From positions 302,712 to 366,711 of the forward strand of contig UCKU01000015.1 in the NCBI GenBank assembly GCA_900473185.1: a stretch of 64,000 nt of DNA, written 5' to 3'. A model generated the notes under the pieces. That model ran no database searches and was not told the origin of the DNA. It saw nothing but the letters and a program-made list of their open reading frames with translations. Both the position numbers and the translations under genes were made by a program. This document shows positions 1 through 64,000 of this stretch, piece by piece; positions within the stretch are counted from its first letter, which is position 1; every line of letters starts with the position of its first letter. The DNA comes from Hyphomicrobiales bacterium. Its GTDB lineage: Bacteria > Pseudomonadota > Alphaproteobacteria > Rhizobiales > Rhizobiaceae.

Positions 1-15
1 ATGACTTTATGAATA

Positions 16-699
16 ATGCTCATGCAACCTCTCAACAAGACCAATCTTGCCGACACGGCCACCGAAGCGATCCGCAGCGAGATACTCGCCAAGCGCTGGG
101 CTGTCGGCGAGAAACTGCCGAATGAGGCCTCGCTTTCGGCCATGCTTTCGGTCAGTCGCGGCACAGTGCGTGAGGCCGTGCGCGTTCTCGTCTCGCAGGG
201 CCTTTTGGAAACGCGGCAGGGCTCCGGCACCTATGTGCTTTCGACCACCGATAGCAGCCGACCGCTCACCATGGCGCGGCGCGCCAGCCTGCGCGACCAG
301 TTCGAGGCGCGCTGCGCGCTCGATGTCGAAGGCGCGCGGCTCGTCGCCCTCCGCAAGACACCCGGCATCATCGCCGGGCTTCGCGCATTGCTTGCCGAAC
401 GTGGCAATTATGAAGGCGGCGATCCGGCAGGCTTCATCGAACGCGACCTTGCCTTCCACAAGGCCGTCATCGCCGCCTCCAACAACCGGGCGATGATCGA
501 GATCTACGATTTCTTCTCCACCTCGATCGCGGAGACGATTGCCGCCACGCTCGACAAGGCGATTCCCGAGCCTGACATGCAGGCGCACCAGTCGATCGTC
601 GACGCCATCGAAACCGGCAGCCCCGACAAGGCCGATGCAGCCGTGCGCGACTTCATGGCACCCATCCTTTTCGCGCTCGACCGGATGCTTCTTTCATGA
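16..699 (+). CDS. GntR/FadR-family transcriptional regulator
   Basis: DNA-binding repressor or activator of 227 residues. A winged helix-turn-helix fills residues 10-75, with the recognition segment around SVSRGTVREAVRVL. An all-helical FCD ligand-binding domain follows (about 90-220), with likely metal ligands D144, H148 and H191; the usual last histidine near the C-terminus is not obvious. The stop codon overlaps the start of the downstream transporter by 4 bp (ATGA), so the two are probably co-transcribed and the exporter is its likely target. The gene begins close to the window edge, so upstream signals are not visible, and ATG at 22 is an alternative start. The family is certain; the ligand is unknown. 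Confidence 0.9.
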   Translation: MLMQPLNKTNLADTATEAIRSEILAKRWAVGEKLPNEASLSAMLSVSRGTVREAVRVLVSQGLLETRQGSGTYVLSTTDSSRPLTMARRASLRDQFEARCALDVEGARLVALRKTPGIIAGLRALLAERGNYEGGDPAGFIERDLAFHKAVIAASNNRAMIEIYDFFSTSIAETIAATLDKAIPEPDMQAHQSIVDAIETGSPDKADAAVRDFMAPILFALDRMLLS

Positions 700-1988
700 C
701 GATGCCCATAAAGAATGCCACATCCTCGTTCGATACCGTCGACGAGACGATGATCGATGCCGAAGTCGACAGCGTGCCCGTACCACTGCCGCCGCAGAAG
801 CAGAGCCCGACGGCCCGCTTCCTGCTCGGTGCCAGCCTCGTGCTGATCGCCTTCAATCTGCGGCCCGTGTTTTCCAGTGCTTCCGCCCTGCTGCCGGAAA
901 TTCGTACCGAACTCGGCCTGTCGCCGCTCGGTGCCAGTCTGCTGACGACCCTGCCCGTCGTTTGCCTTGGCGCCTTCTCTCCGCTGGCGCCGCGGCTTGC
1001 CCAGCGCATCGGCTCGGAGCGGACACTGTTCGGTGTGCTCATGCTGTTGACGCTCGGTACGGCGCTACGCGGTCTTTCCTCCGTCCCTCTGCTCTTTTTC
1101 GGCACTGCGCTTGCCGGTGCTGCGATCGCAGTCGGCAACGTGCTGCTGCCCGGGCTGGTGAAACGCGACTTCGCCGCGAATGCGGCTCTGATGACCGGCT
1201 TCTATACGATGGCGCTCTGCGCGGGCGCTGCCAGTGCCGCCGGCCTGACACTACCGATCGAACATGCGCTCGGCGACTCGCTGGAAGGCGCGCTCACCAT
1301 CTGGGCACTGCCTGCCCTCGTCGTCGGGCTGATCTGGCTGCCGCAGGTCTTTACGAGCAGTCGACAGGCGCGGCGCAGCGGTTTCCGTGTCGAAGGTCTG
1401 TGGCGGGACAAGCTCGCCTGGCAGGTCACGCTTTTCATGGGCCTGCAATCGGCGCTTGCCTATTGTGTCTTCGGCTGGCTGGTGCCGATCCTGCGTGAAC
1501 GCGGTCTTGACGGCGTCGTGGCCGGCGGCATCGTCTCGGTCTCCGTCATGGTACAGGCCGCCGCCTGTCTCGTCGTGCCGCATATCGCAGTACGCGGCAA
1601 GGATCAGCGCCTCATCAACGTGACGCTCTGCACCTTCGCCGTCGTCGCTCTTCTCGGCCTGCTCTTTGCGCCGCTTTCCACCGTCTGGGTCTGGGCCGTG
1701 CTGCAGGGTATCGGTCAGGGCGGGCTGATCGCCGCGGCGATGACGGCCATCGTGCTGCGTTCGCGCGATCCGCATGTCGCCGCTCATCTTTCCGGCATGG
1801 CGCAATGCGTGGGCTATCTGCTTGCCGCCATCGGCCCGTTCATCGTCGGTCTGATCCGCGGCTGGACGGGAAGTTTCGCCTGGTGCGCAGTGCTTTTCGT
1901 CGCGCTCGGCCTTGGTGCCGCCTTCAATGGGTGGCGGGCCGGCCGGGCGCTGCATGTGAATGCGCGGACGATCGAGAAGGGCGAATGA
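696..1988 (+). CDS. MFS transporter, CynX/NimT family
   Basis: Inner-membrane transporter of 430 residues with about twelve hydrophobic segments after a hydrophilic N-terminal stretch of some 35 residues. The first helix carries the IAFNLRPVFSSASALLPEI pattern typical of the CynX/NimT (cyanate, 2-nitroimidazole) branch of the major facilitator superfamily. It overlaps the GntR regulator by 4 bp and has no gap for a separate promoter. Members of this branch export small anions or nitro-aromatic drugs, but the substrate cannot be read from sequence. A second in-frame ATG lies at 702. Confidence 0.9.
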   Translation: MTMPIKNATSSFDTVDETMIDAEVDSVPVPLPPQKQSPTARFLLGASLVLIAFNLRPVFSSASALLPEIRTELGLSPLGASLLTTLPVVCLGAFSPLAPRLAQRIGSERTLFGVLMLLTLGTALRGLSSVPLLFFGTALAGAAIAVGNVLLPGLVKRDFAANAALMTGFYTMALCAGAASAAGLTLPIEHALGDSLEGALTIWALPALVVGLIWLPQVFTSSRQARRSGFRVEGLWRDKLAWQVTLFMGLQSALAYCVFGWLVPILRERGLDGVVAGGIVSVSVMVQAAACLVVPHIAVRGKDQRLINVTLCTFAVVALLGLLFAPLSTVWVWAVLQGIGQGGLIAAAMTAIVLRSRDPHVAAHLSGMAQCVGYLLAAIGPFIVGLIRGWTGSFAWCAVLFVALGLGAAFNGWRAGRALHVNARTIEKGE

Positions 1989-2086
1989 GCCGGGCTCACT
2001 TGCGTATCACCATCTCTTGATCTCCATCGAAGGAATGCGGCTGCTACCCTATCTCAGCCGCATTCTGGCCCACCGGAGGAAAACCC

Positions 2087-3625
2087 TTGCGCTTCCGATC
2101 CCTGCTTCTGTTCGCCGCGCTGACCGCTACGCTCGCACCCGTCCTCTCCTTTGCGCAGGAGGCTGGCGAACGCCCTGCCCCTGCAGCACAGGGTTCGTCC
2201 CGAGAGGGCGTCCTCAAGCTGTTGCCGGGCGATTCCGTTACCGAGCACGAGCTGACGACGGCCGATGGACGCAAGATCGCCTATACGGCCACGGCAGGCA
2301 CCCTTGATCTCTTCGGTCAGGATGGCGGGCAGAACGCTGCGATCTTCTACACCGCCTATGTTGCCAAGGATGCCGGGCCGGACCGGCCGATCACCTTCGC
2401 CTTCAATGGCGGGCCTGGCGCGGCTTCCGCCTTCCTGCATCTCGGCCTTGTGGGGCCGAAGATACTCGACTTCGGGCCCGATGGCCGCGACGGCGCCAAT
2501 GCGAAGCTCGTCGATAACGCGCATAGCTGGCTCGATTTCACCGATCTCGTGCTGATCGATCCAATCGGCACCGGCTGGAGCCGCACAGTAAAAGCTGACG
2601 ATGCCTCGAACTACTACAATGTCGGCGCCGATGCGCAGACGATGGCGAAGACGATCGCCCTCTACGTCGCGCATAATAACCGCGGCAATTCACCGAAATA
2701 TCTGCTCGGCGAAAGCTATGGCGGCTTCCGCGCCGCTAAGGTCGCCTCGGCCCTGCAGCAGAGCCAGGGCATCATCATCGCCGGCACTGTTATGCTTTCA
2801 CCGCTGCTAGAAGGTCAGCTGATGTTCAATGCCGACCAGTTCGCGCTGGGTGCTGCGCTGGAATTCCCCTCATTGGCAGCCGCCGCGGCCGACCGGCGCA
2901 AAAGCTTCAGCGAATCCGGCCAGCGCGATGCCGAGAGTTTCGCGCTTGGCGAATATCTCACGACGCTTGCCGGCCCCGCACCAACGGGCGATGCGGCAAC
3001 AGCCTTTTACAACAAGATCACCAGTCTTACGGGCATTCCGCAGGATGTCGTTACCCGCAATCGCGGTTTCCTCGGCGATGCTTACGCCAAGCATTCCGGC
3101 AAGCAGGCGGGCGAGGTGATGAGCCCATACGACGCTGCCTTCGCCACGCCCGACCCCTATCCGGAATCCGATTACGACCGAGGCGACGATGCGATCCTTG
3201 ACGGCTTTACCCGCGCCTATGGCGGCGCCTTCGCCGACTACGCCCGCAACGAGCTGGGCTTCAAAACCGAGATGACCTATACGCTGCTCGAAAATGATGT
3301 CAGCCAGCGCTGGGAGTGGGGCAGCGGCCGCGGCGGCGGGTCACGTTTCCAGGCAAGCGCCACCGACGATATCAGGCAGATGCTCGCCTCCAACCCGTCC
3401 TTCCACCTGCTGATCGCCCATGGCTACAGCGATCTCGTGACGCCCTACGGCGTCAGCCGCTATGTGGTCGATCACTTGCCGCCGTCCCTGGCGGGAAATC
3501 GTGTGTCGCTGAAGCTCTATCGCGGCGGGCATATGTTCTACACAACCGCCGGCCAGCGCGCCGCATTCACGGCGGATGCAAAGGCCTTTTATGCCGAGCA
3601 TCCCGCCGGCGCGCCGGCAGATTGA
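2087..3625 (+). CDS. S10 family serine carboxypeptidase-like exported peptidase
   Basis: Secreted alpha/beta-hydrolase of 512 residues. It starts at TTG 2087, directly after a good Shine-Dalgarno (GGAGGA, 2075-2080), and has a classic signal peptide ending near SFAQ (residue 24). The oxyanion-hole segment FNGGPGAAS lies at about 107-115 and the nucleophile is S210 in GESYGG. The later HGYSDLVTPY (about 435-445) and GGHMFY (about 480) segments supply the Asp and His of the triad. Bacterial S10 enzymes of this type release C-terminal amino acids from peptides in the periplasm. It sits alone in an intergenic gap, with no clear partner. Confidence 0.88.
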   Translation: MRFRSLLLFAALTATLAPVLSFAQEAGERPAPAAQGSSREGVLKLLPGDSVTEHELTTADGRKIAYTATAGTLDLFGQDGGQNAAIFYTAYVAKDAGPDRPITFAFNGGPGAASAFLHLGLVGPKILDFGPDGRDGANAKLVDNAHSWLDFTDLVLIDPIGTGWSRTVKADDASNYYNVGADAQTMAKTIALYVAHNNRGNSPKYLLGESYGGFRAAKVASALQQSQGIIIAGTVMLSPLLEGQLMFNADQFALGAALEFPSLAAAAADRRKSFSESGQRDAESFALGEYLTTLAGPAPTGDAATAFYNKITSLTGIPQDVVTRNRGFLGDAYAKHSGKQAGEVMSPYDAAFATPDPYPESDYDRGDDAILDGFTRAYGGAFADYARNELGFKTEMTYTLLENDVSQRWEWGSGRGGGSRFQASATDDIRQMLASNPSFHLLIAHGYSDLVTPYGVSRYVVDHLPPSLAGNRVSLKLYRGGHMFYTTAGQRAAFTADAKAFYAEHPAGAPAD

Positions 3626-3673
3626 AGACGATCGAGGGTTGCCGGAGGGGCGTTCTGACCTAGTTTCTCCGGC

Positions 3674-4471
3674 ATGGCAAACAGCAATCAGCTACCAGAA
3701 GCTCCGCCATCCGGCAGCGCTTCCCGGCAGGACGAAACCCTCTCCACACTCTCTTCCTATCTTCAGAACGGCGCACTCTTCCTCGATATCGACGGCACAC
3801 TGCTCGATCTTGCGCCGACGCCGGATGAGATATTCGTGCCGCCGTCGCTTCCTGCACAGCTCGACGCGCTGTCGCAGAAGCTCGGCGGGGCACTGGCTCT
3901 GGTGACCGGGCGCGGGCTTACCTATGCAGACCGTCTCTTCACCCCCTACCAGTTTCCCATCGCCGGACTACACGGAGCCGAACGCCGCAACCCCGACGGC
4001 AGCATCTTCAAAGTGGAGCCGACAGCCGAGTTCGAGAGACTGAAGATCGAGCTTCGGGCAGAAACGGCGGGCTGGGCTGGCATCCTCATCGAGGATAAGG
4101 GCGCGGCCGTCGCCGCCCATTTCCGTCTTGCACCGGCGCGGCGGGCGGAACTGACGGAACTGATGCAGCGTTTCCTGAACCGTGCAGGGCCGGACTGGAC
4201 CTTGCAGCACGGCAAGATGGTTCTCGAAATCCGGCCCGACAAAGCCAATAAGGGCGATGCATTGGAAAGCTTTCTCGCAACTCCAATTTTCCGTGGCCGC
4301 CGTCCTATCGCCATCGGCGATGACCTGACAGACGAGGCGATGTTCGGCATGGCGAACCAGCTCGGCGGATATTCCGTCCGCGTCGGCCCGCCGTCTACCG
4401 AGACCGCCGCGCGCGGCATCCTGCCTTCTGCGAAAACGGTCCGCGAAATCATCGCACATTTTGCCAGCTGA
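3674..4471 (+). CDS. otsB: Trehalose-6-phosphate phosphatase
   Basis: Cytoplasmic HAD-superfamily phosphatase of 265 residues that turns trehalose 6-phosphate into trehalose. HAD motif I is LDIDGTLLDL, with catalytic D38 and D40. K/R residues of motif III lie near 205, and motif IV is GDDLTDEAMF near 220. Length is normal for OtsB. The next gene is otsA, 37 bp downstream on the same strand, so the order is otsBA and the two enzymes make trehalose from UDP-glucose and glucose 6-phosphate. In rhizobia trehalose serves osmotic and desiccation tolerance. The N-terminal 20 residues are low-complexity and the start could be slightly further in. Confidence 0.93.
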   Translation: MANSNQLPEAPPSGSASRQDETLSTLSSYLQNGALFLDIDGTLLDLAPTPDEIFVPPSLPAQLDALSQKLGGALALVTGRGLTYADRLFTPYQFPIAGLHGAERRNPDGSIFKVEPTAEFERLKIELRAETAGWAGILIEDKGAAVAAHFRLAPARRAELTELMQRFLNRAGPDWTLQHGKMVLEIRPDKANKGDALESFLATPIFRGRRPIAIGDDLTDEAMFGMANQLGGYSVRVGPPSTETAARGILPSAKTVREIIAHFAS

Positions 4472-4508
4472 TTGAATTTGCAGTTATTTCTAATGAAAGG
4501 AATTTGTC

Positions 4509-5882
4509 ATGAGCCGCCTTGTCGTCGTCTCCAACCGTGTCCCTGTTCCGGAGAAAAACGGGGCTGCGTCCGCCGGCGGACTTGCCGTGGCGCTGGAAGC
4601 CGCCCTTGAGAAACGCGGCGGCATCTGGATGGGCTGGTCGGGAAAGATCAGCGAGGAGGGCGAGCCTGGTCCGCTTTCATTCGAGGAACGCGGCAACATC
4701 ACCTATGCGCTAACCGAACTGACATCCAAGGATGTCGAAGAATATTACTTCGGCTTTGCCAACCGCATGCTCTGGCCTATCTGTCATTACCGGCTGGATC
4801 TCGCAGAATATGGGCGCACGGAGATGGCCGGCTATTTCCGTGTCAACCGCTTCTTTGCCCATCGGCTGGCGCCGCTGATCAAGCCTGATGACATCATCTG
4901 GGTCCACGATTATCACCTGATCCCGCTCGCCGCCGAACTTCGGCAGATGGGCCTTAAGAACAAGATCGGCTTCTTCCTGCATATTCCCTGGCCGCCGGCC
5001 GACGTACTCTTCGCCATGCCCGTCCATGAGGAAATCATGCGGGGGCTTGCAGCCTACGATCTCGTCGGCTTTCAGACTGATCACGATCTGGAAAACTTCG
5101 CGGGCTGCCTGCGCCGCGAGGAGATGGGAGACATGATCGGCGAAGGGCGTTTCGTCGCCGGCGAGCGCATGTTCCGCGGCGGCGCCTATCCGATCGCCAT
5201 AGAGACGGCCGCCTTTGCCGGATTCGCCAGGAAGGCCGGCACGCACAGCATGGTGCTGAAGGCGCGCCATAGTATCGAAGACCGCAGCCTTATCATCGGC
5301 GTGGACAGGCTGGACTATTCCAAGGGCATTACCCAGCGCATCGACGCTTTCGAGCATTTCGTCACCAATAATCCGGCACATCAGCGCCAGGTCACCTATC
5401 TGCAAATCACACCAAAATCGCGCTCTGAAGTGCCGGAATACGAGGCAATGCAGCGCACGGTCGCAGAACAGGCCGGCCGCGTGAACGGTGCACTCGGCAC
5501 GGTCGACTGGGTGCCGATCCGCTATGTCAACCGCTCTGTCAGCCGGCCGGTGCTTGCCGGCCTCTATCGGCTTGCCAAGGTCGGCCTCGTGACGCCCTTG
5601 CGCGACGGCATGAACCTCGTCGCCAAGGAATATGTTGCCGCGCAGGACCCTGATGATCCGGGCGTGCTGGTCCTCTCCCGTTTTGCCGGCGCGGCGCGCG
5701 AACTGAACGGCGCGCTGCTTGTCAATCCCTACGACATCGTCGGCACATCCAATGCGCTAGCGCGCGGCCTCAACATGCCGCTCGAGGAGCGCCGCGACCG
5801 CTGGCGGCGGATGATGAGCCATCTGCTGGAGCACGACGTCTCGCGCTGGTGCGATGACTTCCTCGGCGATCTCGCCGCCTGA
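4509..5882 (+). CDS. otsA: Alpha,alpha-trehalose-phosphate synthase (UDP-forming)
   Basis: Family GT20 retaining glycosyltransferase of 457 residues that joins UDP-glucose and glucose 6-phosphate. The N-terminal [10 protein letters not shown] and the [12 protein letters not shown] loop bind the donor and acceptor. [10 protein letters not shown] (about 131-140) and [15 protein letters not shown] (about 260-275) are signature segments of the family, and [14 protein letters not shown] holds the nucleotide-binding residues. Start ATG 4509 follows AAAGG at 4496-4500. It forms an operon with otsB upstream. Nothing looks truncated. Confidence 0.95.
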
Positions 5883-5942
5883 ACAGTTTGACGCGGACGC
5901 GTGTCGGCAGATAGCCTCGCAAGCACAACAGGAGAGGATTTC

Positions 5943-6152
5943 ATGAAGATCAGTGCGCGCAACCGCCTGAAGGGCAAGGTCGTGGATGTGGTGAAGGGTG
6001 CGACGACCGCTCATATCCGCATCGATATCGGCAATGGCGTTATCGTCACCGCCTCCATCACCAACGAGGCGGTTGACGAACTTCGCCTCAAGGTCGGTTC
6101 AGATGCCTATGCCGTCATCAAGGCTTCCGATGTGATGGTGGGTGTCGACTGA
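5943..6152 (+). CDS. Mop/TOBE-domain molybdopterin-binding (molbindin) protein
   Basis: Single TOBE/Mop domain of 69 residues that begins MKISARNRLKGKV, the usual Mop opening, and runs KVVDVVKGATTAHIRIDIG through to YAVIKASDVMVGVD. Such small molbindins form hexamers that store molybdate or tungstate in the cytoplasm. I chose ATG 5943 because AGGAGAGG (5930-5937) precedes it and homologous domains start there; an upstream GTG at 5901 would add 14 unconserved residues. No molybdate transporter or cofactor gene is adjacent, so it is an orphan relative to mod or moa operons. Confidence 0.85.
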   Translation: MKISARNRLKGKVVDVVKGATTAHIRIDIGNGVIVTASITNEAVDELRLKVGSDAYAVIKASDVMVGVD

Positions 6153-6167
6153 CGTTTTCGCCTTTCG

Positions 6168-6671
6168 CTACGACGCATCGCCCGTCTGGAAATCGCCCGG
6201 CTGCGGCGGAGCGATGGGCTTGAAAAGGGTCCGGTCCGGCTTCAAGTCGAGGAGCGGCGTGCCGTCGAGGCAATCCAAGCCGCGGACCAGCACCGTATTG
6301 CCCTCAACCGCTTCCAATTTGACGATAGATGTGCCGATCGGATTGGGGCGTACGGGCGAGCGCAGCGAAAAGGTGCCATGCGTCTTGCCGTTGCGAGCCG
6401 GGCTCTGCAGCAGCAGATCGCGGCGCGACTGATGGAGCCAGTAGAGCACTTCCAGCCGCTCATGGGCCGTGATGCCCTGCAGGGCCGGTACCCAGGGATC
6501 GAATATCTCGATCCGGCAGAGCGGCCCGTCATGACGACCCTGGCGCGGGGTTTCCATGCGTGAAGTCCAGGGCGTAACAATACGGCCGATGAAGACGAGA
6601 CCGGCATCCGTCGCTGCAGGCTGGTTGTCGAGCGCCAGCTCGTTTTCGCGGATCTCATTTTCTCGCACCAT
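6168..6671 (-). CDS. trmO: tRNA (N6-threonylcarbamoyladenosine37-N6)-methyltransferase
   Basis: TrmO/YaeB family protein of 167 residues, an unusual beta-barrel SAM-dependent enzyme that adds the N6-methyl group to t6A at position 37 of tRNA(Thr). The visible family features are IGRIVTPW at the start of the barrel, [35 protein letters not shown], and the diagnostic [15 protein letters not shown] segment. It ends with [12 protein letters not shown]. It lies convergent to the Mop gene with a 15 bp gap. The family is sure; some rhizobial copies are annotated only as UPF0066. Confidence 0.9.
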
Positions 6672-6742
6672 CGGCTACTCTCCCTGCAAAGACGGCACTA
6701 TTGCATGACGATATAGCGGTTGGAATGCAGCGCTTCGGCTCT

Positions 6743-7270
6743 TCAAGCCGATAACGGGTTTTCCGGCCAGTCCGCCGTCATGTCCGCTTGGATCGGCCGC
6801 TCAAGATAGGTGGAAAGGGCCACATAGCTCTTTGTACCTGTCACACCGGGAACGGCATGAACTTGCGAGAGAAAGGCTTCCAGTGCGCGAGGGCTCCCCG
6901 TACGCACCTTGAAGATCACGCTGGCGTCGCCGGCAACCGAATGCATCTCCTCCACCTCGGGAAAGCGGCAGAGCTGCATCAGCCTTTCGCTTTTGCCCCA
7001 GCCCGCAGCCTCGACATGCACGAAGGCCAGCAGCGGCTTGCCGAGTGCCGTGCCATCGAGCGCGGCGTGCGCGCCTTTCATGACGCCGGACCGGCGCAGC
7101 CGCTTGACGCGCTCATGCACGGCAGGCGGCGACAGATTGACGGCCTTGCCAAGCGTCGCATAGCTCAGCAGGGCATCCTCTGCCAGCGCGCCTAATATCT
7201 TTCGGTCGAAAAGGTCCAGCTGCTCGGGTCCTCGTCTGCTGGCTCGAATGCCATTCGTTTCTTTGGTCAT
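6743..7270 (-). CDS. Lrp/AsnC-family transcriptional regulator
   Basis: Feast-famine regulator of 175 residues. An N-terminal helix-turn-helix covers residues 17-65 (LDLFDRKILGALAEDALLSYATLGKAV, then the recognition segment PPAVHERVKRL). A C-terminal RAM/AsnC ligand domain covers about 80-160 (FVHVEAAGWG, EVEEMHSVAGDASVIFKV). It is divergent from the ridA gene, and the 81 bp between them contains a perfect 11-bp inverted repeat (7285-7311) that is a plausible operator for both. The effector is probably an amino acid, by family. The ridA neighbour suggests control of an amino-acid or imine detoxification function. Confidence 0.92.
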   Translation of the reverse strand: MTKETNGIRASRRGPEQLDLFDRKILGALAEDALLSYATLGKAVNLSPPAVHERVKRLRRSGVMKGAHAALDGTALGKPLLAFVHVEAAGWGKSERLMQLCRFPEVEEMHSVAGDASVIFKVRTGSPRALEAFLSQVHAVPGVTGTKSYVALSTYLERPIQADMTADWPENPLSA

Positions 7271-7284
7271 TCGGAAAATCCGCC

Positions 7285-7311
7285 TTATCGCCGAAAAGCA
7301 TTCGGCGATAA
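7285..7311. promoter_or_regulatory. Perfect palindrome between lrp-type regulator and ridA-type gene
   Basis: Inverted repeat with 11-bp arms (TTATCGCCGAA and its exact complement) around the 5-nt spacer AAGCA. It lies 15 bp from the regulator start and 41 bp from the RidA start. Lrp/AsnC proteins bind such dyads, so this is a candidate shared operator. The binding role is inference; the symmetry is directly visible. Confidence 0.65.
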
Positions 7312-7351
7312 TAGCGCCAAGCTTTCAAATATTCGAGGGAGAGACTTTCAA

Positions 7352-7738
7352 ATGGAACTGGTGAAGCACAGTCCGAGCGGCGGCGTCTATGCGGCAACAT
7401 CCGATTATATCCACGCGATGGAGGTCAGGAATCCCGCCCGCTTTCTGTTCGTGAGCGGCACGATGGGCCTCGACGCGGAGGGTGCGCCGGGCAGAGATCT
7501 GTCGGTCCAGCTCGACCTCATCTGGTCGAACCTGCGGGAAATCCTTGCGGATGCCGATATGGACGTCAGCAATATCGTGCGGCTAACCAGCTATCTACGG
7601 GACGCTGACTATGCCGAAGCAAACCAGAATGCGCGGCTGGCCGCACTCGGCGATCATATCGTACCGACCACCGCCATCGTCGTTCAAACGCTTCAGAAAG
7701 ACTGGCTGGTGGAAATCGAAATCATCGCTGCCGCGTGA
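7352..7738 (+). CDS. RidA/YjgF/YER057c/UK114 family protein
   Basis: Small trimeric RidA-superfamily protein of 128 residues. RidA hydrolyses reactive enamine/imine intermediates released by PLP-dependent dehydratases. FLFVSGTMGLDAEGAPG, LVQ-type spacing then LDLIWSNLREILADADMDVSNIVRLTSYL match the family core. The C-terminal catalytic arginine segment of canonical RidA (a C-x-R-x-x-V-like motif) is not conserved, as the protein ends TAIVVQTLQKDWLVEIEIIAAA, so it belongs to a Rid subgroup with less certain deaminase activity. Start ATG 7352 follows GAGGGAGAG. It is divergent from the Lrp regulator. Confidence 0.88.
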   Translation: MELVKHSPSGGVYAATSDYIHAMEVRNPARFLFVSGTMGLDAEGAPGRDLSVQLDLIWSNLREILADADMDVSNIVRLTSYLRDADYAEANQNARLAALGDHIVPTTAIVVQTLQKDWLVEIEIIAAA

Positions 7739-7740
7739 AA

Positions 7741-7766
7741 TGCCGCCCTGTCTGAACAAGGCGGCA
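7741..7766. terminator. Hairpin between convergent ridA-type and GST genes
   Basis: Inverted repeat TGCCGCC / GGCGGCA (7-bp arms, 12-nt loop) lies in the 39-bp gap between two convergent stop codons. There is no clear U tract on either strand, so it may act as a weak bidirectional terminator or only as an RNA 3'-end stabiliser. Confidence 0.4.
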
Positions 7767-7777
7767 CCATAGGATAT

Positions 7778-8485
7778 TCAAGCAGCCTGGAGCAGCAGGC
7801 CGAGCGCTTCTTCCAGATCGATTTCTCCCAGAAAGCGACCGGTGCTTTCCGCATTTTCCTGGTGCTCGATCGCATGCGCGAAGCGAACGGCTGGCTCCTG
7901 CAGCATGCGCTGATAGAGATCGTTCAGCGCAGGAAACTGGCTGATATCGACGACCTTGTGGAAGTCGTTCCAGCGGGCGATGCCGGTGAAATAGGCATCC
8001 GCAATGCCGGGCCTGTTGCCGAGCAGCCATTTCCGGCCGGCAAGCAGACCCTCCAGCGTGCGGTGCGCCTTTTCCACCTTGGCCGTGCCGTAGGCGACGA
8101 GAACGTCTTTCTCGGCCGGTTCCAGTTCATGCTCGACAGCGTGCCAAAGCGGGCTGAAAGCATTGAAGAAGCTGGTGTTCAAATAGGCGAGCATCTGGTT
8201 CAGGCGGTCGAAATCCGCGGTACCCTGCGCAAAGCCCAATCCTTTGTCGATCGACTGCGCGCCTATGTAATTCAGGATCGCCATGCTTTCGCTGATCAGC
8301 CGGCCATCGGGCAGCAGCAGTGACGGCGTTTCGCCGACGGTGTTGATGCGCCTGTATTCGTCACCGGAGACGACTTCCGGCATCTGAACGCGGCAGAGAC
8401 GGTATGGCAAGCCGGACCATTCGAGTGCAACGATCGAACCGAAGGAACAACCTTCCGGCACGCCGTAAAACAATATGAGGGACAT
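7778..8485 (-). CDS. Glutathione S-transferase family protein
   Basis: Cytosolic GST-like protein of 235 residues. The thioredoxin-fold N-terminal domain begins MSLILFYGVPEGCSFGSIVALEW, and GETPSLLLPDGRLISESMAILNYI carries the cis-proline and the glutathione-binding ES. An all-helical C-terminal domain follows, with GNRPGIADAYFTGIARW as the N-capping box. I chose ATG 8485 because AAAGGACC precedes it; the open frame extends 33 residues further upstream without family similarity. It is divergent from a LysR regulator (8590), which probably controls it. The substrate is unknown. Confidence 0.88.
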   Translation of the reverse strand: MSLILFYGVPEGCSFGSIVALEWSGLPYRLCRVQMPEVVSGDEYRRINTVGETPSLLLPDGRLISESMAILNYIGAQSIDKGLGFAQGTADFDRLNQMLAYLNTSFFNAFSPLWHAVEHELEPAEKDVLVAYGTAKVEKAHRTLEGLLAGRKWLLGNRPGIADAYFTGIARWNDFHKVVDISQFPALNDLYQRMLQEPAVRFAHAIEHQENAESTGRFLGEIDLEEALGLLLQAA

Positions 8486-8589
8486 TATCGGGTCCTTTCC
8501 ATAGGAATTGTTGACCCGGCCAATATGAATTCGTGGACGATAAGGCAGTAGATGGCGATAATGCATCTTAAAGTCCACAAACATGGAAG

Positions 8590-9489
8590 ATGAACGTGAC
8601 CGCCTTCAACCTCAACGACCTCCATCTTTTCGTGCAAGCGGTGGAAAGCGGCAGCTTCACGGCGGCAGGACACCATCTCGGCATTCCGAAATCGACCATC
8701 AGCAAGCGCGTGGCGGAACTGGAGGAGAGGCTCGGCGTGCGGCTGATCCAGCGCACGTCGCGCAGCTTTGCGCTGACGGATATCGGCAGGGATTTCTTCG
8801 ACCATGCGCAGGCGTCAATCATCGAAGCGGAAATGGCCGAGAGTATCGTGCGCAACCGCCTGGGAGAACCGAGCGGTATCGTCAGGCTGACCGCAGCGGT
8901 GCCGACGGCACAATTCACGCTCGCCGACCATCTGGCCGAACTGACAGCACGCTATCCAAAGCTGAAGATATCACTGCATGTGACGGATCGCTTCGTCGAT
9001 ATCGTTCAGGAAGGCTTCGACATTGCGCTGCGCAGCCACCGCTTTCCACTCGGGGATTCGACGCTCGTGCAGCGCAGGATCGCGGCTCACCCGTTCCTGC
9101 TCGTCGCTTCGCCCGATTACATAGCGCAATATGGGAGGCCCGAACGGGCCGAGGACATCGCCGGCCACAGGGCAATCATGCCCAGTCTTTCCGAGGAGCA
9201 GTGGCGTCTCGTCTCGGATAGCGGCGCGGAGACTGTGGTAACGCCTCAGCCTATCATGGCGGCAGACGAGCCGATGGTACTGCTGAAAGCGGCTGCGGCC
9301 GGCATGGGCATTACCATTCTACCGACCTCGGTCTGCAACGACGCTTTGAAGGACGGCCAACTCGTGCGTCTGCTTCCCGGCTGGACGGCAGGCAGCATCA
9401 CGACAACGATCCTGATGCCGCACCGACGAGGGCAATTACCCTCCGTGCGCGCGGTCGTCGAGTTCCTTGCCGAACGGCTGGCGGGGTGA
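8590..9489 (+). CDS. LysR-family transcriptional regulator
   Basis: LysR-type regulator of 299 residues. Residues 1-60 form the winged helix-turn-helix (LNDLHLFVQAVESGSFTAAGHHLGI, then KSTISKRVAELEERLG). Residues 90-295 form the periplasmic-binding-protein-like effector domain. The motif set (RTSRSFALTDIGRDF, GDSTLVQRRIAAHPFLLVASPDYI) places it in the large CrgA-like subgroup that often regulates an adjacent oxidoreductase or transferase. It is divergent from the GST gene across a 104-bp gap and ends directly at the stop of prfC on the other strand. Confidence 0.92.
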   Translation: MNVTAFNLNDLHLFVQAVESGSFTAAGHHLGIPKSTISKRVAELEERLGVRLIQRTSRSFALTDIGRDFFDHAQASIIEAEMAESIVRNRLGEPSGIVRLTAAVPTAQFTLADHLAELTARYPKLKISLHVTDRFVDIVQEGFDIALRSHRFPLGDSTLVQRRIAAHPFLLVASPDYIAQYGRPERAEDIAGHRAIMPSLSEEQWRLVSDSGAETVVTPQPIMAADEPMVLLKAAAAGMGITILPTSVCNDALKDGQLVRLLPGWTAGSITTTILMPHRRGQLPSVRAVVEFLAERLAG

Positions 9490-11073
9490 TCAGGCGGCCT
9501 TGGCCGCGTGATATTCCTTGATCGCCACCATCTTGATCGCCGGATAGCGCTCCGCCTCGTAGCGCAGCGAGAAACCATCCTGCGCCAGGAAGACCGGGTC
9601 GCCGTCGAGATCTCGGGCGATATCGCCGCGCTTGACAGTGAGGAACTTGTCGAGTTCAGCAACCTGGTCAGACGAAATCCACCGGCAGACGGAAAAACGC
9701 GACATTTCGAAGGAGACCGGCAGGCCATATTCGGCCATCAGGCGCTCCTTCAGGACATCGAGCTGCAGCGCGCCGACGACACCGACGATGGCAGGCGAAC
9801 CATCCTCCGGCTGGAAAAGCTGGACGACACCTTCTTCAGCCATCTGCTGCAGGGCTTCCTTCAGCTTCTTGGCCTTCATGGCGTCTTCAAGGCGCACGCG
9901 GCGCAGGATTTCCGGTGAGAAATTCGGCACGCCCTGGAAAACCAGGCTTTCGCCTTCCGTCAGCGTATCGCCGATGCGCAGCGTGCCGTGGTTCGGAATG
10001 CCGACCACATCACCGGCGAAGGCCGTATCGGCGAGCTGGCGCTGCGAGGCGAAGAAGAACTGCGGCGCGGTGAGGCCAAGCTGCTTGCCGGTGCGTGCCA
10101 GCCGCGCCTTCATGCCGCGCTCCAGTTTGCCGGAGCAGATGCGAGCGAAGGCGATACGGTCGCGATGGTTCGGGTCCATGTTCGCCTGAATCTTGAAGAC
10201 GAAGGCCGTCATCCTGTCTTCGGCGGCATGCACGGTGCGGATATCGGCCACCTGGTCACGCGGCGGCGGAGCAAAATCACCGAGCGCGTTAATGAGATCG
10301 CGCACACCGAAATTGCGCAGGGCCGAACCGAAGAAAACCGGCGTCATATGACCCTCGAGGAAAGATTCCCGATCGAAGGGACGGCAGGCCTCGATTGCCA
10401 ACTCGACTTCTTCGATGAAGGCATCGCGCTCGTTTTCCGGCAGGCGGTCGGCGACGCTCCGCGGACCGTTGATGGCGGTGACTTCGATTTCCGTATCGGA
10501 GCCGCGAACGGTGTTTTCCTTCAGGTGATAGGAGCCGCAGAAGGTCTTGGCGCGACCGATCGGCCAGGTGACCGGGGCCGTATCAAGCGCCAGCTTCTCT
10601 TCAACTTCATCCAGGATCTCGAAGGGGTCGCGGCTTTCGCGGTCCATCTTGTTGATGAAAGTGATGATCGGAATGTCGCGCATGCGGCAGACTTCGAAAA
10701 GCTTCAGCGTGCGCGGCTCGATACCCTTGGCGGCGTCGATGACCATGACGGCGGCATCGACTGCCGTGAGCGTACGGTAGGTATCGTCGGCGAAGTCTTC
10801 GTGACCGGGCGTGTCGAGAATGTTGAAGACATTGCCTTCATATTCGAAGGTCATGACCGAGGTCACGACCGAGATGCCGCGTTCGCGCTCGATCTTCATC
10901 CAGTCCGAGCGGGTCTGAATGCGGTCCTTCTTCGCCTTCACTTCACCGGCGAGCTGAATGGCGCCGCCGAACAGCAGCAGCTTTTCGGTGAGCGTCGTCT
11001 TACCCGCGTCCGGGTGCGCGATAATAGCGAATGTGCGGCGGCGGGAGACCGCCTCGGCGAGACTTTCGGCCAT
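9490..11073 (-). CDS. prfC: Peptide chain release factor 3
   Basis: Translational GTPase RF3 of 527 residues, which recycles RF1/RF2 from the ribosome after peptide release. The G-domain motifs are clear: G1 AHPDAGKTTLTE (about 20-31), G2 with ERERGISVVTS, G3 DTPGHEDF, and G4 NKMD. Domain II and the RF3-specific domain III follow (FSPEILRRVRLEDAMKAKKLKEAL and GSPAIVGVVGALQLDVLKERL). Length is normal for RF3. It abuts the convergent LysR gene, with stop codons adjacent. No frame damage. Confidence 0.96.
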   Translation of the reverse strand: MAESLAEAVSRRRTFAIIAHPDAGKTTLTEKLLLFGGAIQLAGEVKAKKDRIQTRSDWMKIERERGISVVTSVMTFEYEGNVFNILDTPGHEDFADDTYRTLTAVDAAVMVIDAAKGIEPRTLKLFEVCRMRDIPIITFINKMDRESRDPFEILDEVEEKLALDTAPVTWPIGRAKTFCGSYHLKENTVRGSDTEIEVTAINGPRSVADRLPENERDAFIEEVELAIEACRPFDRESFLEGHMTPVFFGSALRNFGVRDLINALGDFAPPPRDQVADIRTVHAAEDRMTAFVFKIQANMDPNHRDRIAFARICSGKLERGMKARLARTGKQLGLTAPQFFFASQRQLADTAFAGDVVGIPNHGTLRIGDTLTEGESLVFQGVPNFSPEILRRVRLEDAMKAKKLKEALQQMAEEGVVQLFQPEDGSPAIVGVVGALQLDVLKERLMAEYGLPVSFEMSRFSVCRWISSDQVAELDKFLTVKRGDIARDLDGDPVFLAQDGFSLRYEAERYPAIKMVAIKEYHAAKAA

Positions 11074-11163
11074 AATGTAAATCCTGTGGAATTGCCGCGT
11101 ATCTAGCGACTAAAGAGCGTCATTGCAATTGACCTTGCGGCGTGTGGCGCGAAGTAATGCCGC

Positions 11164-11634
11164 ATGACCATTCACACCGACACCCGCCCGACCCTCAATC
11201 TCATCCGCCTGCCCAACGGCCAAGGCCTCGATCTGCCCGCCTATGAAACGCGCGGAGCAGCCGGCATGGACCTGCGCGCGGCAATCGAAGAGGACAAGCC
11301 GCTGGTGCTGGCGCCCGGCAAGCGCGCTCTTGTTCCGACCGGTTTCATCTTTGAAATCCCAGAGGGTTTCGAGGGGCAGATTCGTCCCCGTTCGGGCCTT
11401 GCCGCCAAGAATGGCGTCACCTGCCTCAATGCGCCCGGCACCGTCGATTGCGACTATCGCGGCGAAGTGAAGGTCATTCTCGTCAATCACGGCGAGGAGG
11501 ATTTTACGGTGACACGCGGCATGCGCATCGCGCAGATGGTGATTGCGCCATTCGTTCAGACCCGCATCGCCGAAGTCTCGGAGACGACCGAAACCGTACG
11601 CGGCGCCGGCGGGTTCGGCTCGACAGGCGTATGA
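11164..11634 (+). CDS. dut: Deoxyuridine 5'-triphosphate nucleotidohydrolase
   Basis: Trimeric dUTPase of 156 residues that hydrolyses dUTP to dUMP and pyrophosphate, keeping uracil out of DNA and feeding thymidylate synthesis. All five family motifs are visible: AAGMDLRAA (1), [11 protein letters not shown] (3, preceded by the motif 2 region), [10 protein letters not shown] with the catalytic Asp, [10 protein letters not shown] (4), and the C-terminal [10 protein letters not shown] (5), which closes over the substrate. The last 4 bp overlap the start of the acetyltransferase gene, so they are translationally coupled. Confidence 0.96.
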
Positions 11635-12524
11635 GCGCCGCTGATACGACCGGCCTCTATTTCCGGCAGGACTATTTCAGCGCCCCGGCGGCCTGGGCCG
11701 CTCTCGTCTCGCTTCTCGACGATACGTTCGGCATCAATATCGATCCGCTGCGCGAACTTGGCGGCCCAGACCCGACCAGTATGCCGTTCGGCTGGTTTAC
11801 GGATGAAGGCGTGCTCGCCGCCAATCTCTCCGCCTTCGCCATGCCTTTTGTCCTCAACGGCAGGCTCATCAATGCCGCCGCCTTTCAGTCCGGCGCGGTC
11901 CGCCCGCCATGGCGCGGTCGCGGCCTTTACCGAGATGTGACGGGCAAGGCGCTTGCCTGGTGTGAGGCGCGGGATTTCGAGGCCATCATCCTCTACACGG
12001 ACAAGCCGGCGCTTTATGAGCCCTACGGTTTCCGCTCGCTTCCGCTTCACAAGTATGTCGGTGCTGCACCAATGTCTGAAGGTGCCACCACCTCACGGCC
12101 TCTTCAGCCGCGCGATGCCGATGATCTCGCTCTGCTTCAGGGCCTGCTGAGGAACCGCGAGCCAGTTTCGGAGACGCTCGCCGTCGCCAGCAGTTCTGCG
12201 ATGTTCCTCATCAACACGCAGCTCGATCCCGACGTCCGCTTGAGCTATCTGGAAGGGGGCGAGGCCGTCATCGCATGGAAGATGCCGGCACCCGGCCACG
12301 TCGTTCTTCTCGATGTGGTCGCGCGTGAAATCCCATCGCTCGCCGCAATCCTTTCCGCTCTCGGCATCCAGGCAACGACAGTCGCAACGCTGTTCCGGCC
12401 GGACAGGCTCGGATGGTCCGGCGAGGCGACGCCTTACGGAGGCGGAATACGGCTCATGCTGCGTGGACTGGAGGAGATGAGCCTCGATCATCCCGCCATG
12501 CTGTCGCCAATGGCGGATTTCTGA
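11631..12524 (+). CDS. GNAT-family N-acetyltransferase
   Basis: Protein of 297 residues with a GNAT acetyl-CoA binding core in its first half: [25 protein letters not shown] fits the R-x-x-G-x-G/A motif, and YEPYGFRSL is the usual C-terminal strand of the fold. A second half of about 150 residues (including [18 protein letters not shown]) resembles the duplicated or partner domain of Eis-like acetyltransferases, less clearly. It starts at ATG 11631, inside the dut stop (ATGA). The acyl acceptor is unknown. It converges on the Lrp gene with a 2-bp gap. Confidence 0.8.
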
Positions 12525-12526
12525 GG

Positions 12527-12994
12527 CTATTTTTTCCGTATCAGGGGCGGCAGGCGCCGCTTGACCGGCGAGGATTTGATCATCGACGTATTGGTCTCCG
12601 CGCGCTCGGCGACCTTGTCGAGAATGCTGTCGAGCTCTCCCATGGAGCGGACGACGAGACGGGCGATGAAACAATCGTCTCCAGTCACCTTATCGCATTC
12701 GATGAATTCGGGCGTGTCCTGGATAATACGCTCGACGATGTGGAGTTGACCGGGCAGTGGACGCACCCGCACGATCGCCTGCAAGGGATAACCGATCGCC
12801 GCCGGATCGAGATCGATGGTGAAGAGCGTCACGACGCCGCGATCCTCGAGCCGACGCAGACGCTCTGCCGCGCTCGGCGAAGAAAGTCCTACAGCCTGGG
12901 CGAGCTCTTTTAGGGAAATACGCGAATTTCCTGCCAGCGCCTCTATCATTGCGCGGTCAATATCGTCGACTGCCTGCATCTCGTTAGCCAACAT
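12527..12994 (-). CDS. Lrp/AsnC-family transcriptional regulator
   Basis: Regulator of 155 residues. The helix-turn-helix spans about 10-60 (DDIDRAMIEALAGNSRISLKELAQAVGL, SSPSAAERLRRLEDRG) and the RAM domain about 70-145 (QAIVRVRPLPGQLHIVERII, ECDKVTGDDCFIARLVV). ATG 12994 is preferred since TTAGGAGT precedes it; a TTG six codons upstream would place the Shine-Dalgarno inside the gene. It is divergent from an EamA-type exporter, the usual arrangement when an Lrp protein controls an amino-acid exporter. Confidence 0.92.
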   Translation of the reverse strand: MLANEMQAVDDIDRAMIEALAGNSRISLKELAQAVGLSSPSAAERLRRLEDRGVVTLFTIDLDPAAIGYPLQAIVRVRPLPGQLHIVERIIQDTPEFIECDKVTGDDCFIARLVVRSMGELDSILDKVAERAETNTSMIKSSPVKRRLPPLIRKK

Positions 12995-13102
12995 GGCAAA
13001 AACTCCTAACAAGATTAGGTTTATCCAGCCTTTCCCTTTTTCAGCTTATAGAAAATGCTGCGATGCCGCAATACAATTTCCCGCTAACGAATGGAGATGG
13101 CG

Positions 13103-14005
13103 ATGCAGAGTGACATCAGAAGAGGCACAGCAGAGATGACGGCAGCGATGCTGATCTCGGGAACGATCGGCTGGTTCGTCGTCATGTCGGGTCAGCCGGT
13201 CAGCGGCGTGGTCTTCTGGCGCTGCTTCTTCGGCGCGCTGACCCTGCTCGTCATCTGCACTGCGCTCGGCCTGCTGAGGCCAGGTATCATCAGCCTGCGG
13301 TCGCTCGCTATTGCGGTCTTCGGCGGCATAGCAATCGTCTCCAACTGGCTGCTGCTGTTCGCCTCCTATTCGCACGCCTCGATCTCGATCGCGACGACGG
13401 TCTACAACACCCAGCCCTTCATGCTGCTTGCGCTCGGCGCACTCTTTCTTGGGGAGAAGATCACAGGTACCAAGCTCTTCTGGCTCGGGCTTTCCTTTGC
13501 CGGCATGGCTGTTATCGTCGAAGCGAAACCAAATACCGATGCCGTCTCCGGCAGCTACGGTCTCGGCATCCTGATGGCGCTGGGTGCCGCCCTCTTTTAT
13601 GCGCTGGCAGCGCTTGCCGCCAAATGGTTGAAAGGCACGCCGCCGCATCTGATCGCGCTCATTCAGGTTTCTACCGGCATCGTCATGCTGGCGCCGATAA
13701 CAGATTTTTCGAACCTTCCCGCCGATAGCAGTTCCTGGATGATCCTGATCGCCGTCGGCGTCGTCCATACCGGTCTCATGTATGTGCTGCTTTATGGCGC
13801 GATCCAGAAGCTGCCGACGCATCTGACCGGCGCTCTGTCTTTCATCTATCCGGTCGCCGCGATCCTTGTCGACCGCTTCGCTTTCGGCCACTCACTGCAG
13901 CCGATGCAGATTGCCGGGGCGGCAGTTATTCTGCTTGCCGCCGCCGGCATGAATCTGGGCTGGTCGCCGGCGAGACTTATTCGCCTGCCGGCGGCCGGAC
14001 GCTGA
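13103..14005 (+). CDS. DMT-superfamily (EamA) transporter
   Basis: Inner-membrane protein of 300 residues with ten predicted hydrophobic segments in two EamA repeats. The first repeat includes WLLLFASYSHASISIATTVYNTQPFML-like segments, and the second includes LPTHLTGALSFIYPVAAILVD near the C-terminus. The start ATG 13103 is favoured by GGAG at 13093-13096; ATG 13091 would add four residues. It is divergent from an Lrp/AsnC regulator, so an amino-acid or metabolite exporter is likely. The substrate is not readable from sequence. Confidence 0.88.
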   Translation: MQSDIRRGTAEMTAAMLISGTIGWFVVMSGQPVSGVVFWRCFFGALTLLVICTALGLLRPGIISLRSLAIAVFGGIAIVSNWLLLFASYSHASISIATTVYNTQPFMLLALGALFLGEKITGTKLFWLGLSFAGMAVIVEAKPNTDAVSGSYGLGILMALGAALFYALAALAAKWLKGTPPHLIALIQVSTGIVMLAPITDFSNLPADSSSWMILIAVGVVHTGLMYVLLYGAIQKLPTHLTGALSFIYPVAAILVDRFAFGHSLQPMQIAGAAVILLAAAGMNLGWSPARLIRLPAAGR

Positions 14006-14026
14006 GCCATTACTTCGGCTTACCTG

Positions 14027-14545
14027 TTACTTTGCTTGGCGCGTCGTTTCGAACAGGAACCAGGTACGGCGCTCGCTCTGGTCGATCCAGTTCTCGATCA
14101 GGCTGGCAGTCGCGACATCGTTATGCTCGTCGCAGACTTCGTGCACTTGGCGCAGGATAGAGACGAGGTGAAGATTGTCTTCACGCAGCTCGGAGAGCAT
14201 GTCCTCGGGAGTGACATAGTCAGCATCATTGTCCGGAATGCGCTGCTGGCGGGCGATCTGGCCGATCGAGCGCAGCGTCGTGCCGCCGATCTTGCGGGCG
14301 CGTTCGGCAACCTCGTCCGTCATATCGAAGATCTGTTCCGCCTGCTCATCAAGCAGCAGATGGTAATCGCGGAAATGCGGGCCGGACATATGCCAATGGA
14401 AGTTCTTGGTCTTCACATAAAGCGCAAACACATCGGCGAGCAGCGCGGTCAACGCGGCCGAAATATCGGTGATCGCGTTGGTCGGCAGGTCGGAAGGGGT
14501 CTTGAGCGGTGAACGTCTGCGGGCTTCGGCTGAGGTAGTCGACAT
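14027..14545 (-). CDS. dps: Dps-family DNA-binding ferritin-like protein
   Basis: Mini-ferritin of 172 residues that forms a 12-mer, oxidises Fe(II) with hydrogen peroxide and protects DNA. The intersubunit ferroxidase ligands are visible in KTKNFHWHMSGPHFRDYH (H50 or H52) and LLLDEQAEQIFDMTDEVAERAR (the Asp/Glu pair). The long N-terminal tail (RRRSPLK) is basic and may bind DNA. Start ATG 14545 follows AAGGAGAG. The upstream open frame in the same register is arginine-rich and not conserved. Likely induced by peroxide or starvation; no OxyR site was identified. Confidence 0.93.
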   Translation of the reverse strand: MSTTSAEARRRSPLKTPSDLPTNAITDISAALTALLADVFALYVKTKNFHWHMSGPHFRDYHLLLDEQAEQIFDMTDEVAERARKIGGTTLRSIGQIARQQRIPDNDADYVTPEDMLSELREDNLHLVSILRQVHEVCDEHNDVATASLIENWIDQSERRTWFLFETTRQAK

Positions 14546-14776
14546 GCATTCTCTCCTTGGTGATGAAAACCTTCTGCGCCGACGGCCTGGGGAAGCCGCG
14601 GCGGGCCGTGTCTGCGGCCGCTTGCAAGGGGAAAATAGCAAGGCCGGATCGGTTTCCAAGTAGACCATGGTTCAGCCGACCTATTCTTTATGGTTATGGA
14701 CAGATCAGCGCCAGGCGATTGATGAGGCCTGCCTTGCGCGCCTATAGAGATGCTGCGCAAGCCAGTGGATACGAAG

Positions 14777-15394
14777 ATGAGCCTTACCGTCCTGATCACC
14801 TATGCCGGAGCCCTGTTCATCGCCGCCGCCATTCCCGGACCGGGGATCACGGCGATCGTGGCGCGTGCACTCGGCTCGAACTTCCGCGAGACCTTCTTCA
14901 TGGGTCTCGGCCTCGTGCTCGGCGACATGACCTATCTCACTGCTGTCATCCTCGGTCTTGCCTTCGTGGCGCAGACCTTCACCGAGATCTTCCTCGTCAT
15001 CAAGATCGCCGGTGCCCTCTATCTCGGCTACATCGCCTGGAAGCTCTGGACTGCCGGCCTGCTGCCGCAGGATATCGCCGCGAAGAGATCCAGCAGTGCC
15101 GGCCTGTCCTTCCTCTCCGGCCTGCTTGTGACACTCGGCAATCCGAAGACCATGCTGTTCTACGTGGCGCTGGTGCCGACCCTGATCGATCTCGGCAGCA
15201 TTGGCATGCGCGAGTATCTCATCCTGCTCGCCGTCACTTTCGTGGTGCTGATGATCGTGCTCATCCCCTACATGATGCTGGCGTCGCGCGCCCGCACGAT
15301 GCTGAAGCAGCCGCGTGCATTGCAGGCACTGAACCGCGTCGCCGCCAGCATCCTGGCGGGTACGGCAGCCTTCATCGCCACGCGCGCCGCCTGA
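14777..15394 (+). CDS. LysE/RhtB-family amino-acid exporter
   Basis: Inner-membrane exporter of 205 residues with about six hydrophobic segments. ITYAGALFIAAAIPGPGITAIVARAL matches the signature PGP turn of the LysE/RhtB family, and LGYIAWKLWTAG and FLSGLLVTLGNPKTMLFYVALVP are the conserved helix 3 and helix 4 elements. Start ATG 14777 is chosen by alignment to the family opening (MSLTVLITY); no strong Shine-Dalgarno decides between it and ATG 14750. It stands alone, without an adjacent LysG-type regulator. The substrate is unknown. Confidence 0.87.
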   Translation: MSLTVLITYAGALFIAAAIPGPGITAIVARALGSNFRETFFMGLGLVLGDMTYLTAVILGLAFVAQTFTEIFLVIKIAGALYLGYIAWKLWTAGLLPQDIAAKRSSSAGLSFLSGLLVTLGNPKTMLFYVALVPTLIDLGSIGMREYLILLAVTFVVLMIVLIPYMMLASRARTMLKQPRALQALNRVAASILAGTAAFIATRAA

Positions 15395-15536
15395 AATAAA
15401 CATTCGGCAACGGACGGTTTTCAAAGGATTTTTTCTCTGGCTAGAACGGTCGGGGGATCAAGCCACTCTGGTCTCATCGCCACTTTGACCCTATTCTCTC
15501 TGCAGATTTCAGAATGGATTTCAAAGGGAGAGCACC

Positions 15537-16499
<963 letters not shown>

Positions 16500-16510
16500 G
16501 ACGGGAATTC

Positions 16511-16552
16511 GTGAGTAGTGAGTAGTGAGTAGTGAGTAGTGAATAGTGAATG
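16511..16552 (+). repeat. Heptamer tandem repeat (GTGAGTA)x4 plus two variants
   Basis: Six contiguous 7-bp units: four perfect GTGAGTA, then GTGAATA and GTGAATG. They begin 11 bp after the cysK stop. Related units in reverse orientation occur at 16610-16636, so the region could fold back on itself between two convergent genes. Confidence 0.85.
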
Positions 16553-16609
16553 AGGCCGCTTTCGGTGCCTGCTGCAAATCGCTTTGGCTTGCCAATCATT
16601 GTGAGCCGC

Positions 16610-16636
16610 TACTCACTAATCACTGCTCACTAATCA
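16610..16636 (-). repeat. Inverted copies of the GTGAGTA-type repeat
   Basis: Read on the minus strand this stretch is GATTAGTGAGCAGTGATTAGTGAGTAG-like, with two GTGAGTA/GTGAGCA units separated by GTGATTA. It faces the plus-strand array at 16511-16552 across a 57-bp loop, immediately downstream of yifB. It may serve as a shared 3' structure for cysK and yifB. Confidence 0.65.
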
Positions 16637-16643
16637 TCCGACC

Positions 16644-18176
16644 TCATGCCGCCGCCGTCAGCCGCGCGCCGGCAACACGGTAGGAAATCGCCTCGGCGAG
16701 ATGAATGCGGCCGACCATTTCCTTGCCGTCGAGATCGGCAAGCGTGCGGGCGACCTTGAGGACGCGGTGGTAACCGCGCGCCGAAAACTTCATCTTGTCC
16801 GCGGCATCCCGCAACAGCTGCAATCCTGCGGCATCCGGCTCTGCGAATTTCTCGATCATTGCCGTCGAGCATCCGGCATTGGTGGAAATACCCACAGCGC
16901 CTGCAGCAGCATAGCGTTCGCGCTGGATGTCGCGGGCACGCGCAACGCGCCGGGCAACATCAGCACTCGCTTCGGCTACCGTCGGCCGGATAAGATCGGC
17001 GGCGGAAACGGCCGGCACGTCGATGCGGATATCGATACGGTCCATCAGCGGGCCGGAAATCCGAGCCTGATAATCGGTCATGCAGCGCGGTCCTCGGGCA
17101 CAGGTGTGGCCGGGCTCGCCCGCCATGCCGCAGCGGCAGGGGTTCATGGCCGCAATGAGCTGGATCCGCGCCGGATAAGAGACGCGGTGATTGGCGCGCG
17201 CGATGACACATTCGCCGCTTTCCAGCGGTTGGCGCAGAGCATCGAGCACCTGCGGCGTGAATTCCGGAAACTCGTCGAGGAACAGCACGCCGTGATGGGC
17301 AAGCGAAGCCTCGCCCGGCCTGGCACGCAGGCCTCCGCCGATGAGGGCGGCCATCGTCGCCGAATGGTGCGGCGTGCGGTAGGGCCGGCGGTCGGAGAGC
17401 TTGCCGCCGGACAACTGCCCGGCGATGGAATGGATCATCGAGACCTCCAGCAATTCGGCGGCCGAGAGCGGCGGCAGGATGGAGGGCAATCTCGAGGCCA
17501 GCATCGACTTGCCGGAGCCGGGCGGCCCGACCATCAAAAGATTGTGGCCGCCGGCAGCGGCCACTTCCAGCGCCCGCTTGGCGCTTTCCTGTCCCTTGAT
17601 CTCGGCGAGATCAGGCAGATTGGCGGCGTTCGGGCGAATGGACGGTTCCGGACGCGAGAGGATCTGCGTGCCGCGGAAATGATTGGCGAGCGCGATTAGG
17701 CTGCGGGGCGCCAGAATGTCGACCCCAGAACCTGCCCATGCAGCTTCCGAGCCGCTTTCAGCCGGGCAGATCAGGCCTTTTCCGCTTGCGTTGGCACCGA
17801 TTGCCGCCGGCAGAGCGCCGGCGATTGCGGCAATTGTGCCGTCGAGATTGAGTTCGCCGACGACGACATAGTCGGACAAGGCATCCGCCGGGATGGCGCC
17901 AAGTGCAGCCATCAGACCAAGTGCGATGGGGAGATCGAAATGACTGCCTTCCTTCGGAAGATCGGCGGGCGCAAGGTTGACCGTCACGCGCTTGGATGGT
18001 AGCGCCAGGCCGGAAGCGTGCAAGGCCGCCTGCACCCGCTCGCGACTTTCCGCCACCGCCTTGTCAGGAAGCCCGACGATCTGGATTCCCATTTTACCGG
18101 GAGCGACCATGACCTGGACCTCGACCGGCACACCTTCAATGCCCTGAAATGCAACCGTGCTGACGCGCGCGACCAT
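16644..18176 (-). CDS. comM: YifB/ComM-family Mg chelatase-like AAA+ ATPase
   Basis: Protein of 510 residues. An N-terminal Lon-protease-like ChlI domain (about 15-150, GIQIVGLPDKAVAESRERVQAAL) is followed by a Mg-chelatase-type AAA+ module. Walker A is GPPGSGKSMLASRL, Walker B is GVLFLDEFPEF, and a cysteine-bearing insert NPCRCGMAGEPGHTCARG follows. In naturally transformable bacteria ComM is a hexameric helicase that drives branch migration of incoming DNA; in rhizobia its role is less studied. ATG 18176 (MVARVSTVAFQG) is the family start, and the 15 upstream residues in frame are unlike it. Confidence 0.93.
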   Translation of the reverse strand: MVARVSTVAFQGIEGVPVEVQVMVAPGKMGIQIVGLPDKAVAESRERVQAALHASGLALPSKRVTVNLAPADLPKEGSHFDLPIALGLMAALGAIPADALSDYVVVGELNLDGTIAAIAGALPAAIGANASGKGLICPAESGSEAAWAGSGVDILAPRSLIALANHFRGTQILSRPEPSIRPNAANLPDLAEIKGQESAKRALEVAAAGGHNLLMVGPPGSGKSMLASRLPSILPPLSAAELLEVSMIHSIAGQLSGGKLSDRRPYRTPHHSATMAALIGGGLRARPGEASLAHHGVLFLDEFPEFTPQVLDALRQPLESGECVIARANHRVSYPARIQLIAAMNPCRCGMAGEPGHTCARGPRCMTDYQARISGPLMDRIDIRIDVPAVSAADLIRPTVAEASADVARRVARARDIQRERYAAAGAVGISTNAGCSTAMIEKFAEPDAAGLQLLRDAADKMKFSARGYHRVLKVARTLADLDGKEMVGRIHLAEAISYRVAGARLTAAA

Positions 18177-18277
18177 GCCCCTGCCCCGTAACCCTGAACC
18201 CCAACCTATGAAGGCGGTCACAATCTGGCATGGAATCTGGAATAAAACAAGAACGATAAGCGAACGAATTCAGCCAT

Positions 18278-18300
18278 CCGCTGCAATCAAATTGCAGCGG
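18278..18300. repeat. Short perfect inverted repeat between gshB and comM
   Basis: CCGCTGCAA, five-base loop, TTGCAGCGG: 9-bp perfect arms in the 265-bp gap upstream of comM and downstream of gshB (both on the minus strand). No U tract follows on the minus strand, so it may be an operator or an RNA stem rather than an intrinsic terminator. Confidence 0.45.
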
Positions 18301-18441
18301 GTTGCAAAGCCGGAACGAAGGCGATCAAAGGCGGAACACTTGGAGTATTTCCGTTTTTCTTCGAAACCCGAAGAGGCTCTATCTCTTTGTTTTCACATAA
18401 TTCCGGACGCAAGATCGCTGCGCGCTTTTGCCGGAACCGCT

Positions 18442-19389
18442 TTAGCCACGCTTGCGCTCGATCGCATCCCACAACAGGCTTGCGATATCGGCGCCACCGA
18501 ACTTCTTCACTTCGCGGATGCCGGTCGGCGAGGTCACGTTGATCTCGGTCATATAATCGCCGATCACATCGATACCGACGAGCAGGAAGCCGCGTTCGCG
18601 CAGAGCCGGGCCGATGCGCTCGCAGATTTCCTTTTCGCGCGCCGTCAGTTCGGTCGCCTCGGCGCGGCCGCCGACATGCATGTTGGAGCGACTGTCATGC
18701 TCGGCCGGGACGCGATTGATGGCGCCGGCAAATTCGCCGTCGACGAGGATGATGCGCTTGTCGCCCTTGCGCACGTCAGGCAGGTACTGCTGAGCGATGA
18801 AAGGCTCGCGGAAGAGCTGGCCGAACATTTCGAGCAGCGAGGACAGGTTGCGATCGTCCTTGGTGGAATGGAAAACGCCGGCGCCGCCATTGCCGTAGAG
18901 CGGCTTCAGGATGATATCGCCCATCTCCTCGCGGAAGCGGCGGATCTCGCCCGGATCCTTGGTGATCAGTGTCTTCGGCATCAGGTCGGAAAATTCGGTG
19001 ACGAAGATCTTTTCCGGTGAGTTGCGCACCCAGGCCGGATCGTTGACGACGAGCGTCTTCGGATGGATGCGCTCCAGAAGATGCGTCGAGGTGATGTAGG
19101 ACATGTCGAAAGGCGGGTCCTGGCGCAGCAGGACGACATCCATAGTCGACAGGTCGATGCGCTCGGGCGCGCCGAGTTCATAGTGATCGCCCTTGACGTC
19201 GCGCAGAACCATCGGCTCGACGGCGGCATAGAGCTTGTCATCGCGGAAGCTCAGGCGATCGGGCGTGTAATGGAAGAGCTTGTAGCCACGCGCCTGAGCC
19301 TCAAGGCTCATGGCAAAGGTGGAATCGCCCGCAATATTGATGCCGGAGACATGGTCCATCTGGACCGCTACGTTCTTGATCTTGGCCAT
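18442..19389 (-). CDS. gshB: Glutathione synthetase
   Basis: ATP-grasp enzyme of 315 residues that joins gamma-glutamylcysteine and glycine to make glutathione. The N-terminal domain starts [21 protein letters not shown]. The central DPPFDMSYI and [12 protein letters not shown] segments bind substrate. The ATP-grasp lid and Mg-binding residues are in [32 protein letters not shown] and [21 protein letters not shown]. Length is normal for GshB. It fits a genome rich in glutathione transferases, four of which occur in this window. Confidence 0.96.
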
Positions 19390-19485
19390 TTCCGTCCCTT
19401 GAGCTGATGCCGCCCAGATGTAGGTCGGTCAGGCGTCAAACGCAACGGTAATCAATGGCTTCGCGCGCCTCCGCTGGCGCAATTT

Positions 19486-19989
19486 TCAGGCCGCGATGCC
19501 GGTGCCGCCGCCGTTGCGCAAGAGGTTGCGCAGACGATAGGCAATGGCGAGCGGCTTCGGGAAAGGCTTGCGCAGGAAGGCGACCTTGCGGACGTAGTTG
19601 TCGACCCGCCAGTTCGCCCAGGTGCCGCCGGCAAAGAAAGCGACATCGCCCACCTGCAGCGTGCGTTCCAGGCCATCTTCGGTGGTGACGTGCACCTCGC
19701 CTTCGAGGATCATGACCGTCTCGTCCCAGCCGAAACGCCAGCGGAATTCGCCCGATGTGCAATCCCAGATCGCCGTCAGCGATGCTTCGTCATGGCCACG
19801 GGAATGTTCTGCCGTGCGCGCCTGCGGATTGCCGCTGATGATCCAGTCCGGATTGATCGGCGTCGACTTCAGCACCATGCCGTCGCTTGCCTGTGCAACG
19901 AACGATTTGCCTGATGGCTTCAACGCGGCGTAAGGCACGGACCGCGCTGCCATGGCGACGGCGGTTGCAAGCATCATCTTCAAGGCCAT
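19486..19989 (-). CDS. Cupin-domain protein with N-terminal signal or anchor
   Basis: Protein of 167 residues. The first 20 residues (MALKMMLATAVAMAARSVPY) are hydrophobic and could be a signal peptide. A DUF861/cupin_3-like barrel follows (about 65-140): IWDCTSGEFRWRFGWDETVMILEGEVHV, then LQVGDVAFFAGGTWANWRV. Cupins of this group resemble ureidoglycine or ethanolamine-related (EutQ) proteins, but no catabolic genes are nearby. The His-poor metal site (E in DETVMILEGE) makes enzymatic function uncertain. It lies upstream of gshB on the same strand, with a 96-bp gap. Confidence 0.75.
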   Translation of the reverse strand: MALKMMLATAVAMAARSVPYAALKPSGKSFVAQASDGMVLKSTPINPDWIISGNPQARTAEHSRGHDEASLTAIWDCTSGEFRWRFGWDETVMILEGEVHVTTEDGLERTLQVGDVAFFAGGTWANWRVDNYVRKVAFLRKPFPKPLAIAYRLRNLLRNGGGTGIAA

Positions 19990-20124
19990 GAATTACCCCC
20001 AGTTTGCTACCCCTAGCTCAGCCGTGGATAACAAAAGAGTCGTAAAAGGCCGTTCAAGCATACGCTAAAATTTTAACGAAAGCTTGTTCGTCAGTTTTTA
20101 GGCGCCTGCGGAATTTAGCGAACC

Positions 20125-20493
20125 CTAGAAGGCATCCGGGAAATGACGAGGCAGTTTTCCCGGCAATATCGCAACGATATCATAGCGCTGTGAAAGCCGG
20201 GCATAGTCCCGCTGGCGGGCGAGCCAGAGATCGCTCGCAGCCCGGATGCGTTTTTGCGAGGCGTAGGACACAGCATCCACCGCGCCCGTTTCGTCAGCGC
20301 GCGCCTTGACCTCGACAAAGACGGCCAGATCTCCCTTACGAGCGATGATATCGATCTCGCCGAGCTTCGTTTTGTAGCGCATGACGAGAATGCGATAGCC
20401 TTTCAGCATCAGGAAAATGGCGGCGATATATTCTGCCGTCGCGCCGCGACGCAGCGCCTTTCTTCTGCGGAGTGTGGCTTCGCCGTCAGCCAT
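20125..20493 (-). CDS. YraN family endonuclease-like protein (UPF0102)
   Basis: Small protein of 122 residues with the restriction-endonuclease-like core of the YraN family: GATAEYIAAIFLMLKGYRILVMRYKTKLGEIDIIARKGDLAVFVEVKAR gives the E, GEID and E-V-K catalytic pattern. The C-terminal ASQKRIRAASDLWLARQ is also conserved. The function in bacteria is unsettled; Holliday-junction-resolvase-like activity is suspected from fold. Its start overlaps the rsmI stop by 8 bp, a gene order (rsmI-yraN) common in proteobacteria, including one where gshB follows downstream as here. Confidence 0.9.
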   Translation of the reverse strand: MADGEATLRRRKALRRGATAEYIAAIFLMLKGYRILVMRYKTKLGEIDIIARKGDLAVFVEVKARADETGAVDAVSYASQKRIRAASDLWLARQRDYARLSQRYDIVAILPGKLPRHFPDAF

Positions 20494-21415
20494 TCGCCGC
20501 CTTCATGTCGAGAAGCTTCTGATAGAGCACCTTGCGTGGCAGGCCAGTCAAGCGGGCAGCCTCGGTCGCGGCCTTGGCTGTCGGCAGGGATTTTGCGAGA
20601 TCGATGAGAACCGCGTCGACATCGGCTTCGGTGGCGGGCTGCTCTTTCGGCGGGCCGATCACCAGCACGATCTCGCCCTTCACATTGTCATGCTCTTCAT
20701 AGTGGGCCGCGAGTTCTGCAAGCGTGCCGCGGCGGAATTCCTCGTAGGTCTTCGTCAGTTCGCGGCAAACCGACGCCTCGCGTTCGGCGCCGAGTACATC
20801 GGCAGCAGCCAACAGCGTTGCGCCGATGCGATGGGGCGATTCGAAGAAGATCAGTGTAGCCGGTGCGTTTGCGACTTCTGCGAGACGGTCGCGGCGGGCC
20901 TTGTCCTTGGTAGGCAGGAAACCGGCAAAGAGAAAGGCGTCGTTCGGGAGTCCTGAGCCGACGAGGGCCGCAAGCGGCGCGGAAGCGCCGGGAATGGGGA
21001 TAACGCGGTGACCTGCCTCGATTGCCTGCTGCGCCAGGCGATAGCCAGGATCGGAGACGAGCGGCGTGCCGGCATCGGAAACGAGCGCCACCGACTTGCC
21101 GGCTTCGAGCGCCTGCAGGAGCCTCGGCCCGGCCTCATCGGCATTGTGTTCATGATAGGCGAAGGGGCGGTTCTGGATGCCGTAACGATCGAGCAGGACG
21201 CGGGTAACGCGGGTATCCTCGCAGGCCAGGACATCTGCACCGGCAAGCGTTTCCAGCGCCCGCAGCGTGATATCGCCGAGATTGCCGATCGGTGTTGCGA
21301 CGAGATAAAGAGCCGGTTCGAGCGGGCGCGCCGGCACCGCGATATTATGCAGGCGAAAGCCGCGCCGGGCGCCGGTTTCCGCTGTCGTCTCTTCCGTCAT
21401 GTCATTCGCTTTCAT
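20486..21415 (-). CDS. rsmI: 16S rRNA (cytidine1402-2'-O)-methyltransferase
   Basis: SAM-dependent tetrapyrrole-methylase-fold enzyme of 309 residues that 2'-O-methylates C1402 in the 16S rRNA decoding centre. Diagnostic segments: LYLVATPIGNLGDITLRALETL (about 37-58), CEDTRVTRVLLDRYGI, SDAGTPLVSDPGYRL and IPGASAPLAALVGSGLP (the SAM pocket), and FFESPHRIGATL. ATG 21400 is an alternative start five codons in. It is the first gene of the rsmI-yraN pair. Confidence 0.95.
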   Translation of the reverse strand: MKANDMTEETTAETGARRGFRLHNIAVPARPLEPALYLVATPIGNLGDITLRALETLAGADVLACEDTRVTRVLLDRYGIQNRPFAYHEHNADEAGPRLLQALEAGKSVALVSDAGTPLVSDPGYRLAQQAIEAGHRVIPIPGASAPLAALVGSGLPNDAFLFAGFLPTKDKARRDRLAEVANAPATLIFFESPHRIGATLLAAADVLGAEREASVCRELTKTYEEFRRGTLAELAAHYEEHDNVKGEIVLVIGPPKEQPATEADVDAVLIDLAKSLPTAKAATEAARLTGLPRKVLYQKLLDMKAANG

Positions 21416-21647
21416 TCCGCCGGCCTCTTCCCTTTATGGGCGAGCGGTGTGGCTTCGACAAGGGCCGCAATTTCTGTGAGCATTGCATCGCAAAACGGCA
21501 TTTGCGGGCCTGCGGGCAGCCATGCCTCTTGCAATCGCCGGCAAAGTTCTGCCATTTTGCCCGTCCACTCCCCTCTCCCAAAGGGGAAAGCAGTGACGCG
21601 GCGCTTCCGGGCGCCCGGACAATAAAGGTCGAAAGCGGTAGCATCCC

Positions 21648-22766
21648 ATGCGTATTACTATTGAGCGGTCAAACCTTTTGAAGTCGCTGAACCACGTGCA
21701 CCGCGTGGTCGAACGCCGCAACACGATCCCGATCCTGTCCAACGTGCTGTTGAAGGCCGATGGGCAGAGCCTCGACATGAAGGCGACCGACCTCGATCTG
21801 GAAATCACCGAAGCGACGCCTGCCAATGTCGAGCAGGCCGGCGCCACCACCGTTCCCGCCCATCTTCTTTACGACATCGTGCGCAAGCTTCCGGATGGCG
21901 CGGAAGTGCTGCTTGCCACCTCCCAGGATGGCGGCTCGATGACCGTTCAGTCCGGCCGTTCGAAGTTCTCGCTGCAGTGCCTGCCGGAATCCGACTTCCC
22001 GGATCTGACCGCCGGAACCTTCACGCATTCCTTCAAGCTCAAGGCGAGCGATCTGAAGATGCTGATCGACCGTACGCAGTTTGCGATCTCGACCGAGGAA
22101 ACCCGCTACTATCTGAACGGTATCTTCTTCCACACGATCGAAAGCGGCGGAGACCTGAAGCTGCGCGCCGTTGCGACCGACGGCCACCGTCTGGCCCGCG
22201 CAGATGTCGATGCCCCCTCCGGCTCAGAAGGCATGCCCGGCATCATCATTCCGCGCAAGACGGTAGGCGAGCTGCAGAAGCTGGTCGATACGCCTGACGC
22301 GATCGTTACCGTTGAAGTTTCTGATGCCAAGATCCGGGTCACCCTCAGCTCCATCGTCATGACCTCGAAGCTGATCGATGGCACCTTCCCCGACTACCAG
22401 CGCGTCATCCCGACCAATAACGACAAGGAAATGCGTGTCGACTGCACGAGCTTCGCGCAGGCCGTCGACCGCGTCTCCACCATTTCTTCCGAACGTGGCC
22501 GCGCCGTGAAGCTCGCGCTCTCCGATGGTCAGCTTCTGCTCACCGTCAACAATCCGGATTCCGGCAGCGCAACGGAAGAAGTCGCCGTCGGCTATGATAC
22601 GGATCCGATGGAAATCGGCTTCAATGCCAAGTACCTGCTTGACATCACCGCGCAGCTTTCCGGCGACGAGGCGATCTTCCTTCTGGCCGATGCGGGTTCG
22701 CCGACACTCGTGCGTGACACCGCTGGCGATGACGCGCTCTACGTGCTGATGCCGATGCGCGTTTAA
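21648..22766 (+). CDS. dnaN: DNA polymerase III subunit beta (sliding clamp)
   Basis: Ring-forming processivity clamp of 372 residues with three repeated clamp domains (about 1-120, 128-245, 247-372). Typical segments: MRITIERSNLLKSLNHVHRVVERRNTIPIL-like opening (first residues), FSLQCLPESDFPDL, FAISTEETRYYLNGI, and the C-terminal DDALYVLMPMRV, which forms part of the peptide-binding pocket. It is not next to dnaA here, as is usual in Rhizobiales, where dnaN sits away from the origin-proximal dnaA. It is divergent from rsmI. Confidence 0.97.
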   Translation: MRITIERSNLLKSLNHVHRVVERRNTIPILSNVLLKADGQSLDMKATDLDLEITEATPANVEQAGATTVPAHLLYDIVRKLPDGAEVLLATSQDGGSMTVQSGRSKFSLQCLPESDFPDLTAGTFTHSFKLKASDLKMLIDRTQFAISTEETRYYLNGIFFHTIESGGDLKLRAVATDGHRLARADVDAPSGSEGMPGIIIPRKTVGELQKLVDTPDAIVTVEVSDAKIRVTLSSIVMTSKLIDGTFPDYQRVIPTNNDKEMRVDCTSFAQAVDRVSTISSERGRAVKLALSDGQLLLTVNNPDSGSATEEVAVGYDTDPMEIGFNAKYLLDITAQLSGDEAIFLLADAGSPTLVRDTAGDDALYVLMPMRV

Positions 22767-22877
22767 ACGCGCGTCGCTTTTGCGGTTGAAACTTTCCTGA
22801 TCGCGACATCGCCTCTTGTTTTTGCTTCCCCCTCCTGCAATTAAGGGAAAGTTGACCGGCAGGCATGGGAGGACGGC

Positions 22878-23471
22878 ATGGCATTGCGGCTCAAGGAACG
22901 GCTCGGCAGGAAGTTTGACGAGGAGATCCGCTTCTTCAAGGGCATGATGCAGGGGCCGAAGACCGTCGGCTCCATCGTTCCGACTTCCTCGATCACTGCC
23001 CGCAAGATGGCAAGCGTCGCAAATCCGCATTCGCACCTGCCCGTGCTCGAACTCGGTCCCGGCACCGGCGCCATCACCAAGGCGATCCTTGCCCATGGCG
23101 TGAAGCCGGAAAAGCTCGTCGCCATCGAATATTCGACGGATTTCTACGAACACCTTATGCGGCTTTACCCCGGCGTTAGCTTCATCAACGGCGATGCCTT
23201 TGATCTCGACAAAACGCTCGGCTCGCTCAAGGACCAGAAATTCGATTCTGTTATTTCGGGCATACCGCTCCTGAACTTCCCCATGCAGGCGCGCATTGCG
23301 CTCTTGGAAAGCCTGCTTGACCGCATGCCGGCTGGTCGGCCGATGGTGCAGATCTCTTATGGCGCGGTTTCGCCGATCGTCGCCAATGCCGATCGGTACA
23401 ACATTCATCATTTTGATTTCATCGTGCGCAATATTCCTCCAGCTCAACTCTGGATCTATCGGCGCGGATAA
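22878..23471 (+). CDS. pmtA: Phospholipid N-methyltransferase
   Basis: Soluble, membrane-associated SAM-dependent enzyme of 197 residues that trimethylates phosphatidylethanolamine to phosphatidylcholine. The opening RLKERLGRKFDEEIRFFKGM and PKTVGSIVPTSS are characteristic of the Sinorhizobium/Agrobacterium-type PmtA. The SAM motif is VLELGPGTGAITKAIL and the post-motif is SGIPLLNFP. Length is close to the known rhizobial enzyme. Phosphatidylcholine is needed for symbiosis or virulence in Rhizobiaceae. Its stop is directly followed by the ATG of the next gene. Confidence 0.93.
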   Translation: MALRLKERLGRKFDEEIRFFKGMMQGPKTVGSIVPTSSITARKMASVANPHSHLPVLELGPGTGAITKAILAHGVKPEKLVAIEYSTDFYEHLMRLYPGVSFINGDAFDLDKTLGSLKDQKFDSVISGIPLLNFPMQARIALLESLLDRMPAGRPMVQISYGAVSPIVANADRYNIHHFDFIVRNIPPAQLWIYRRG

Positions 23472-24053
23472 ATGTTTGGACTTTATATCACCCACCCTCA
23501 GGTCAAGATCGACCCGCAGGTTCCCGTTCCCAAGTGGGGTCTTTCCGAGATCGGCGCCGAGCGCGCCCATAAGGCTGCTTCGAGCGACTGGGCGAAGCGG
23601 CTGACCCGCATCGTCTCCAGCGATGAGACGAAGGCGATCGAGACGGCGGAAATCCTTGCTGCGGCCTCGGGCGTGAAAATCGAGATCGTGCATGGCATGC
23701 ACGAAAACGACCGCTCCGCCACCGGCTTCCTGCCGCCCGACAAGTTCGAGGAGGCGGCCAACTGGTTCTTCGCCCACCCGCTGGAGAGCTTCAGGGGCTG
23801 GGAGCGAGCCGCCGATGCGCAGACCCGCATCGTCTCTGCCGTCGAGACCATCCTATCCTCACATGAGGCGAATGCGCCGATCGCCTTTGTCGGGCATGGG
23901 GGCGTTGGAACGCTGCTCAAATGCCATCTGATGGGCGCACCGATTGCGCGCGATCGCGACCAGCCAGGCGGTGGTGGCAATCTCTATGCTTTCGGCCTTG
24001 CGGATCGGCGCTTATCATGCGACTGGACACCCATTGAAGACTGGCGGGGATGA
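23472..24053 (+). CDS. Histidine-phosphatase-superfamily protein with altered RHG motif
   Basis: Protein of 193 residues with the phosphoglycerate-mutase/acid-phosphatase fold. The N-terminal catalytic motif, normally L-x-R-H-G, reads LYITHPQV: the presumed phospho-acceptor histidine (H8) is kept, but the flanking Arg and Gly are Thr and Pro. RIVSSDETKAIETAEILA supplies the usual second arginine region (S-D-E-T in place of the more common S-P-x-x-R-x-x-E-T), and FVGHGGVGTLL supplies the second catalytic His. It starts immediately after the pmtA stop and is followed 6 bp later by pyrF, so it is probably translated from the same message. The substrate is unknown. Confidence 0.82.
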   Translation: MFGLYITHPQVKIDPQVPVPKWGLSEIGAERAHKAASSDWAKRLTRIVSSDETKAIETAEILAAASGVKIEIVHGMHENDRSATGFLPPDKFEEAANWFFAHPLESFRGWERAADAQTRIVSAVETILSSHEANAPIAFVGHGGVGTLLKCHLMGAPIARDRDQPGGGGNLYAFGLADRRLSCDWTPIEDWRG

Positions 24054-24059
24054 TTTGAG

Positions 24060-24767
24060 ATGGACGCACGCGAGCGGTTGATCGTCGGGCTTGATGTTCC
24101 AACGATTGGCGAAGCGGAAAACATTGTTTCCACGCTCGGCGACGACATTCTCTTCTACAAGATCGGCTACCAGCTCGTCTTTGCCGGCGGGCTGGAATTT
24201 GCTCGCGATCTCGCTGCCAGTGGCAAGAAGATCTTCCTCGACATGAAACTGCTCGACATCGACAACACGGTCGCATCCGGTGTCGAGAACATCGCCAAGA
24301 TGGGCATGTCGATGCTGACGCTGCACGCCTATCCGAAAGCAATGAAGGCCGCTGTCGAGGCGGCCAAGGGCTCCGGCCTCTGCCTGCTCGGCGTGACCGT
24401 GCTGACCTCCATGGATGCCGAGGACCTCGTCGAGGCCGGCTATCAATACGATCCGAAAACGCTGGTCGCGCGGCGTGCTGAACAGGCGCGCATTGCCGGC
24501 ATGGGTGGTATCGTCTGCTCTGCCGAAGAATCAGCCAGCGTCCGCGAGATTGTCGGACCTGATATGGCGATCGTCACCCCGGGCATCCGCCCGACAGGCT
24601 CCGAGAAGGGCGATCAGAAGCGGGTGATGACGCCTTCGGATGCACTGAAGGCCGGCTCCACCCATCTCGTCGTCGCCCGGCCGATCGTCAAGGCGCCGGA
24701 GCCGCGGGAAGCGGCCCGCGCAATCCTCAATGAAATGGTTGCCGCGCTCTGGCCGGCGAACCGCTGA
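24060..24767 (+). CDS. pyrF: Orotidine 5'-phosphate decarboxylase
   Basis: TIM-barrel enzyme of 235 residues that makes UMP in the last step of pyrimidine synthesis. The active-site tetrad is visible: K34 in YKIGYQL, then D61, K63 and D66 in [12 protein letters not shown]. The phosphate-binding segments [16 protein letters not shown] and [21 protein letters not shown] are intact. It follows the phosphatase-like gene by 6 bp and precedes the DUF1330 gene by 25 bp. Confidence 0.96.
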
Positions 24768-24792
24768 CACATCCGCTGAAGGGGAGATAAAA

Positions 24793-25080
24793 ATGCCCAA
24801 GGGATACTGGATTGCTCGCGTCGATGTGCGAGACCTCGAGCGCTACAAAGATTACGTCGCAACCGCAAAGCCTGCCTTCGAGAAGTATGGTGCGAACTTC
24901 CTCGCCCGCGGCGGCGCGATCACCGAACTCGAAGGCAAAGCACGCGCCCGCAACGTCGTCATCGAGTTTCCCTCGATGCAGCATGCCGTCGACTGCTATA
25001 ATTCGCCTGAATACCAGGCCGCCGCAAAAATCCGCCATGAGGTGGCTGATGCGGAAATGGTCGTGGTCGAAGGCGTCTGA
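24793..25080 (+). CDS. DUF1330 dimeric alpha-beta barrel protein
   Basis: Small cytoplasmic protein of 95 residues, all in one DUF1330 domain: MPKGYWIARVDVRDLERYKDY, then KYGANFLARGGAITELEGK and PSMQHAVDCYNSPEYQAA. These match the conserved glycine-rich turn and the W/Y-S-x-E-Y-Q segment. ATG 24793 follows GGGGAG (24781-24786). It is likely co-transcribed with pyrF. Members have no established function; the ferredoxin-like fold suggests a dimeric binding or monooxygenase-like role. Confidence 0.88.
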   Translation: MPKGYWIARVDVRDLERYKDYVATAKPAFEKYGANFLARGGAITELEGKARARNVVIEFPSMQHAVDCYNSPEYQAAAKIRHEVADAEMVVVEGV

Positions 25081-25190
25081 GCCAGTTTCGAACGGGTAAG
25101 AACTGCGGCGCGATGGCCCTTCTCGTCGCGTCGGTATTCGGCTAAGACGAAAACAATCACAGCATTTCAAAGCCTTTCGAGGAGCCTGCC

Positions 25191-26171
25191 ATGACCCTTG
25201 CCAACCTGCCGCCGCTCGTTACCGTGTTCGGAGGGTCCGGCTTCATCGGCAGACATGTCGTGCGTGTACTGGCCAAGCGCGGCTATCGCATCCGCGTTGC
25301 CGTGCGCCGCCCCGACCTTGCCGGCTTCCTGCAGCCGCTCGGCAATGTCGGCCAGATCTCTTTGGTACAGGCCAACCTGCGCTACCGCAACTCGATCGAC
25401 CGCGCTGTCGAAGGCGCCGATCACGTCATCAATTGTGTCGGCATCCTCTTCGAGAGCGGCCGCAACACCTTCGACGCTGTGCAGGAATTTGGCGGCCGCG
25501 CAGTAGCCGAGGCCGCCCGCAACGTCGGTGCTACGCTGACACACATTTCCGCCATCGGCGCGAACGCCGGTTCGAACTCCAACTACGGCCGCACCAAGGG
25601 CCGTGCGGAAGCCGCCATCCTGTCGATCAAGCCGGATGCGATCATCTTCCGCCCGTCGGTCGTCTTCGGCCCGGAGGACAGCTTCTTCAACAAGTTCGCC
25701 GATATGGCGCGCACGTTCCCGGTCCTTCCGCTCGTCGGCGGCGGCAAGACGAAGTTCCAGCCCGTGTATGTCGAGGATGTCGCGGAGGCCGTTGCCCGCG
25801 CCGTCGACGGCAAGGTCGAAGGCGGCAAGACCTATGAACTCGGCGGTCCTGAGGTCCTGACCTTCCGCGAATGTCTCGAAACCATACTCAAGGTTACGGT
25901 CCGCAAGAATCGGCTCATTTCCCTTCCCTTCAGCATCGCATCGCTGATCGGCAGCATCGCCTCGCTCGTGCCGTTCATCGCGCCGCCGATCACGCCGGAC
26001 CAAGTCAAGCTTTTGAAGCACGACAACGTCGTTTCGAAGGCAGCCGAAGCCGAGGGCCGCACACTGAAGGGCCTCGGCATCACGCCGACGATGGCGACTT
26101 CGGTGCTCGACTCCTACCTCGTGCAGTATCGTCCGCACGGCCAGTATACCGGCTCCGGCAAGGCTGCCTGA
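25191..26171 (+). CDS. NDUFA9-like complex I subunit / NAD(P)-binding SDR protein
   Basis: Extended-SDR-like protein of 326 residues. The Rossmann motif is TVFGGSGFIGRHVVRVLAKRGYRIRVAVRRP (about 12-42), followed by VEGADHVINCVGILFESG and SNYGRTKGRAEAAIL with the usual Y-x-x-x-K spacing. The C-terminal region (GGPEVLTFRECLETIL, then a hydrophobic stretch SIASLIGSIASLVPFIAPPI) matches alphaproteobacterial homologues of the mitochondrial accessory subunit NDUFA9. It is therefore likely tied to NADH dehydrogenase or quinone reduction, though no nuo gene is nearby. A strong terminator follows at 26191. Confidence 0.88.
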   Translation: MTLANLPPLVTVFGGSGFIGRHVVRVLAKRGYRIRVAVRRPDLAGFLQPLGNVGQISLVQANLRYRNSIDRAVEGADHVINCVGILFESGRNTFDAVQEFGGRAVAEAARNVGATLTHISAIGANAGSNSNYGRTKGRAEAAILSIKPDAIIFRPSVVFGPEDSFFNKFADMARTFPVLPLVGGGKTKFQPVYVEDVAEAVARAVDGKVEGGKTYELGGPEVLTFRECLETILKVTVRKNRLISLPFSIASLIGSIASLVPFIAPPITPDQVKLLKHDNVVSKAAEAEGRTLKGLGITPTMATSVLDSYLVQYRPHGQYTGSGKAA

Positions 26172-26190
26172 TCAATCGATAGGACACAAT

Positions 26191-26228
26191 TCAAACGCCG
26201 TTCGCGAGCTTTCGCGGGCGGCGTTTTC
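26191..26228 (+). terminator. Rho-independent terminator after the NDUFA9-like gene
   Basis: AAACGCCG and CGGCGTTT form an 8-bp outer stem enclosing a smaller CGCGA/TCGCG stem, followed by TTTTCC. It lies 20 bp past the stop codon. The symmetry also allows function on the other strand. Confidence 0.75.
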
Positions 26229-26456
26229 CATTTTCGCGGGGCGCCAATCCGGCGCAAGCCTGGCGTGTTACACCGCATCTCATATTGTGTGACGTTGCAT
26301 AAAAGACGCATAGGAAATTTAGTGGAATTAACACCAAATTTAGCAGGAACATTTATTGCTATTTGCCACTCCACTGACTAAACACCCCCGCGCGTCTCCA
26401 GACAGACTCAAGGCGCCTCGCAGGCGTGCGGCAATCACTGTGAAAGGCTATTTCTG

Positions 26457-26609
26457 ATGGGTAAGTCAATCGCGCTTCTTTTTGCGTGTGCGGCACTGGT
26501 AATCCTCGCAGGCTCCTTCATTGCGCCGGGCTCCGTCGCAGCGGTGAAGGGCAGTTGCTCGCCGGCTTACGGCGTCGATCCCTGCTCAACGGCCTCCATC
26601 ACCCACTAA
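26457..26609 (+). CDS. Small secreted cysteine-containing peptide, 50 aa, hypothetical
   Basis: Short gene of 50 codons with a convincing signal peptide: MGKSIALLFACAALVILAGSF followed by IAPGSVAA, with cleavage plausible after VAA (residue 29). The mature peptide would be only about 21 residues (VKGSCSPAYGVDPCSTASITH) containing two cysteines ten apart that could form one disulfide; a C at position 11 lies inside the signal. AAAGG at 26443-26447 is a fair Shine-Dalgarno, and a strong terminator follows 2 bp after the stop, which argues for a real transcription unit. No function is recognised. Confidence 0.65.
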   Translation: MGKSIALLFACAALVILAGSFIAPGSVAAVKGSCSPAYGVDPCSTASITH

Positions 26610-26610
26610 C

Positions 26611-26646
26611 AAAAAAGCCGGTCCTTTCGAACCGGCTTCATTTTTT
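26611..26646. terminator. Bidirectional rho-independent terminator
   Basis: AAAAAAGCCGGT, loop CCTTTCGA, ACCGGCTT then CATTTTTT. An 8-bp GC-rich stem is flanked by A and T tracts, so it can end both the small secreted peptide gene (plus strand) and uppP (minus strand). Confidence 0.9.
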
Positions 26647-26692
26647 CTCCCGGCGCGAGCGATACATATCGCTCACTCGCGTGTCCGGTGAC

Positions 26693-27490
26693 TCAGCTGA
26701 TCATGCCGGCCATCGCCATGCCGAGCAGCACGACACCCAGAATGATGCGATAGATCGCAAATACCGTGAAACGGTTGCTCCTGATATAGGCCAGCAGCCA
26801 CTTGACGGCGACGAAGGCGACAATCGTGGAAACGACGAAGGCAATACCGAGCGCGGTCCAGTCCTCGTTTGCCGCACCGCCATCCTTGAAGGTTTTCAGC
26901 AACGAAAAGGCGCTTGCCGCATACATGGTCGGAATGCCGACGAGGAAGGCAAATTCGGTTGCCGCGGCGCGGTTAGCCGTGCCGGCGAGCATGGCGACGA
27001 AGATCGTGGCACCAGAGCGGGACGTTCCGGGGAAGACGCCGGCAACGACCTGGGCAATGCCCACGAGAATGGCGACGAGCCAGGTGATATGGGAACTCGG
27101 CGGGCGGCGGGCGGCAGCCCATTCGGCAAAGATCATCCAGATACCGCCGATGATCAGCGCCCAGGCAACCGGCGTCGCGTTCTCAGGCAGTTCGAAACCG
27201 AGCTTCTTGACCAACAGTCCGAGAACCGCCGTTATCAGAAAGGCGACAATCAGCTTAAAGGCATAATCGCGGTTTTGCGGATCGCGCCAGCCAAGCAGCA
27301 GATCGAGCAGACGACGCCAGTAGATAATCGTAACGGCGAGGATCGCTCCTGCCTGAATGACGATGTTGAAGGTGTCGCTACGGGCGCCGAGCCACTGCTC
27401 CGCAATGATCAGATGGCCGGTGCTCGAAATCGGCAGGAACTCTGTGATCCCTTCTATAATGCCCAGAATTATAGAGTTTATGTAGTCCAT
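26693..27490 (-). CDS. uppP: Undecaprenyl-diphosphate phosphatase
   Basis: BacA/UppP integral membrane enzyme of 265 residues that dephosphorylates undecaprenyl diphosphate to recycle the lipid carrier for peptidoglycan and polysaccharide synthesis. Signature segments: IILGIIEGITEFLPISSTGHLII (about 7-29) and GVFPGTSRSGATIFVAML, holding the catalytic Glu, Ser and Arg residues. About eight hydrophobic segments. This protein is distinct from the SbmA/BacA peptide transporter of rhizobia despite the shared old name. It is convergent with the small peptide gene over a shared terminator. Confidence 0.95.
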   Translation of the reverse strand: MDYINSIILGIIEGITEFLPISSTGHLIIAEQWLGARSDTFNIVIQAGAILAVTIIYWRRLLDLLLGWRDPQNRDYAFKLIVAFLITAVLGLLVKKLGFELPENATPVAWALIIGGIWMIFAEWAAARRPPSSHITWLVAILVGIAQVVAGVFPGTSRSGATIFVAMLAGTANRAAATEFAFLVGIPTMYAASAFSLLKTFKDGGAANEDWTALGIAFVVSTIVAFVAVKWLLAYIRSNRFTVFAIYRIILGVVLLGMAMAGMIS

Positions 27491-27767
27491 AAAGTGTCTC
27501 CGGTTTGGGGTTCGGTCGGACTGGAATGGCGGTCAGGCTATATTGCACTGCACAATCATCATTCGCCAGAGCGGGAGGCAAGAAAAGGCGAGAGGGGAGT
27601 TGCGATCGTTCAGGCAGCCATGTTTTGTCCCTTGTCAGGCGGGTGAGCCCGATTCGCTTGTATTGGCGGGGCCAAGCTCCTATAGCTTCAACTAATGAGT
27701 CATGACTAGGGCGGTATAGTCGGCGCGCCCCTGAGCCCATGCACCACAATCAAAAGTCCGAGTATCG

Positions 27768-28460
27768 ATGCCCACGCTTTATCATCATCCCATGTCGTCC
27801 GCATCTCGCTTCGTCAGGCTCATTCTGGCGGAATATGGCTATCAGGCGGAGCTGATCGAAGAACAGACCTGGGAGAAACGCCGCGACTTCCTGGCGCTCA
27901 ACCCGGCCGGTACCCTGCCCGTCTATGTGGACGACAGCATGCGCGCGCTCTGCGGCGCGACCGTCATTTCAGAATATCTCGACGAAACGCATGGCGTGCT
28001 GAAGCGCGACCGCCGGCTGCTCGCCGAAGATCCGTTCCAGCGCGCGGAAATCCGCCGTCTGACGGAATGGTTCATGCAAAAGATGGAAAACGACGTCACC
28101 AAGCCGCTGGCGCGCGAGCGCGTCTACAAGCTGCAAATGACGGCCGACCAGGGCGGGGGCGCCCCGGATTCCAAGATGTTGCGTACGGCACGCGCCAATA
28201 TCCGCCAGCACATGCGTTATCTCACCTGGCTCGCCGGCTCGCGCCAATGGCTTGCCGGCGACCGGATGAGCTATGCCGACCTTGCCGCCGCAGCCTCCAT
28301 TTCCATCCTCGATTATCTCGGCGAAATCGACTGGTCGGAATCGCCGCTCGCCAAGGACTGGTACCAGCGGCTGAAATCGCGCCCCTCCTTCCGCCCGATG
28401 CTCACCGAGCGTGTGCGCGGACTGACGCCGGTTTCCCATTACGCCGATCTGGATTTCTGA
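27768..28460 (+). CDS. Glutathione S-transferase family protein
   Basis: GST of 230 residues. The N-terminal thioredoxin-like domain begins PTLYHHPMSSASRFVRLILAEYG, where a serine in place of the stringent-starvation cysteine may activate glutathione. NPAGTLPVYVDDSMRALCGATVISEYLDE holds the cis-Pro and the glutathione gamma-glutamyl contact. The C-terminal helical domain contains LAGDRMSYADLAAAASISILDYLGEIDW. It precedes queG by 12 bp and is probably co-transcribed with it. The physiological substrate is unknown. Confidence 0.9.
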   Translation: MPTLYHHPMSSASRFVRLILAEYGYQAELIEEQTWEKRRDFLALNPAGTLPVYVDDSMRALCGATVISEYLDETHGVLKRDRRLLAEDPFQRAEIRRLTEWFMQKMENDVTKPLARERVYKLQMTADQGGGAPDSKMLRTARANIRQHMRYLTWLAGSRQWLAGDRMSYADLAAAASISILDYLGEIDWSESPLAKDWYQRLKSRPSFRPMLTERVRGLTPVSHYADLDF

Positions 28461-28472
28461 CGAGGGCTGTCG

Positions 28473-29633
28473 ATGCCCGAACCGAGAGCAGAAGATATCA
28501 AGGAGCGGAAGCGCCGCGACAATTTGACCGCCTTCCTGAAGGCGGAATCGGCCGCTCTCGGCTTCGATCTCTGCCGTATCACCCGTCCTGACGCCATTCC
28601 CGAGGCAAAGGAACGGCTCGGCCAGTTCATCGATGCCGGCCGGCATGGAACGATGGAATGGATGGCGGAAACGCGCGAGCGCCGCGGCGATCCGCGCACG
28701 CTCTGGAGCGATGTGCGCTCTGTTGCCGTCTTTGGCCTCAACTACGGACCGGACGAGGATCCGCGTGGCATTCTCGACAAGAAGGATAGGGCGGCAATCT
28801 CCGTCTACGCCCGCAACCGCGACTATCATGACGTCATGAAGGGTCGACTGAAGGAGATAGCCACGCGCTTCTCGGCCAAGGCTGGTGCGGACGTAAAGGT
28901 CTTTGTCGATACCGCACCCGTCATGGAAAAGCCGCTGGCCGCAGCGGCCGGTCTCGGCTGGCAGGGCAAACACACCAATCTCGTCAGCCGCGAGCACGGC
29001 TCCTGGCTTTTCCTCGGCTCTATGTTCACGACTGCCGATCTCAATATAGATGCCTCGGAGACCGATCATTGCGGCTCCTGCCGCGCCTGCCTTGATGTCT
29101 GCCCGACGGCTGCCTTTCCTGCCCCCTACCAGATTGATGCGCGCCGCTGCATTTCGTATCTGACGATCGAGCACAAGGGGCCGATCGATCCCGAGTTCAG
29201 GCCGCTGATCGGCAACCGCATTTACGGCTGCGACGATTGCCTCGCTGTATGCCCCTGGAACAAGTTCGCAAACGAAGCGTCGGAAATGAAGCTGAAGGCG
29301 CGTGAGGATCTGAAGGAACCTTCGATCGTCTTCCTTTTGACGCTCGACGACCCGACCTTCCGCACGTTCTTCAGCGGTTCGCCGGTCAAGCGTATCGGGC
29401 GTGACCGCTTCATTCGTAATGTGCTGATCGCTGCCGGCAATTCCGGCGAGCGTGGCCTGATCGAGCAATGTCGTACGCTCGCCGCCGATGCCTCTCCTGT
29501 CGTGCGCGGCATGGCAGTTTGGGCACTCTCGCGGCTCATGGAGGCTGGCGAATTCGAAGCCTTTGCCGCACAAAGGGAAAATGAGTCGGACGAAAAGGTC
29601 CTCAACGAATGGCGACTGGCGGGGGTAAGCTAA
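28473..29633 (+). CDS. queG: Epoxyqueuosine reductase
   Basis: Cobalamin- and 4Fe-4S-dependent enzyme of 386 residues that reduces epoxyqueuosine to queuosine in tRNA. The N-terminal cobalamin-binding part includes [14 protein letters not shown]. The two ferredoxin-type clusters are [16 protein letters not shown] and [19 protein letters not shown]-like C-terminal tail ([29 protein letters not shown]) probably aids tRNA contact. Length is normal. Its stop overlaps the next start as TAATG. Confidence 0.95.
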
Positions 29634-30502
29634 TGCATGTGATGATCTTTGGCTGCGGTTATTCCGGTACGGCGATCGCCAAAGCCTTTGGTGACAGCGG
29701 CATGCGCATCTCGGGCACGACCCGTTCGGTGGAAAAAGCGGAAGAGCTACGGAGAACCGGGATCGAAGCCTTCATCTTCGACGGCGAGAGCTTGAGCGAC
29801 GATCTGCGTGCGGCAATGGCCGGCGTCACGCATCTCGTGCAGTCGATCGCTCCGCGCGATGCCGATCCGCTGCTTGCATTGCTCGGCAAAGACAGCACGG
29901 TGCTTCTGCCTGACCTGCAATGGATCGGCTATCTCTCCACGGTCGGCGTCTATGGCGATCACAAAGGCTCCTGGGTGACCGAGGAGACCACTTGTGTGCC
30001 GGTCTCCGGCCGCTCCAAGGAACGGCTGGACGCTGAGGACGCCTGGCTTGCACTCGGCCGCGCCCGCGACGTACCGGCCGCGATATTGCGTCTTTCCGGC
30101 ATTTACGGACCGGGACGCAACGCCTTCGTCAATCTGGATCGTGGCACGGCGCGCCGGATCATCAAGAAGGACCAGGTCTTCAACCGCATCCGCGTGGAGG
30201 ACATCGGCGCTTCCACCCGCTTTTTGTCGGAGCATGCTCTCGGTGGCATCTATAATGTTACCGATGACCAGCCCGGCCCGCCGCAGGATGTCATCGTCGA
30301 AGCCGCCCGCCTAATGGGCGTCGCACCGCCGCCAGAGCAACCTTTCGAGACGGCCGAGATGACACCCATGGCCCGCTCCTTTTATGGAGAGAACAAGCGG
30401 GTTTCCAATGCCAAACTGAAGGCTACGGGCTTCCGTTTTGCCTTCCCGAACTATCCGATGTCGCTTGCCCAGCTCTGGCAAAGTGACGGATGGCGGGGCT
30501 GA
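29633..30502 (+). CDS. SDR-family NAD(P)-binding protein (YeeZ-like epimerase/dehydratase)
   Basis: Atypical extended SDR of 289 residues. The Rossmann motif is VMIFGCGYSGTAIAKAFGD (about 3-21). YLSTVGVYGDHKGSWVTEETT corresponds to the SDR catalytic strand with its Ser/Thr and Tyr, but the later YxxxK lysine is replaced (ERLDAEDAWLALG), so classic dehydrogenase chemistry is doubtful. RLSGIYGPGRNAF and VTDDQPGPPQDVI complete the fold. It is coupled to queG through TAATG. Close relatives are annotated as YeeZ, of unknown substrate. Confidence 0.85.
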   Translation: MHVMIFGCGYSGTAIAKAFGDSGMRISGTTRSVEKAEELRRTGIEAFIFDGESLSDDLRAAMAGVTHLVQSIAPRDADPLLALLGKDSTVLLPDLQWIGYLSTVGVYGDHKGSWVTEETTCVPVSGRSKERLDAEDAWLALGRARDVPAAILRLSGIYGPGRNAFVNLDRGTARRIIKKDQVFNRIRVEDIGASTRFLSEHALGGIYNVTDDQPGPPQDVIVEAARLMGVAPPPEQPFETAEMTPMARSFYGENKRVSNAKLKATGFRFAFPNYPMSLAQLWQSDGWRG

Positions 30503-30912
30503 CGGCACCCCTCCCATTCGGGTGAGAGGGCTATAACCCGTAAAGAGTAGAAATTTCCTACTTTCTTATTTTATCGAACTGAATTTCGCTCCGTATTATG
30601 GTTAACGGCCTCTAAATTTGCGCAAATGTGGCAGCAAATATGGCGATGTGAGCAAAAATTTTTTGTGATTTCTAACGGCCATCAAATGTTTACCGTTTTC
30701 CCGAAAAAATCGTTCGGATTTTAGCTGATTTCATTAGGTTTTTTCCACAATTCGTCAAAGCGGTGTCCTGCTACCGCAATGTTACCGGAATCACAAATGT
30801 TACAAGCTGTAACGTTCCGTGATCACGATCGGCACTTTTTCGCCACTTTTCCCCGGATTGAAGCCCCACCGCCTGTGAAGGCGCAAGTTCAATAGTTGAG
30901 GGACAATCCGTT
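30503..30912. other. 410-bp AT-rich intergenic region upstream of rlpA
   Basis: No convincing coding frame. It holds two copies of TAACGGCC (30603-30610 and 30673-30680, exactly 70 bp apart), each inside a near-match to the CtrA site TTAA-N7-TTAA, several A/T runs, and an inverted repeat GTTACA-N3-TGTAAC at 30799-30813. It probably carries the regulated promoter and 5' leader of rlpA. Confidence 0.6.
30799..30813. promoter_or_regulatory. Inverted repeat GTTACA-N3-TGTAAC
   Basis: Six-base perfect arms about 100 bp upstream of the rlpA start. It resembles a dimeric regulator half-site pair; no specific regulator can be named from sequence. Confidence 0.35.
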
Positions 30913-31275
30913 TTGAAGAAAATCTGCCGTTCTCTAATCACTACCGCAGCCATTGCAGCCTGCTCTTTCATCCTCCCGGCCGAAGGATTTGCTGCTAACG
31001 GATGTGGCGGTGCTTCGTGGTACGCACTTCGCTCCAAAACTGCTTCCGGGGAACGCATGAACCCGGCCATCTATACTGCCGCACACCGCTCTCTGGCATT
31101 CGGCACCAAGGTGAAGGTCACCAACCGCAACAACGGCCGCAGCGTCGTCGTTCGCATCAATGATCGTGGTCCGTTCATCCGCGGCCGCGTACTCGACCTG
31201 TCACGCGCTGCTGCCCAGAATATCGGCATGGTCTCTACAGGTACTGCGAAGGTTTGCTACGAAGTCATGAGCTGA
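30913..31275 (+). CDS. rlpA: RlpA-like septal ring lytic transglycosylase, short form
   Basis: Exported double-psi beta-barrel protein of 120 residues. The signal peptide is [21 protein letters not shown], with cleavage near GFAA (residue 28). [21 protein letters not shown] and [42 protein letters not shown]-like segments are the RlpA core, holding the conserved H and D of the active site. The SPOR domain found in enteric RlpA is absent, a common rhizobial short form. The start is TTG 30913, with GAGGGA at 30897-30902. It probably cleaves glycan strands at division or septation sites. Confidence 0.88.
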
Positions 31276-31442
31276 GGCTACGTCCTCCGCAAAATCCCTG
31301 CGCCGGATGCGGCGCTTGCTCTTGCCGTCAATCGCGGGTAACCACGCGGTTGAGACTTGTAAACAATCTGCCCCGCCGTCAGGCTTGCTGAGGCTATTTC
31401 CGCGCGGATCGTTCACTAGCCAAGGCAACAGGAGAAGTTTGA

Positions 31443-32732
31443 ATGCGTTTGGGCGGCCGCCTCGAAGGGGCGATTTCGGTTCTGGCTGATATCGATGCCC
31501 GTAAAAGGCCTGTCGCCGATGCGCTGAAGGACTGGGGCCTCGCCCACCGTTTCGCCGGTTCCGGCGACAGGGCGGCGATCGGCAACATCGTCTACGATGC
31601 GTTGCGCATGCGACTGTCCCATGCCTATCTAATGGACGACGACAGTGCCGTTGCCATTGCCCATGCCGTCATGTTCCGCCAATGGGGTTTTACGCCGGAA
31701 ACGCTGGCCGCCGAACTTGCCGACGACAAGTTCGCGCCGACGCCGCTTTCGGCCGACGCACTCGTGGCCTTTACGAGCCGCTCTCTTTCCGACGCTGCCC
31801 CGCATGTTCAGGGCGATATTCCAGAATGGGTGCAATCCTCCTTCGAACAGGCTTTCGGTGGCGACTGGCTTTCCGAGGCGCAGGCGCTTGCCGGACGCCC
31901 GACGCTTGATCTGCGCGCCAATATCCTGAAGGCCACCCGCGAAAAGGCCGTCAAGGCGCTGGAACGCGCCGGCGCGAATGAGGCGAAGATCGCACGCTAC
32001 GGCATCCGGATTCACGCCGGCGAAGGTGCCTCACGTTTGCCCAATGTGACGGCCGAGCTTTCGTTCCAGAAAGGCTGGTTCGAAGTTCAGGACGAGGGAT
32101 CGCAGATCGTTGCCGACCTCGTGTTACCGAAGGACGGCGAGCAGGTGCTGGATTATTGCGCCGGCGGCGGCGGCAAGACGCTCGCCATGGCGGCCGCCAT
32201 GCACAACAAGGGCCAGGTCCACGCCTATGATGCCGACCGCAAGCGGCTTGCGCCGATTATCGAGCGGCTGAAGCGCGCCGGCACACGTAACGTTCAGGTC
32301 CATGACGATGTCAGAGGCCTGTCCAGCCTGCGCGACCGCTGCGACAAGGTGCTGGTCGACGCGCCCTGTACCGGCACCGGCACGTGGCGCCGGCGCCCGG
32401 ATACGAAATGGCGGCTGACGGCCAAGAACCTCGACGAGCGCACCACCCAGCAGCAGGACGCACTGACGCAGGCGAGCAGCTTCGTGCGCCCCGGCGGTGA
32501 ACTGATCTATGTTACCTGCTCGGTGCTGCCGCAGGAGAACGAGGAACAGGTGCGGCGCTTTGCCACCGACAACAGCGACTTCGAAGTCGTCAGCGCCCTG
32601 CCCGCCTGGGACACCCTGTTCGGCAAGGATGGGACGCGCCCACGCTCTTCCGACGGCAAGACAATCACGCTGACGCCGGCCTCGACGGATACGGACGGCT
32701 TCTTCTTCTGCCGCCTCAAAAGAAAAGGCTGA
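31443..32732 (+). CDS. rsmB: RsmB/NOP-family rRNA (cytosine-C5)-methyltransferase
   Basis: SAM-dependent RNA m5C methyltransferase of 429 residues. The NOL1/NOP2/Sun core is clear: VLDYCAGGGGKTLAMAAAM (SAM site), VDAPCTGTGTWRRRPDTKW (PC motif IV) and YVTCSVLPQENEEQV (motif VI, catalytic Cys). The N-terminal portion (about 1-140) is helical, but the NusB-like domain of enteric RsmB is not evident. It may therefore modify C967 of 16S rRNA or a related position. It converges on the HPP gene with 3 bp between them. Confidence 0.9.
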   Translation: MRLGGRLEGAISVLADIDARKRPVADALKDWGLAHRFAGSGDRAAIGNIVYDALRMRLSHAYLMDDDSAVAIAHAVMFRQWGFTPETLAAELADDKFAPTPLSADALVAFTSRSLSDAAPHVQGDIPEWVQSSFEQAFGGDWLSEAQALAGRPTLDLRANILKATREKAVKALERAGANEAKIARYGIRIHAGEGASRLPNVTAELSFQKGWFEVQDEGSQIVADLVLPKDGEQVLDYCAGGGGKTLAMAAAMHNKGQVHAYDADRKRLAPIIERLKRAGTRNVQVHDDVRGLSSLRDRCDKVLVDAPCTGTGTWRRRPDTKWRLTAKNLDERTTQQQDALTQASSFVRPGGELIYVTCSVLPQENEEQVRRFATDNSDFEVVSALPAWDTLFGKDGTRPRSSDGKTITLTPASTDTDGFFFCRLKRKG

Positions 32733-32735
32733 GCC

Positions 32736-33245
32736 TTACGGCGACGGCGCCCGCAGCGGGTATTGATGCCGCGGTGGGATGAAGTGGTGCACGACGGCGA
32801 TCGCGACCAGCAGGACGCCGCCGAACAGGACGACTGCAAAGAGCGTCAATCCGCCGAGATGCGAGCCGAGAGCAACGAGCGGCACGGCGCCTGCCGGCGG
32901 ATGCGTGACCCTCAGCGCCAGCATGCCGGCGATTGCGATACCGACGGCGATTGCCGCGACCCACCAGAGACCCGGAAAGAAGAAAGCGGCTGCGGCGCCG
33001 ACCGCCGCAGCAAGAACGTAACCGCCAATGACATTTGCCGGCTGGGCAAGCGGGCTCTTCGGCTGCCCAAAGATCAGCACCGCAGTTGCGCCAAAGGGCG
33101 CAATCAGCAGCGGAATGCCCGTTGTAACAGCAAGTGTGCCGACCGAAACCATGCCGATGACGGCACCAATTCCGGACTTCAGATGTGCATGGAACGCGCC
33201 CTTCGGCTCGTGGCGATGAATGAAATGCCTGATGTGATGACGCAT
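32736..33245 (-). CDS. HPP-family integral membrane protein
   Basis: Protein of 169 residues with four hydrophobic segments and the HPP signature in TIGIPLLIAPFGATAVLIFG-like sequence (TTGIPLLIAPFGATAVL), then QPKSPLAQPANVIGGYVLAA and RVTHPPAGAVPLVAL with the His-Pro-Pro motif that names the family. Some cyanobacterial HPP proteins take part in nitrite transport into plastids or cells; bacterial function is otherwise unknown. It is divergent from the iron operon, sharing a 231-bp promoter region. Confidence 0.87.
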   Translation of the reverse strand: MRHHIRHFIHRHEPKGAFHAHLKSGIGAVIGMVSVGTLAVTTGIPLLIAPFGATAVLIFGQPKSPLAQPANVIGGYVLAAAVGAAAAFFFPGLWWVAAIAVGIAIAGMLALRVTHPPAGAVPLVALGSHLGGLTLFAVVLFGGVLLVAIAVVHHFIPPRHQYPLRAPSP

Positions 33246-33476
33246 GAAGGCCGGTCGGATGAGGTGTTGAGGTGGGTCAGATGAAGGATTAAGCAGAGTG
33301 CGCGATTAATAGCGCGCGTCGTGCTGAATTTTCAAGCAAATGCTTTTCAAATAGACAGGTCGCTTACGGAAATCCATCCTTAAAACCATTCCAAACTAGA
33401 GTGTTTGACACCAGTTTGCTTTTGGGCGAAGAGACGAATGCCGGATTCAGACGGAAATCCGTCACAGGAGAGGATT

Positions 33477-34754
33477 ATGAAGCTCAACCGCACATTCCGA
33501 GCAGCTGCGCTGGCGATTGCCCCCGCCGCCCTGCTCGCCCTTCCCGCGCATGCGGCAACCGACGCAGCCGCTGTCGTGAAGCATTACGCCGAGGTCGCGC
33601 ATGCCAAGTATGAAGACTCGCTGACAACAGCCAAGGCGCTCGACGCAGCCATCGACGCGTTTCTGAAGTCGCCTGATGATGCGACGCTGAAGGCCGCCAG
33701 GGATGCCTGGATCAAGGCGCGCGTTCCCTATCAGCAGACCGAGGTCTACCGTTTCGGCAACCCTGTTGTCGACGACTGGGAAGGCAAGGTCAACGCTTGG
33801 CCGCTCGACGAAGGCCTGATCGACTATGTCGATCCCTCCTATGGTACGGAAAGCGACGAGAACTCTCTCTATGTCGCAAACGTCATTGCCAACAAGACGA
33901 TCAAGATCGACGGCAAGGATGTCGATGCTTCTAAGCTGACGCCGGAATTCCTCTCCGGTACGCTTGCCGAAGCCGGCGGTATCGAAGCCAATGTCGCGAC
34001 TGGCTACCACGCCATCGAATTCCTGCTCTGGGGCCAGGATCTGCATGGCACGGGACCGGGCGCAGGCGAGCGCCCTGCTACCGACTATGACCTCAAGAAT
34101 TGCACGCATGGCAATTGCGACCGCCGCGCCGAATATCTGAAGTCGGCCTCCACGCTGCTCGTTTCCGACCTGCAGGAAATGACTGACGACTGGGCGCCTG
34201 AGGGAGAAGCCACGAAGCATGTCGAAGCCGATCCGAAGGCCGGCCTCGTCGCCATCCTGACGGGCATGGGTTCACTCTCCTACGGCGAGCTCGCCGGCGA
34301 GCGCATGAAGCTCGGCCTGCTGCTGCACGATCCGGAAGAAGAGCATGATTGCTTCTCCGACAACACCTACAACTCGCATCTGAACGACGCGATCGGCATC
34401 GCGGCTGCCTATTCGGGCGAATATACCCGCGTCGACGGCACCAAGATGACAGGCCCGTCGCTGCACGATCTCGTTGCCGCCAAGGACAAGGCTCTGGATG
34501 CCGAGATGACCGGCAAGCTCAACAAGACGCTGGATGCCATGCACGCCATGGCCAAGCGCGGCGAGACGGTCGAGAAGTACGACCAGATGATCGGCGAGGG
34601 CAACAAGGAAGGCAACGCCGTCGTTCAGGCCGCCATCGACGGTCTCATCGACCAGACGAAGTCGGTCCAGCGCGTTATTGCCGCACTTGACCTCGGCACC
34701 GTCGAGCTTGAAGGTTCTGACAGCCTGGATAATCCTAACGCTGTCTTCAAATAA
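33477..34754 (+). CDS. Imelysin-family periplasmic protein (IrpA-like)
   Basis: Exported protein of 425 residues. The signal peptide is MKLNRTFRAAALAIAPAALL, with cleavage at PAHA-AT (residue 26). The imelysin domain spans about 35-410 and shows the GxHxxE motif in GYHAIEFLLWGQD. The cysteine-bearing segment DYDLKNCTHGNCDRRAEYL is typical of the IrpA branch. Homologues are iron-regulated in cyanobacteria and pseudomonads and are thought to bind iron or heme-related ligands in the periplasm; the protease activity once claimed is not general. Start ATG 33477 follows AGGAGAGG. First gene of a four-gene operon. Confidence 0.9.
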   Translation: MKLNRTFRAAALAIAPAALLALPAHAATDAAAVVKHYAEVAHAKYEDSLTTAKALDAAIDAFLKSPDDATLKAARDAWIKARVPYQQTEVYRFGNPVVDDWEGKVNAWPLDEGLIDYVDPSYGTESDENSLYVANVIANKTIKIDGKDVDASKLTPEFLSGTLAEAGGIEANVATGYHAIEFLLWGQDLHGTGPGAGERPATDYDLKNCTHGNCDRRAEYLKSASTLLVSDLQEMTDDWAPEGEATKHVEADPKAGLVAILTGMGSLSYGELAGERMKLGLLLHDPEEEHDCFSDNTYNSHLNDAIGIAAAYSGEYTRVDGTKMTGPSLHDLVAAKDKALDAEMTGKLNKTLDAMHAMAKRGETVEKYDQMIGEGNKEGNAVVQAAIDGLIDQTKSVQRVIAALDLGTVELEGSDSLDNPNAVFK

Positions 34755-34764
34755 GCAAAAAGGC

Positions 34765-34790
34765 GGGCCGCTCAGAACCCGAAGCGGCCC
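34765..34790 (+). repeat. Intercistronic hairpin in the imelysin operon
   Basis: GGGCCGCT, ten-base loop, AGCGGCCC: a strong 8-bp GC stem in the 47-bp gap after the first imelysin gene. No U tract follows, so read-through or RNA 3'-end protection is likelier than full termination. Confidence 0.6.
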
Positions 34791-34801
34791 GGACCCTTGA
34801 A

Positions 34802-36340
34802 ATGTCGCATAACCCGGCCAGACGTCTTTTTGTCAGCGCAGCTTTCTGCGCTCTGCTCGCCGGACTTCCCGTCGCTATTGCCGGCGCTTTCGATCTTCCG
34901 ACCAGACGATCCGATCTTTCCGATGCGGACCTGAAGCGCGTCGCCGATATTTCCAGGCCGACCAGCGACTTCAGCAAGGCCGAGGCTTACGAGGCCATGC
35001 AGGCCGGTGCTGCGACCTCTATCGATCCGGTTACCGAAGACAGTTTCTCGCATATCTCGGCCAATATCCCCTTCGAGGAAGAGCAGAATTTCCGGCTCGG
35101 AAACGCGCTCTTCCGCAAGCTCTGGGTTTCCGTGCCATCCTCGACGCAGGCCTCCGATGGCCTTGGACCGCTCTTCAACGCGCGTTCCTGCATGAGCTGC
35201 CACGCCAATGACGGGCGCGGCAAGCCGCCGGAGGGCGGCCCGAGTGCGACTTCGATGGTTCTGCGGGTCGCTCGCGCGGCGAAGACGCCGGAGGAGGAAA
35301 AAGCGATCGCCGCCGCCGATATCGTCAATTTCCCCGATCCGGTTTACGGCCATCAGCTTCAGGATCTCGCAGTGCCCGGACTTGCAGCCGAGGGCAAAGT
35401 TGCCGTCACCTATAGCGAAGAAACTGTCACGCTAGCCGGCGGTGAAGCGGTAAGCCTGCGCAGGCCTAGCTACTCCGCCAAAGACCTCGCCTATGGCCCG
35501 CTCGATCCGAGCACGACCATCTCGGCGCGCATTGCACCTGCGATGATCGGGCTTGGGCTGATCCAGGCGATTCCCGAGGCTGATATTCTGGCCCATGCCG
35601 ATCCTGATGATCTCGACCATGACGGCATCTCCGGCAAGGCGGCGATTGTGCGCGATCATCGCACCGGCCAGACCGCACTCGGCCGTTTCGGCTGGAAAGC
35701 GCAGAATGCCACAGTGCGCGATCAGAGTGCGGATGCCTTCTCCACCGATATCGGCATTTCGACGCCCGACGCGCCTGATGCCCATGGCGACTGCACCAAG
35801 GCTGAGACAAAGTGCCTCGCCATGCCAACCGGGGTACAAAAGCGGCTTGGCAACGAGGAGGCGCCTGGCCCGGTGCTAGACCTCGTCACCTTCTATTCCG
35901 AAAACCTCGCGGTGCCGGCGCGCCGCAAGGCAAGCTTTGCGGGAACGCTGCGCGGGAAGCAGCTTTTCTATGAATCGGGCTGCATTTCCTGCCATGTTCC
36001 GAAGTTCGTCACCCGCCGGGATAGCACCGAAAAGGCCCAATCCTTTCAGCTTATCTGGCCATATTCAGATTTCCTGCTGCACGACATGGGCGACGGCCTT
36101 GCCGACGGACAGCAAGTAGGACTGGCCAGCGGACGTGAATGGCGTACGCCGCCGCTATGGGGTATAGGACTGACCCGGACTGTGAGCGGACACAGCTTCT
36201 TCCTGCATGACGGCCGCGCCAGAAATCTCACCGAGGCAATTCTCTGGCATGGCGGCGAAGCTGAAAAAGCCCGTAACGCATTCTCCTCGCTGTCAAAAGA
36301 CGATAGAGAGGCCCTGATTACATTCCTGGAGTCACTCTGA
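34802..36340 (+). CDS. Di-heme cytochrome c-type thiol/di-heme oxidoreductase (DUF1111)
   Basis: Periplasmic oxidoreductase of 512 residues. A signal peptide (RRLFVSAAFCALLAGLPVAIAGAF) precedes two c-type heme sites: CMSCHANDG (about 130) and CISCHVPKF (about 396). The RPSYSAKDLAYGPLDP and HDMGDGLADG segments are typical of the DHOR/thiol oxidoreductase family, related to the MauG and bacterial cytochrome c peroxidase group. Within imelysin operons it is thought to oxidise or reduce iron in the periplasm. Its last base overlaps the next ATG by 1 bp (TGATG), so the genes are translationally coupled. Confidence 0.9.
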   Translation: MSHNPARRLFVSAAFCALLAGLPVAIAGAFDLPTRRSDLSDADLKRVADISRPTSDFSKAEAYEAMQAGAATSIDPVTEDSFSHISANIPFEEEQNFRLGNALFRKLWVSVPSSTQASDGLGPLFNARSCMSCHANDGRGKPPEGGPSATSMVLRVARAAKTPEEEKAIAAADIVNFPDPVYGHQLQDLAVPGLAAEGKVAVTYSEETVTLAGGEAVSLRRPSYSAKDLAYGPLDPSTTISARIAPAMIGLGLIQAIPEADILAHADPDDLDHDGISGKAAIVRDHRTGQTALGRFGWKAQNATVRDQSADAFSTDIGISTPDAPDAHGDCTKAETKCLAMPTGVQKRLGNEEAPGPVLDLVTFYSENLAVPARRKASFAGTLRGKQLFYESGCISCHVPKFVTRRDSTEKAQSFQLIWPYSDFLLHDMGDGLADGQQVGLASGREWRTPPLWGIGLTRTVSGHSFFLHDGRARNLTEAILWHGGEAEKARNAFSSLSKDDREALITFLESL

Positions 36341-37443
36341 TGCGCCCCTGGCACACCCTGCTCTGCCTCGCTTTGACCGGCCTTGCCACATCGGCTGCCG
36401 CCCAGAGCGCCGCACCGCCCGCTTCGGGCCTCAACGAGGATGCTGTGCCTTCAGTCATGCAGCGCGCTGTCGACGAGGTCATCCGCCCCGGCTATCGCAA
36501 TATGCAGCAATCATCCGCGCGCCTGACGACAGCCATGAACGATCTCTGTGCCTCCGGTACGCAGCAGACGCTCGACCGCGCCAAATCAGCATTCGACGAT
36601 GCGATCCGCTACTGGTCGACGATCGAAATCGTGCAGACCGGCCCGGTCATCCAGGACAATCTCTTCGAACACATCCTCTTCTACCCGGACCGAAAGGGTG
36701 TCGGCCTCAAGCAGGTGCAGGCGCTGATCGCCAAGGCCGATCCGAAGGACGCGACTGTCGATGCCATTGCCGGCAAGAGTGTCGCGCTGCAGGGCCTGAC
36801 AGCACTCGAATACGTACTCTACGGCACCGGCTCCGACGACCTGATCAATCAGAAGGGCGGCTTCCGCTGCCTCTACGGTCAGGCGGTCGCCGGCAATATC
36901 CAGCGTGAAGCCGGCGAGGTGGTCGCCGCCTGGGAGAAGCCTGACGGTGTGCAGGCGAGCTGGAAACATCCCGGCCCGCAGAGCGACGATTTCATGGACA
37001 ACAAGGAAGCCGTCGCTGCCCTTCTCGGCATTCTCGTCCACGGCGCTGAGAATGTCCGCGACCAGCGGCTGGAGCAGTTCTACAAGGGCAAGGATACGCC
37101 CGCCCGCCCGCGCATGGCGATCTACTGGCGTTCGAAGAACACCTGGAAATCGATGGCCGCCAATCTCGAGGGTATCCGTACGCTCTGGCAGAAGGCCGGC
37201 ATGGCCGAACTGCTGCCGCCAGAGAAGAAGGCGGTTGCCGATTCAATCGACGCCAAGCTGAAGACGATCATCGACAGTGTCTCGAAGCTGAACCCGGATA
37301 TCGAAGTCGCGGTCAGCGATGCGGAGAAGGCCAAGCTCGATACGCTGCTGACCGAAAGCCGCGACCTCATCACCACGATCAGCGATCAGTATGGCGCAGC
37401 AATCGGCCTTTCGGCCGGCTTCTCCTTCTCGGACGGAGACTGA
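36340..37443 (+). CDS. Imelysin-family periplasmic protein, second copy
   Basis: Exported protein of 367 residues, paralogous in family but not close in sequence to the first imelysin of the operon. The signal peptide is RPWHTLLCLALTGLATSAAAQ, and the imelysin domain covers about 40-345. ALQGLTALEYVLYG carries the G-x-x-x-x-E part of the motif, with the His replaced (GLTALEYV rather than GYHAIEFL), so metal binding may differ from the first copy. It starts on the stop of the diheme gene and is followed 4 bp later by the DUF1513 gene. Confidence 0.88.
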   Translation: MRPWHTLLCLALTGLATSAAAQSAAPPASGLNEDAVPSVMQRAVDEVIRPGYRNMQQSSARLTTAMNDLCASGTQQTLDRAKSAFDDAIRYWSTIEIVQTGPVIQDNLFEHILFYPDRKGVGLKQVQALIAKADPKDATVDAIAGKSVALQGLTALEYVLYGTGSDDLINQKGGFRCLYGQAVAGNIQREAGEVVAAWEKPDGVQASWKHPGPQSDDFMDNKEAVAALLGILVHGAENVRDQRLEQFYKGKDTPARPRMAIYWRSKNTWKSMAANLEGIRTLWQKAGMAELLPPEKKAVADSIDAKLKTIIDSVSKLNPDIEVAVSDAEKAKLDTLLTESRDLITTISDQYGAAIGLSAGFSFSDGD

Positions 37444-37447
37444 GCCG

Positions 37448-38548
37448 ATGTGGCGCAGCGCCGCCATCGACCGTCGTGGCTTCATCAAGGCCGCCGGTAT
37501 CGGCTTTCTGGCTGCGCTGAAACCTGAAGCGCTGCTGGCTCTCACTCGTGCCGATGCTATCTATGCATCCGGTATCCGCGCCGCCAACGGCTCCTTTGCC
37601 GTGGCGACGGTCACCGAGCGCGGGGAGATTGTCGATCAGGTGGCGCTGCCCGCCCGCGCCCATGGCATGGCCCATAGCAGCGCAACCGGGCGCACCGTCG
37701 CCTTCGCCCGCCGGCCGGGCATGTTCGCGATGATCTTCGATCCCTGGAACAAGGGCGAACCCATCGTCATCACCTCGCCGGAGGGCCGGCATTTCTACGG
37801 CCACGGCGCTTTTTCCCCGGATGGCCGGCTGCTCTATGCCAGCGAGAACGACTTCGACAATGGTAGGGGCATGATCGGCCTCTATGATGCGACGAACCGC
37901 TTTGTCCGTATCGGCGAATATGAGACCTATGGTGTCGGCCCGCATGACATGACGGTTTCCGATGACGGTCGCATGCTCATCGTCGCCAATGGCGGCATCG
38001 AGACACATCCGGACTTCGGCCGAACCAAGCTCAATCTCGGCAATATGCAGCCGTCGCTGGCGCTCATCGATGCGGCAACCGGAGCGCTGATCGAAAAACA
38101 TATCCTGCCGCCGCAATGGTCATCGGTCTCCACGCGCCATGTCGATGTCGATGCCAGCGGCCGCATCTGGTTCGCCTGCCAATATGAAGGCCATCGGAAG
38201 GACCTGCCGCCGCTCGTCGGCCATTTCGCCAAGGGCGAGGATCTTGTTTTCATCGACTTGCCCGAGGAGACGACCCGACGACTTGCCAATTATGTCGGGG
38301 CGATCGCAGTCAACCGAAAGGAAGGTCTGGTCGGTGTCACCTCACCGATCGGCGGCGCGTCCGTCACCATCGATGCGAAAACGGGCAAGGTGCTGCGTGA
38401 GGACAGCGTTCGCGATGCCGCGGGCATTGCGCCTGCTCCCGGCGGCTTTGCCGTTTCCTCCTATGATGGCGATTTCCTGTCGGCTCATAGCGATGTCGCC
38501 TGGGATCAGCATATCGTGCGGATCGCTCAGCCGGCGTTGGTGCGGTAG
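37448..38548 (+). CDS. Tat-exported DUF1513 protein (beta-propeller-like)
   Basis: Protein of 366 residues. The N-terminus has a twin-arginine motif, DRRGFIKAAGIGFLAALKPEALLAL, so it is exported folded, perhaps with a cofactor. The body shows repeated WD/NHL-like strand patterns with HGAFSPDGRLLYASEND, GVGPHDMTVSDDGRMLIVANGG and VSTRHVDVDASGRIWFACQYEG, consistent with a beta-propeller. DUF1513 genes regularly end imelysin-diheme-imelysin operons, so a shared periplasmic iron pathway is likely. Its last 22 bp overlap the convergent DUF2252 gene. Confidence 0.87.
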   Translation: MWRSAAIDRRGFIKAAGIGFLAALKPEALLALTRADAIYASGIRAANGSFAVATVTERGEIVDQVALPARAHGMAHSSATGRTVAFARRPGMFAMIFDPWNKGEPIVITSPEGRHFYGHGAFSPDGRLLYASENDFDNGRGMIGLYDATNRFVRIGEYETYGVGPHDMTVSDDGRMLIVANGGIETHPDFGRTKLNLGNMQPSLALIDAATGALIEKHILPPQWSSVSTRHVDVDASGRIWFACQYEGHRKDLPPLVGHFAKGEDLVFIDLPEETTRRLANYVGAIAVNRKEGLVGVTSPIGGASVTIDAKTGKVLREDSVRDAAGIAPAPGGFAVSSYDGDFLSAHSDVAWDQHIVRIAQPALVR

Positions 38549-39609
38549 TCCTTCCATTCCTTTTCAGTGACTTCGGCGGTTGCCCGCGCCGCCTCGTAGA
38601 GCCAGTCGTCACCGCGCGAGCGCAGGTCATTGCGAATTGCCGCAGCACTTGCCGCGTCATCTGAATGGCAGTTGGCAATCTCGAAGCCCATCAGTTCCAG
38701 CATGGCGCCGTCCAGAAGCGTCTTCGCATCGTTCTCGATCTCGATCTTGCGGCTGTTCGGCGAAAGCCGGCGAACAAGAATGCGGCCCGACACTGCGAAA
38801 TGAGGATCTGGGCTGCGCATCCGCCCGGCGGCGATGACACCGGTTCTGATAACGTGATCTCCTGATCTTGCTAGCGACCAGGCCGAGGGCACAAGCGCCT
38901 TGGCTTCACGCAGCACAGGCCCACCGCGCCACTCCTTCACATAGGCGACGAAACGTGGCCGCCCGAGGCTGCCCGTTCCCTTCTTCTTGACTGGTAGAGG
39001 CATAAAACTTCCTGCGCCCCTTGGCAGGGCATTCCTCAGTGCATCAACGAAGCGGCCGGGAGCCGGCTTTTCATCGGGTTCACGCTTGTCCCATTTCTTC
39101 CAGAACTCCTTCCGCTCATCCTCCGAAAGCAGCAGCTTGTCGCGCAGCCAGGGATGATCACGCTCCAGGATAATGGGATTCGCGTGCTCAAGGCCGCGCA
39201 CATATCCGGCGAGAATGAGCTCGGCGATCGCCCTGCCGGAAACCCCGGCGTCCGGTTGAGCCAGAATGGCGCTTGCCACCAGCCGCACGAGATCCAGCCC
39301 GTAGGGCATGATCGCCGTGTCGTCGAAATCATTTGCGCCCCAGACGAGCCGCCCCTCGATATCCCGCCAGGTCCCGAAATTCTCCAGATGCGTATCGCCG
39401 ATCGACAGCACTTGCGGCATGTCAGCAAGCTCCGGCCTGACGGCGTAGATGATCTCCGCCCAGCGCCAGTAGGTAGCGCGCAAGAAGGAGAATGCTTCCT
39501 CGCCCATCTTACGGTGTTTCTCGTCGATACCCTCCTGTACGATCTCGCCCTGCAGCTCTTGTGCCAGCCACGCCTCGTAATCGCTCATAGATTGAGAAAA
39601 TCTCTTCAT
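38527..39609 (-). CDS. DUF2252 family protein
   Basis: Cytoplasmic protein of 360 residues with a protein-kinase-like or aminoglycoside-phosphotransferase-like arrangement: LSIGDTHLENFGTWRD (catalytic-loop-like, D and N) and WGANDFDDTAIMPYGLDLVRL (DFD, metal-binding-like). The C-terminal half (FVAYVKEWRGGPVLREAKALVPSAW) is helical. The family is widespread but has no proven substrate. It overlaps the DUF1513 gene tail to tail, which may impose antisense interference. Start ATG 39609. Confidence 0.85.
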   Translation of the reverse strand: MKRFSQSMSDYEAWLAQELQGEIVQEGIDEKHRKMGEEAFSFLRATYWRWAEIIYAVRPELADMPQVLSIGDTHLENFGTWRDIEGRLVWGANDFDDTAIMPYGLDLVRLVASAILAQPDAGVSGRAIAELILAGYVRGLEHANPIILERDHPWLRDKLLLSEDERKEFWKKWDKREPDEKPAPGRFVDALRNALPRGAGSFMPLPVKKKGTGSLGRPRFVAYVKEWRGGPVLREAKALVPSAWSLARSGDHVIRTGVIAAGRMRSPDPHFAVSGRILVRRLSPNSRKIEIENDAKTLLDGAMLELMGFEIANCHSDDAASAAAIRNDLRSRGDDWLYEAARATAEVTEKEWKDYRTNAG

Positions 39610-39693
39610 CGGCTCGCCCTCAGGTTTGATAGATCATAATCCTACGGGGCCTTATTCAGAAGAGGTTTTGAGATGATCCCAAGACGGACGCGA

Positions 39694-39722
39694 CGCGGCT
39701 CACCATGCTGAGATGAGCCGCG
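39694..39722. terminator. Hairpin downstream of the aldo/keto reductase gene
   Basis: CGCGGCTCA / TGAGCCGCG, 9-bp perfect arms with an 11-base loop, 13 bp beyond the aldo/keto reductase stop on the minus strand. No U run follows, so termination is uncertain. Confidence 0.5.
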
Positions 39723-39735
39723 CCGACCAATGTGA

Positions 39736-40743
39736 TCATACGGGAAGCGGAGCTTCGGCGTTTACGAGATCCGCCTTGCGCAGTTCCCGCCAGAAATCGC
39801 CGGGGACCACCTCGTGGAGTGCAGCCCGATCTTCCGCTATGCGGTCCGGTTTGCTTGCGCCGGGGATGACAGCGGCGACAGCGGGATTAGCGAGCGAGAA
39901 TTGCAGCCCCGCCGCCTTCATGCTGATGCCGTAACGATCGGCGATCGACTTGATGCGCGCGACCTTATCGAGGATCGCGGGCGTGGCGGGCGCATATTCG
40001 AAGTTCGGACCGCCGACCAAAGCGCCGGAACTGTAAGGGCCGCCGACGACGATGCCGAGACCACGTTCGGCAACCATTGGCATCACGCGCTGCAGTGCCC
40101 GATCATGATCGAGCAGCGTGTAGCGGCCGGCCAGCAGAAAACCATCCGGCCGCGGCTCTTGCAGAGCCAGCAGCAGTTCGATCGGTTCCACACGATTGAC
40201 GCCAAGACCCCAGGCCTTGATGACCCCTTCGTCGCGCAGACGATCCAGTGCCTTGAAGGCGCCCTTGCGCGCGCTTTCGAAGATAGCCAGCCACTCGTCA
40301 CCGTAGAAATCCTGCGCCACATCGTGGACCCAGGCGATTTCGATACTGTCGGTCTTCAGGCGTTTCAGGCTGTCCTCAATCGAGCGCAGGGTCGCATCTT
40401 CCGAGTAATCGTTGACGATCTTGTTGGGGCGGCCGTATTTGAAGACTTCGCCCTTCTCGCCGAGATCGCGGGTGCTGACGTCTTCGATCTCATCAAGGAT
40501 CACACGCCCAACCTTGGTGCTGATCGCATATTGATCCCTGGGTTGACCGGCGAGCGCCTCGCCCATGCGGAGCTCGGCAAGTCCTGCGCCATAGAAGGGC
40601 GCGTTGTCGAAATAGCGGATACCATCGTTCCAGGCGGCTTCCACGGTTGCCAATGCTTCCTGCTCCGGAATATCCCGGAACATGTTGCCGAGCGGAGCGG
40701 CGCCGAAGCCGAGCTTGCCCGGGAGAATGTCTTTGAGTGCCAT
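39736..40743 (-). CDS. Aldo/keto reductase (D-threo-aldose/galactose 1-dehydrogenase-like)
   Basis: NAD(P)-dependent (beta/alpha)8-barrel oxidoreductase of 335 residues. GIRYFDNAPFYGAGLAELRMGEAL contains the catalytic Asp and Tyr, and IAWVHDVAQDFYGDEWLAIFESA carries the catalytic-site His. AWGLGVNRVEPIELLL and VAAVIPGASKPDRI form the cofactor-binding end. This subfamily oxidises L-fucose, D-arabinose or galactose at C1, or pyridoxal. It starts 40 bp after the small monooxygenase gene on the same strand, with which it may form an operon. Confidence 0.9.
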   Translation of the reverse strand: MALKDILPGKLGFGAAPLGNMFRDIPEQEALATVEAAWNDGIRYFDNAPFYGAGLAELRMGEALAGQPRDQYAISTKVGRVILDEIEDVSTRDLGEKGEVFKYGRPNKIVNDYSEDATLRSIEDSLKRLKTDSIEIAWVHDVAQDFYGDEWLAIFESARKGAFKALDRLRDEGVIKAWGLGVNRVEPIELLLALQEPRPDGFLLAGRYTLLDHDRALQRVMPMVAERGLGIVVGGPYSSGALVGGPNFEYAPATPAILDKVARIKSIADRYGISMKAAGLQFSLANPAVAAVIPGASKPDRIAEDRAALHEVVPGDFWRELRKADLVNAEAPLPV

Positions 40744-40783
40744 TGTTTAGTCCTCGAGATAGTTGTGAACGTTCGTCGACCTG

Positions 40784-41080
40784 TCAGGCAACCTGTACGG
40801 GATCGAGCACCAGGGCCCTGCGTTCGGCGAGGTCGTTGATGACAGCGAAATAATCCCGGAAATGCGGCGTCTCGCGATGGGCGGCCACGGCGGCGTTGTC
40901 CGCGTAGAGCTCATCCAAGATGAAGATGTCAGCATTGGCCTGATCTTGCCAGATATCCCAGCGCATATTACCGGGTTCTGCCCTGCTGGGGCCGATCATG
41001 CCGGCGAGAAGCGCCTTCAATTCATCGGTCTTGCCCGGTCGGGCGGTCAGGATCGCCACTATCTTTATGGGATTGGACAT
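40784..41080 (-). CDS. Antibiotic biosynthesis monooxygenase-family (quinol monooxygenase-like) protein
   Basis: Dimeric ferredoxin-like-fold protein of 98 residues: IKIVAILTARPGKTDELKALLAGMI, then SRAEPGNMRWDIWQDQANADIFILDELYADNAAVAAHRETPHF-type segments match YgiN-like ABM proteins, with the His in AHRETPHF. YgiN oxidises menadiol or similar quinols; here a role in quinone detoxification beside an aldo/keto reductase and a DJ-1 protein is plausible. No cofactor site is expected in this family. Confidence 0.87.
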   Translation of the reverse strand: MSNPIKIVAILTARPGKTDELKALLAGMIGPSRAEPGNMRWDIWQDQANADIFILDELYADNAAVAAHRETPHFRDYFAVINDLAERRALVLDPVQVA

Positions 41081-41151
41081 GATTGCTTTTCCTTCTTCAG
41101 ATCGGGTTCCCGCGGAATACGGAATGATCGCACCCCGCGGATCTCTTCAGA

Positions 41152-41952
41152 TCATGCGATGTTCAGCAAACGATCGAGCGCTGCCACGAATTTTCCTGCG
41201 AGCGCACGGTCCGAGCGCGGATTCTGGCCGGTTATGAGTTCACGGTCTTCAACCACATGCGGCTCGAAGTCGGTCGCTGTCGTGATGACCTGGCCGCCGG
41301 CGGTCTGCAGCGCGTCGACCACGTTGAAATAAAGCTTGGCGTGCAGGATATAGTCCTCAACGACCTTTTCTTCGCTGTTGGAAAAGATGGTCATCTTGTA
41401 TCCGGCGTATTGCCAGTCTTTGGCCCATTCCGCGGCCTTGGCAGGCACTCCGGCAATCAGGGCGGCACGGAACTCGCGGGCATGCGGCATCGCGGCTGCG
41501 ACAGCTATCGGGCCGTGGCAGAGAAGTGCGGTCGGCTTGGAGCGCTCGTGGAAATGGCGCAGGATTTCCCCCATATCCGGATCCTGCATCAGATCGACTA
41601 CCGGCGCCTGACCGCCCGGCACGAAGACACCGGCGTAATTGTCGAGACCCTCCTCAACGATGGAACGCAGCGTGCGAACTTCATTCATTGCAGGGTCATT
41701 CGCATAGAAGGTCTTGGCGCGTTCGTAGGCAGCTTTGTCGCCGCCGAAATGATCCGGCGTGTCCGAGGCCTCGTCGATATGCGGCTTGGTGCCATCAGGC
41801 GTTGCCAGAACGATTTCGTAGCCGGCCTCGACGATTGCCAGTGCCGGCACGACAGTCTCGTTGAGATACTGGCCGGTGGCTCCCGTGCGGCCGCCCTGGA
41901 TTTCGATGCGGGTAGCGTTGGAGCCGATCAGAAGTACTTTTGCCTTGCTCAT
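41152..41952 (-). CDS. DJ-1/PfpI-superfamily type 1 glutamine amidotransferase-like protein
   Basis: Protein of 266 residues with the Hsp31/PfpI fold. The nucleophile elbow is TALLCHGPIAVAAAM, with the Cys-His pair. The Glu partner lies in the first part of the fold (VEAGYEIVLATPDGTKPHIDEAS). GVFVPGGQAPVVDLMQDPDMGEILRHFHE is the conserved glycine loop. The members nearest in form act as glyoxalase III-type deglycases or chaperones. I chose ATG 41952, 6 nt after GGAG; ATG 41958 overlaps that site. It is divergent from a LysR regulator. Confidence 0.88.
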   Translation of the reverse strand: MSKAKVLLIGSNATRIEIQGGRTGATGQYLNETVVPALAIVEAGYEIVLATPDGTKPHIDEASDTPDHFGGDKAAYERAKTFYANDPAMNEVRTLRSIVEEGLDNYAGVFVPGGQAPVVDLMQDPDMGEILRHFHERSKPTALLCHGPIAVAAAMPHAREFRAALIAGVPAKAAEWAKDWQYAGYKMTIFSNSEEKVVEDYILHAKLYFNVVDALQTAGGQVITTATDFEPHVVEDRELITGQNPRSDRALAGKFVAALDRLLNIA

Positions 41953-42068
41953 TGTCATCTCCGTTTGCCGTGGTTGGCGTCCTTTTGGATGGCTTAATCA
42001 TGCTCCGGGACAACATATTCCAGAAGTTTATTTCTATGATTTCAGATATTCATGTGACATTATAAGCC

Positions 42069-42977
42069 ATGCGATATGACCTCAATCTGCTACCGGTCTT
42101 CATCACGCTGATGGAGGAGCACAGCGTCACCCGCGCCGCCGATCGGCTGGGCATTACGCAGCCGGCGCTCTCCAATGCATTGGCCCGTCTGCGCGAGATG
42201 ATGCAGGACCAGCTCTTCATCCGTGAGCGCTACGGCATCCAGCCGACGCCGATGGCGCTAGAGCTGGCGCCGGTCATTGCTGCGGCATTGGCAAAGATCG
42301 ATGAGGCCATCCTCGGCCAGCAGGATTTTGATCCAAGGCAGGCCGAGCGGCTGATGACGATTGCGCCGAACAGCTACGTTGAGTTCGTGCTGGTGCCGGC
42401 GATCGTCGCGCGGCTTCGCGAGGTGGCGCCGGGCATCCGGCTTCGCCTTACGCCCTTCGGCACCGATCTCGGCGAGACAGGTGTGATGTCCGGCACCACG
42501 GCAATGGTATTCGGCCGCATCATCGATCCGCCTGACAATCTGGTCGTGCAGCATCTGATGGACGAAAGCCTTGCCTGCGTGGTGCGTGCCGATCACCCTG
42601 AAATCGGGGACAGCATTTCCCGAGAGCAGTATGAGCATATGCGGCACGTCAACGTACTTCCACCCGGACGGCTGCGCGTCGGCCTGTTTACAGCACTGGA
42701 ACAACGGGGGATCAAGCGCGAGGTCGCAGTCTCCGTAACCCATTTTCTGGCGGTGCCGGAAATGATTGCAGTGACGGATTATTGCGCGACGCTGCCGAAC
42801 AGGATCTGCCAGCGCCTCGCCGGCGACCCTCGTCTGAAAGTCCTGCCGGCGCCTGTTGATCTCGGCACATTCCCGATCGAGATGGCCTGGCATGTCCGCT
42901 ACCGCAACGATCCCGCGCATCGCTGGCTGCGGACACTGATCAGCGACATCGTCAAAGAAGCCCCGGACGCGAAGTAG
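42069..42977 (+). CDS. LysR-family transcriptional regulator
   Basis: LysR protein of 302 residues. RYDLNLLPVFITLMEEHSVTRAADRLGI and QPALSNALARLREMM form the helix-turn-helix (1-60), followed by the effector domain (about 85-300). The IRERYGIQPTPMALEL link is typical of the NodD/NahR-like group that reads aromatic ligands. It is divergent from the DJ-1/PfpI gene with a 116-bp AT-rich gap, so that gene and perhaps the reductase pair downstream are likely targets. Ligand unknown. Confidence 0.92.
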   Translation: MRYDLNLLPVFITLMEEHSVTRAADRLGITQPALSNALARLREMMQDQLFIRERYGIQPTPMALELAPVIAAALAKIDEAILGQQDFDPRQAERLMTIAPNSYVEFVLVPAIVARLREVAPGIRLRLTPFGTDLGETGVMSGTTAMVFGRIIDPPDNLVVQHLMDESLACVVRADHPEIGDSISREQYEHMRHVNVLPPGRLRVGLFTALEQRGIKREVAVSVTHFLAVPEMIAVTDYCATLPNRICQRLAGDPRLKVLPAPVDLGTFPIEMAWHVRYRNDPAHRWLRTLISDIVKEAPDAK

Positions 42978-42980
42978 CTG

Positions 42981-43022
42981 GTTGCTTTGCGGGGCGAATA
43001 AATCCTTCTTCCCGCAAGCAAC
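42981..43022 (+). terminator. Imperfect hairpin after the LysR gene
   Basis: GTTGCTTTGCGGG pairs with CCCGCAAGCAAC with a single bulged T, separated by a 17-base loop, starting 4 bp after the stop codon. No U tract follows, so it is weak as an intrinsic terminator. Confidence 0.45.
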
Positions 43023-43141
43023 ACAGCTCAGCGCCGCGTGATTGAAAACTTATATCGAAAGACAAAACCGTCGTGAGCCGGATTGAAACCTTGTCGAATC
43101 CGGCCGGCCATGCCACTTTCGCGATCGCAAGAGGAACCATG

Positions 43142-43591
43142 ATGAACGACACCGACAGGGGCGATTTCCGTGAGCGGATCCGCCAGAGTTTTTCCCGCCA
43201 GGCGGCCATGAACACCATTGGCGCGGAGTTGACGCGTGTCGAGCACGGCATGGTGGAGATCGAGCTTCCCTTCGACGTCAAACTGACACAGCAGCACGGC
43301 ATTTTGCACGCGGGCATCATTTCCGCAGCGCTCGATTCGGCCTGCGGTTTTGCGGCCTATAGTGTTATCGATGCCGAAGCCTCGATCCTCACGATCGAGT
43401 TCAAGGTCAACCTCATGTCGCCGGGGCGTGGCGAACGCTTCCTCTTCAGGGGCGAGATCACCAAGCCCGGCTCCAACATCATCGTCGCCGATGGGCGAGG
43501 TTATGCGATCAGCGACGGGCCTGCCAAGCTCATCGCGTCCATGACCGGTACGATGATGGTCATTCGCGGAAGAGAGGGAATTACGGGATGA
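43142..43591 (+). CDS. PaaI-family hot-dog thioesterase
   Basis: Hot-dog-fold protein of 149 residues. MVEIELPFDVKLTQQHGILHAGIISAALDSACGFAAYSV-type segments hold the PaaI signature, with a catalytic-site Asp in SAALDSACG and HG in QQHGILHAG. TIEFKVNLMSPGRGERFLFRGEITKPG follows. It probably hydrolyses acyl- or phenylacetyl-CoA thioesters. Start ATG 43142 is chosen because GAGGA (43131-43135) is 6 nt upstream; a GTG at 43073 would add 23 residues. The last 4 bp overlap the next gene. Confidence 0.88.
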   Translation: MNDTDRGDFRERIRQSFSRQAAMNTIGAELTRVEHGMVEIELPFDVKLTQQHGILHAGIISAALDSACGFAAYSVIDAEASILTIEFKVNLMSPGRGERFLFRGEITKPGSNIIVADGRGYAISDGPAKLIASMTGTMMVIRGREGITG

Positions 43592-44226
43592 AATTCGAAC
43601 TGAAGTCGGTCGCAGGCAAATCCATCCTGTTCGTCATGGCCGCGGAGGCCGAATACGGCCCGTTCCTGCGCTCGCGCATCGAACCGCTGATGACCGGCGT
43701 CGGCCCGGTCGAGGCAGCAATCGCGATCACCAAGTCGCTCTCCCGTCTCGATGCATCCGACGACCTGCCCGATCTCGTGGTTTCGCTCGGCTCGGCCGGT
43801 TCGGCACGCCTGCAGCAGACCGAAGTCTATCAGGTCACCTCCGTTTCCTACCGCGACATGGATGCCTCGCCGCTCGGCTTCGAAAAGGGCAAGACCCCCT
43901 TTCTCGACCTGCCGGCGGACCTCGACCTGCCGCTGCGCATTCCCGGCATTCCCGAAGCCACCCTTTCGACCGGCGGCAATGTCGTTTCCGGTGCCGCCTA
44001 TGCCAATATCGCAGCCGACATGGTCGACATGGAAACCTATGCGGTGCTGCGCGCCTGCCAGGGCTACAAACTGCCGCTGATCGGCCTTCGCGGCATTTCC
44101 GACGGTGCGGTCGAGCTGCAGCATATTTCCGGCTGGACCGAATACCTGCATATCGTCGACCGCAAGCTTTCCTATGCCGTGGACAGCCTTTTCACCGCCC
44201 TGGAGGACGGCGTTTTCTGGTTCTGA
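43588..44226 (+). CDS. mtnN: 5'-methylthioadenosine/S-adenosylhomocysteine nucleosidase
   Basis: Purine phosphorylase-like enzyme of 212 residues that cleaves adenine from methylthioadenosine and S-adenosylhomocysteine. ILFVMAAEAEYGPFLRSRIEP opens the fold with the conserved Glu. GVGPVEAAIAI, DLVVSLGSAGSARLQQTEVY, and DMVDMETYAVLRAC with the MExxA-type substrate Glu are visible, and LRGISDGAVE carries the catalytic Asp. It is translationally coupled (ATGA) to the thioesterase. It is shorter than enteric Pfs (about 230 residues) but all catalytic segments are present. Confidence 0.88.
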   Translation: MKFELKSVAGKSILFVMAAEAEYGPFLRSRIEPLMTGVGPVEAAIAITKSLSRLDASDDLPDLVVSLGSAGSARLQQTEVYQVTSVSYRDMDASPLGFEKGKTPFLDLPADLDLPLRIPGIPEATLSTGGNVVSGAAYANIAADMVDMETYAVLRACQGYKLPLIGLRGISDGAVELQHISGWTEYLHIVDRKLSYAVDSLFTALEDGVFWF

Positions 44227-44229
44227 AGC

Positions 44230-44300
44230 AGGTCGCGCAAAAGTGTGTAGCGGTTTTGCGACAACGACATGCGAAAACAAAAGCCTGAAGCATGATAGCG
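44230..44300. repeat. Dispersed rhizobial intergenic palindromic repeat
   Basis: The stretch reads GCGCAAAAGTGTGTAGCGG TTTTGCGACAACGACATGCG-like and then AAAACAAAAGCCTGAAGCATGATAGC, a form I recognise as a very common interspersed palindromic element of Rhizobiales. CGCAAAA (44236-44242) and TTTTGCG (44254-44260) form its central stem. It lies just after the nucleosidase stop and may act as a 3' structure. Identification is by memory of the pattern, not a search. Confidence 0.65.
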
Positions 44301-44419
44301 AATCTGAAAGATCGCAACACGCTTCAGGAGCTGAAAACAGGGACAATCGGGACAATAAAACCCGGCTGCGGCCGAATTCCCGCATTGCAAGAAGAGGCGC
44401 TTTTCATTAAAGGCTCGCC

Positions 44420-45982
44420 ATGACCCAGACAGCACATCCCGACAGCGTTCTCATCGTCGATTTCGGCAGCCAGGTGACCCAGCTCATCGCACGACGCGTG
44501 CGTGAAGCCGGCGTCTATTGCGAGATCGTTCCCTTCCAGTCCGCCGAAGAAGGCTTCAAGCGCCTCCAGCCGAAAGCCGTGATCCTTTCCGGCAGCCCGG
44601 CTTCGACGGTCGATGAAGGATCGCCGAGGGCACCTCAGATCATCTTCGACAGCGGCCTTCCGGTGTTCGGCATCTGCTACGGCCAGCAGACGATGTGCAT
44701 GCAGCTCGGAGGCTTGGTGGAAAGCGGTCATCACCGCGAATTCGGCCGCGCCTTCCTGGAGGTCGACGAGGACTGCGTCCTCTTCGAAGACCTCTGGTCC
44801 AAGGGCTCGCGCCATCAGGTCTGGATGAGCCATGGCGACCGCGTGACGAAGCTGCCCGACGGTTTCAAAGTCGTGGCGACCTCATCCAACGCGCCTTACG
44901 CCTTCATCGCCGACGAGAAGCGCAAGTATTACGGCGTGCAGTTCCATCCTGAGGTCGTGCATACGCCCGATGGCGCCAAGCTGATCGCGAACTTCATCCA
45001 CAACATCGCCGGTATCCAGGGCGACTGGACCATGTCGGCGTACCGTCAGAAGGCGGTCGAGGACATTCGGCGCCAAGTCGGTGACAAGCGGGTCATCTGC
45101 GCCCTTTCGGGCGGTGTCGACTCCTCAGTCGCGGCTCTGCTTATCCACGAGGCTGTTGGCGACCAGCTGACCTGCATCCTCGTCGACCATGGCCTGATGC
45201 GCAAGGACGAGGCCGCAGGCGTCGTCGCCATGTTCCGCGAGCATTACAACCTGCACCTGATCCACGTCGATGCCTCCGACCGCTTCATCGGCGAGCTCGA
45301 AGGGGTTTCCGATCCGGAAACCAAGCGCAAGATCATCGGACGCCTGTTCATCGAGACATTCGAGGACGAAGCGAAGAAGCTCGGCGGCGCCGACTTCCTC
45401 GGCCAGGGCACGCTCTATCCTGACGTCATCGAGTCCGTTTCCTTCACTGGCGGCCCCTCGGTCACCATCAAGTCTCACCACAATGTCGGCGGCCTGCCGG
45501 AGCGCATGAAGATGCAGCTCGTCGAGCCGCTACGCGAACTCTTCAAGGATGAAGTCCGCGCGCTCGGCAAGGAACTCGGCCTGCCCGACAGCTTCATCGG
45601 CCGCCACCCGTTCCCGGGTCCGGGCCTTGCCATCCGCTGCCCCGGCGGTATCACGCGCGAGAAGCTCGAGATTTTGCGCGAAGCCGATGCGATCTATCTC
45701 GACGAGATCCGCAAGGCTGGCCTCTATGATGCGATCTGGCAGGCTTTTGCCGTGCTGCTGCCCGTCCAGACCGTCGGCGTCATGGGCGACGGCCGCACCT
45801 ATGAATTCGTCTGTGCACTGCGTGCCGTCACCTCGGTCGACGGCATGACCGCGGATTTCTACCACTACGACATGGAATTCCTCGGCCGCGCCGCCACCCG
45901 TATCATCAACGAAGTGCGCGGTATCAACCGCGTGGTATATGATGTGACCAGCAAGCCGCCCGGCACGATCGAGTGGGAGTGA
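44420..45982 (+). CDS. guaA: GMP synthase (glutamine-hydrolysing)
   Basis: Two-domain enzyme of 520 residues that converts XMP to GMP. The N-terminal class I amidotransferase has the nucleophile in [13 protein letters not shown] and the His-Glu pair in [11 protein letters not shown]. The ATP-pyrophosphatase domain has the P-loop [13 protein letters not shown] (about 228-240), followed by the dimerisation/GMP-binding domain ending KPPGTIEWE. Length is normal. Its 3' side borders a segment that looks accessory; guaA is a known island integration site in other bacteria, but no integrase is seen here. Confidence 0.97.
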
Positions 45983-46001
45983 CGGGGAGTACCGTGGAGT
46001 A

Positions 46002-46018
46002 GTATCGGATAGCGCGGT
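46002..46018 (+). repeat. Left copy of a 17-bp inverted repeat bounding 46-50 kb
   Basis: GTATCGGATAGCGCGGT, 20 bp after the guaA stop. Its exact reverse complement occurs at 50008-50024, 11 bp after the ParA-like gene stop. The match does not extend by a single base on either side. Confidence 0.8.
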
Positions 46019-46050
46019 CGATAGATTCCAGGCGACCTGCAGCTCTATCG
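46019..46050. repeat. Short inverted repeat after guaA
   Basis: CGATAGA and TCTATCG (7-bp arms, 18-base loop), directly adjoining the left 17-bp copy. Possibly a 3' structure for guaA; no U tract. Confidence 0.4.
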
Positions 46051-46203
46051 GGCGTCTCCCCGCTCTTCGAACGGCGTCTATACCCCGTTAGGCCCACCCC
46101 AACCTTCGCGAGTTTGTGGCTTTCAAATATTCAGTCGCGCGCCGCTCGAAGAAGTTAGCGCGCGCGACCAGTTCTCGGCGTCGATCACACGGTCGTAGAT
46201 CGA

Positions 46204-46803
46204 TTACTGTTCCTTCTTGAACAAATCCTGGAAGATGAGCTGGCCCCAAGTGCGACCGCGTGCGTGCACCAGCGCGCCACCCTCGTTGAGCTTTCCCAGC
46301 GTGATGGGTGCGAACCCGAGTTGTTTGGCCAAGGCCGCCACGGGAGCGATCGCGTCCTCGTCGTCGCTCGACAGAAAGACCACCCGGTGGCCGCCCTCGA
46401 CAATCGGATCGGCATCCAGGGTGGCCGCAATCAGATGATTGAAACCTTTCACAAGCTTGGCGCCGGTGAACGACTTCGCAACGAAGGCGGAGGACGGGAG
46501 GCCGTCCAGCTCTTCAGGGACTGGGAACGCGTTCGTCGCGTCGATGACTGTCTTGCCTTTCCAGCTCGGCAGGGCCTTGGCAACCTCGCGATGTTCCCCG
46601 AACGGGACCGCCAGTATGATTGTGTCGGCCTCGAGGGCATCCCCCAGCGACTTGGCGACGACCGTGGGTCCAATCGCCCGTGCCTGCGACGCCAACGCCT
46701 CGGGCGGCCGGCGGCTCGCGACGGTCACCTCGATGTTTTTACGGGCGAAGGCGTGGGCGAGGGCCTGGCCTATCTTGCCGAATCCTATAATCGCGTAGCT
46801 CAT
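46204..46803 (-). CDS. NADPH-dependent F420 reductase-like oxidoreductase
   Basis: Single Rossmann-domain protein of 199 residues: MSYAIIGFGKIGQALAHAFARKNIEVTVASRRP gives the GxGxxG dinucleotide site with a following R-R typical of NADP(H) use. TIILAVPFGEHREVAKALPSWKGKTVIDATNAF and VKGFNHLIAATL follow, as in the F420H2:NADP oxidoreductase and IMP-type dehydrogenase superfamily. Rhizobia usually lack F420, so this is likely a flavin- or quinone-linked relative. It lies in the inverted-repeat-bounded segment, downstream of the SDR gene on the same strand. Confidence 0.85.
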   Translation of the reverse strand: MSYAIIGFGKIGQALAHAFARKNIEVTVASRRPPEALASQARAIGPTVVAKSLGDALEADTIILAVPFGEHREVAKALPSWKGKTVIDATNAFPVPEELDGLPSSAFVAKSFTGAKLVKGFNHLIAATLDADPIVEGGHRVVFLSSDDEDAIAPVAALAKQLGFAPITLGKLNEGGALVHARGRTWGQLIFQDLFKKEQ

Positions 46804-46902
46804 AATACTTCTCCGATCCGTGTTGGTATTGGTTCCCCGCCTTCAACGGCGCTGGGTTATCCGTTCCGCTGTGTGGCTACCTTTGCGTAGACGTTCCGTC
46901 GT

Positions 46903-46950
46903 GAACGACTTCCGCGCAGCCGGGCCGACCGTTCAGCGCGGAAGTCGTTC
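46903..46950. repeat. 15-bp perfect inverted repeat between SDR and reductase genes
   Basis: GAACGACTTCCGCGC and its exact complement, separated by 18 bases. With one gap the match continues through GTG/CAC. It stands between two minus-strand genes and could be a terminator for the SDR gene, a regulator site for the reductase, or a cruciform. Confidence 0.8.
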
Positions 46951-47006
46951 CACCATGGACACGCTAGTTCCAGTGGATCAGCCACTTCCGGCGATCCGGC
47001 GCGAAT

Positions 47007-47741
47007 TCAGATGGCCGAGAAGCCGCCGTCGACAGACAACTCCAACCCATTCACGAAGCTCGAATCGTCTGAAGCAAGAAACAGCGCGACCGCCGCAATT
47101 TCCTCAGGACGACCCATTTTTCCCCGCGGGATCAGGGATTCGAACATCTGCTTCGCCTCCTCGGTGAGGACTTGGTCCTGCATCGGTGTGGCGATCGGCC
47201 CCGGGTGCAGCACGTTCACCCGGATATTCCTGCCCTTCAGCTCGTTGAGCCACCCGCGTGCGAATGCGTGCAACGCCGCCTTGCTCGCCGCATACACGCT
47301 GTAACCAGGAAAGCCTTTCACCGAAGCAACTGATCCGGTCATGAAGATCGATCCGCCATCGTTGAACAGCGGCAACGCCTTTTGCACCGTGAACAGCGTG
47401 CCGCGCGTATTCAGGCCGAAGGTCGCATCGAAATGCTGCTCGGTAATCTCGCCCAGTGGGACGGCTTCGCCCGTGCCGGCGCTAGCATACAGGACGTCGA
47501 TCCTGCCCTTTTCCCGCTTGACTGTATCGAACAGGCGGTCGAGGTCGTCGAGATTGGCCGCGTCGCCGCGCACGCCGGTCACGTTCCGGCCGATCAGCTT
47601 GACGGCGTCGTCGAGCGCCTCCTGCCTCCGGCCCGTGATGAAAACATAGGCGCCTTCTTCAACGAACCGCTTGGCGCTCGCCAGCGCCATACCGCTCGAT
47701 CCACCCGTGATGACTGCAACTTTACCGTCTAGCTTTCCCAT
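47007..47741 (-). CDS. SDR-family oxidoreductase
   Basis: Classical short-chain dehydrogenase of 244 residues. GKVAVITGGSSGMALASAKRFVEEG is the TGxxxGxG-like cofactor loop (GMAL replaces the usual GIG, so the third glycine is lost). The catalytic tetrad is present: GSVASVKGFPGYSVYAASKAAL holds the Ser, Tyr and Lys. LHPGPIATPM and the C-terminal FVNGLELSVDGGFSAI match sugar/ketone reductases of the 3-oxoacyl group. It is divergent from the LysR gene at 48018, with a 276-bp gap that includes a CGTAC-N4-GTACG dyad at 47951-47964. Confidence 0.88.
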   Translation of the reverse strand: MGKLDGKVAVITGGSSGMALASAKRFVEEGAYVFITGRRQEALDDAVKLIGRNVTGVRGDAANLDDLDRLFDTVKREKGRIDVLYASAGTGEAVPLGEITEQHFDATFGLNTRGTLFTVQKALPLFNDGGSIFMTGSVASVKGFPGYSVYAASKAALHAFARGWLNELKGRNIRVNVLHPGPIATPMQDQVLTEEAKQMFESLIPRGKMGRPEEIAAVALFLASDDSSFVNGLELSVDGGFSAI

Positions 47742-47950
47742 TATTTCTCCTTACAGGCTCCGCCTTTAGTCGTTCGGGGACGCCCCCGAGGACCTCAACA
47801 TAGGTCCGCCGGAGTCAGGCGTTGAGTGTGGATGCGCGCACATCGGTGGTGCAAAATCGATCCGGCTGGACGACTGACGCCGGCTGCGACGATCGGTGTC
47901 CGCCGTTCGGAATTGGGCCGTACTCGTCGACATAAGCTATGATGACCGCC

Positions 47951-47964
47951 CGTACTGCTGTACG
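47951..47964. promoter_or_regulatory. Dyad CGTAC-TGCT-GTACG in the SDR/LysR divergent region
   Basis: Five-base perfect arms about 55 bp upstream of the LysR start. LysR proteins commonly bind an imperfect dyad in such a divergent gap. Evidence is symmetry alone. Confidence 0.35.
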
Positions 47965-48017
47965 ATGCGTTGGATAGGGGCTTTGGAAGGCGCACCCCGG
48001 CGGTGCTGGATTGCACC

Positions 48018-48914
48018 ATGATCGACTGGGATGACATTCGCTACTTTCTTGCCGTGGCGCGCGGAGGCTCAGTGCGGGCTGCCGCCGAAGGCCTCGGGGT
48101 GTACCACTCAACCGTGCTGCGACGCATCGCACAGCTCGAGGAACGCCTCGGGGCGCAGATGTTCGAAAAGCTGCCTTCGGGCTACCGCCTGACGGCTGCG
48201 GGCGAGGAGGTCCTCGAGCTCGCGAACCAGATGGAAGCGTCGTCGCACCAGCTGGAGACGCGTGTCCTCGGTCGCGACCAGAGCGTGCGCGGGCTTCTGC
48301 GGGTGACGTTGGCTCCGACCCTTGCGACACATCTGCTCATGCCGGACCTCGCCGATTTCGCGCTTCTGCATCCGGACATCGAGATGGAGATCGTGTCGTC
48401 CGGCGAGCTGGCAAATCTGACCAACCGAGAGGCCGATGTCGCGATCCGTGTCGTTTACGACCGCAAAACCCTGCCGCTCAATCTTCACGGTCTGAAGGGA
48501 CCGGAGCTGTTCAGCGGCGTCTACATGTCTCGCGATCGACTTGCCGCGTGGCGTGCGAGTGCGCCTGATCCCATCCGGTGGATCGTCATAAGCAATCATG
48601 GCATCCCGGATTGGGCCAGCGAGGGTGAGGTTCGTACCACGGGGGTTCCGTTCAGGACCACGGACGGCGAGGCGCAGATCGTTGCAGTACGGCAAGGGCT
48701 CGGGATGACGACGCTGCCGTGCTTCGTCGGAGATGCCGACCCTCTACTGGTGAGGGTGCCGGGCACCGACCTGCACATGCATGGAACGCTCTGGCTTCTC
48801 ACACAGGGGGAGACACGCAAGACGAAGCGCGTGCAGCTCTTCACGGAGTTCGTATCCCGCAGGCTCGCCGCCTACGCTCCGCTTCTCGCGGGGCTGTCCA
48901 TATCGCGCGACTGA
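48018..48914 (+). CDS. LysR-family transcriptional regulator
   Basis: Regulator of 298 residues. WDDIRYFLAVARGGSVRAAAEGLGVYHSTVLRRIAQLEERLG-type N-terminus is the helix-turn-helix, with the DWDDIRYF opening of a well-known LysR subgroup that often governs an adjacent SDR or quinone reductase. The effector domain runs about 90-290. ATG 48018 is the family start; the upstream frame from 47970 adds 16 unlike residues. It is divergent from the SDR gene, which is its likely target together with the reductase. Confidence 0.92.
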   Translation: MIDWDDIRYFLAVARGGSVRAAAEGLGVYHSTVLRRIAQLEERLGAQMFEKLPSGYRLTAAGEEVLELANQMEASSHQLETRVLGRDQSVRGLLRVTLAPTLATHLLMPDLADFALLHPDIEMEIVSSGELANLTNREADVAIRVVYDRKTLPLNLHGLKGPELFSGVYMSRDRLAAWRASAPDPIRWIVISNHGIPDWASEGEVRTTGVPFRTTDGEAQIVAVRQGLGMTTLPCFVGDADPLLVRVPGTDLHMHGTLWLLTQGETRKTKRVQLFTEFVSRRLAAYAPLLAGLSISRD

Positions 48915-49277
48915 CGCCCGGCAGGTCGCCGGCGACGCTTGCCGTAATCCGTTCGGAAGCCGAGCTGCGATCGCTTGAAGCGGCGTCGTTCAATCTGCGA
49001 ATGTTGCGCCGTATCGCAACCGGTGCGAGGGCCACACTACTGACAGCGACGGACTTCACCATCGCTGACGGTGATTATTCAGTTCATCGGCCAATTTGGC
49101 CGCTGCCGACTTCTTGTACCCAGAAAAATCAACCTCGGACAGCATGGCTAAACAGCGCCACGCAAGGTTGCTGTTTGACCTTTTCATCTCATCACTGTGA
49201 AAGCCGCTGTTCCTTAAAGCCCGAGACGCGTCTCTCCCAGGGATGACTGCCGCCAACTCATCAACCCGAGGTAATCG
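48915..49277. other. 363-bp intergenic region between LysR and ParA-like genes
   Basis: No reliable gene. Open frames exist on both strands here, but they are extensions of frames from neighbouring genes, lack Shine-Dalgarno sequences, and show no recognisable domain. A minus-strand stretch at about 49056-49190 encodes a peptide ending ADELNNHRQRW that could be a remnant; I cannot support it as a gene. The region lies inside the inverted-repeat-bounded segment. Confidence 0.5.
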
Positions 49278-49997
49278 ATGCCAATCATTACATTTGCGAA
49301 TACGAAAGGAGGGGCCGGCAAGACGACGGTCGCTCTCGTTCTTGCCACAGAACTGGCTCGCCGTGGCCATCGCGTTTCCGTTCTGGATGCCGATCCCCAG
49401 CAGTGGGCCTGCCGCTGGCACCGTCTGTCCGGTGATGCGGCCGAATTCGCCGTCATCTCCGGTGTCAGCGAAGATACGATCGAACAGCAGATCAAGGACC
49501 TCAAGAAGCGCGGCGGCTATATCATTATCGACTTGCCGGCCGGTCTGAGCCCGCTGATGGCGAAGGCCATCGGCTTTTCCGATCATGTGATGGTTCCGGT
49601 GCAGGGCTGCGCCATGGATGCCGTCGGCGGCGCGCAGGTGCTTGAGATCATGAAGCAGCTTGCTGCCCAGCATGAAATCCGCATCCCGCATTCGGTCGTG
49701 CTGACGCGCATCAGTTCGATCATCACCACCCGCGCGCTACTCGCCGTCAAGGGTCTGCTCGCCAAGCAGCAGGTCAATGTCATCGATACGGCGCTGATCG
49801 AGCGCGCCGCCTATCGCGACATGTTCATTTCCGGCGGCAGCCTCTATACGATGGATCCTGCTCGTGTCAGCAATCTCGACAAGGCGCAGGACAATGCCCG
49901 CATGCTGGCAGATGACGTTCTCCGTCTCGTGCCCCCGAAGGCAGCCCGCGCCAAGTCTTCCAAGAAGGCGGCGGAGGTGGTGAAGGACGCCGCTTAA
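49278..49997 (+). CDS. ParA-family ATPase (orphan)
   Basis: MinD/ParA/Soj-type ATPase of 239 residues. The deviant Walker A is FANTKGGAGKTTVALVLATEL (K10 and K15), and Walker B is YIIIDLPAGLSP. VLDADPQQWACRWH follows the switch. It ends with a lysine-rich tail (KSSKKAAEVVKDAA) that may bind DNA nonspecifically. No parB, plasmid replication or parS-like repeat is adjacent, so it resembles VirC1-like or orphan ParA proteins rather than a partition operon. It is followed by a hairpin terminator and the right 17-bp copy. Confidence 0.9.
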   Translation: MPIITFANTKGGAGKTTVALVLATELARRGHRVSVLDADPQQWACRWHRLSGDAAEFAVISGVSEDTIEQQIKDLKKRGGYIIIDLPAGLSPLMAKAIGFSDHVMVPVQGCAMDAVGGAQVLEIMKQLAAQHEIRIPHSVVLTRISSIITTRALLAVKGLLAKQQVNVIDTALIERAAYRDMFISGGSLYTMDPARVSNLDKAQDNARMLADDVLRLVPPKAARAKSSKKAAEVVKDAA

Positions 49998-50007
49998 ACG
50001 CGCATTC

Positions 50008-50024
50008 ACCGCGCTATCCGATAC
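50008..50024 (-). repeat. Right copy of the 17-bp inverted repeat
   Basis: ACCGCGCTATCCGATAC, the exact reverse complement of 46002-46018. It lies between the ParA-like gene stop and its terminator hairpin. Confidence 0.8.
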
Positions 50025-50027
50025 CAG

Positions 50028-50063
50028 CAAGCGGCTTGTCTTCCGGCAGCCGCTTGTATTTTG
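50028..50063 (+). terminator. Rho-independent terminator of the ParA-like gene
   Basis: CAAGCGGCT, eleven-base loop, AGCCGCTTG, then TATTTTG. A 9-bp GC-rich stem with a short T-rich tail, 31 bp after the stop codon. Confidence 0.7.
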
Positions 50064-50084
50064 AGCATGGCTCTCACCATAAAT

Positions 50085-50099
50085 GTTCCCTTTTTGTTC
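50085..50099 (+). promoter_or_regulatory. Candidate LexA (SOS) box, GTTC-N7-GTTC
   Basis: GTTCCCTTTTTGTTC matches the alphaproteobacterial LexA consensus exactly. It is followed at once by a consensus -35 hexamer TTGACA (50100-50105), where LexA would block RNA polymerase. A -10 element is weak (TACGCT at 50122 with a 16-bp spacer). The next gene downstream is the 2H phosphoesterase. Read the other way, TTGACT on the minus strand could also use it. Confidence 0.65.
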
Positions 50100-50127
50100 T
50101 TGACATAAAAGTCAACGCTGGTACGCT

Positions 50128-50148
50128 CCTCCTTGTACAACAAGGAGG
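50128..50148 (+). promoter_or_regulatory. Leader hairpin that sequesters a Shine-Dalgarno sequence
   Basis: CCTCCTTGT, loop ACA, ACAAGGAGG: 9-bp perfect arms. The 3' arm contains AAGGAGG (50142-50148), a near-ideal Shine-Dalgarno. The ATG six bases later (50155) is followed directly by TAG. A ribosome or factor would need to open the stem before initiation. Confidence 0.7.
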
Positions 50149-50172
50149 CGGGCGATGTAGTCCGTAGTTCAA

Positions 50173-50781
50173 ATGCCTCATTTTCCACTAGATCCGAACG
50201 ACTCCGATCCCGAGAAGAAATCCGGTCCCGGCGGGGAACGTCACCACAGGCTGTTCTTCGTACTTCGCCCAGACATCGAAGCCGCATCCGAAGCGCTGGA
50301 GATCGCTCAAGTCTATCGCAACTCGCATTCGCTGACGGGGCCGTCGCGGCCCCGCGAACTGCTTCATGTCACGCTGAACGGCGTTGGAGCTTACCGGAGG
50401 CTGCCACAGGATATCGCCTTCGCTGCAGCACAGATGGCTGCAACTGTGCGCACCCGGCCATTCGATCTCGTGCTCGATGAGGTCATGAGCTTCAGACACC
50501 CAGGCGAACCACAGGCCTTCGTTATCTGCAACAGGCAGGAAAACGAGGCGCTGCAGGATCTTCGTCGCCAAATCCAAGAGGGCTTATACGAGGCTGGATT
50601 GCCTTATAACCTCGGAGGACATCTGACGCCGCATATGACGCTCCTTTACGATCGCAAGACCGTTCTACCCGAAAAGCTCGCTCGACCGGTGCGGTGGAAT
50701 GTCCGGGAGTTCCTTCTGATCCACAGTGTCTATGGAAACAGCGAGCATAACGTCGTCGGCCGCTGGCCTCTGCTCGACTGA
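50173..50781 (+). CDS. 2H phosphoesterase (2'-5' RNA ligase/LigT-like)
   Basis: Protein of 202 residues with the two H-x-T/S-x motifs of the 2H superfamily: LLHVTLNGVGAY (near 59) and GHLTPHMTLLYD (near 152). The opening RHHRLFFVLRPDIEAA is typical of LigT proteins. Members hydrolyse cyclic phosphates or ligate tRNA halves; the true substrate is unknown. The start is uncertain: ATG 50173 has no Shine-Dalgarno, while the perfect AAGGAGG site serves ATG 50155, which is in the same frame but stopped by TAG at once. This suggests either reinitiation or a nonsense change. A candidate LexA box lies 74 bp upstream. Confidence 0.82.
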   Translation: MPHFPLDPNDSDPEKKSGPGGERHHRLFFVLRPDIEAASEALEIAQVYRNSHSLTGPSRPRELLHVTLNGVGAYRRLPQDIAFAAAQMAATVRTRPFDLVLDEVMSFRHPGEPQAFVICNRQENEALQDLRRQIQEGLYEAGLPYNLGGHLTPHMTLLYDRKTVLPEKLARPVRWNVREFLLIHSVYGNSEHNVVGRWPLLD

Positions 50782-50837
50782 GCTGCGCTTGCGCGGTAGT
50801 GGCGGATTCGCATAAAACTCCCCACCCCAATGCATAG

Positions 50838-51914
50838 ATGCGGAGCAAGACAGTGGACGTTTCAGAGATCATCATCCCCGGCGATACGCCTGGCATCGAA
50901 TGGCGGTTGCCGGTCATGCGTTTCAAGGGAAGCGATCCTGCGGCGCCCAAGGTTTATATCCAGGCTGCCTTGCACGCCAACGAACTGCCGGGCACGGCGC
51001 TCGCGCATTTTCTCTGCGGTAAGCTGCGGCAAGCCGAAAGCGAAGGACGGATCGCCGGCGATATCGCGCTCGTGCCGCAGGCAAATCCGATCGGTGCGGC
51101 GCAATCGCATTTCGGCGAGCTGCAAGGCCGGTTCGATTTGGGATCGCGGACCAATTTCAATCGGGATTTTCCGCTGATCTCGGTTCGCGACCGGGAGGAG
51201 TTGCTTGACGGCCTTGATGATTATCCGGCTACAGATCGACTGAAGCGAGAGCTGATTCATATGGCGCTCGACGCCGATCTGGTGCTCGATCTGCATTGCG
51301 ATGATGAATCGCTGCAATATGCCTATATCGACGAAGCCTTCTGGCCGGAGGCATCAGATCTTGCCAATGCGCTCGACATGCAGGCGGTGCTGCTTTCGGA
51401 TGGCGAAAGCTCAGCCTTCGAAGAAGCGGTCGGTTTTGCCTGGAAATATGAGGTGCCGGGCGAGCGCAAGGCCAAGCTTCCGGGCAAGCTTTCGGTGACG
51501 GTGGAACTGCGCGGCCGCCGCGACGTCTATCCCGATATGGCCGAGAAAGACGCCGAAGGCCTGCTGCAATTCCTGATCGGGCGCGGTGTCGTCAACGGCG
51601 GGGCAGCCGGAGACAAGACCTTCTCCGGACCAGCCGTGCCGCTCGACAATGTCGAGATCCTGCGTGCGCCGCAGGGTGGCACCGTGCTGTTCCACCGCAA
51701 TATCGGCGAGCGTGTTTCGGAAGGAGAGCTTTTGGCGACGATCGTCACCCGGCCCGGTTTTGCCGAGGGCGATATCGACATCCGGGCGCCGCAGGACGGA
51801 CTGCTGCTGACCCGCACTTCCGACCGGCTGGTGCGCCGGCGCGGCGACCTGATGAAGATTGCCGCCGACAAGCCGAGCAAGGCAACGCGAAAGGCCGGCA
51901 CGCTGGAAGACTGA
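50838..51914 (+). CDS. Succinylglutamate desuccinylase/aspartoacylase-family (M14-type) deacylase
   Basis: Zinc-dependent amidohydrolase-like protein of 358 residues. The zinc ligands are H46 and E49 in AALHANELPG and the later His in LVLDLHCDDESL (about 150). The catalytic Glu region is SVTVELRGRRDV. The C-terminal 80 residues (VEILRAPQGGTVLFHRNIGERVSEGELLATIV) form a biotinyl/lipoyl-like beta-barrel typical of the AstE/AspA group. It would remove an acyl group from an N-acyl amino compound. It lies upstream of an FAD oxidase and phnX, so an N-acyl aminophosphonate is one possible substrate (inference). Confidence 0.85.
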   Translation: MRSKTVDVSEIIIPGDTPGIEWRLPVMRFKGSDPAAPKVYIQAALHANELPGTALAHFLCGKLRQAESEGRIAGDIALVPQANPIGAAQSHFGELQGRFDLGSRTNFNRDFPLISVRDREELLDGLDDYPATDRLKRELIHMALDADLVLDLHCDDESLQYAYIDEAFWPEASDLANALDMQAVLLSDGESSAFEEAVGFAWKYEVPGERKAKLPGKLSVTVELRGRRDVYPDMAEKDAEGLLQFLIGRGVVNGGAAGDKTFSGPAVPLDNVEILRAPQGGTVLFHRNIGERVSEGELLATIVTRPGFAEGDIDIRAPQDGLLLTRTSDRLVRRRGDLMKIAADKPSKATRKAGTLED

Positions 51915-52018
51915 ACCGGCGTTCTTTTCCACACGCGGATGTAAGGCTCCGCGCAACTGTCACACAGGCTTCAAGAAAATCCGCCAAGCCGTTGCAGACA
52001 TGTTGCGAAGGAGCTTTC

Positions 52019-53149
52019 ATGCCGCATTACGACATTGCGATCGTCGGCGCGGGAATTGTCGGGCTGGCGCATGCGCTGGCGGCGGCAAAGCGCGGCAAAC
52101 GGGTCGTCGTTATCGACCGCGATGCACAGGCAAATGGCGCCTCGGTGCGCAATTTCGGCTTTGTGACGGTGACCGGCCAGCAGGCCGGCGACTGCTGGAA
52201 TAAGGCACGCCAGGCACGCGATATCTGGGCCGAGATCGTCGACGACGCCGGCATCGACGTCCTGCAACGCGGGCTGCTCCTTGCCGCAAGGCTCGACGAA
52301 TCTGAAGCCGTGATCGACGCCTTCCTGCGCACGGAGATGGGCGAAGGCTGCGAAAGACTGACAATCGAGGAGGCGCGGCGGCTTGTACCGGCACTGCGAC
52401 CGGAAGCGGGGCGCTTCACGCTCTATAGCCCGCATGAGCTGCGGGTCGAATCCCGCACGGCCATTCCGCTGCTCGCCCGCTATCTCGAAGTCAAATATGG
52501 CATCGAGTTCCGCCGCTCCACAGCCGTGAGCGAGGTCGAACCGCCGCGGATCGAGACATCAACCGGCTTGATAGAGGCGGAGACGGTGGTTGTCTGCCCC
52601 GGCGACGATTTCAAGAGCCTGTTTGCGGAACGGATCGCCGCATATAACGTCACACGCTGCAAACTGCAGATGATGCGTGTCGTGCCGGCGCAACGGGTCT
52701 CGCTCAGCACCGCCGTCATGTCTGACCTCGGGCTCGGGCGTTATCTCGGTTATGCCGAATTGCCTGAGGCGACCGCCCTGAAGGCCCGGCTCGACCGGGA
52801 ATTCAAGCCGGAGCGCGAGAACGGCATCCACCTGATCGTTACGCAATCGGAAGACGGATCGCTGATCGTCGGCGACAGCCACCATTACTCTGAAACGCCC
52901 GATCCCTTTGGGCTGGAGCGGGTCGACCGGCTGACCCTCGACGAGATGGATGCCGTGCTCAACCTGCCGGGTCGCTTCATTACCGAGCGCTGGATCGGCA
53001 CCTATGCCTCCGCCCCAGACCGCTGGCGGTTCACCGACAAGCCTTTCGACGCGCTGCGCATCGTCGTGGTGACGGCAGGCTGTGGTGCCTCGACCGCCTT
53101 CGGCATCGGCGAGGAAACCATTGAGGATCTTTACGGGAGCGCAGCATGA
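52019..53149 (+). CDS. FAD-dependent oxidoreductase of TIGR03364 type (phosphonate-associated)
   Basis: DAO-family flavoenzyme of 376 residues. HYDIAIVGAGIVGLAHALAAAKRGKRVVVIDRD-type N-terminus (about 3-34) is the FAD dinucleotide fold, and VRNFGFVTVTGQQAGDCW is the usual DAO loop. The C-terminal VTAGCGASTAFGIGEETI closes the FAD site. TIGR03364 proteins are regularly found next to phnX, and related enzymes oxidatively deaminate aminoethylphosphonates to phosphonoacetaldehyde. Here phnX starts on its stop codon (ATGA overlap), which supports that role. ATG 52019 follows AAGGAG. Confidence 0.87.
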   Translation: MPHYDIAIVGAGIVGLAHALAAAKRGKRVVVIDRDAQANGASVRNFGFVTVTGQQAGDCWNKARQARDIWAEIVDDAGIDVLQRGLLLAARLDESEAVIDAFLRTEMGEGCERLTIEEARRLVPALRPEAGRFTLYSPHELRVESRTAIPLLARYLEVKYGIEFRRSTAVSEVEPPRIETSTGLIEAETVVVCPGDDFKSLFAERIAAYNVTRCKLQMMRVVPAQRVSLSTAVMSDLGLGRYLGYAELPEATALKARLDREFKPERENGIHLIVTQSEDGSLIVGDSHHYSETPDPFGLERVDRLTLDEMDAVLNLPGRFITERWIGTYASAPDRWRFTDKPFDALRIVVVTAGCGASTAFGIGEETIEDLYGSAA

Positions 53150-53925
53150 CGCAATTCAAGGCAGTGGTCTTCGACTGGGCCGGCACAGTCATCGATTTCG
53201 GCTCCTTCGCACCGATGGGCGCCTTTGTAGACACCTTCGGCAAGTTCGGTGTCGAGGTGACGATCGCCGACGCACGCAAGCCGATGGGGCTTCCGAAGCG
53301 TGCGCATATCGCCGCAATGCTGGCCGAGCCGCATATCGCCGCCCGCTGGCAGGCGGCACAAGGCGCGCTTCCGGACGAGGCGGCCATCGACCGCGTTTAC
53401 GAACTCTTCGTGCCGCTGAACGAAGCTGTCGTGATCGATTACTGTGCGCTGGTGCCTGGCGCGATCAAGACGATCGAATACCTGCGCGAGCGGCAGATGA
53501 AGATCGGCTCGACGACCGGTTATACGCGCTCGATCATGGAGCGCGTGCTGCCGCTTGCCGATGAACAGGGTTATGCACCCGACAATCTGATCTGTGCCGA
53601 CGATCTACCGCTTGGCCGACCGACGCCGATCGGCATGTATAAATGCTTCCTCGACCTGATGGTCTATCCGGCCTCTGCCGTCCTGAAGGTCGACGATACC
53701 GAACCCGGCATTGCCGAGGGTGCCGCCGCAGGCTGCGTTACCGTTGGTGTAACGCTCTCCGGCAACGAGGCGGGTCTGACGCCTGAAGAGGTGGATGCAC
53801 TTTCGCCGGAGGCGCGAGCTGAGTTGCACAAGCGGATCGGCGAGAAGCTGATTGCTGCCGGCGCCGACTACGTCATCGAGACCGTGGCCGACCTGCCGGC
53901 ACTCATCGAAGAGCTCGAGGGATAA
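53146..53925 (+). CDS. phnX: Phosphonoacetaldehyde hydrolase (phosphonatase)
   Basis: HAD-superfamily enzyme of 259 residues that splits phosphonoacetaldehyde into acetaldehyde and phosphate. The nucleophile is D10 in FDWAGTVIDFGSF. The Schiff-base lysine is K51 in MGLPKRAHIAAML, the hallmark separating PhnX from other HAD phosphatases. GSTTGYTRSIME and KVDDTEPGIAEG complete HAD motifs II and IV. It is coupled to the FAD oxidase and gives the cell phosphate and C2 carbon. No phnW transaminase is visible here, in keeping with oxidase-fed entry. Confidence 0.94.
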   Translation: MTQFKAVVFDWAGTVIDFGSFAPMGAFVDTFGKFGVEVTIADARKPMGLPKRAHIAAMLAEPHIAARWQAAQGALPDEAAIDRVYELFVPLNEAVVIDYCALVPGAIKTIEYLRERQMKIGSTTGYTRSIMERVLPLADEQGYAPDNLICADDLPLGRPTPIGMYKCFLDLMVYPASAVLKVDDTEPGIAEGAAAGCVTVGVTLSGNEAGLTPEEVDALSPEARAELHKRIGEKLIAAGADYVIETVADLPALIEELEG

Positions 53926-53962
53926 AGGCCAGACGGCGTTTGCAGCTTTCATCCAGCGTGAT

Positions 53963-53986
53963 ATCTCCCCTGGGAAACAGGGAGAT
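53963..53986 (+). repeat. Hairpin upstream of the ArsC-like gene
   Basis: ATCTCCC, ten-base loop, GGGAGAT: 7-bp perfect arms in the gap after phnX. The 3' arm includes GGGAG, the only Shine-Dalgarno candidate for ATG 53996, so folding may damp translation or end phnX transcription. Confidence 0.5.
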
Positions 53987-53995
53987 CGAACCGGC

Positions 53996-54346
53996 ATGGC
54001 CATCACCATCCACGGTATCAAGAACTGCGACACGATGAAGAAGGCCCGTAGCTGGCTGGACGAACGCGGCGTCGCCTACGACTTTCACGATTACAAGGCC
54101 GTCGGCATCGACCGGGCGCACCTGGAACGATGGATCGACGAGGCAGGCTGGGAGACGGTGCTGAACCGCGCCGGCACGACCTTCCGCAACCTGCCTGACG
54201 CCGCGCGCGAAAATCTCGACCGCGAAAAGGCGATCGCCCTGATGCTCGACCAACCATCGATGATCAAGCGGCCGGTACTGGAAAGCGGCGGTAAGCTGCT
54301 GATCGGCTTCAAGCCGGAGATTTACGCGCGGACATTCGAGGGCTGA
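53996..54346 (+). CDS. ArsC/Spx-family (YffB-like) thioredoxin-fold protein
   Basis: Protein of 116 residues. AITIHGIKNCDTMKKARSWLDERGV (about 2-26) carries a single N-terminal cysteine, C11, rather than the arsenate reductase C-x-x-x-x-x-R pair. LNRAGTTFRNLPD and PSMIKRPVLESGGKLLIGF are typical of the YffB branch. These are arsenate reductase-like by fold; YffB-type proteins are proposed to bind glutathione. No arsenic genes are nearby. It is followed 3 bp later by ybaK. Confidence 0.87.
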   Translation: MAITIHGIKNCDTMKKARSWLDERGVAYDFHDYKAVGIDRAHLERWIDEAGWETVLNRAGTTFRNLPDAARENLDREKAIALMLDQPSMIKRPVLESGGKLLIGFKPEIYARTFEG

Positions 54347-54349
54347 GCC

Positions 54350-54823
54350 ATGTCCAAGACTACCCGCGCGACCCAGGTTCTCACGCAGGCCGGCGTCGCC
54401 TTCACGGTTCATACCTATGACTATGATCCGAATGCCGAGCGCGTCGGGCTGCAGGCGGCCGAAGCGCTGAGCGAGGAACCGCATCGCGTGTTGAAGACGC
54501 TGATGGCGGAAGTCGACGGCAAGCCGGTCTGTGTGGTCGTGCCCTCCGACCGCGAGGTCAGCATGAAGAAGCTCGCGAGCGCCTTTCATGGCAAATCGGC
54601 CAATATGATGAAGCCGGCCGACGCCGAGCGGCTGACGGGGTACCATGTCGGCGGCATCAGCCCGTTCGGACAGAAAAAGATCGTGCCGACAGCGATCGAG
54701 GAAGCCGCCCTTGCCGAACCGCTCGTCTATATCAATGGCGGGCAACGCGGGCTGCAGGTGCGGCTCGATCCGAAGGAAGCGTTGAAGGCACTGAAGGCCG
54801 CCGCAGCGCCGCTTATCGCCTGA
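54350..54823 (+). CDS. ybaK: Cys-tRNA(Pro)/Cys-tRNA(Cys) deacylase (YbaK/EbsC family)
   Basis: Trans-editing enzyme of 157 residues that removes cysteine misloaded on tRNA(Pro). Key parts: LKTLMAEVDGKPVCVVVPSDREVSMKKLA holds the conserved Lys, and GYHVGGISPFGQKKIVPTAIEEAAL is the family glycine loop (GGISPxGQKK). YINGGQRGLQVRLDP closes the domain. Length is normal. It probably forms an operon with the ArsC-like gene and abuts the convergent MarR stop with no gap. Confidence 0.93.
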   Translation: MSKTTRATQVLTQAGVAFTVHTYDYDPNAERVGLQAAEALSEEPHRVLKTLMAEVDGKPVCVVVPSDREVSMKKLASAFHGKSANMMKPADAERLTGYHVGGISPFGQKKIVPTAIEEAALAEPLVYINGGQRGLQVRLDPKEALKALKAAAAPLIA

Positions 54824-55267
54824 TCAGAGGAAGCGGTCCAGCAGGCCGGCAATCGTCTTCGCCTCGCCTTCGGCAAGCTTGCAGCCGATATGAGTTTCGA
54901 TCGCTTTGCCATAGACGGCCCACATGCGCTCCCGAAGCTGCCGGCCGGCATCAGTGATCACCACCCAGCGGCCGCGCCCATCCTGTGCGAAGACCTCGCG
55001 GCCGACCAGGCCCTCTCTTTCCAGCCGGTCGATCAGGCGGGAAAGATTATACTGCGCCAACAATGTCCGCTCCTCGATCTCATAGGGGCGCAGCCTGCCT
55101 GATGGCGAGCGCGCCAATTCCCAAAGCACGTCGTACCAGGCAAGCGGCGGCATGCCGGCCGCCTTCAGATCGGTTTCGATCATGCCAAGCAGCCGCTCGC
55201 GGGCGCGCATGAGGCGCGTCCAGGCTGAGACGACGGCTTCGCTCGGCTTCTTCATATTCTCAGACAT
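54824..55267 (-). CDS. MarR-family transcriptional regulator
   Basis: Winged helix-turn-helix dimer protein of 147 residues. DVLWELARSPSGRLRPYEIEERTLLAQYNLSRLIDRLEREGLVGREVFAQDGRGRWVVITDAG-like central part is the DNA-binding unit (about 40-105) with the usual D-x-R-G-R wing. The start could be ATG 55267 or ATG 55255. It is divergent from a glutathione transferase, with two similar 16-bp elements between the genes (55270-55285, 55313-55328) that are candidate operators. It probably senses an electrophile that the transferase conjugates. Confidence 0.9.
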   Translation of the reverse strand: MSENMKKPSEAVVSAWTRLMRARERLLGMIETDLKAAGMPPLAWYDVLWELARSPSGRLRPYEIEERTLLAQYNLSRLIDRLEREGLVGREVFAQDGRGRWVVITDAGRQLRERMWAVYGKAIETHIGCKLAEGEAKTIAGLLDRFL

Positions 55268-55269
55268 AA

Positions 55270-55328
55270 ATGCAACTACATCTATCTTGAATCTCATCGC
55301 AAGCGTTATTAGATGCATCTACATGCAT
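55270..55328. promoter_or_regulatory. Two similar 16-bp elements in the MarR/GST divergent region
   Basis: ATGCAACTACATCTAT (55270-55285) and ATGCATCTACATGCAT (55313-55328) match at 13 of 16 positions and lie 43 bp apart. The second is flanked by the palindrome AGATGCATCT. Candidate MarR operators overlapping both promoters. Confidence 0.5.
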
Positions 55329-55368
55329 ATTAAACCGGCCGATCCTTGCAAACCACTAGGAGACTTTC

Positions 55369-56052
55369 ATGAGCAGGCTCACCCTCATCAGTCATCACCT
55401 CTGCCCCTACGTGCAGCGCGCCGCGATCACGCTCCTCGAAAAGGGCGTGCCATTCGAGCGTATCAACATCGATCTTGCCAACAAGCCGGATTGGTTCCTG
55501 AAAATCTCACCGCTCGGCAAGGTGCCACTGCTCCGGATACAAGAGGACGATGGCCGCGAAGAGGTGTTATTCGAAAGCAGCGTCATCTGCGAATATCTGG
55601 AGGAAACGCAGGCGGGTGCTGCCCTGCATCCCACCGACGCGCTGACCCGCGCCCGCCATCGCGGATGGATGGAGTTCGGCTCTTCTGTGCTTTCCGATCT
55701 CTGGGGCTATGAGACGGCGCAAGATGCTGCGCAACTGGAGGCCAAGCACAAGGCGCTTGTCGCCAAATTCGCGACTATCGAGGGCGCGCTATCGGACGGC
55801 CCCTATTTCGCCGGGGCCAACTTCAGCCTCGTCGACGCGGTCTTTGGGCCAATCTTTCGGTATTTCGATCTGTTTGATACGCTCGGCGACAGCCCCATCT
55901 TCGACGGGCTCGAACGGGTCAAGCGCTGGCGCAAGGCGCTATCCGAGCGGGCAAGTGTGCGGGGCGCCGTTGGCGAAGACTATCAGCAGCGCCTGATGGA
56001 ATTCCTCGAGAAGCATAACTCGATCCTGCTCAGGCTGCCCGCCGCCGCTTGA
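55369..56052 (+). CDS. Glutathione S-transferase family protein
   Basis: GST of 227 residues. LISHHLCPYVQRAAITLLEKGVPFE-type opening has a CPYVQR motif, as in the omega and glutaredoxin-like classes, where the Cys forms a mixed disulfide with glutathione. KVPLLRIQEDDGREEVLFESSVICEYLEE holds the cis-Pro and ES contact, and FSLVDAVFGPIFRYFDLFD is the C-terminal N-cap box. It is divergent from a MarR regulator and likely derepressed by electrophiles or disulfides. Confidence 0.9.
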   Translation: MSRLTLISHHLCPYVQRAAITLLEKGVPFERINIDLANKPDWFLKISPLGKVPLLRIQEDDGREEVLFESSVICEYLEETQAGAALHPTDALTRARHRGWMEFGSSVLSDLWGYETAQDAAQLEAKHKALVAKFATIEGALSDGPYFAGANFSLVDAVFGPIFRYFDLFDTLGDSPIFDGLERVKRWRKALSERASVRGAVGEDYQQRLMEFLEKHNSILLRLPAAA

Positions 56053-56077
56053 CGCGTACGCACAAGCGGCCGGACAT

Positions 56078-56104
56078 GCATCCGACCGCCTTCAAATCGG
56101 ATGC
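56078..56104 (+). terminator. Hairpin after the GST gene
   Basis: GCATCCGA, eleven-base loop, TCGGATGC: 8-bp perfect arms, 26 bp after the stop. No U tract, so termination is uncertain. Confidence 0.45.
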
Positions 56105-56180
56105 GGCGCGCTTCATTTTCGCCGTAAAGGGGTCTAAGTCTTTCACCTCCCGTCGCAGATAGCAGAAGGCAGGTTGACCC

Positions 56181-57434
56181 ATGACGTTTATGCCCCAGAG
56201 CCACAGCTCCGTCGATCCCGGCAAACTCGAGAAACTTGCGGAAGTCGCCATCAAGGTTGGCCTGCAGCTTCAGCAAGGGCAGGATCTCGTCATTACCGCA
56301 CCCGTCGTGGCGCTGCCGCTGGTACGACTGATCACCAAACACGCCTATCTCTCAGGCGCTGGCTTGGTCTCGACCTTCTATTCCGACGAGGAGACGACGC
56401 TTGCCCGCTACCAGTATGGCAGCGACGAAAGTTTCGACCGGGCTTCCGGCTGGCTCTATGACGGCATGGCGAAAGCCTACGAAAAGGGTGCCGCCCGCCT
56501 CGCGATTGCCGGCGACAACCCGATGTTGCTTTCGGAGCAGGATCCCAGCAAGGTTGGCCGCGCCAATCGTGCCAATTCCACGGCCTATAAGCCGGCGCTG
56601 GAGAAGATCTCCAACTTCGACATCAACTGGAACATCGTTTCTTACCCCAACCCTTCCTGGGCGAAGGTCGTTTTCCCTGACGATCCGGAAGCGATCGCCG
56701 TTGCCAAACTCGCCAAGGCGATCTTTGCGGCGTCGCGCGTCGACGTGCTTGATCCGGTCGCCGCTTGGGCCGAGCACAATGCCAATCTGCGCAAGCGTTC
56801 TTCCTGGCTGAACGGCGAGCGTTTCGCTTCACTGCATTTCACCGGACCGGGCACGGACCTGACCGTCGGCCTCGCGGACGGCCATGAATGGCACGGCGGT
56901 GCCTCGACGGCGAAGAACGGCATTACCTGCAATCCGAATATTCCAACCGAGGAAGTCTTCACCACGCCGCATGCGCTGCGCGTGGAAGGCCATGTATCCA
57001 GCACCAAGCCGCTCTCGCATCAGGGCACATTGATCGACAATATCCGGGTTCGCTTCGAAGGCGGCCGCATTGTCGAGGCCAAGGCCTCACGCGGGGAGGA
57101 AGTGCTGAACAAGGTGCTCGATACGGATGAAGGCGCGCGCCGGCTGGGTGAAGTTGCGCTGGTGCCGCATTCCTCGCCGATCTCGGCAAGCGGCATCCTC
57201 TTCTACAATACGCTGTTCGACGAGAATGCCTCCTGCCATATCGCACTCGGCCAGTGCTATTCGAAATGCTTCCTCGACGGCGCTTCGCTGAGCCAGGAGC
57301 AGATCAAGGCGCAGGGTGGCAATTCCAGCCTGATCCATATCGACTGGATGATCGGCTCCGACAAGGTCGATATTGACGGCATCAAGCCTGATGGCTCGCG
57401 GGTGCCGGTGATGCGACAGGGCGAGTGGGCGTAA
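56181..57434 (+). CDS. M29-family metallo-aminopeptidase
   Basis: Aminopeptidase of 417 residues, similar to AmpS/aminopeptidase T. The N-terminal domain includes GLQLQQGQDLVITAPVVALPLVRLI. The metal-binding C-terminal domain shows NIPTEEVFTTPHALRVEGHVSSTKPL with conserved Glu and His, then RFEGGRIVEAKASRGEEVL, and later HSSPISASGILFYNTLFDENASCHIALGQ, with Glu and His ligands. Two divalent metals are expected. Its last 53 bp overlap the convergent EamA gene. Confidence 0.92.
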   Translation: MTFMPQSHSSVDPGKLEKLAEVAIKVGLQLQQGQDLVITAPVVALPLVRLITKHAYLSGAGLVSTFYSDEETTLARYQYGSDESFDRASGWLYDGMAKAYEKGAARLAIAGDNPMLLSEQDPSKVGRANRANSTAYKPALEKISNFDINWNIVSYPNPSWAKVVFPDDPEAIAVAKLAKAIFAASRVDVLDPVAAWAEHNANLRKRSSWLNGERFASLHFTGPGTDLTVGLADGHEWHGGASTAKNGITCNPNIPTEEVFTTPHALRVEGHVSSTKPLSHQGTLIDNIRVRFEGGRIVEAKASRGEEVLNKVLDTDEGARRLGEVALVPHSSPISASGILFYNTLFDENASCHIALGQCYSKCFLDGASLSQEQIKAQGGNSSLIHIDWMIGSDKVDIDGIKPDGSRVPVMRQGEWA

Positions 57435-58305
57435 CAACGCCCGCCTTCGGCATCAGGCTGCGCTGGCTGAGCCAGACGCTGACCAGCACCATGGCAAAGC
57501 CTGAAAGCTGGGTTGGTGTCAGGCTCTGGCCGAGCGCCAGCCAACCGAGCAGGGTCGCGACAACGGGGCTCAGGAAGCCGAGCGACGCCGCGGCCGGGGG
57601 CTCTATGCGCGAGAGGCCGCGGAACCACAGCAGATAGGTGAAGGCAGCACCGACAAGGCCAAGATAAGCAATGCCGAGGATATTGGCTGTCGTCGGCACA
57701 GGAAGCGCTGGTTCCAGGAAGAAGGCCACGGGCACGAGCAGAATGCCACCTGCGGTCAATTGCCATGATGTGAAGGTGAGGCTGGAGACGGGTGGCAGCC
57801 AATGGCGGGTCAGCACCGTGCCGAAGGCCATTGAGATCGCGCCGGCGAGACCTGCGGTAACACCAACGGGATCGAGAGCCGCTTTCGGTGTCAGCACCAG
57901 AAGTGCCACACCCGCCATGCCGATCAGGCCGGCAATAACGGCAATGAAGCGGATCGGTTTGCCGAGGAAGAGGCGCGAGAGCGCAATGACGATCAGCGGC
58001 TGCACGGCGCCGACCGTTGCGGCCACGCCGCCCGGCAGGCGATAGGCCGAAACGAAGAGCATCGCCCAAAAGAACGAGAAGTTCAGTGCGCCGAGAATGA
58101 AGGCGCGGCCCCACCAGATGCCCGTCGGCAGTTTCCGGACAATCAGCAGCAGAAGCAGCCCTGCCGGCAGCGCCCGTAGCATCGCTGATGTCAGCGGGTA
58201 GCCCTGCGGCAGGAAGGATGTGGTGACGAAATAGGTGCTGCCCCAGATGGCGGGCGCGATCGCAGTCATCACGACATCGGCGCTGTATCGGGTATTTGTC
58301 TTCAT
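57382..58305 (-). CDS. EamA-family DMT transporter
   Basis: Membrane exporter of 307 residues with ten hydrophobic segments and two EamA repeats: WGSTYFVTTSFLPQGYPLTSAMLRALPAGLLLLLI-type first repeat, and GLVGAAFTYLLWFRGLSRIEPPAAASLGFLSPVVATLLGW in the second. The C-terminal 17 codons overlap the end of the M29 gene on the other strand. It is divergent from a MarR regulator across 81 bp with an 18-bp perfect palindrome, so it is probably a repressed drug or metabolite exporter. Confidence 0.9.
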   Translation of the reverse strand: MKTNTRYSADVVMTAIAPAIWGSTYFVTTSFLPQGYPLTSAMLRALPAGLLLLLIVRKLPTGIWWGRAFILGALNFSFFWAMLFVSAYRLPGGVAATVGAVQPLIVIALSRLFLGKPIRFIAVIAGLIGMAGVALLVLTPKAALDPVGVTAGLAGAISMAFGTVLTRHWLPPVSSLTFTSWQLTAGGILLVPVAFFLEPALPVPTTANILGIAYLGLVGAAFTYLLWFRGLSRIEPPAAASLGFLSPVVATLLGWLALGQSLTPTQLSGFAMVLVSVWLSQRSLMPKAGVVTPTRPVASPAPASHQA

Positions 58306-58348
58306 TTCAAGAATCTCTACTTCAAGATAAATTCAGGATAGCGTGTTT

Positions 58349-58366
58349 TATCTTGACGTCAAGATA
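58349..58366. promoter_or_regulatory. 18-bp perfect palindrome, candidate MarR operator
   Basis: TATCTTGACGTCAAGATA is fully self-complementary. It overlaps a TTGACG hexamer that could be the -35 of the MarR gene. A half-site, TCAAGATA, repeats at 58322-58329 beside the transporter start, giving one likely repressor site for each direction. Confidence 0.75.
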
Positions 58367-58386
58367 CCTGCTGATATCGATGCTGT

Positions 58387-58884
58387 ATGGACAAGGAGAA
58401 ATCAGATCACGTCGACAGAATCCTAGCTCAGTGGCGGCGCGAGCGGCCGGAGCTGGATGTCGAACCCATGGGCATCTTCGGCCGGCTGAAGCGGCTAACG
58501 ACGCATATCGGCCGTGAAGTGGAAGCGGTTCTGCTCAAGCACGGCCTCTCCTCCTCCGCCTTCGATGTGCTGGCCACGCTTCGCCGCTCCGGTGCGCCCT
58601 ACCGGCTGTCGCCCGGGGAGCTGCTCGGCATGACGATGGTGAGTTCCGGCACGATGACGAACCGGATCGATCAGCTGGAAAAGGCCGGCTTCGTGGAGCG
58701 CCTGTTTAACCCCGAAGACCGTCGCAGCGTGCTGATTGCGCTGACCGAGAAGGGTCTGGCGACAGTGGAAGAAGCGGTCGGCGCGCATGTGGCCAACCAG
58801 CAACGGCTGACGCGCAACCTGACGGCCGACGACAAAGCCGAGCTCGACCGGCTGCTCAAAAAATTCCTGTCGGATTTCGAATAG
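58387..58884 (+). CDS. MarR-family transcriptional regulator
   Basis: Regulator of 165 residues. SSSAFDVLATLRRSGAPYRLSPGELLGMTMVSSGTMTNRIDQLEKAGFVERLFNPEDRRSVLIALTEKG-like core (about 55-120) is the winged helix with the canonical D-R-R-S wing. It is divergent from the EamA exporter, and the 18-bp palindrome lies 20 bp upstream of its start, which suggests autorepression and control of the exporter. Its stop directly abuts the oxidoreductase stop on the other strand. Confidence 0.93.
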   Translation: MDKEKSDHVDRILAQWRRERPELDVEPMGIFGRLKRLTTHIGREVEAVLLKHGLSSSAFDVLATLRRSGAPYRLSPGELLGMTMVSSGTMTNRIDQLEKAGFVERLFNPEDRRSVLIALTEKGLATVEEAVGAHVANQQRLTRNLTADDKAELDRLLKKFLSDFE

Positions 58885-59475
58885 TCAGACGGCGGCGAGC
58901 GCCTTGCGGACGCGCTCCAGATACGCCTTGCGCTTGGCATCCGTCGCGCGGTCCATGTCGTGCAGGCTGAGCATCCGGAACTTCACCCGCTTGGCGCAGA
59001 AATTGGCGATGCCGCGCTTCAGCAGGCGTCGGACGGGATTGCCCATGTAGACATGCACCAGCCACCAGGGCGAACCAGTTGTCGTCAGCGCGTAGAGCAG
59101 CTTGATATTGGTGAGCCGCGGCACGATACGGCCGCCGGCTGCATCATGGGTGAAGGCGACGCCCGGCGCAAAGACGCGATCGATGAAACCCTTCAATATG
59201 GCCGGGAAGTTGAACCACCACTGCGGAAAGACCAGAATGAGACCGTCAGCCGCTTCCAGCCGTGCAACGATACCGGCGACGGCGGACGTATCATAAGGCA
59301 CATCGAAATAGCCGCCCCGCTCTGCCTTGGACAGCCGCGGGTCAAAATCCTCTGCATAGAGATCCAGAAGATCGACAGTATGGCCGGAGGCTTCGAGGGC
59401 CTCGCGGGCGGTCCGCGCCGCAGAGGCGGCAAAGCTTTCCGGCAGCGGATGGGCGAGCACCAGCAGAATGCGCAT
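58885..59475 (-). CDS. NAD(P)H-dependent oxidoreductase, flavodoxin-like (KefF/MdaB-type)
   Basis: FMN- or FAD-binding quinone reductase-like protein of 196 residues. MRILLVLAHPLPESFAASAARTAREALEASGHTVDLLDLY-like opening and VFPQWWFNFPAILKGFIDRVFAPG are the flavodoxin-2 core that binds the flavin. LLYALTTTGSPWWLV follows. Members reduce quinones by two electrons, and KefF serves as an ancillary subunit of the KefC potassium channel, but no kef gene is present here. It lies 3 bp from xseA on the same strand. Confidence 0.9.
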   Translation of the reverse strand: MRILLVLAHPLPESFAASAARTAREALEASGHTVDLLDLYAEDFDPRLSKAERGGYFDVPYDTSAVAGIVARLEAADGLILVFPQWWFNFPAILKGFIDRVFAPGVAFTHDAAGGRIVPRLTNIKLLYALTTTGSPWWLVHVYMGNPVRRLLKRGIANFCAKRVKFRMLSLHDMDRATDAKRKAYLERVRKALAAV

Positions 59476-59477
59476 TG

Positions 59478-61058
59478 CTAGAACAGGCTTCCCTGTTTTG
59501 GTGGCTCGCCGGCCCTGACCATGCGCTTCTTGGCGCCTGATGGCGCAGAGCCGCCTTCCGTCGTCATGGCGCCGACGCGACCGTCGGCGAACTCAATGGC
59601 GATGCCCATGCCGGCGGAGAGTGCTGATGCCTGCGAGACCGGCCTGTTGTCCTCATCGCGGATGACGGCATAGCCGCGCTTCAGCACGTTCTTGTAGGAG
59701 AGAGACTGAAGAACACGGTCCTGCGCGGAAAGCTCGGCGCGGGCACGCGTCAGCTGGTGACGGATTGCCGTATCGGCATGGCGCGACAGATTGCCGAGAC
59801 GTTCACGACCGCGGTCTGTCTGGGTTTTCAGCCGAGCGGGCAGCGAGGCGAGGATGGCCTCTGCGCGTTCGATGCGGGACTTCGAGCGGTCGAGCAGGCG
59901 CTCGACGGTGCGTTCGGCCCGGGCCATGCGTTCGTTCAGAAGCTGCCGACGCTCTGTAATGCGGTTGGACAGCACGTCGGGCCGCAGATGCGAGGCGACA
60001 CGCTCGAAACCCCGGCGCTTGTTGATGGTGTTGAGCTCTAGCCCGCGGCCAAGGCCAGTGGCCGCCTCATCGAAGCGGCGGCGGGGCAGTGCCAGAAGCT
60101 GATCGAGCGACGGCAGGGCGCGCATCAGAGCACGGACCGACTGGCGGCGCTGATCCATCTGGCGGCTCATGCAGCCCTGCAGGCGGGCAGTGAGACCTGC
60201 ACCCTGGGCCTCAAGCTCGGCCTTGACTGGCACGGCCATTTCGGCAGCACCGGTCGGTGTCGGGGCGCGGACATCGGCGACGTAGTCGATCAGCGTCCAG
60301 TCGGTCTCGTGGCCGACGGCGGAGATCAGCGGAATCCGGCTATCGGCTGCGGCCCGCACGACGTTTTCGTCGTTGAAGCTCCAGAGATCTTCGAGGCTGC
60401 CGCCGCCGCGGGCGACGATTAGCACATCTGGGCGCGGAATATCGCCGCCAGGTTCCAGGGCGTTGAAGCCGTTGATAGCGTTCGCCACCTCCTCGCCGGA
60501 GCCTTCGCCCTGCACCTTGACCGGCCAGACGATGACATGGACGGGGAAACGATCGGAGATGCGATGCAGGATATCGCGAATGACGGCGCCCGTCGGCGAG
60601 GTCACGACGCCGATCACCTTGGGCATGAAAGGCAGGCGCTTCTTGCGTGAGGGATCGAAAAGGCCCTCGGCGCCCAACCTACGCTTACGCTCCTCGATCA
60701 ACGCCATCAATGCGCCGGCGCCGGCAGGCTCCAGCGTCTCGATGACGATCTGGTATTTGGAGGAGCCGGGGAAGGTCGTGACCTTGCCGGTCGCAATCAC
60801 TTCCATGCCCTCTTCCGGGCGGAACTTCAGGCGAGAAAAAGTACCCTTCCAGATGACGGCATCGATACGCGCGCGGTCGTCCTTCAGCGAGAAGTAAGCG
60901 TGGCCCGAGGAATGCGGGCCGCGGTAGCCCGAAATCTCGCCGCGCACGCGCACCTGATCGAAGGCTGTCTCGACGGTCCGCTTGATGGAACCGGAGAGCT
61001 CCGAGACCGAATATTCCGCAAGGTTGGTAGGCGAATCGCCGTCAAAGACATTGCTCAT
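59478..61058 (-). CDS. xseA: Exodeoxyribonuclease VII large subunit
   Basis: Nuclease subunit of 526 residues. The N-terminal OB fold ([33 protein letters not shown]) binds single-stranded DNA. The catalytic domain shows [26 protein letters not shown] and the [16 protein letters not shown] segment with conserved Asp, and [18 protein letters not shown] long helical C-terminal region with repeated R-E residues follows. It degrades single-stranded DNA to oligonucleotides with XseB (not in this window). Length is larger than enteric XseA, as in rhizobia. Confidence 0.95.
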
Positions 61059-61636
61059 CCCCCCTTTCTATTTTGATCGCCCCTAAACGGAAAGGTCGGG
61101 GTAGGAGAAGGGCGAATTTTTATTCAAAAATCGGTGGGAGACCCAAGAAATAGGGATATCGCTACTCCAAAAAAAATCTTAGTATCATTCACGTTCGTAG
61201 GGAGTGGCGAACACCGACCCGAAAAATGAGCATGCTGGTGACAGTGAGTATTCCCCGCCGATGGAAGGCGCGGGAGCGTTCGCTTCTATCATCGTCGCTA
61301 TGCTCAACCGTTATAGGTATCGGCTCGCCCTCTTTCCGAACAACCAGTCGATCAGGCGCCGATCGAATTGTCAGCGTGATGCTGCTTCGTTCTACGTCGT
61401 TGCTGTTGCGGGGGAGTTCCGTTTACGTAAATGAGAAAGTAACGGAACTTTTCAGCCTGTAACAGAGTTGACTTATATCGAAACGCATACCCGGCGCAAG
61501 CCGGAGGAAATGCCGTCAGGTGAACGCATCCGTAACCATGGCTGCAATTGCAGCTTTCATTAAGGGTGGCCAATAAACTTTTGTTAGCGGAGGGCCCCTA
61601 GGCTCCTCGCAAACGACCTGAAGAAGAGGTGACGAC
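61059..61636. other. 578-bp intergenic region between xseA and a small membrane gene
   Basis: No convincing gene. Small open frames exist on the plus strand (61204-61434, 61226-61462) but lack a Shine-Dalgarno or known domain. It holds several structures: GTTCCGTT/AACGGAAC arms (61416-61423, 61441-61448) followed by TTTTC, a CCGGC-GCAA-GCCGG tetraloop stem (61491-61504), and the palindrome GCTGCAATTGCAGC (61541-61554) followed by TTTC. It may encode a small RNA or a long leader. Confidence 0.5.
61416..61452 (+). terminator. Possible terminator-like hairpin
   Basis: GTTCCGTT and AACGGAAC (8-bp arms, 17-base loop), then TTTTC. If a transcript comes from upstream, it could end here. Low confidence as no gene is identified. 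Confidence 0.35.
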
Positions 61637-61879
61637 ATGATCATCCTGACAGCAACCACCCTGGGCCTCACCGCTGGCCTTATGCGCTCAGCCGGCGTCA
61701 TTGCAATCGTCGCCATGCTGATCGCCGCAACCTTTGCCATCGCCGCGATTGTCTCGGGCGGTGCGGTTTCATTCCTGGCACTTTTCTACACGATCATCGG
61801 TTACAATGCCGGCCTGCTGCTTTATCTCGGCGGCCTCTTTACCACCGATCGCCTGCGGGCTGTGCTCGTCCACTCCTGA
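61637..61879 (+). CDS. Small two-helix membrane protein, hypothetical
   Basis: Protein of 80 residues with two or three hydrophobic stretches: MIILTATTLGLTAGLMRSAGVIAIVAMLIAATFAIAAIV and SFLALFYTIIGYNAGLLLYLGGLFTTD (each split here only for description). The start has a good site, GAGGTG (61626-61631). No domain is recognised. It is convergent with the large GT-C-like gene with a 11-bp gap. Its leader contains several stem-loops. A real gene by start signal and composition; function unknown. Confidence 0.7.
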   Translation: MIILTATTLGLTAGLMRSAGVIAIVAMLIAATFAIAAIVSGGAVSFLALFYTIIGYNAGLLLYLGGLFTTDRLRAVLVHS

Positions 61880-61890
61880 AAGATAGGACG

Positions 61891-63741
61891 TCAGTCCGAC
61901 GCCGGCCGGTAACGGAAGAACTGGACGCCGCTGCCCGCAGCTTTCGGCAGCGGGTCGAGATAAGCAGGAATATTGCCCTTCCCAAGCTGCGCATAAAGCC
62001 CGTCTGGCTTCAATCTGGCGATTTCACTTGTCTGCAGATCATTCGGGCAGAAGGCAAGCACAGTGACGCCCGCTCCCTTCAGAAATGCCTCCGCCTCCTT
62101 CGGCTCGGCCAGACCGATATGCATCTCGGTCAGCATGCCGCCCTGGTTGCGATGATAGGGCGCCGATAAAACACGGTTGGCGGTGTAGCGCAGGATCGGC
62201 ACACCCATTTCCGACGGCGCCGAGACGAGACCGGCAGCCAGGCCGCCAAGCGGCGCGAGCGCTTGTCTGGAGGAACATGAAGGGCTCTCTGCCTCGTCCG
62301 TATTCTTCGTCTTGTTGACCTGCATTTCGACAAGCGCGCCGCCAACAGCCCATACCGCTGGCACGCTTGCCAGAACCGTCACGATATAGACGAGGGCAGC
62401 TGCGGCATTTTCGCTGTCGCCGTTCGACATGCGGCGCACGTCGATGATCAGCAAGGCAAGCGGCAGGATGGACAAGAGGTTTGAGAAGACGGCTCCCCGG
62501 ACCTGGACCAGTGCAACGGCCCAGCTGACGCTCAAGAGCGCCAGAAGGACGAGATGGATCTGCACTCGATCGCCCTGCACCGAGCGGAAAATGCAGACGG
62601 CGATCGCGAGCAGGCCAGGCGCATAGAATGCGCCGATGGAAAAGGGATCTGTCCGGCTGAGCGCGAGAATGGATTGCGCTTCCGAGACATTGCGCAGCCA
62701 GAGCTCGACCAGCATGGGATCGAGATCGGCAAGCGGATTGCGCAGGCATTCAGGCGCAATGACCATAGCCGAACTGAAGACGGCAGCGCCAACCGCCGCA
62801 AGCACGGCAAAACGCAAGCCCCGGCCGAGACGGCCGGCAAAGACCGCGGAGGCGAGCAGCAGGCCGCCGCCGATCGTCGCCAGGCTGTAGAAGCCGAGCG
62901 AGAGATTGTCGCAAGACACCGCCGAATAGTGCTGTGGCGGCACCGTCGCAAAAAAGAGGATGCTGATCGCAACAGCGAGGCTGAGGCCGAAAGCCTTGGT
63001 GGCAGCAGCGAACGGCTCGCCTTCCCAGACCCAGAGCAGCGCCACGACCAGGCAATAGATGGCAACGAAGGGCGTGGTTTCCGCGCCGATCGCGATCGCC
63101 AGGGCGGCTGACGCGCCAGCAACGACATAGTTCCAGGCGCGCTGCTTTTCATCGAAGAGCATCGCCACCATGGTTGCGACGAGCGCGAGCTGGGCATTGT
63201 GGTGATCGATGGCGCCTGGCGCAAAGCGATTGCCGGTATAGACCGCCATGCCGGCAAAGCAGAAAGACAGGTGCATGCCGGCAATGCCGCCGACACGACG
63301 GCCGGCAAGGCCCATGGCAAGCATGGCAGGAAAAACGAGCGACAGCGGCCAGACCACGAGTGCAGCAGCTTCCGCAGCATCATGGCCGAGGAAGAGGCCG
63401 AAGAAGCGGATGAGCGCAGCGATCGGCAGGTCGATCAGCCGCGACCAGTGCATGAGCGTGCCCTCGCCGAGGCCAAGCCGATACTGCATCAGATCGAACC
63501 AGCCCTGCCCGTTCAGGAAATCTCTGACCTCCACGAGGCGCATGCCGTCGTCATTGTCGGGGCCGACATAATCGACCGGGCCCCCGGCATATTTGATGAC
63601 GGTGATAATGCCGATCAGGATAAGAGTGTAGATGAGGGCGGATGGCAGGAGACGCGTCAGCATCTGCCGGATACTGCCGATGAATCCAGTCCTGGCTGAT
63701 GCGGATTGCGCCTTGGCGATCGGCTGCACTGCGTTCATCAT
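61891..63741 (-). CDS. Large GT-C/STT3-like polytopic membrane protein
   Basis: Integral membrane protein of 616 residues with about 11-13 hydrophobic segments and a soluble C-terminal tail of about 120 residues. The first periplasmic loop reads VGPDNDDGMRLVEVRDFL followed by GEGTLMHWSRLIDLP, resembling the metal-binding loop and lipid-side helices of STT3/PglB. GAIDHHNAQLALV fits the DHH motif of archaeal STT3 proteins. The tail has APYHRNQGG. The WWDYG acceptor motif is absent. A lipid-phospho-sugar glycosyltransferase is likely; the acceptor is unknown. It is divergent from a GT2 gene, which could supply its donor. Confidence 0.72.
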   Translation of the reverse strand: MMNAVQPIAKAQSASARTGFIGSIRQMLTRLLPSALIYTLILIGIITVIKYAGGPVDYVGPDNDDGMRLVEVRDFLNGQGWFDLMQYRLGLGEGTLMHWSRLIDLPIAALIRFFGLFLGHDAAEAAALVVWPLSLVFPAMLAMGLAGRRVGGIAGMHLSFCFAGMAVYTGNRFAPGAIDHHNAQLALVATMVAMLFDEKQRAWNYVVAGASAALAIAIGAETTPFVAIYCLVVALLWVWEGEPFAAATKAFGLSLAVAISILFFATVPPQHYSAVSCDNLSLGFYSLATIGGGLLLASAVFAGRLGRGLRFAVLAAVGAAVFSSAMVIAPECLRNPLADLDPMLVELWLRNVSEAQSILALSRTDPFSIGAFYAPGLLAIAVCIFRSVQGDRVQIHLVLLALLSVSWAVALVQVRGAVFSNLLSILPLALLIIDVRRMSNGDSENAAAALVYIVTVLASVPAVWAVGGALVEMQVNKTKNTDEAESPSCSSRQALAPLGGLAAGLVSAPSEMGVPILRYTANRVLSAPYHRNQGGMLTEMHIGLAEPKEAEAFLKGAGVTVLAFCPNDLQTSEIARLKPDGLYAQLGKGNIPAYLDPLPKAAGSGVQFFRYRPASD

Positions 63742-63894
63742 GATAGCCAGGTCGTTGCGTGATGGGCAAACCTTAGCCCTGGCTTGTCAAGAAAGTGTAA
63801 ACCACAGGACGTGACAGCTTTCGTTTCTTATAGCGGCTTGTTAACGCTGCATGGCGTAAATTCGCCGCGGTTTCTTTGTAACGAGTGTAACCCC

Positions 63895-64000
63895 ATGGCG
63901 CGATCGCTCAGCGAAAGTCCTGATATTGCCGTTCTGCTTCCCTGCTACAACGAAGCGGCGACGATCGGGGCTGTCGTCAGGGGTTTCCGGGCGGCACTGC
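63895..64000 (+). CDS. Glycosyltransferase family 2, partial (cut by window end)
   Basis: Only the first 35 codons are in the window: MARSLSESPDIAVLLPCYNE then AATIGAVVRGFRAAL. The strand-turn VLLPCYNEAATIG is the start of the GT-A nucleotide-sugar fold of family 2, as in polyprenyl-phosphate mannosyl- or glucosyltransferases. It is divergent from the STT3-like gene over 153 bp. It may make the polyprenyl-phosphate sugar that the membrane protein uses, a guess from gene order. Confidence 0.75.
   Translation, partial: MARSLSESPDIAVLLPCYNEAATIGAVVRGFRAAL

Follow-up and report, generated by a model that had tools for sequence, protein, structure and literature searches.

A LexA-box gene for a LigT-like phosphoesterase in Rhizobiaceae probably uses a split ribosome binding site bridged by a hairpin

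The leader of a LigT-like gene is most probably a split ribosome binding site, in which a small hairpin bridges a Shine-Dalgarno sequence (SD) and the true start codon at 50173; we put the probability of this reading at roughly 0.6. The gene lies in the analysed window, i.e., the whole stretch of 64,000 nucleotides to which all coordinates refer. A strong SD (50142-50148) sits 24 nt from the start codon, and a hairpin at 50149-50164 would fold away the excess spacing, leaving about 8 nt and so allowing initiation directly at 50173. The AUG-UAG pair that comes after the SD would be mostly loop content of this hairpin. It would play no part in the folded state, and opening of the hairpin would at most turn it into a non-productive decoy. 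Transcription would be under LexA (SOS) control and would start inside the 5' arm of a 9-bp stem, so that induced transcripts would probably lack this SD-masking stem. The feature is real and conserved, and its centre is more likely the split ribosome site than the start-stop. The start-stop is unlikely to be the main device, although it may serve as a decoy or in reinitiation. The elements themselves, their conservation and the enrichment of hairpins, all read from the sequence, form the basis of this interpretation.

The features of the locus are listed below.

50085 to 50099, plus strand: LexA box GTTC-N7-GTTC of the alphaproteobacterial type, found by motif scan
50100 to 50105, plus strand: likely -35 element TTGACA, which adjoins the LexA box, recognized by eye in aligned orthologs
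50122 to 50127, plus strand: likely -10 element TACGCT (TAAGCT or TATGCT in relatives), recognized by eye in aligned orthologs
50128 to 50148, plus strand: perfect 9-bp inverted repeat with arms at 50128-50136 and 50140-50148
50142 to 50148, plus strand: Shine-Dalgarno sequence AAGGAGG, with six of seven positions invariant in 14 sequences
50149 to 50164, plus strand: predicted spacer hairpin CGGGC-GATGTA-GTCCG, bridging SD and start codon, from fold and alignment
50155 to 50160, plus strand: ATG-TAG start-stop, with ATG and TA in the hairpin loop and the last G in the stem
50165 to 50172, plus strand: 8-nt linker TAGTTCAA from hairpin to start codon, with six of eight positions invariant
50173 to 50781, plus strand: gene of a LigT-like 2H phosphoesterase of 202 amino acids, from the list of open reading frames, a profile match and orthologs

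2H phosphoesterases carry two H-x-T/S motifs. Both are present in the window protein (HVT and HMT), and the second one, HMT, is found in all seven aligned proteins. The protein matches the profile PF13563 (2'-5' RNA ligase superfamily) with E=3e-14 and 53.8 bits at a curated cut-off of 27, and PF02834 with E=2.2e-6. There is one match to it in its own genome at the search threshold. The first motif deviates in two orthologs (N-V-T in L023 and H-I-S in L037), both of which retain H-M-T as the second motif.

The first-pass annotation had reported AAGGAGG at 50142-50148, an ATG at 50155 directly followed by TAG at 50158, and an in-frame ATG at 50173. All of these are in the sequence: ATG 50155-50157, TAG 50158-50160 and ATG 50173-50175 share one frame, and the SD is 6 nt from ATG 50155. 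The annotation also held that ATG 50173 has no ribosome site of its own. This statement leaves out a second, smaller hairpin (50149-50164) that would shorten the distance from the SD to ATG 50173 from 24 nt to 8 nt (7 nt if the last G of the SD also pairs). Thus ATG 50173 may have a ribosome site of its own, in two pieces.

The hairpin pairs 50149-50153 with 50160-50164 and has a loop at 50154-50159. Taken alone, the segment 50149-50172 has a predicted energy of -7.2 kcal/mol, which 2 of 200 shuffles reach. In the best fold of the longer segment 50135-50185 (-11.8 kcal/mol; 18 of 200 shuffles as good) the SD bases GAGGC pair with GCCUC after the AUG, and the hairpin is down to four pairs. In predicted transcripts that reach 50230 and start at 50133-50137, the pairing probability of the hairpin is 0.75-0.93 and that of the competing SD/GCCUC fold is 0.04-0.15; the SD bases are still largely paired in these transcripts, with other partners. 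Folding in vivo and initiation at 50173 are what we infer. The complementarity of GAGGC (50145-50149) to GCCTC (50175-50179) is a possible second way of hiding the SD. A search of 49950-50300 against Rfam returned a single match, at 49963-49999; its 14.8 bits (E=0.19) are below the gathering score of 38. A tRNA-like reading of GTAGTTCAAATGCC was considered and dropped because a base that is fixed in the T-loop consensus varies in the relatives.

The closest comparison is provided by group A, i.e., the window sequence together with the 13 orthologs nearest to it, at 69-88% protein identity. The five pairs of the spacer hairpin are standard in 70 of 70 cells in these 14 sequences. One of them varies between G-U (11 sequences) and A-U (three), the other four are constant, and no pair changed on both sides. 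The hairpin loop including the AUG is nearly invariant. The mean pairwise difference from SD to ATG is 0.041 per site compared with 0.372 for the fourfold-degenerate sites (47) in these genes, i.e., nine times lower, and the low variation extends into the first codons and is thus not limited to the leader.

We extended the comparison to the genus, in which 115 of 148 genomes, the own genome included, have a match to the protein. Leaders were read for 106 of the 115 (30 loci from the genus search and 76 fetched additionally). The other nine matching genomes are outside the leader survey; one of them, G017, entered later as L121, and its ortholog has a stop within the matched frame, yet the LexA box and the leader are retained. 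A script located first 90 of the 106 leaders and then, with a wider N-terminal motif rule, 103. The remaining three (L052, L075 and L090) do not enter the leader counts. By eye, LexA boxes are present in L075 and L090, and L090 also has the spacer hairpin, but with ATC in place of ATG. Groups A to O were assigned by script from the N-terminal residues, with no tree used. The 103 leaders fall into groups A (14), B (29), C1 (27), C2 (8), D (17) and O (others, 8).

The distance from the SD to ATG in the 103 leaders has a median of 26 nt and a range of 6-34 nt, with the scripted SD assignment being poor in some of them. Among leaders that form a helix of four or more pairs, group medians are 23-30 nt raw and 7-12 nt folded. 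Contiguous stems of five or more pairs that leave 5-13 nt were found in 80 of 102 leaders compared with 18.3% of 4080 dinucleotide shuffles. With at least four pairs, the numbers are 96 of 102 leaders and 49% of dinucleotide shuffles. L055, whose SD is 6 nt from ATG and which has no spacer hairpin, was excluded from this count. A folding energy of -7 kcal/mol or lower for the 30 nt preceding the ATG was computed for 90 of 103 leaders, compared with two of 23 control reading frames from the window; the control frames are of at least 220 amino acids and have an SD-like motif, and they numbered 61 before the SD filter.

When each leader is compared with its own shuffles, the fold is better than the shuffle mean in 98 of 103 cases. 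Individually, 32 of 103 are better than their shuffles at p<0.05, namely 14 of 14 in group A, 6 of 29 in B, 2 of 27 in C1, 6 of 8 in C2, 1 of 17 in D and 3 of 8 in O. Thirteen rows (one per group and each of the eight others) give a combined p of 1.4e-5; these rows include the look-alike pairs L062/L072 and L073/L074 and are therefore not all independent.

The stems vary in sequence from group to group. Group A has CGGRC/GUCCG, and group B has GGGUC/GACCY (the leader form is GGGTC-ATGAC-GACC(T/C), with variants). Groups C1 and C2 share CAAAGC/GCUUUG (CAAAGC...GCTTTG in DNA), and group D has GGGGC/GCUCC (GGGGC...GCTCC in DNA), both with variants. The eight other leaders include unrelated stems, e.g., in L044, L059 and L109. 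Support from covariation within the groups appears to be weak. It was assessed on distinct 36-nt segments, 24 for the 29 leaders of group B and 31 for the 35 leaders of group C. The group B stem is paired in 89.6% of cells and in at most 52% when slid, and, depending on the measure, between 101 and 331 of 500 shuffles do as well (101 for the covariation score, 124 for the percentage paired). The group C stem is paired in 99.5% of cells and in at most 51% when slid, with 31 of 500 shuffles reaching every measure.

Two further kinds of leaders were seen by eye. In six sequences from one other Rhizobiaceae genus (L117-L120, L122 and L123) there is no spacer hairpin, and an ATG 6 nt after GAGG seems to open straight into the gene, giving a longer N-terminus. 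In L126, L132, L134, L136 and L137 the start codon is directly preceded by a hairpin whose loop holds the SD; this is a different structured leader of the gene.

GTTC-N7-GTTC is described as the LexA motif of alpha-Proteobacteria in the accessible text of PMC3323433. There are four matches to it in the window compared with 1.65 expected by chance. Of the 106 genus sequences (the own sequence included), 105 have an N7 LexA box no more than 250 bases upstream of the match; the exception is L052. A family search outside the genus matched 71 of 394 genomes at E <= 1e-12, and the best 30 were taken as loci. Excluding the own genome and four rows of the same genus, 25 better-scoring orthologs of other genera remain, 22 of which have the N7 box. 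Boxes with other spacings occur in a handful of orthologs. The own lexA has the motif upstream, as do 15 of 200 shuffles of the lexA locus; for the own recA, no exact match but several with one mismatch were found in the fetched locus. The LigT-like gene looks like a member of the SOS regulon wherever we found it, SOS induction being what we infer from the box. The nearly constant presence of the LexA box on a LigT-like 2H phosphoesterase suggests that RNA end processing is linked to DNA damage. No report of such a link was found in a literature search limited to titles and the beginnings of abstracts, and the terms ligase, phosphoesterase and LigT are all absent from the accessible text of PMC3323433.

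The likely -35 and -10 elements place the predicted transcription start at about 50134-50137; a consensus promoter scan did not list a promoter at 50100-50127. Farther upstream, a 9-bp inverted repeat CAAGCGGCT / AGCCGCTTG lies at 50028-50056, 3' of a ParA/VirC1-like gene, and is similar in the orthologs. It is perhaps the terminator of that gene, and the consensus scan did not list it.

The perfect 9-bp stem that carries the SD in its 3' arm, also noticed previously, is indeed there (50128-50136 with 50140-50148). In group A it is paired in 94.4% of cells (119 of 126) and in at most 73.8% when slid; none of its pairs changed on both sides in these 126 cells, so there is no compensatory support. 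The stem probably straddles the transcription start. Its 5' arm comes directly after the likely -10 element, and transcripts from that promoter would therefore be without most of this arm. In transcripts from 50100 or 50128 the pairs of the stem have probabilities of 0.63-1.0 each. For starts at 50134-50137 the values are 0-0.28, and for a start at 50133 they are up to 0.71. The masking of the SD proposed earlier needs a transcript with 50128-50136, which SOS-promoter transcripts probably do not contain.

Promoter-dependent masking of the SD was rejected as a general device. Among 102 leaders, the SD is more open in the short transcript by more than 0.2 in 6 of 14 in group A, 11 of 29 in B, 9 of 26 in C1, 3 of 17 in D, 1 of 8 in C2 and 0 of 8 in O. 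The reverse, an SD less open in the short transcript, was found in 2 of 26 in C1 and 1 of 8 in C2. One C1 leader was omitted because its SD window began before the assumed start.

The most serious alternative to the split site is a minimal upstream frame, which the first-pass annotation had suggested. Ribosomes would start at AUG 50155 and stop at UAG, and some would reinitiate 12 nt downstream at 50173; the start-stop would thus set a low, termination-dependent output or hold the ribosome. We consider this explanation to be possible but rather unlikely. The frame itself is real and may hold ribosomes or serve reinitiation. The SD is at 6 nt from AUG 50155, the upstream AUG is kept in 14 of 14 group A sequences, and the next codon is TAG in 12 of them (the window and 11 of 13 relatives) and the sense codon CAG in two. 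Start-stop termination-reinitiation has also been demonstrated with E. coli reporters, according to the accessible part of PMC9841429. On the other hand, the AUG is in a hairpin loop that is predicted to be closed with a probability of 0.75-0.93, and the frame is not found throughout the genus.

The fate of the upstream AUG within the last 30 nt differs between groups. In group A, 12 leaders have AUG-UAG and two are open in frame. In group B, 22 of 29 leaders have a three-codon frame ending in TGA, five have an out-of-frame overlap and one is open; L034 has lost the usual upstream AUG, and its sole remaining one is at -30. The three-codon frame of group B (L024-L039 and others), mostly ATG ACG ACC TGA, is at about the same place as the ATG-TAG of the window. 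In group D (17 leaders), eight are open in frame from -18, four have three-codon frames, two have only an in-frame ATG at -6 and three have no ATG. No ATG was found within the last 30 nt in 26 of the 35 leaders of C1 and C2, or in 33 of the 103 genus leaders as a whole. Since a third of the leaders are without ATG and others have open or overlapping frames, while the hairpin is common, the start-stop is not the genus-wide feature. Of the two, the hairpin is the more widespread element, and the start-stop represents the form that its loop takes in one group. Nevertheless, the three-codon frames of groups B and D count in favour of a functional upstream frame, and an AUG at -18 or close to it reappears in groups A, B and D. 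A mere spacer does not explain this recurrence, which keeps the start-stop and reinitiation explanation alive.

The loop AUG-UAG and the hairpin might also act together as a two-state translational gate. With the hairpin folded, the SD would serve the real start; with the hairpin open, it would feed the unproductive start-stop. Opening might result from heat, the action of a helicase, RNA processing or the loss of a bound factor. We offer this only as a speculative extension with a small chance of being right. If true, an SOS-controlled RNA-processing enzyme would be made only from a folded, intact leader, possibly under the control of its own product.

An operator hairpin appears distinctly improbable. 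Here a regulator, which may be the LigT-like protein itself, would bind the stem between SD and AUG and block initiation. The near-invariant loop in group A and the structured leaders throughout the genus agree with this explanation, as does the E. coli thrS leader, where the hairpin interrupting a bipartite site is bound by ThrRS (accessible text of PMC3858243). However, the stem and loop sequences vary between groups, and the geometry of thrS as described there differs, its hairpin being flanked by the SD on one side and a U-rich upstream part on the other rather than lying between SD and AUG.

The sense codon CAG has a simple placement. The two CAG rows are one sister pair (support 100/100) nested in TAG rows (fork support 85/94), and TAG is therefore most simply ancestral in group A. 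According to the first-pass annotation, a sense codon in the relatives would point to a recent mutation; two of 13 have one. A longer protein made by amber readthrough was considered as well and set aside. A recent nonsense change at codon 2 of a gene starting at 50155, also put forward in the first-pass annotation, or a sequencing error there, is hardly credible: two relatives with CAG would read on in frame and the frame is open from that distance in 8 of 17 group D leaders, but TAG is present in the window and in 11 of 13 relatives from separate assemblies, and CAG is confined to that one pair of rows.

The split ribosome binding site is the preferred reading, and several known systems resemble it in part. 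Start-stop sites with termination-reinitiation in E. coli are described in the accessible part of PMC9841429. The AUGUGA and GUGUGA sites (narQ, E. coli) have a stop directly at the start codon and a possible second initiation nearby, as here. Unlike the case studied here, their start and restart codons overlap; in the window, 12 nt separate the stop from the restart codon, and a hairpin loop holds the start-stop. A practical caution follows for annotation: a spacer hairpin can present its loop as an AUG-stop after a perfect Shine-Dalgarno sequence.

T4 gene e, in the accessible text of PMC3014915, has a late promoter within the 5' strand of the SD-masking stem. Long transcripts can mask the SD, and the 5' arm is missing from those that start at the inner promoter, which is similar to the arrangement in the window. 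The difference is that in our case the start site is predicted and the effect is not general in the genus. The E. coli thrS leader has a bipartite site, in which the SD and a U-rich part farther upstream are set apart by a hairpin that ThrRS binds (PMC3858243, accessible text). Both hairpins interrupt a ribosome site, but that of thrS lies upstream of the SD and binds ThrRS, whereas the one described here would lie between SD and AUG.

The closest parallels are T4 genes 38 and 25. According to the accessible text of PMC3014915, a hairpin between SD and AUG cuts the distance from 22 to 5 nt and from 27 to 11 nt, respectively, and disruption of the hairpin lowers initiation. In these genes, as in the window, an over-long spacing from SD to AUG is made workable by a hairpin (here from 24 to 8 nt), and the arrangement is kept among close relatives. 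Unlike the T4 genes, the LigT-like gene is chromosomal and has a LexA box, its stem varies in sequence from group to group, an AUG-UAG lies in the loop, and the folding is predicted from sequence. In the accessible parts of these sources, split ribosome sites are documented for the two T4 genes and, as a more distant parallel, thrS; here, a split site appears to be common over a bacterial genus, with stems that vary between groups and on a gene with a LexA box.
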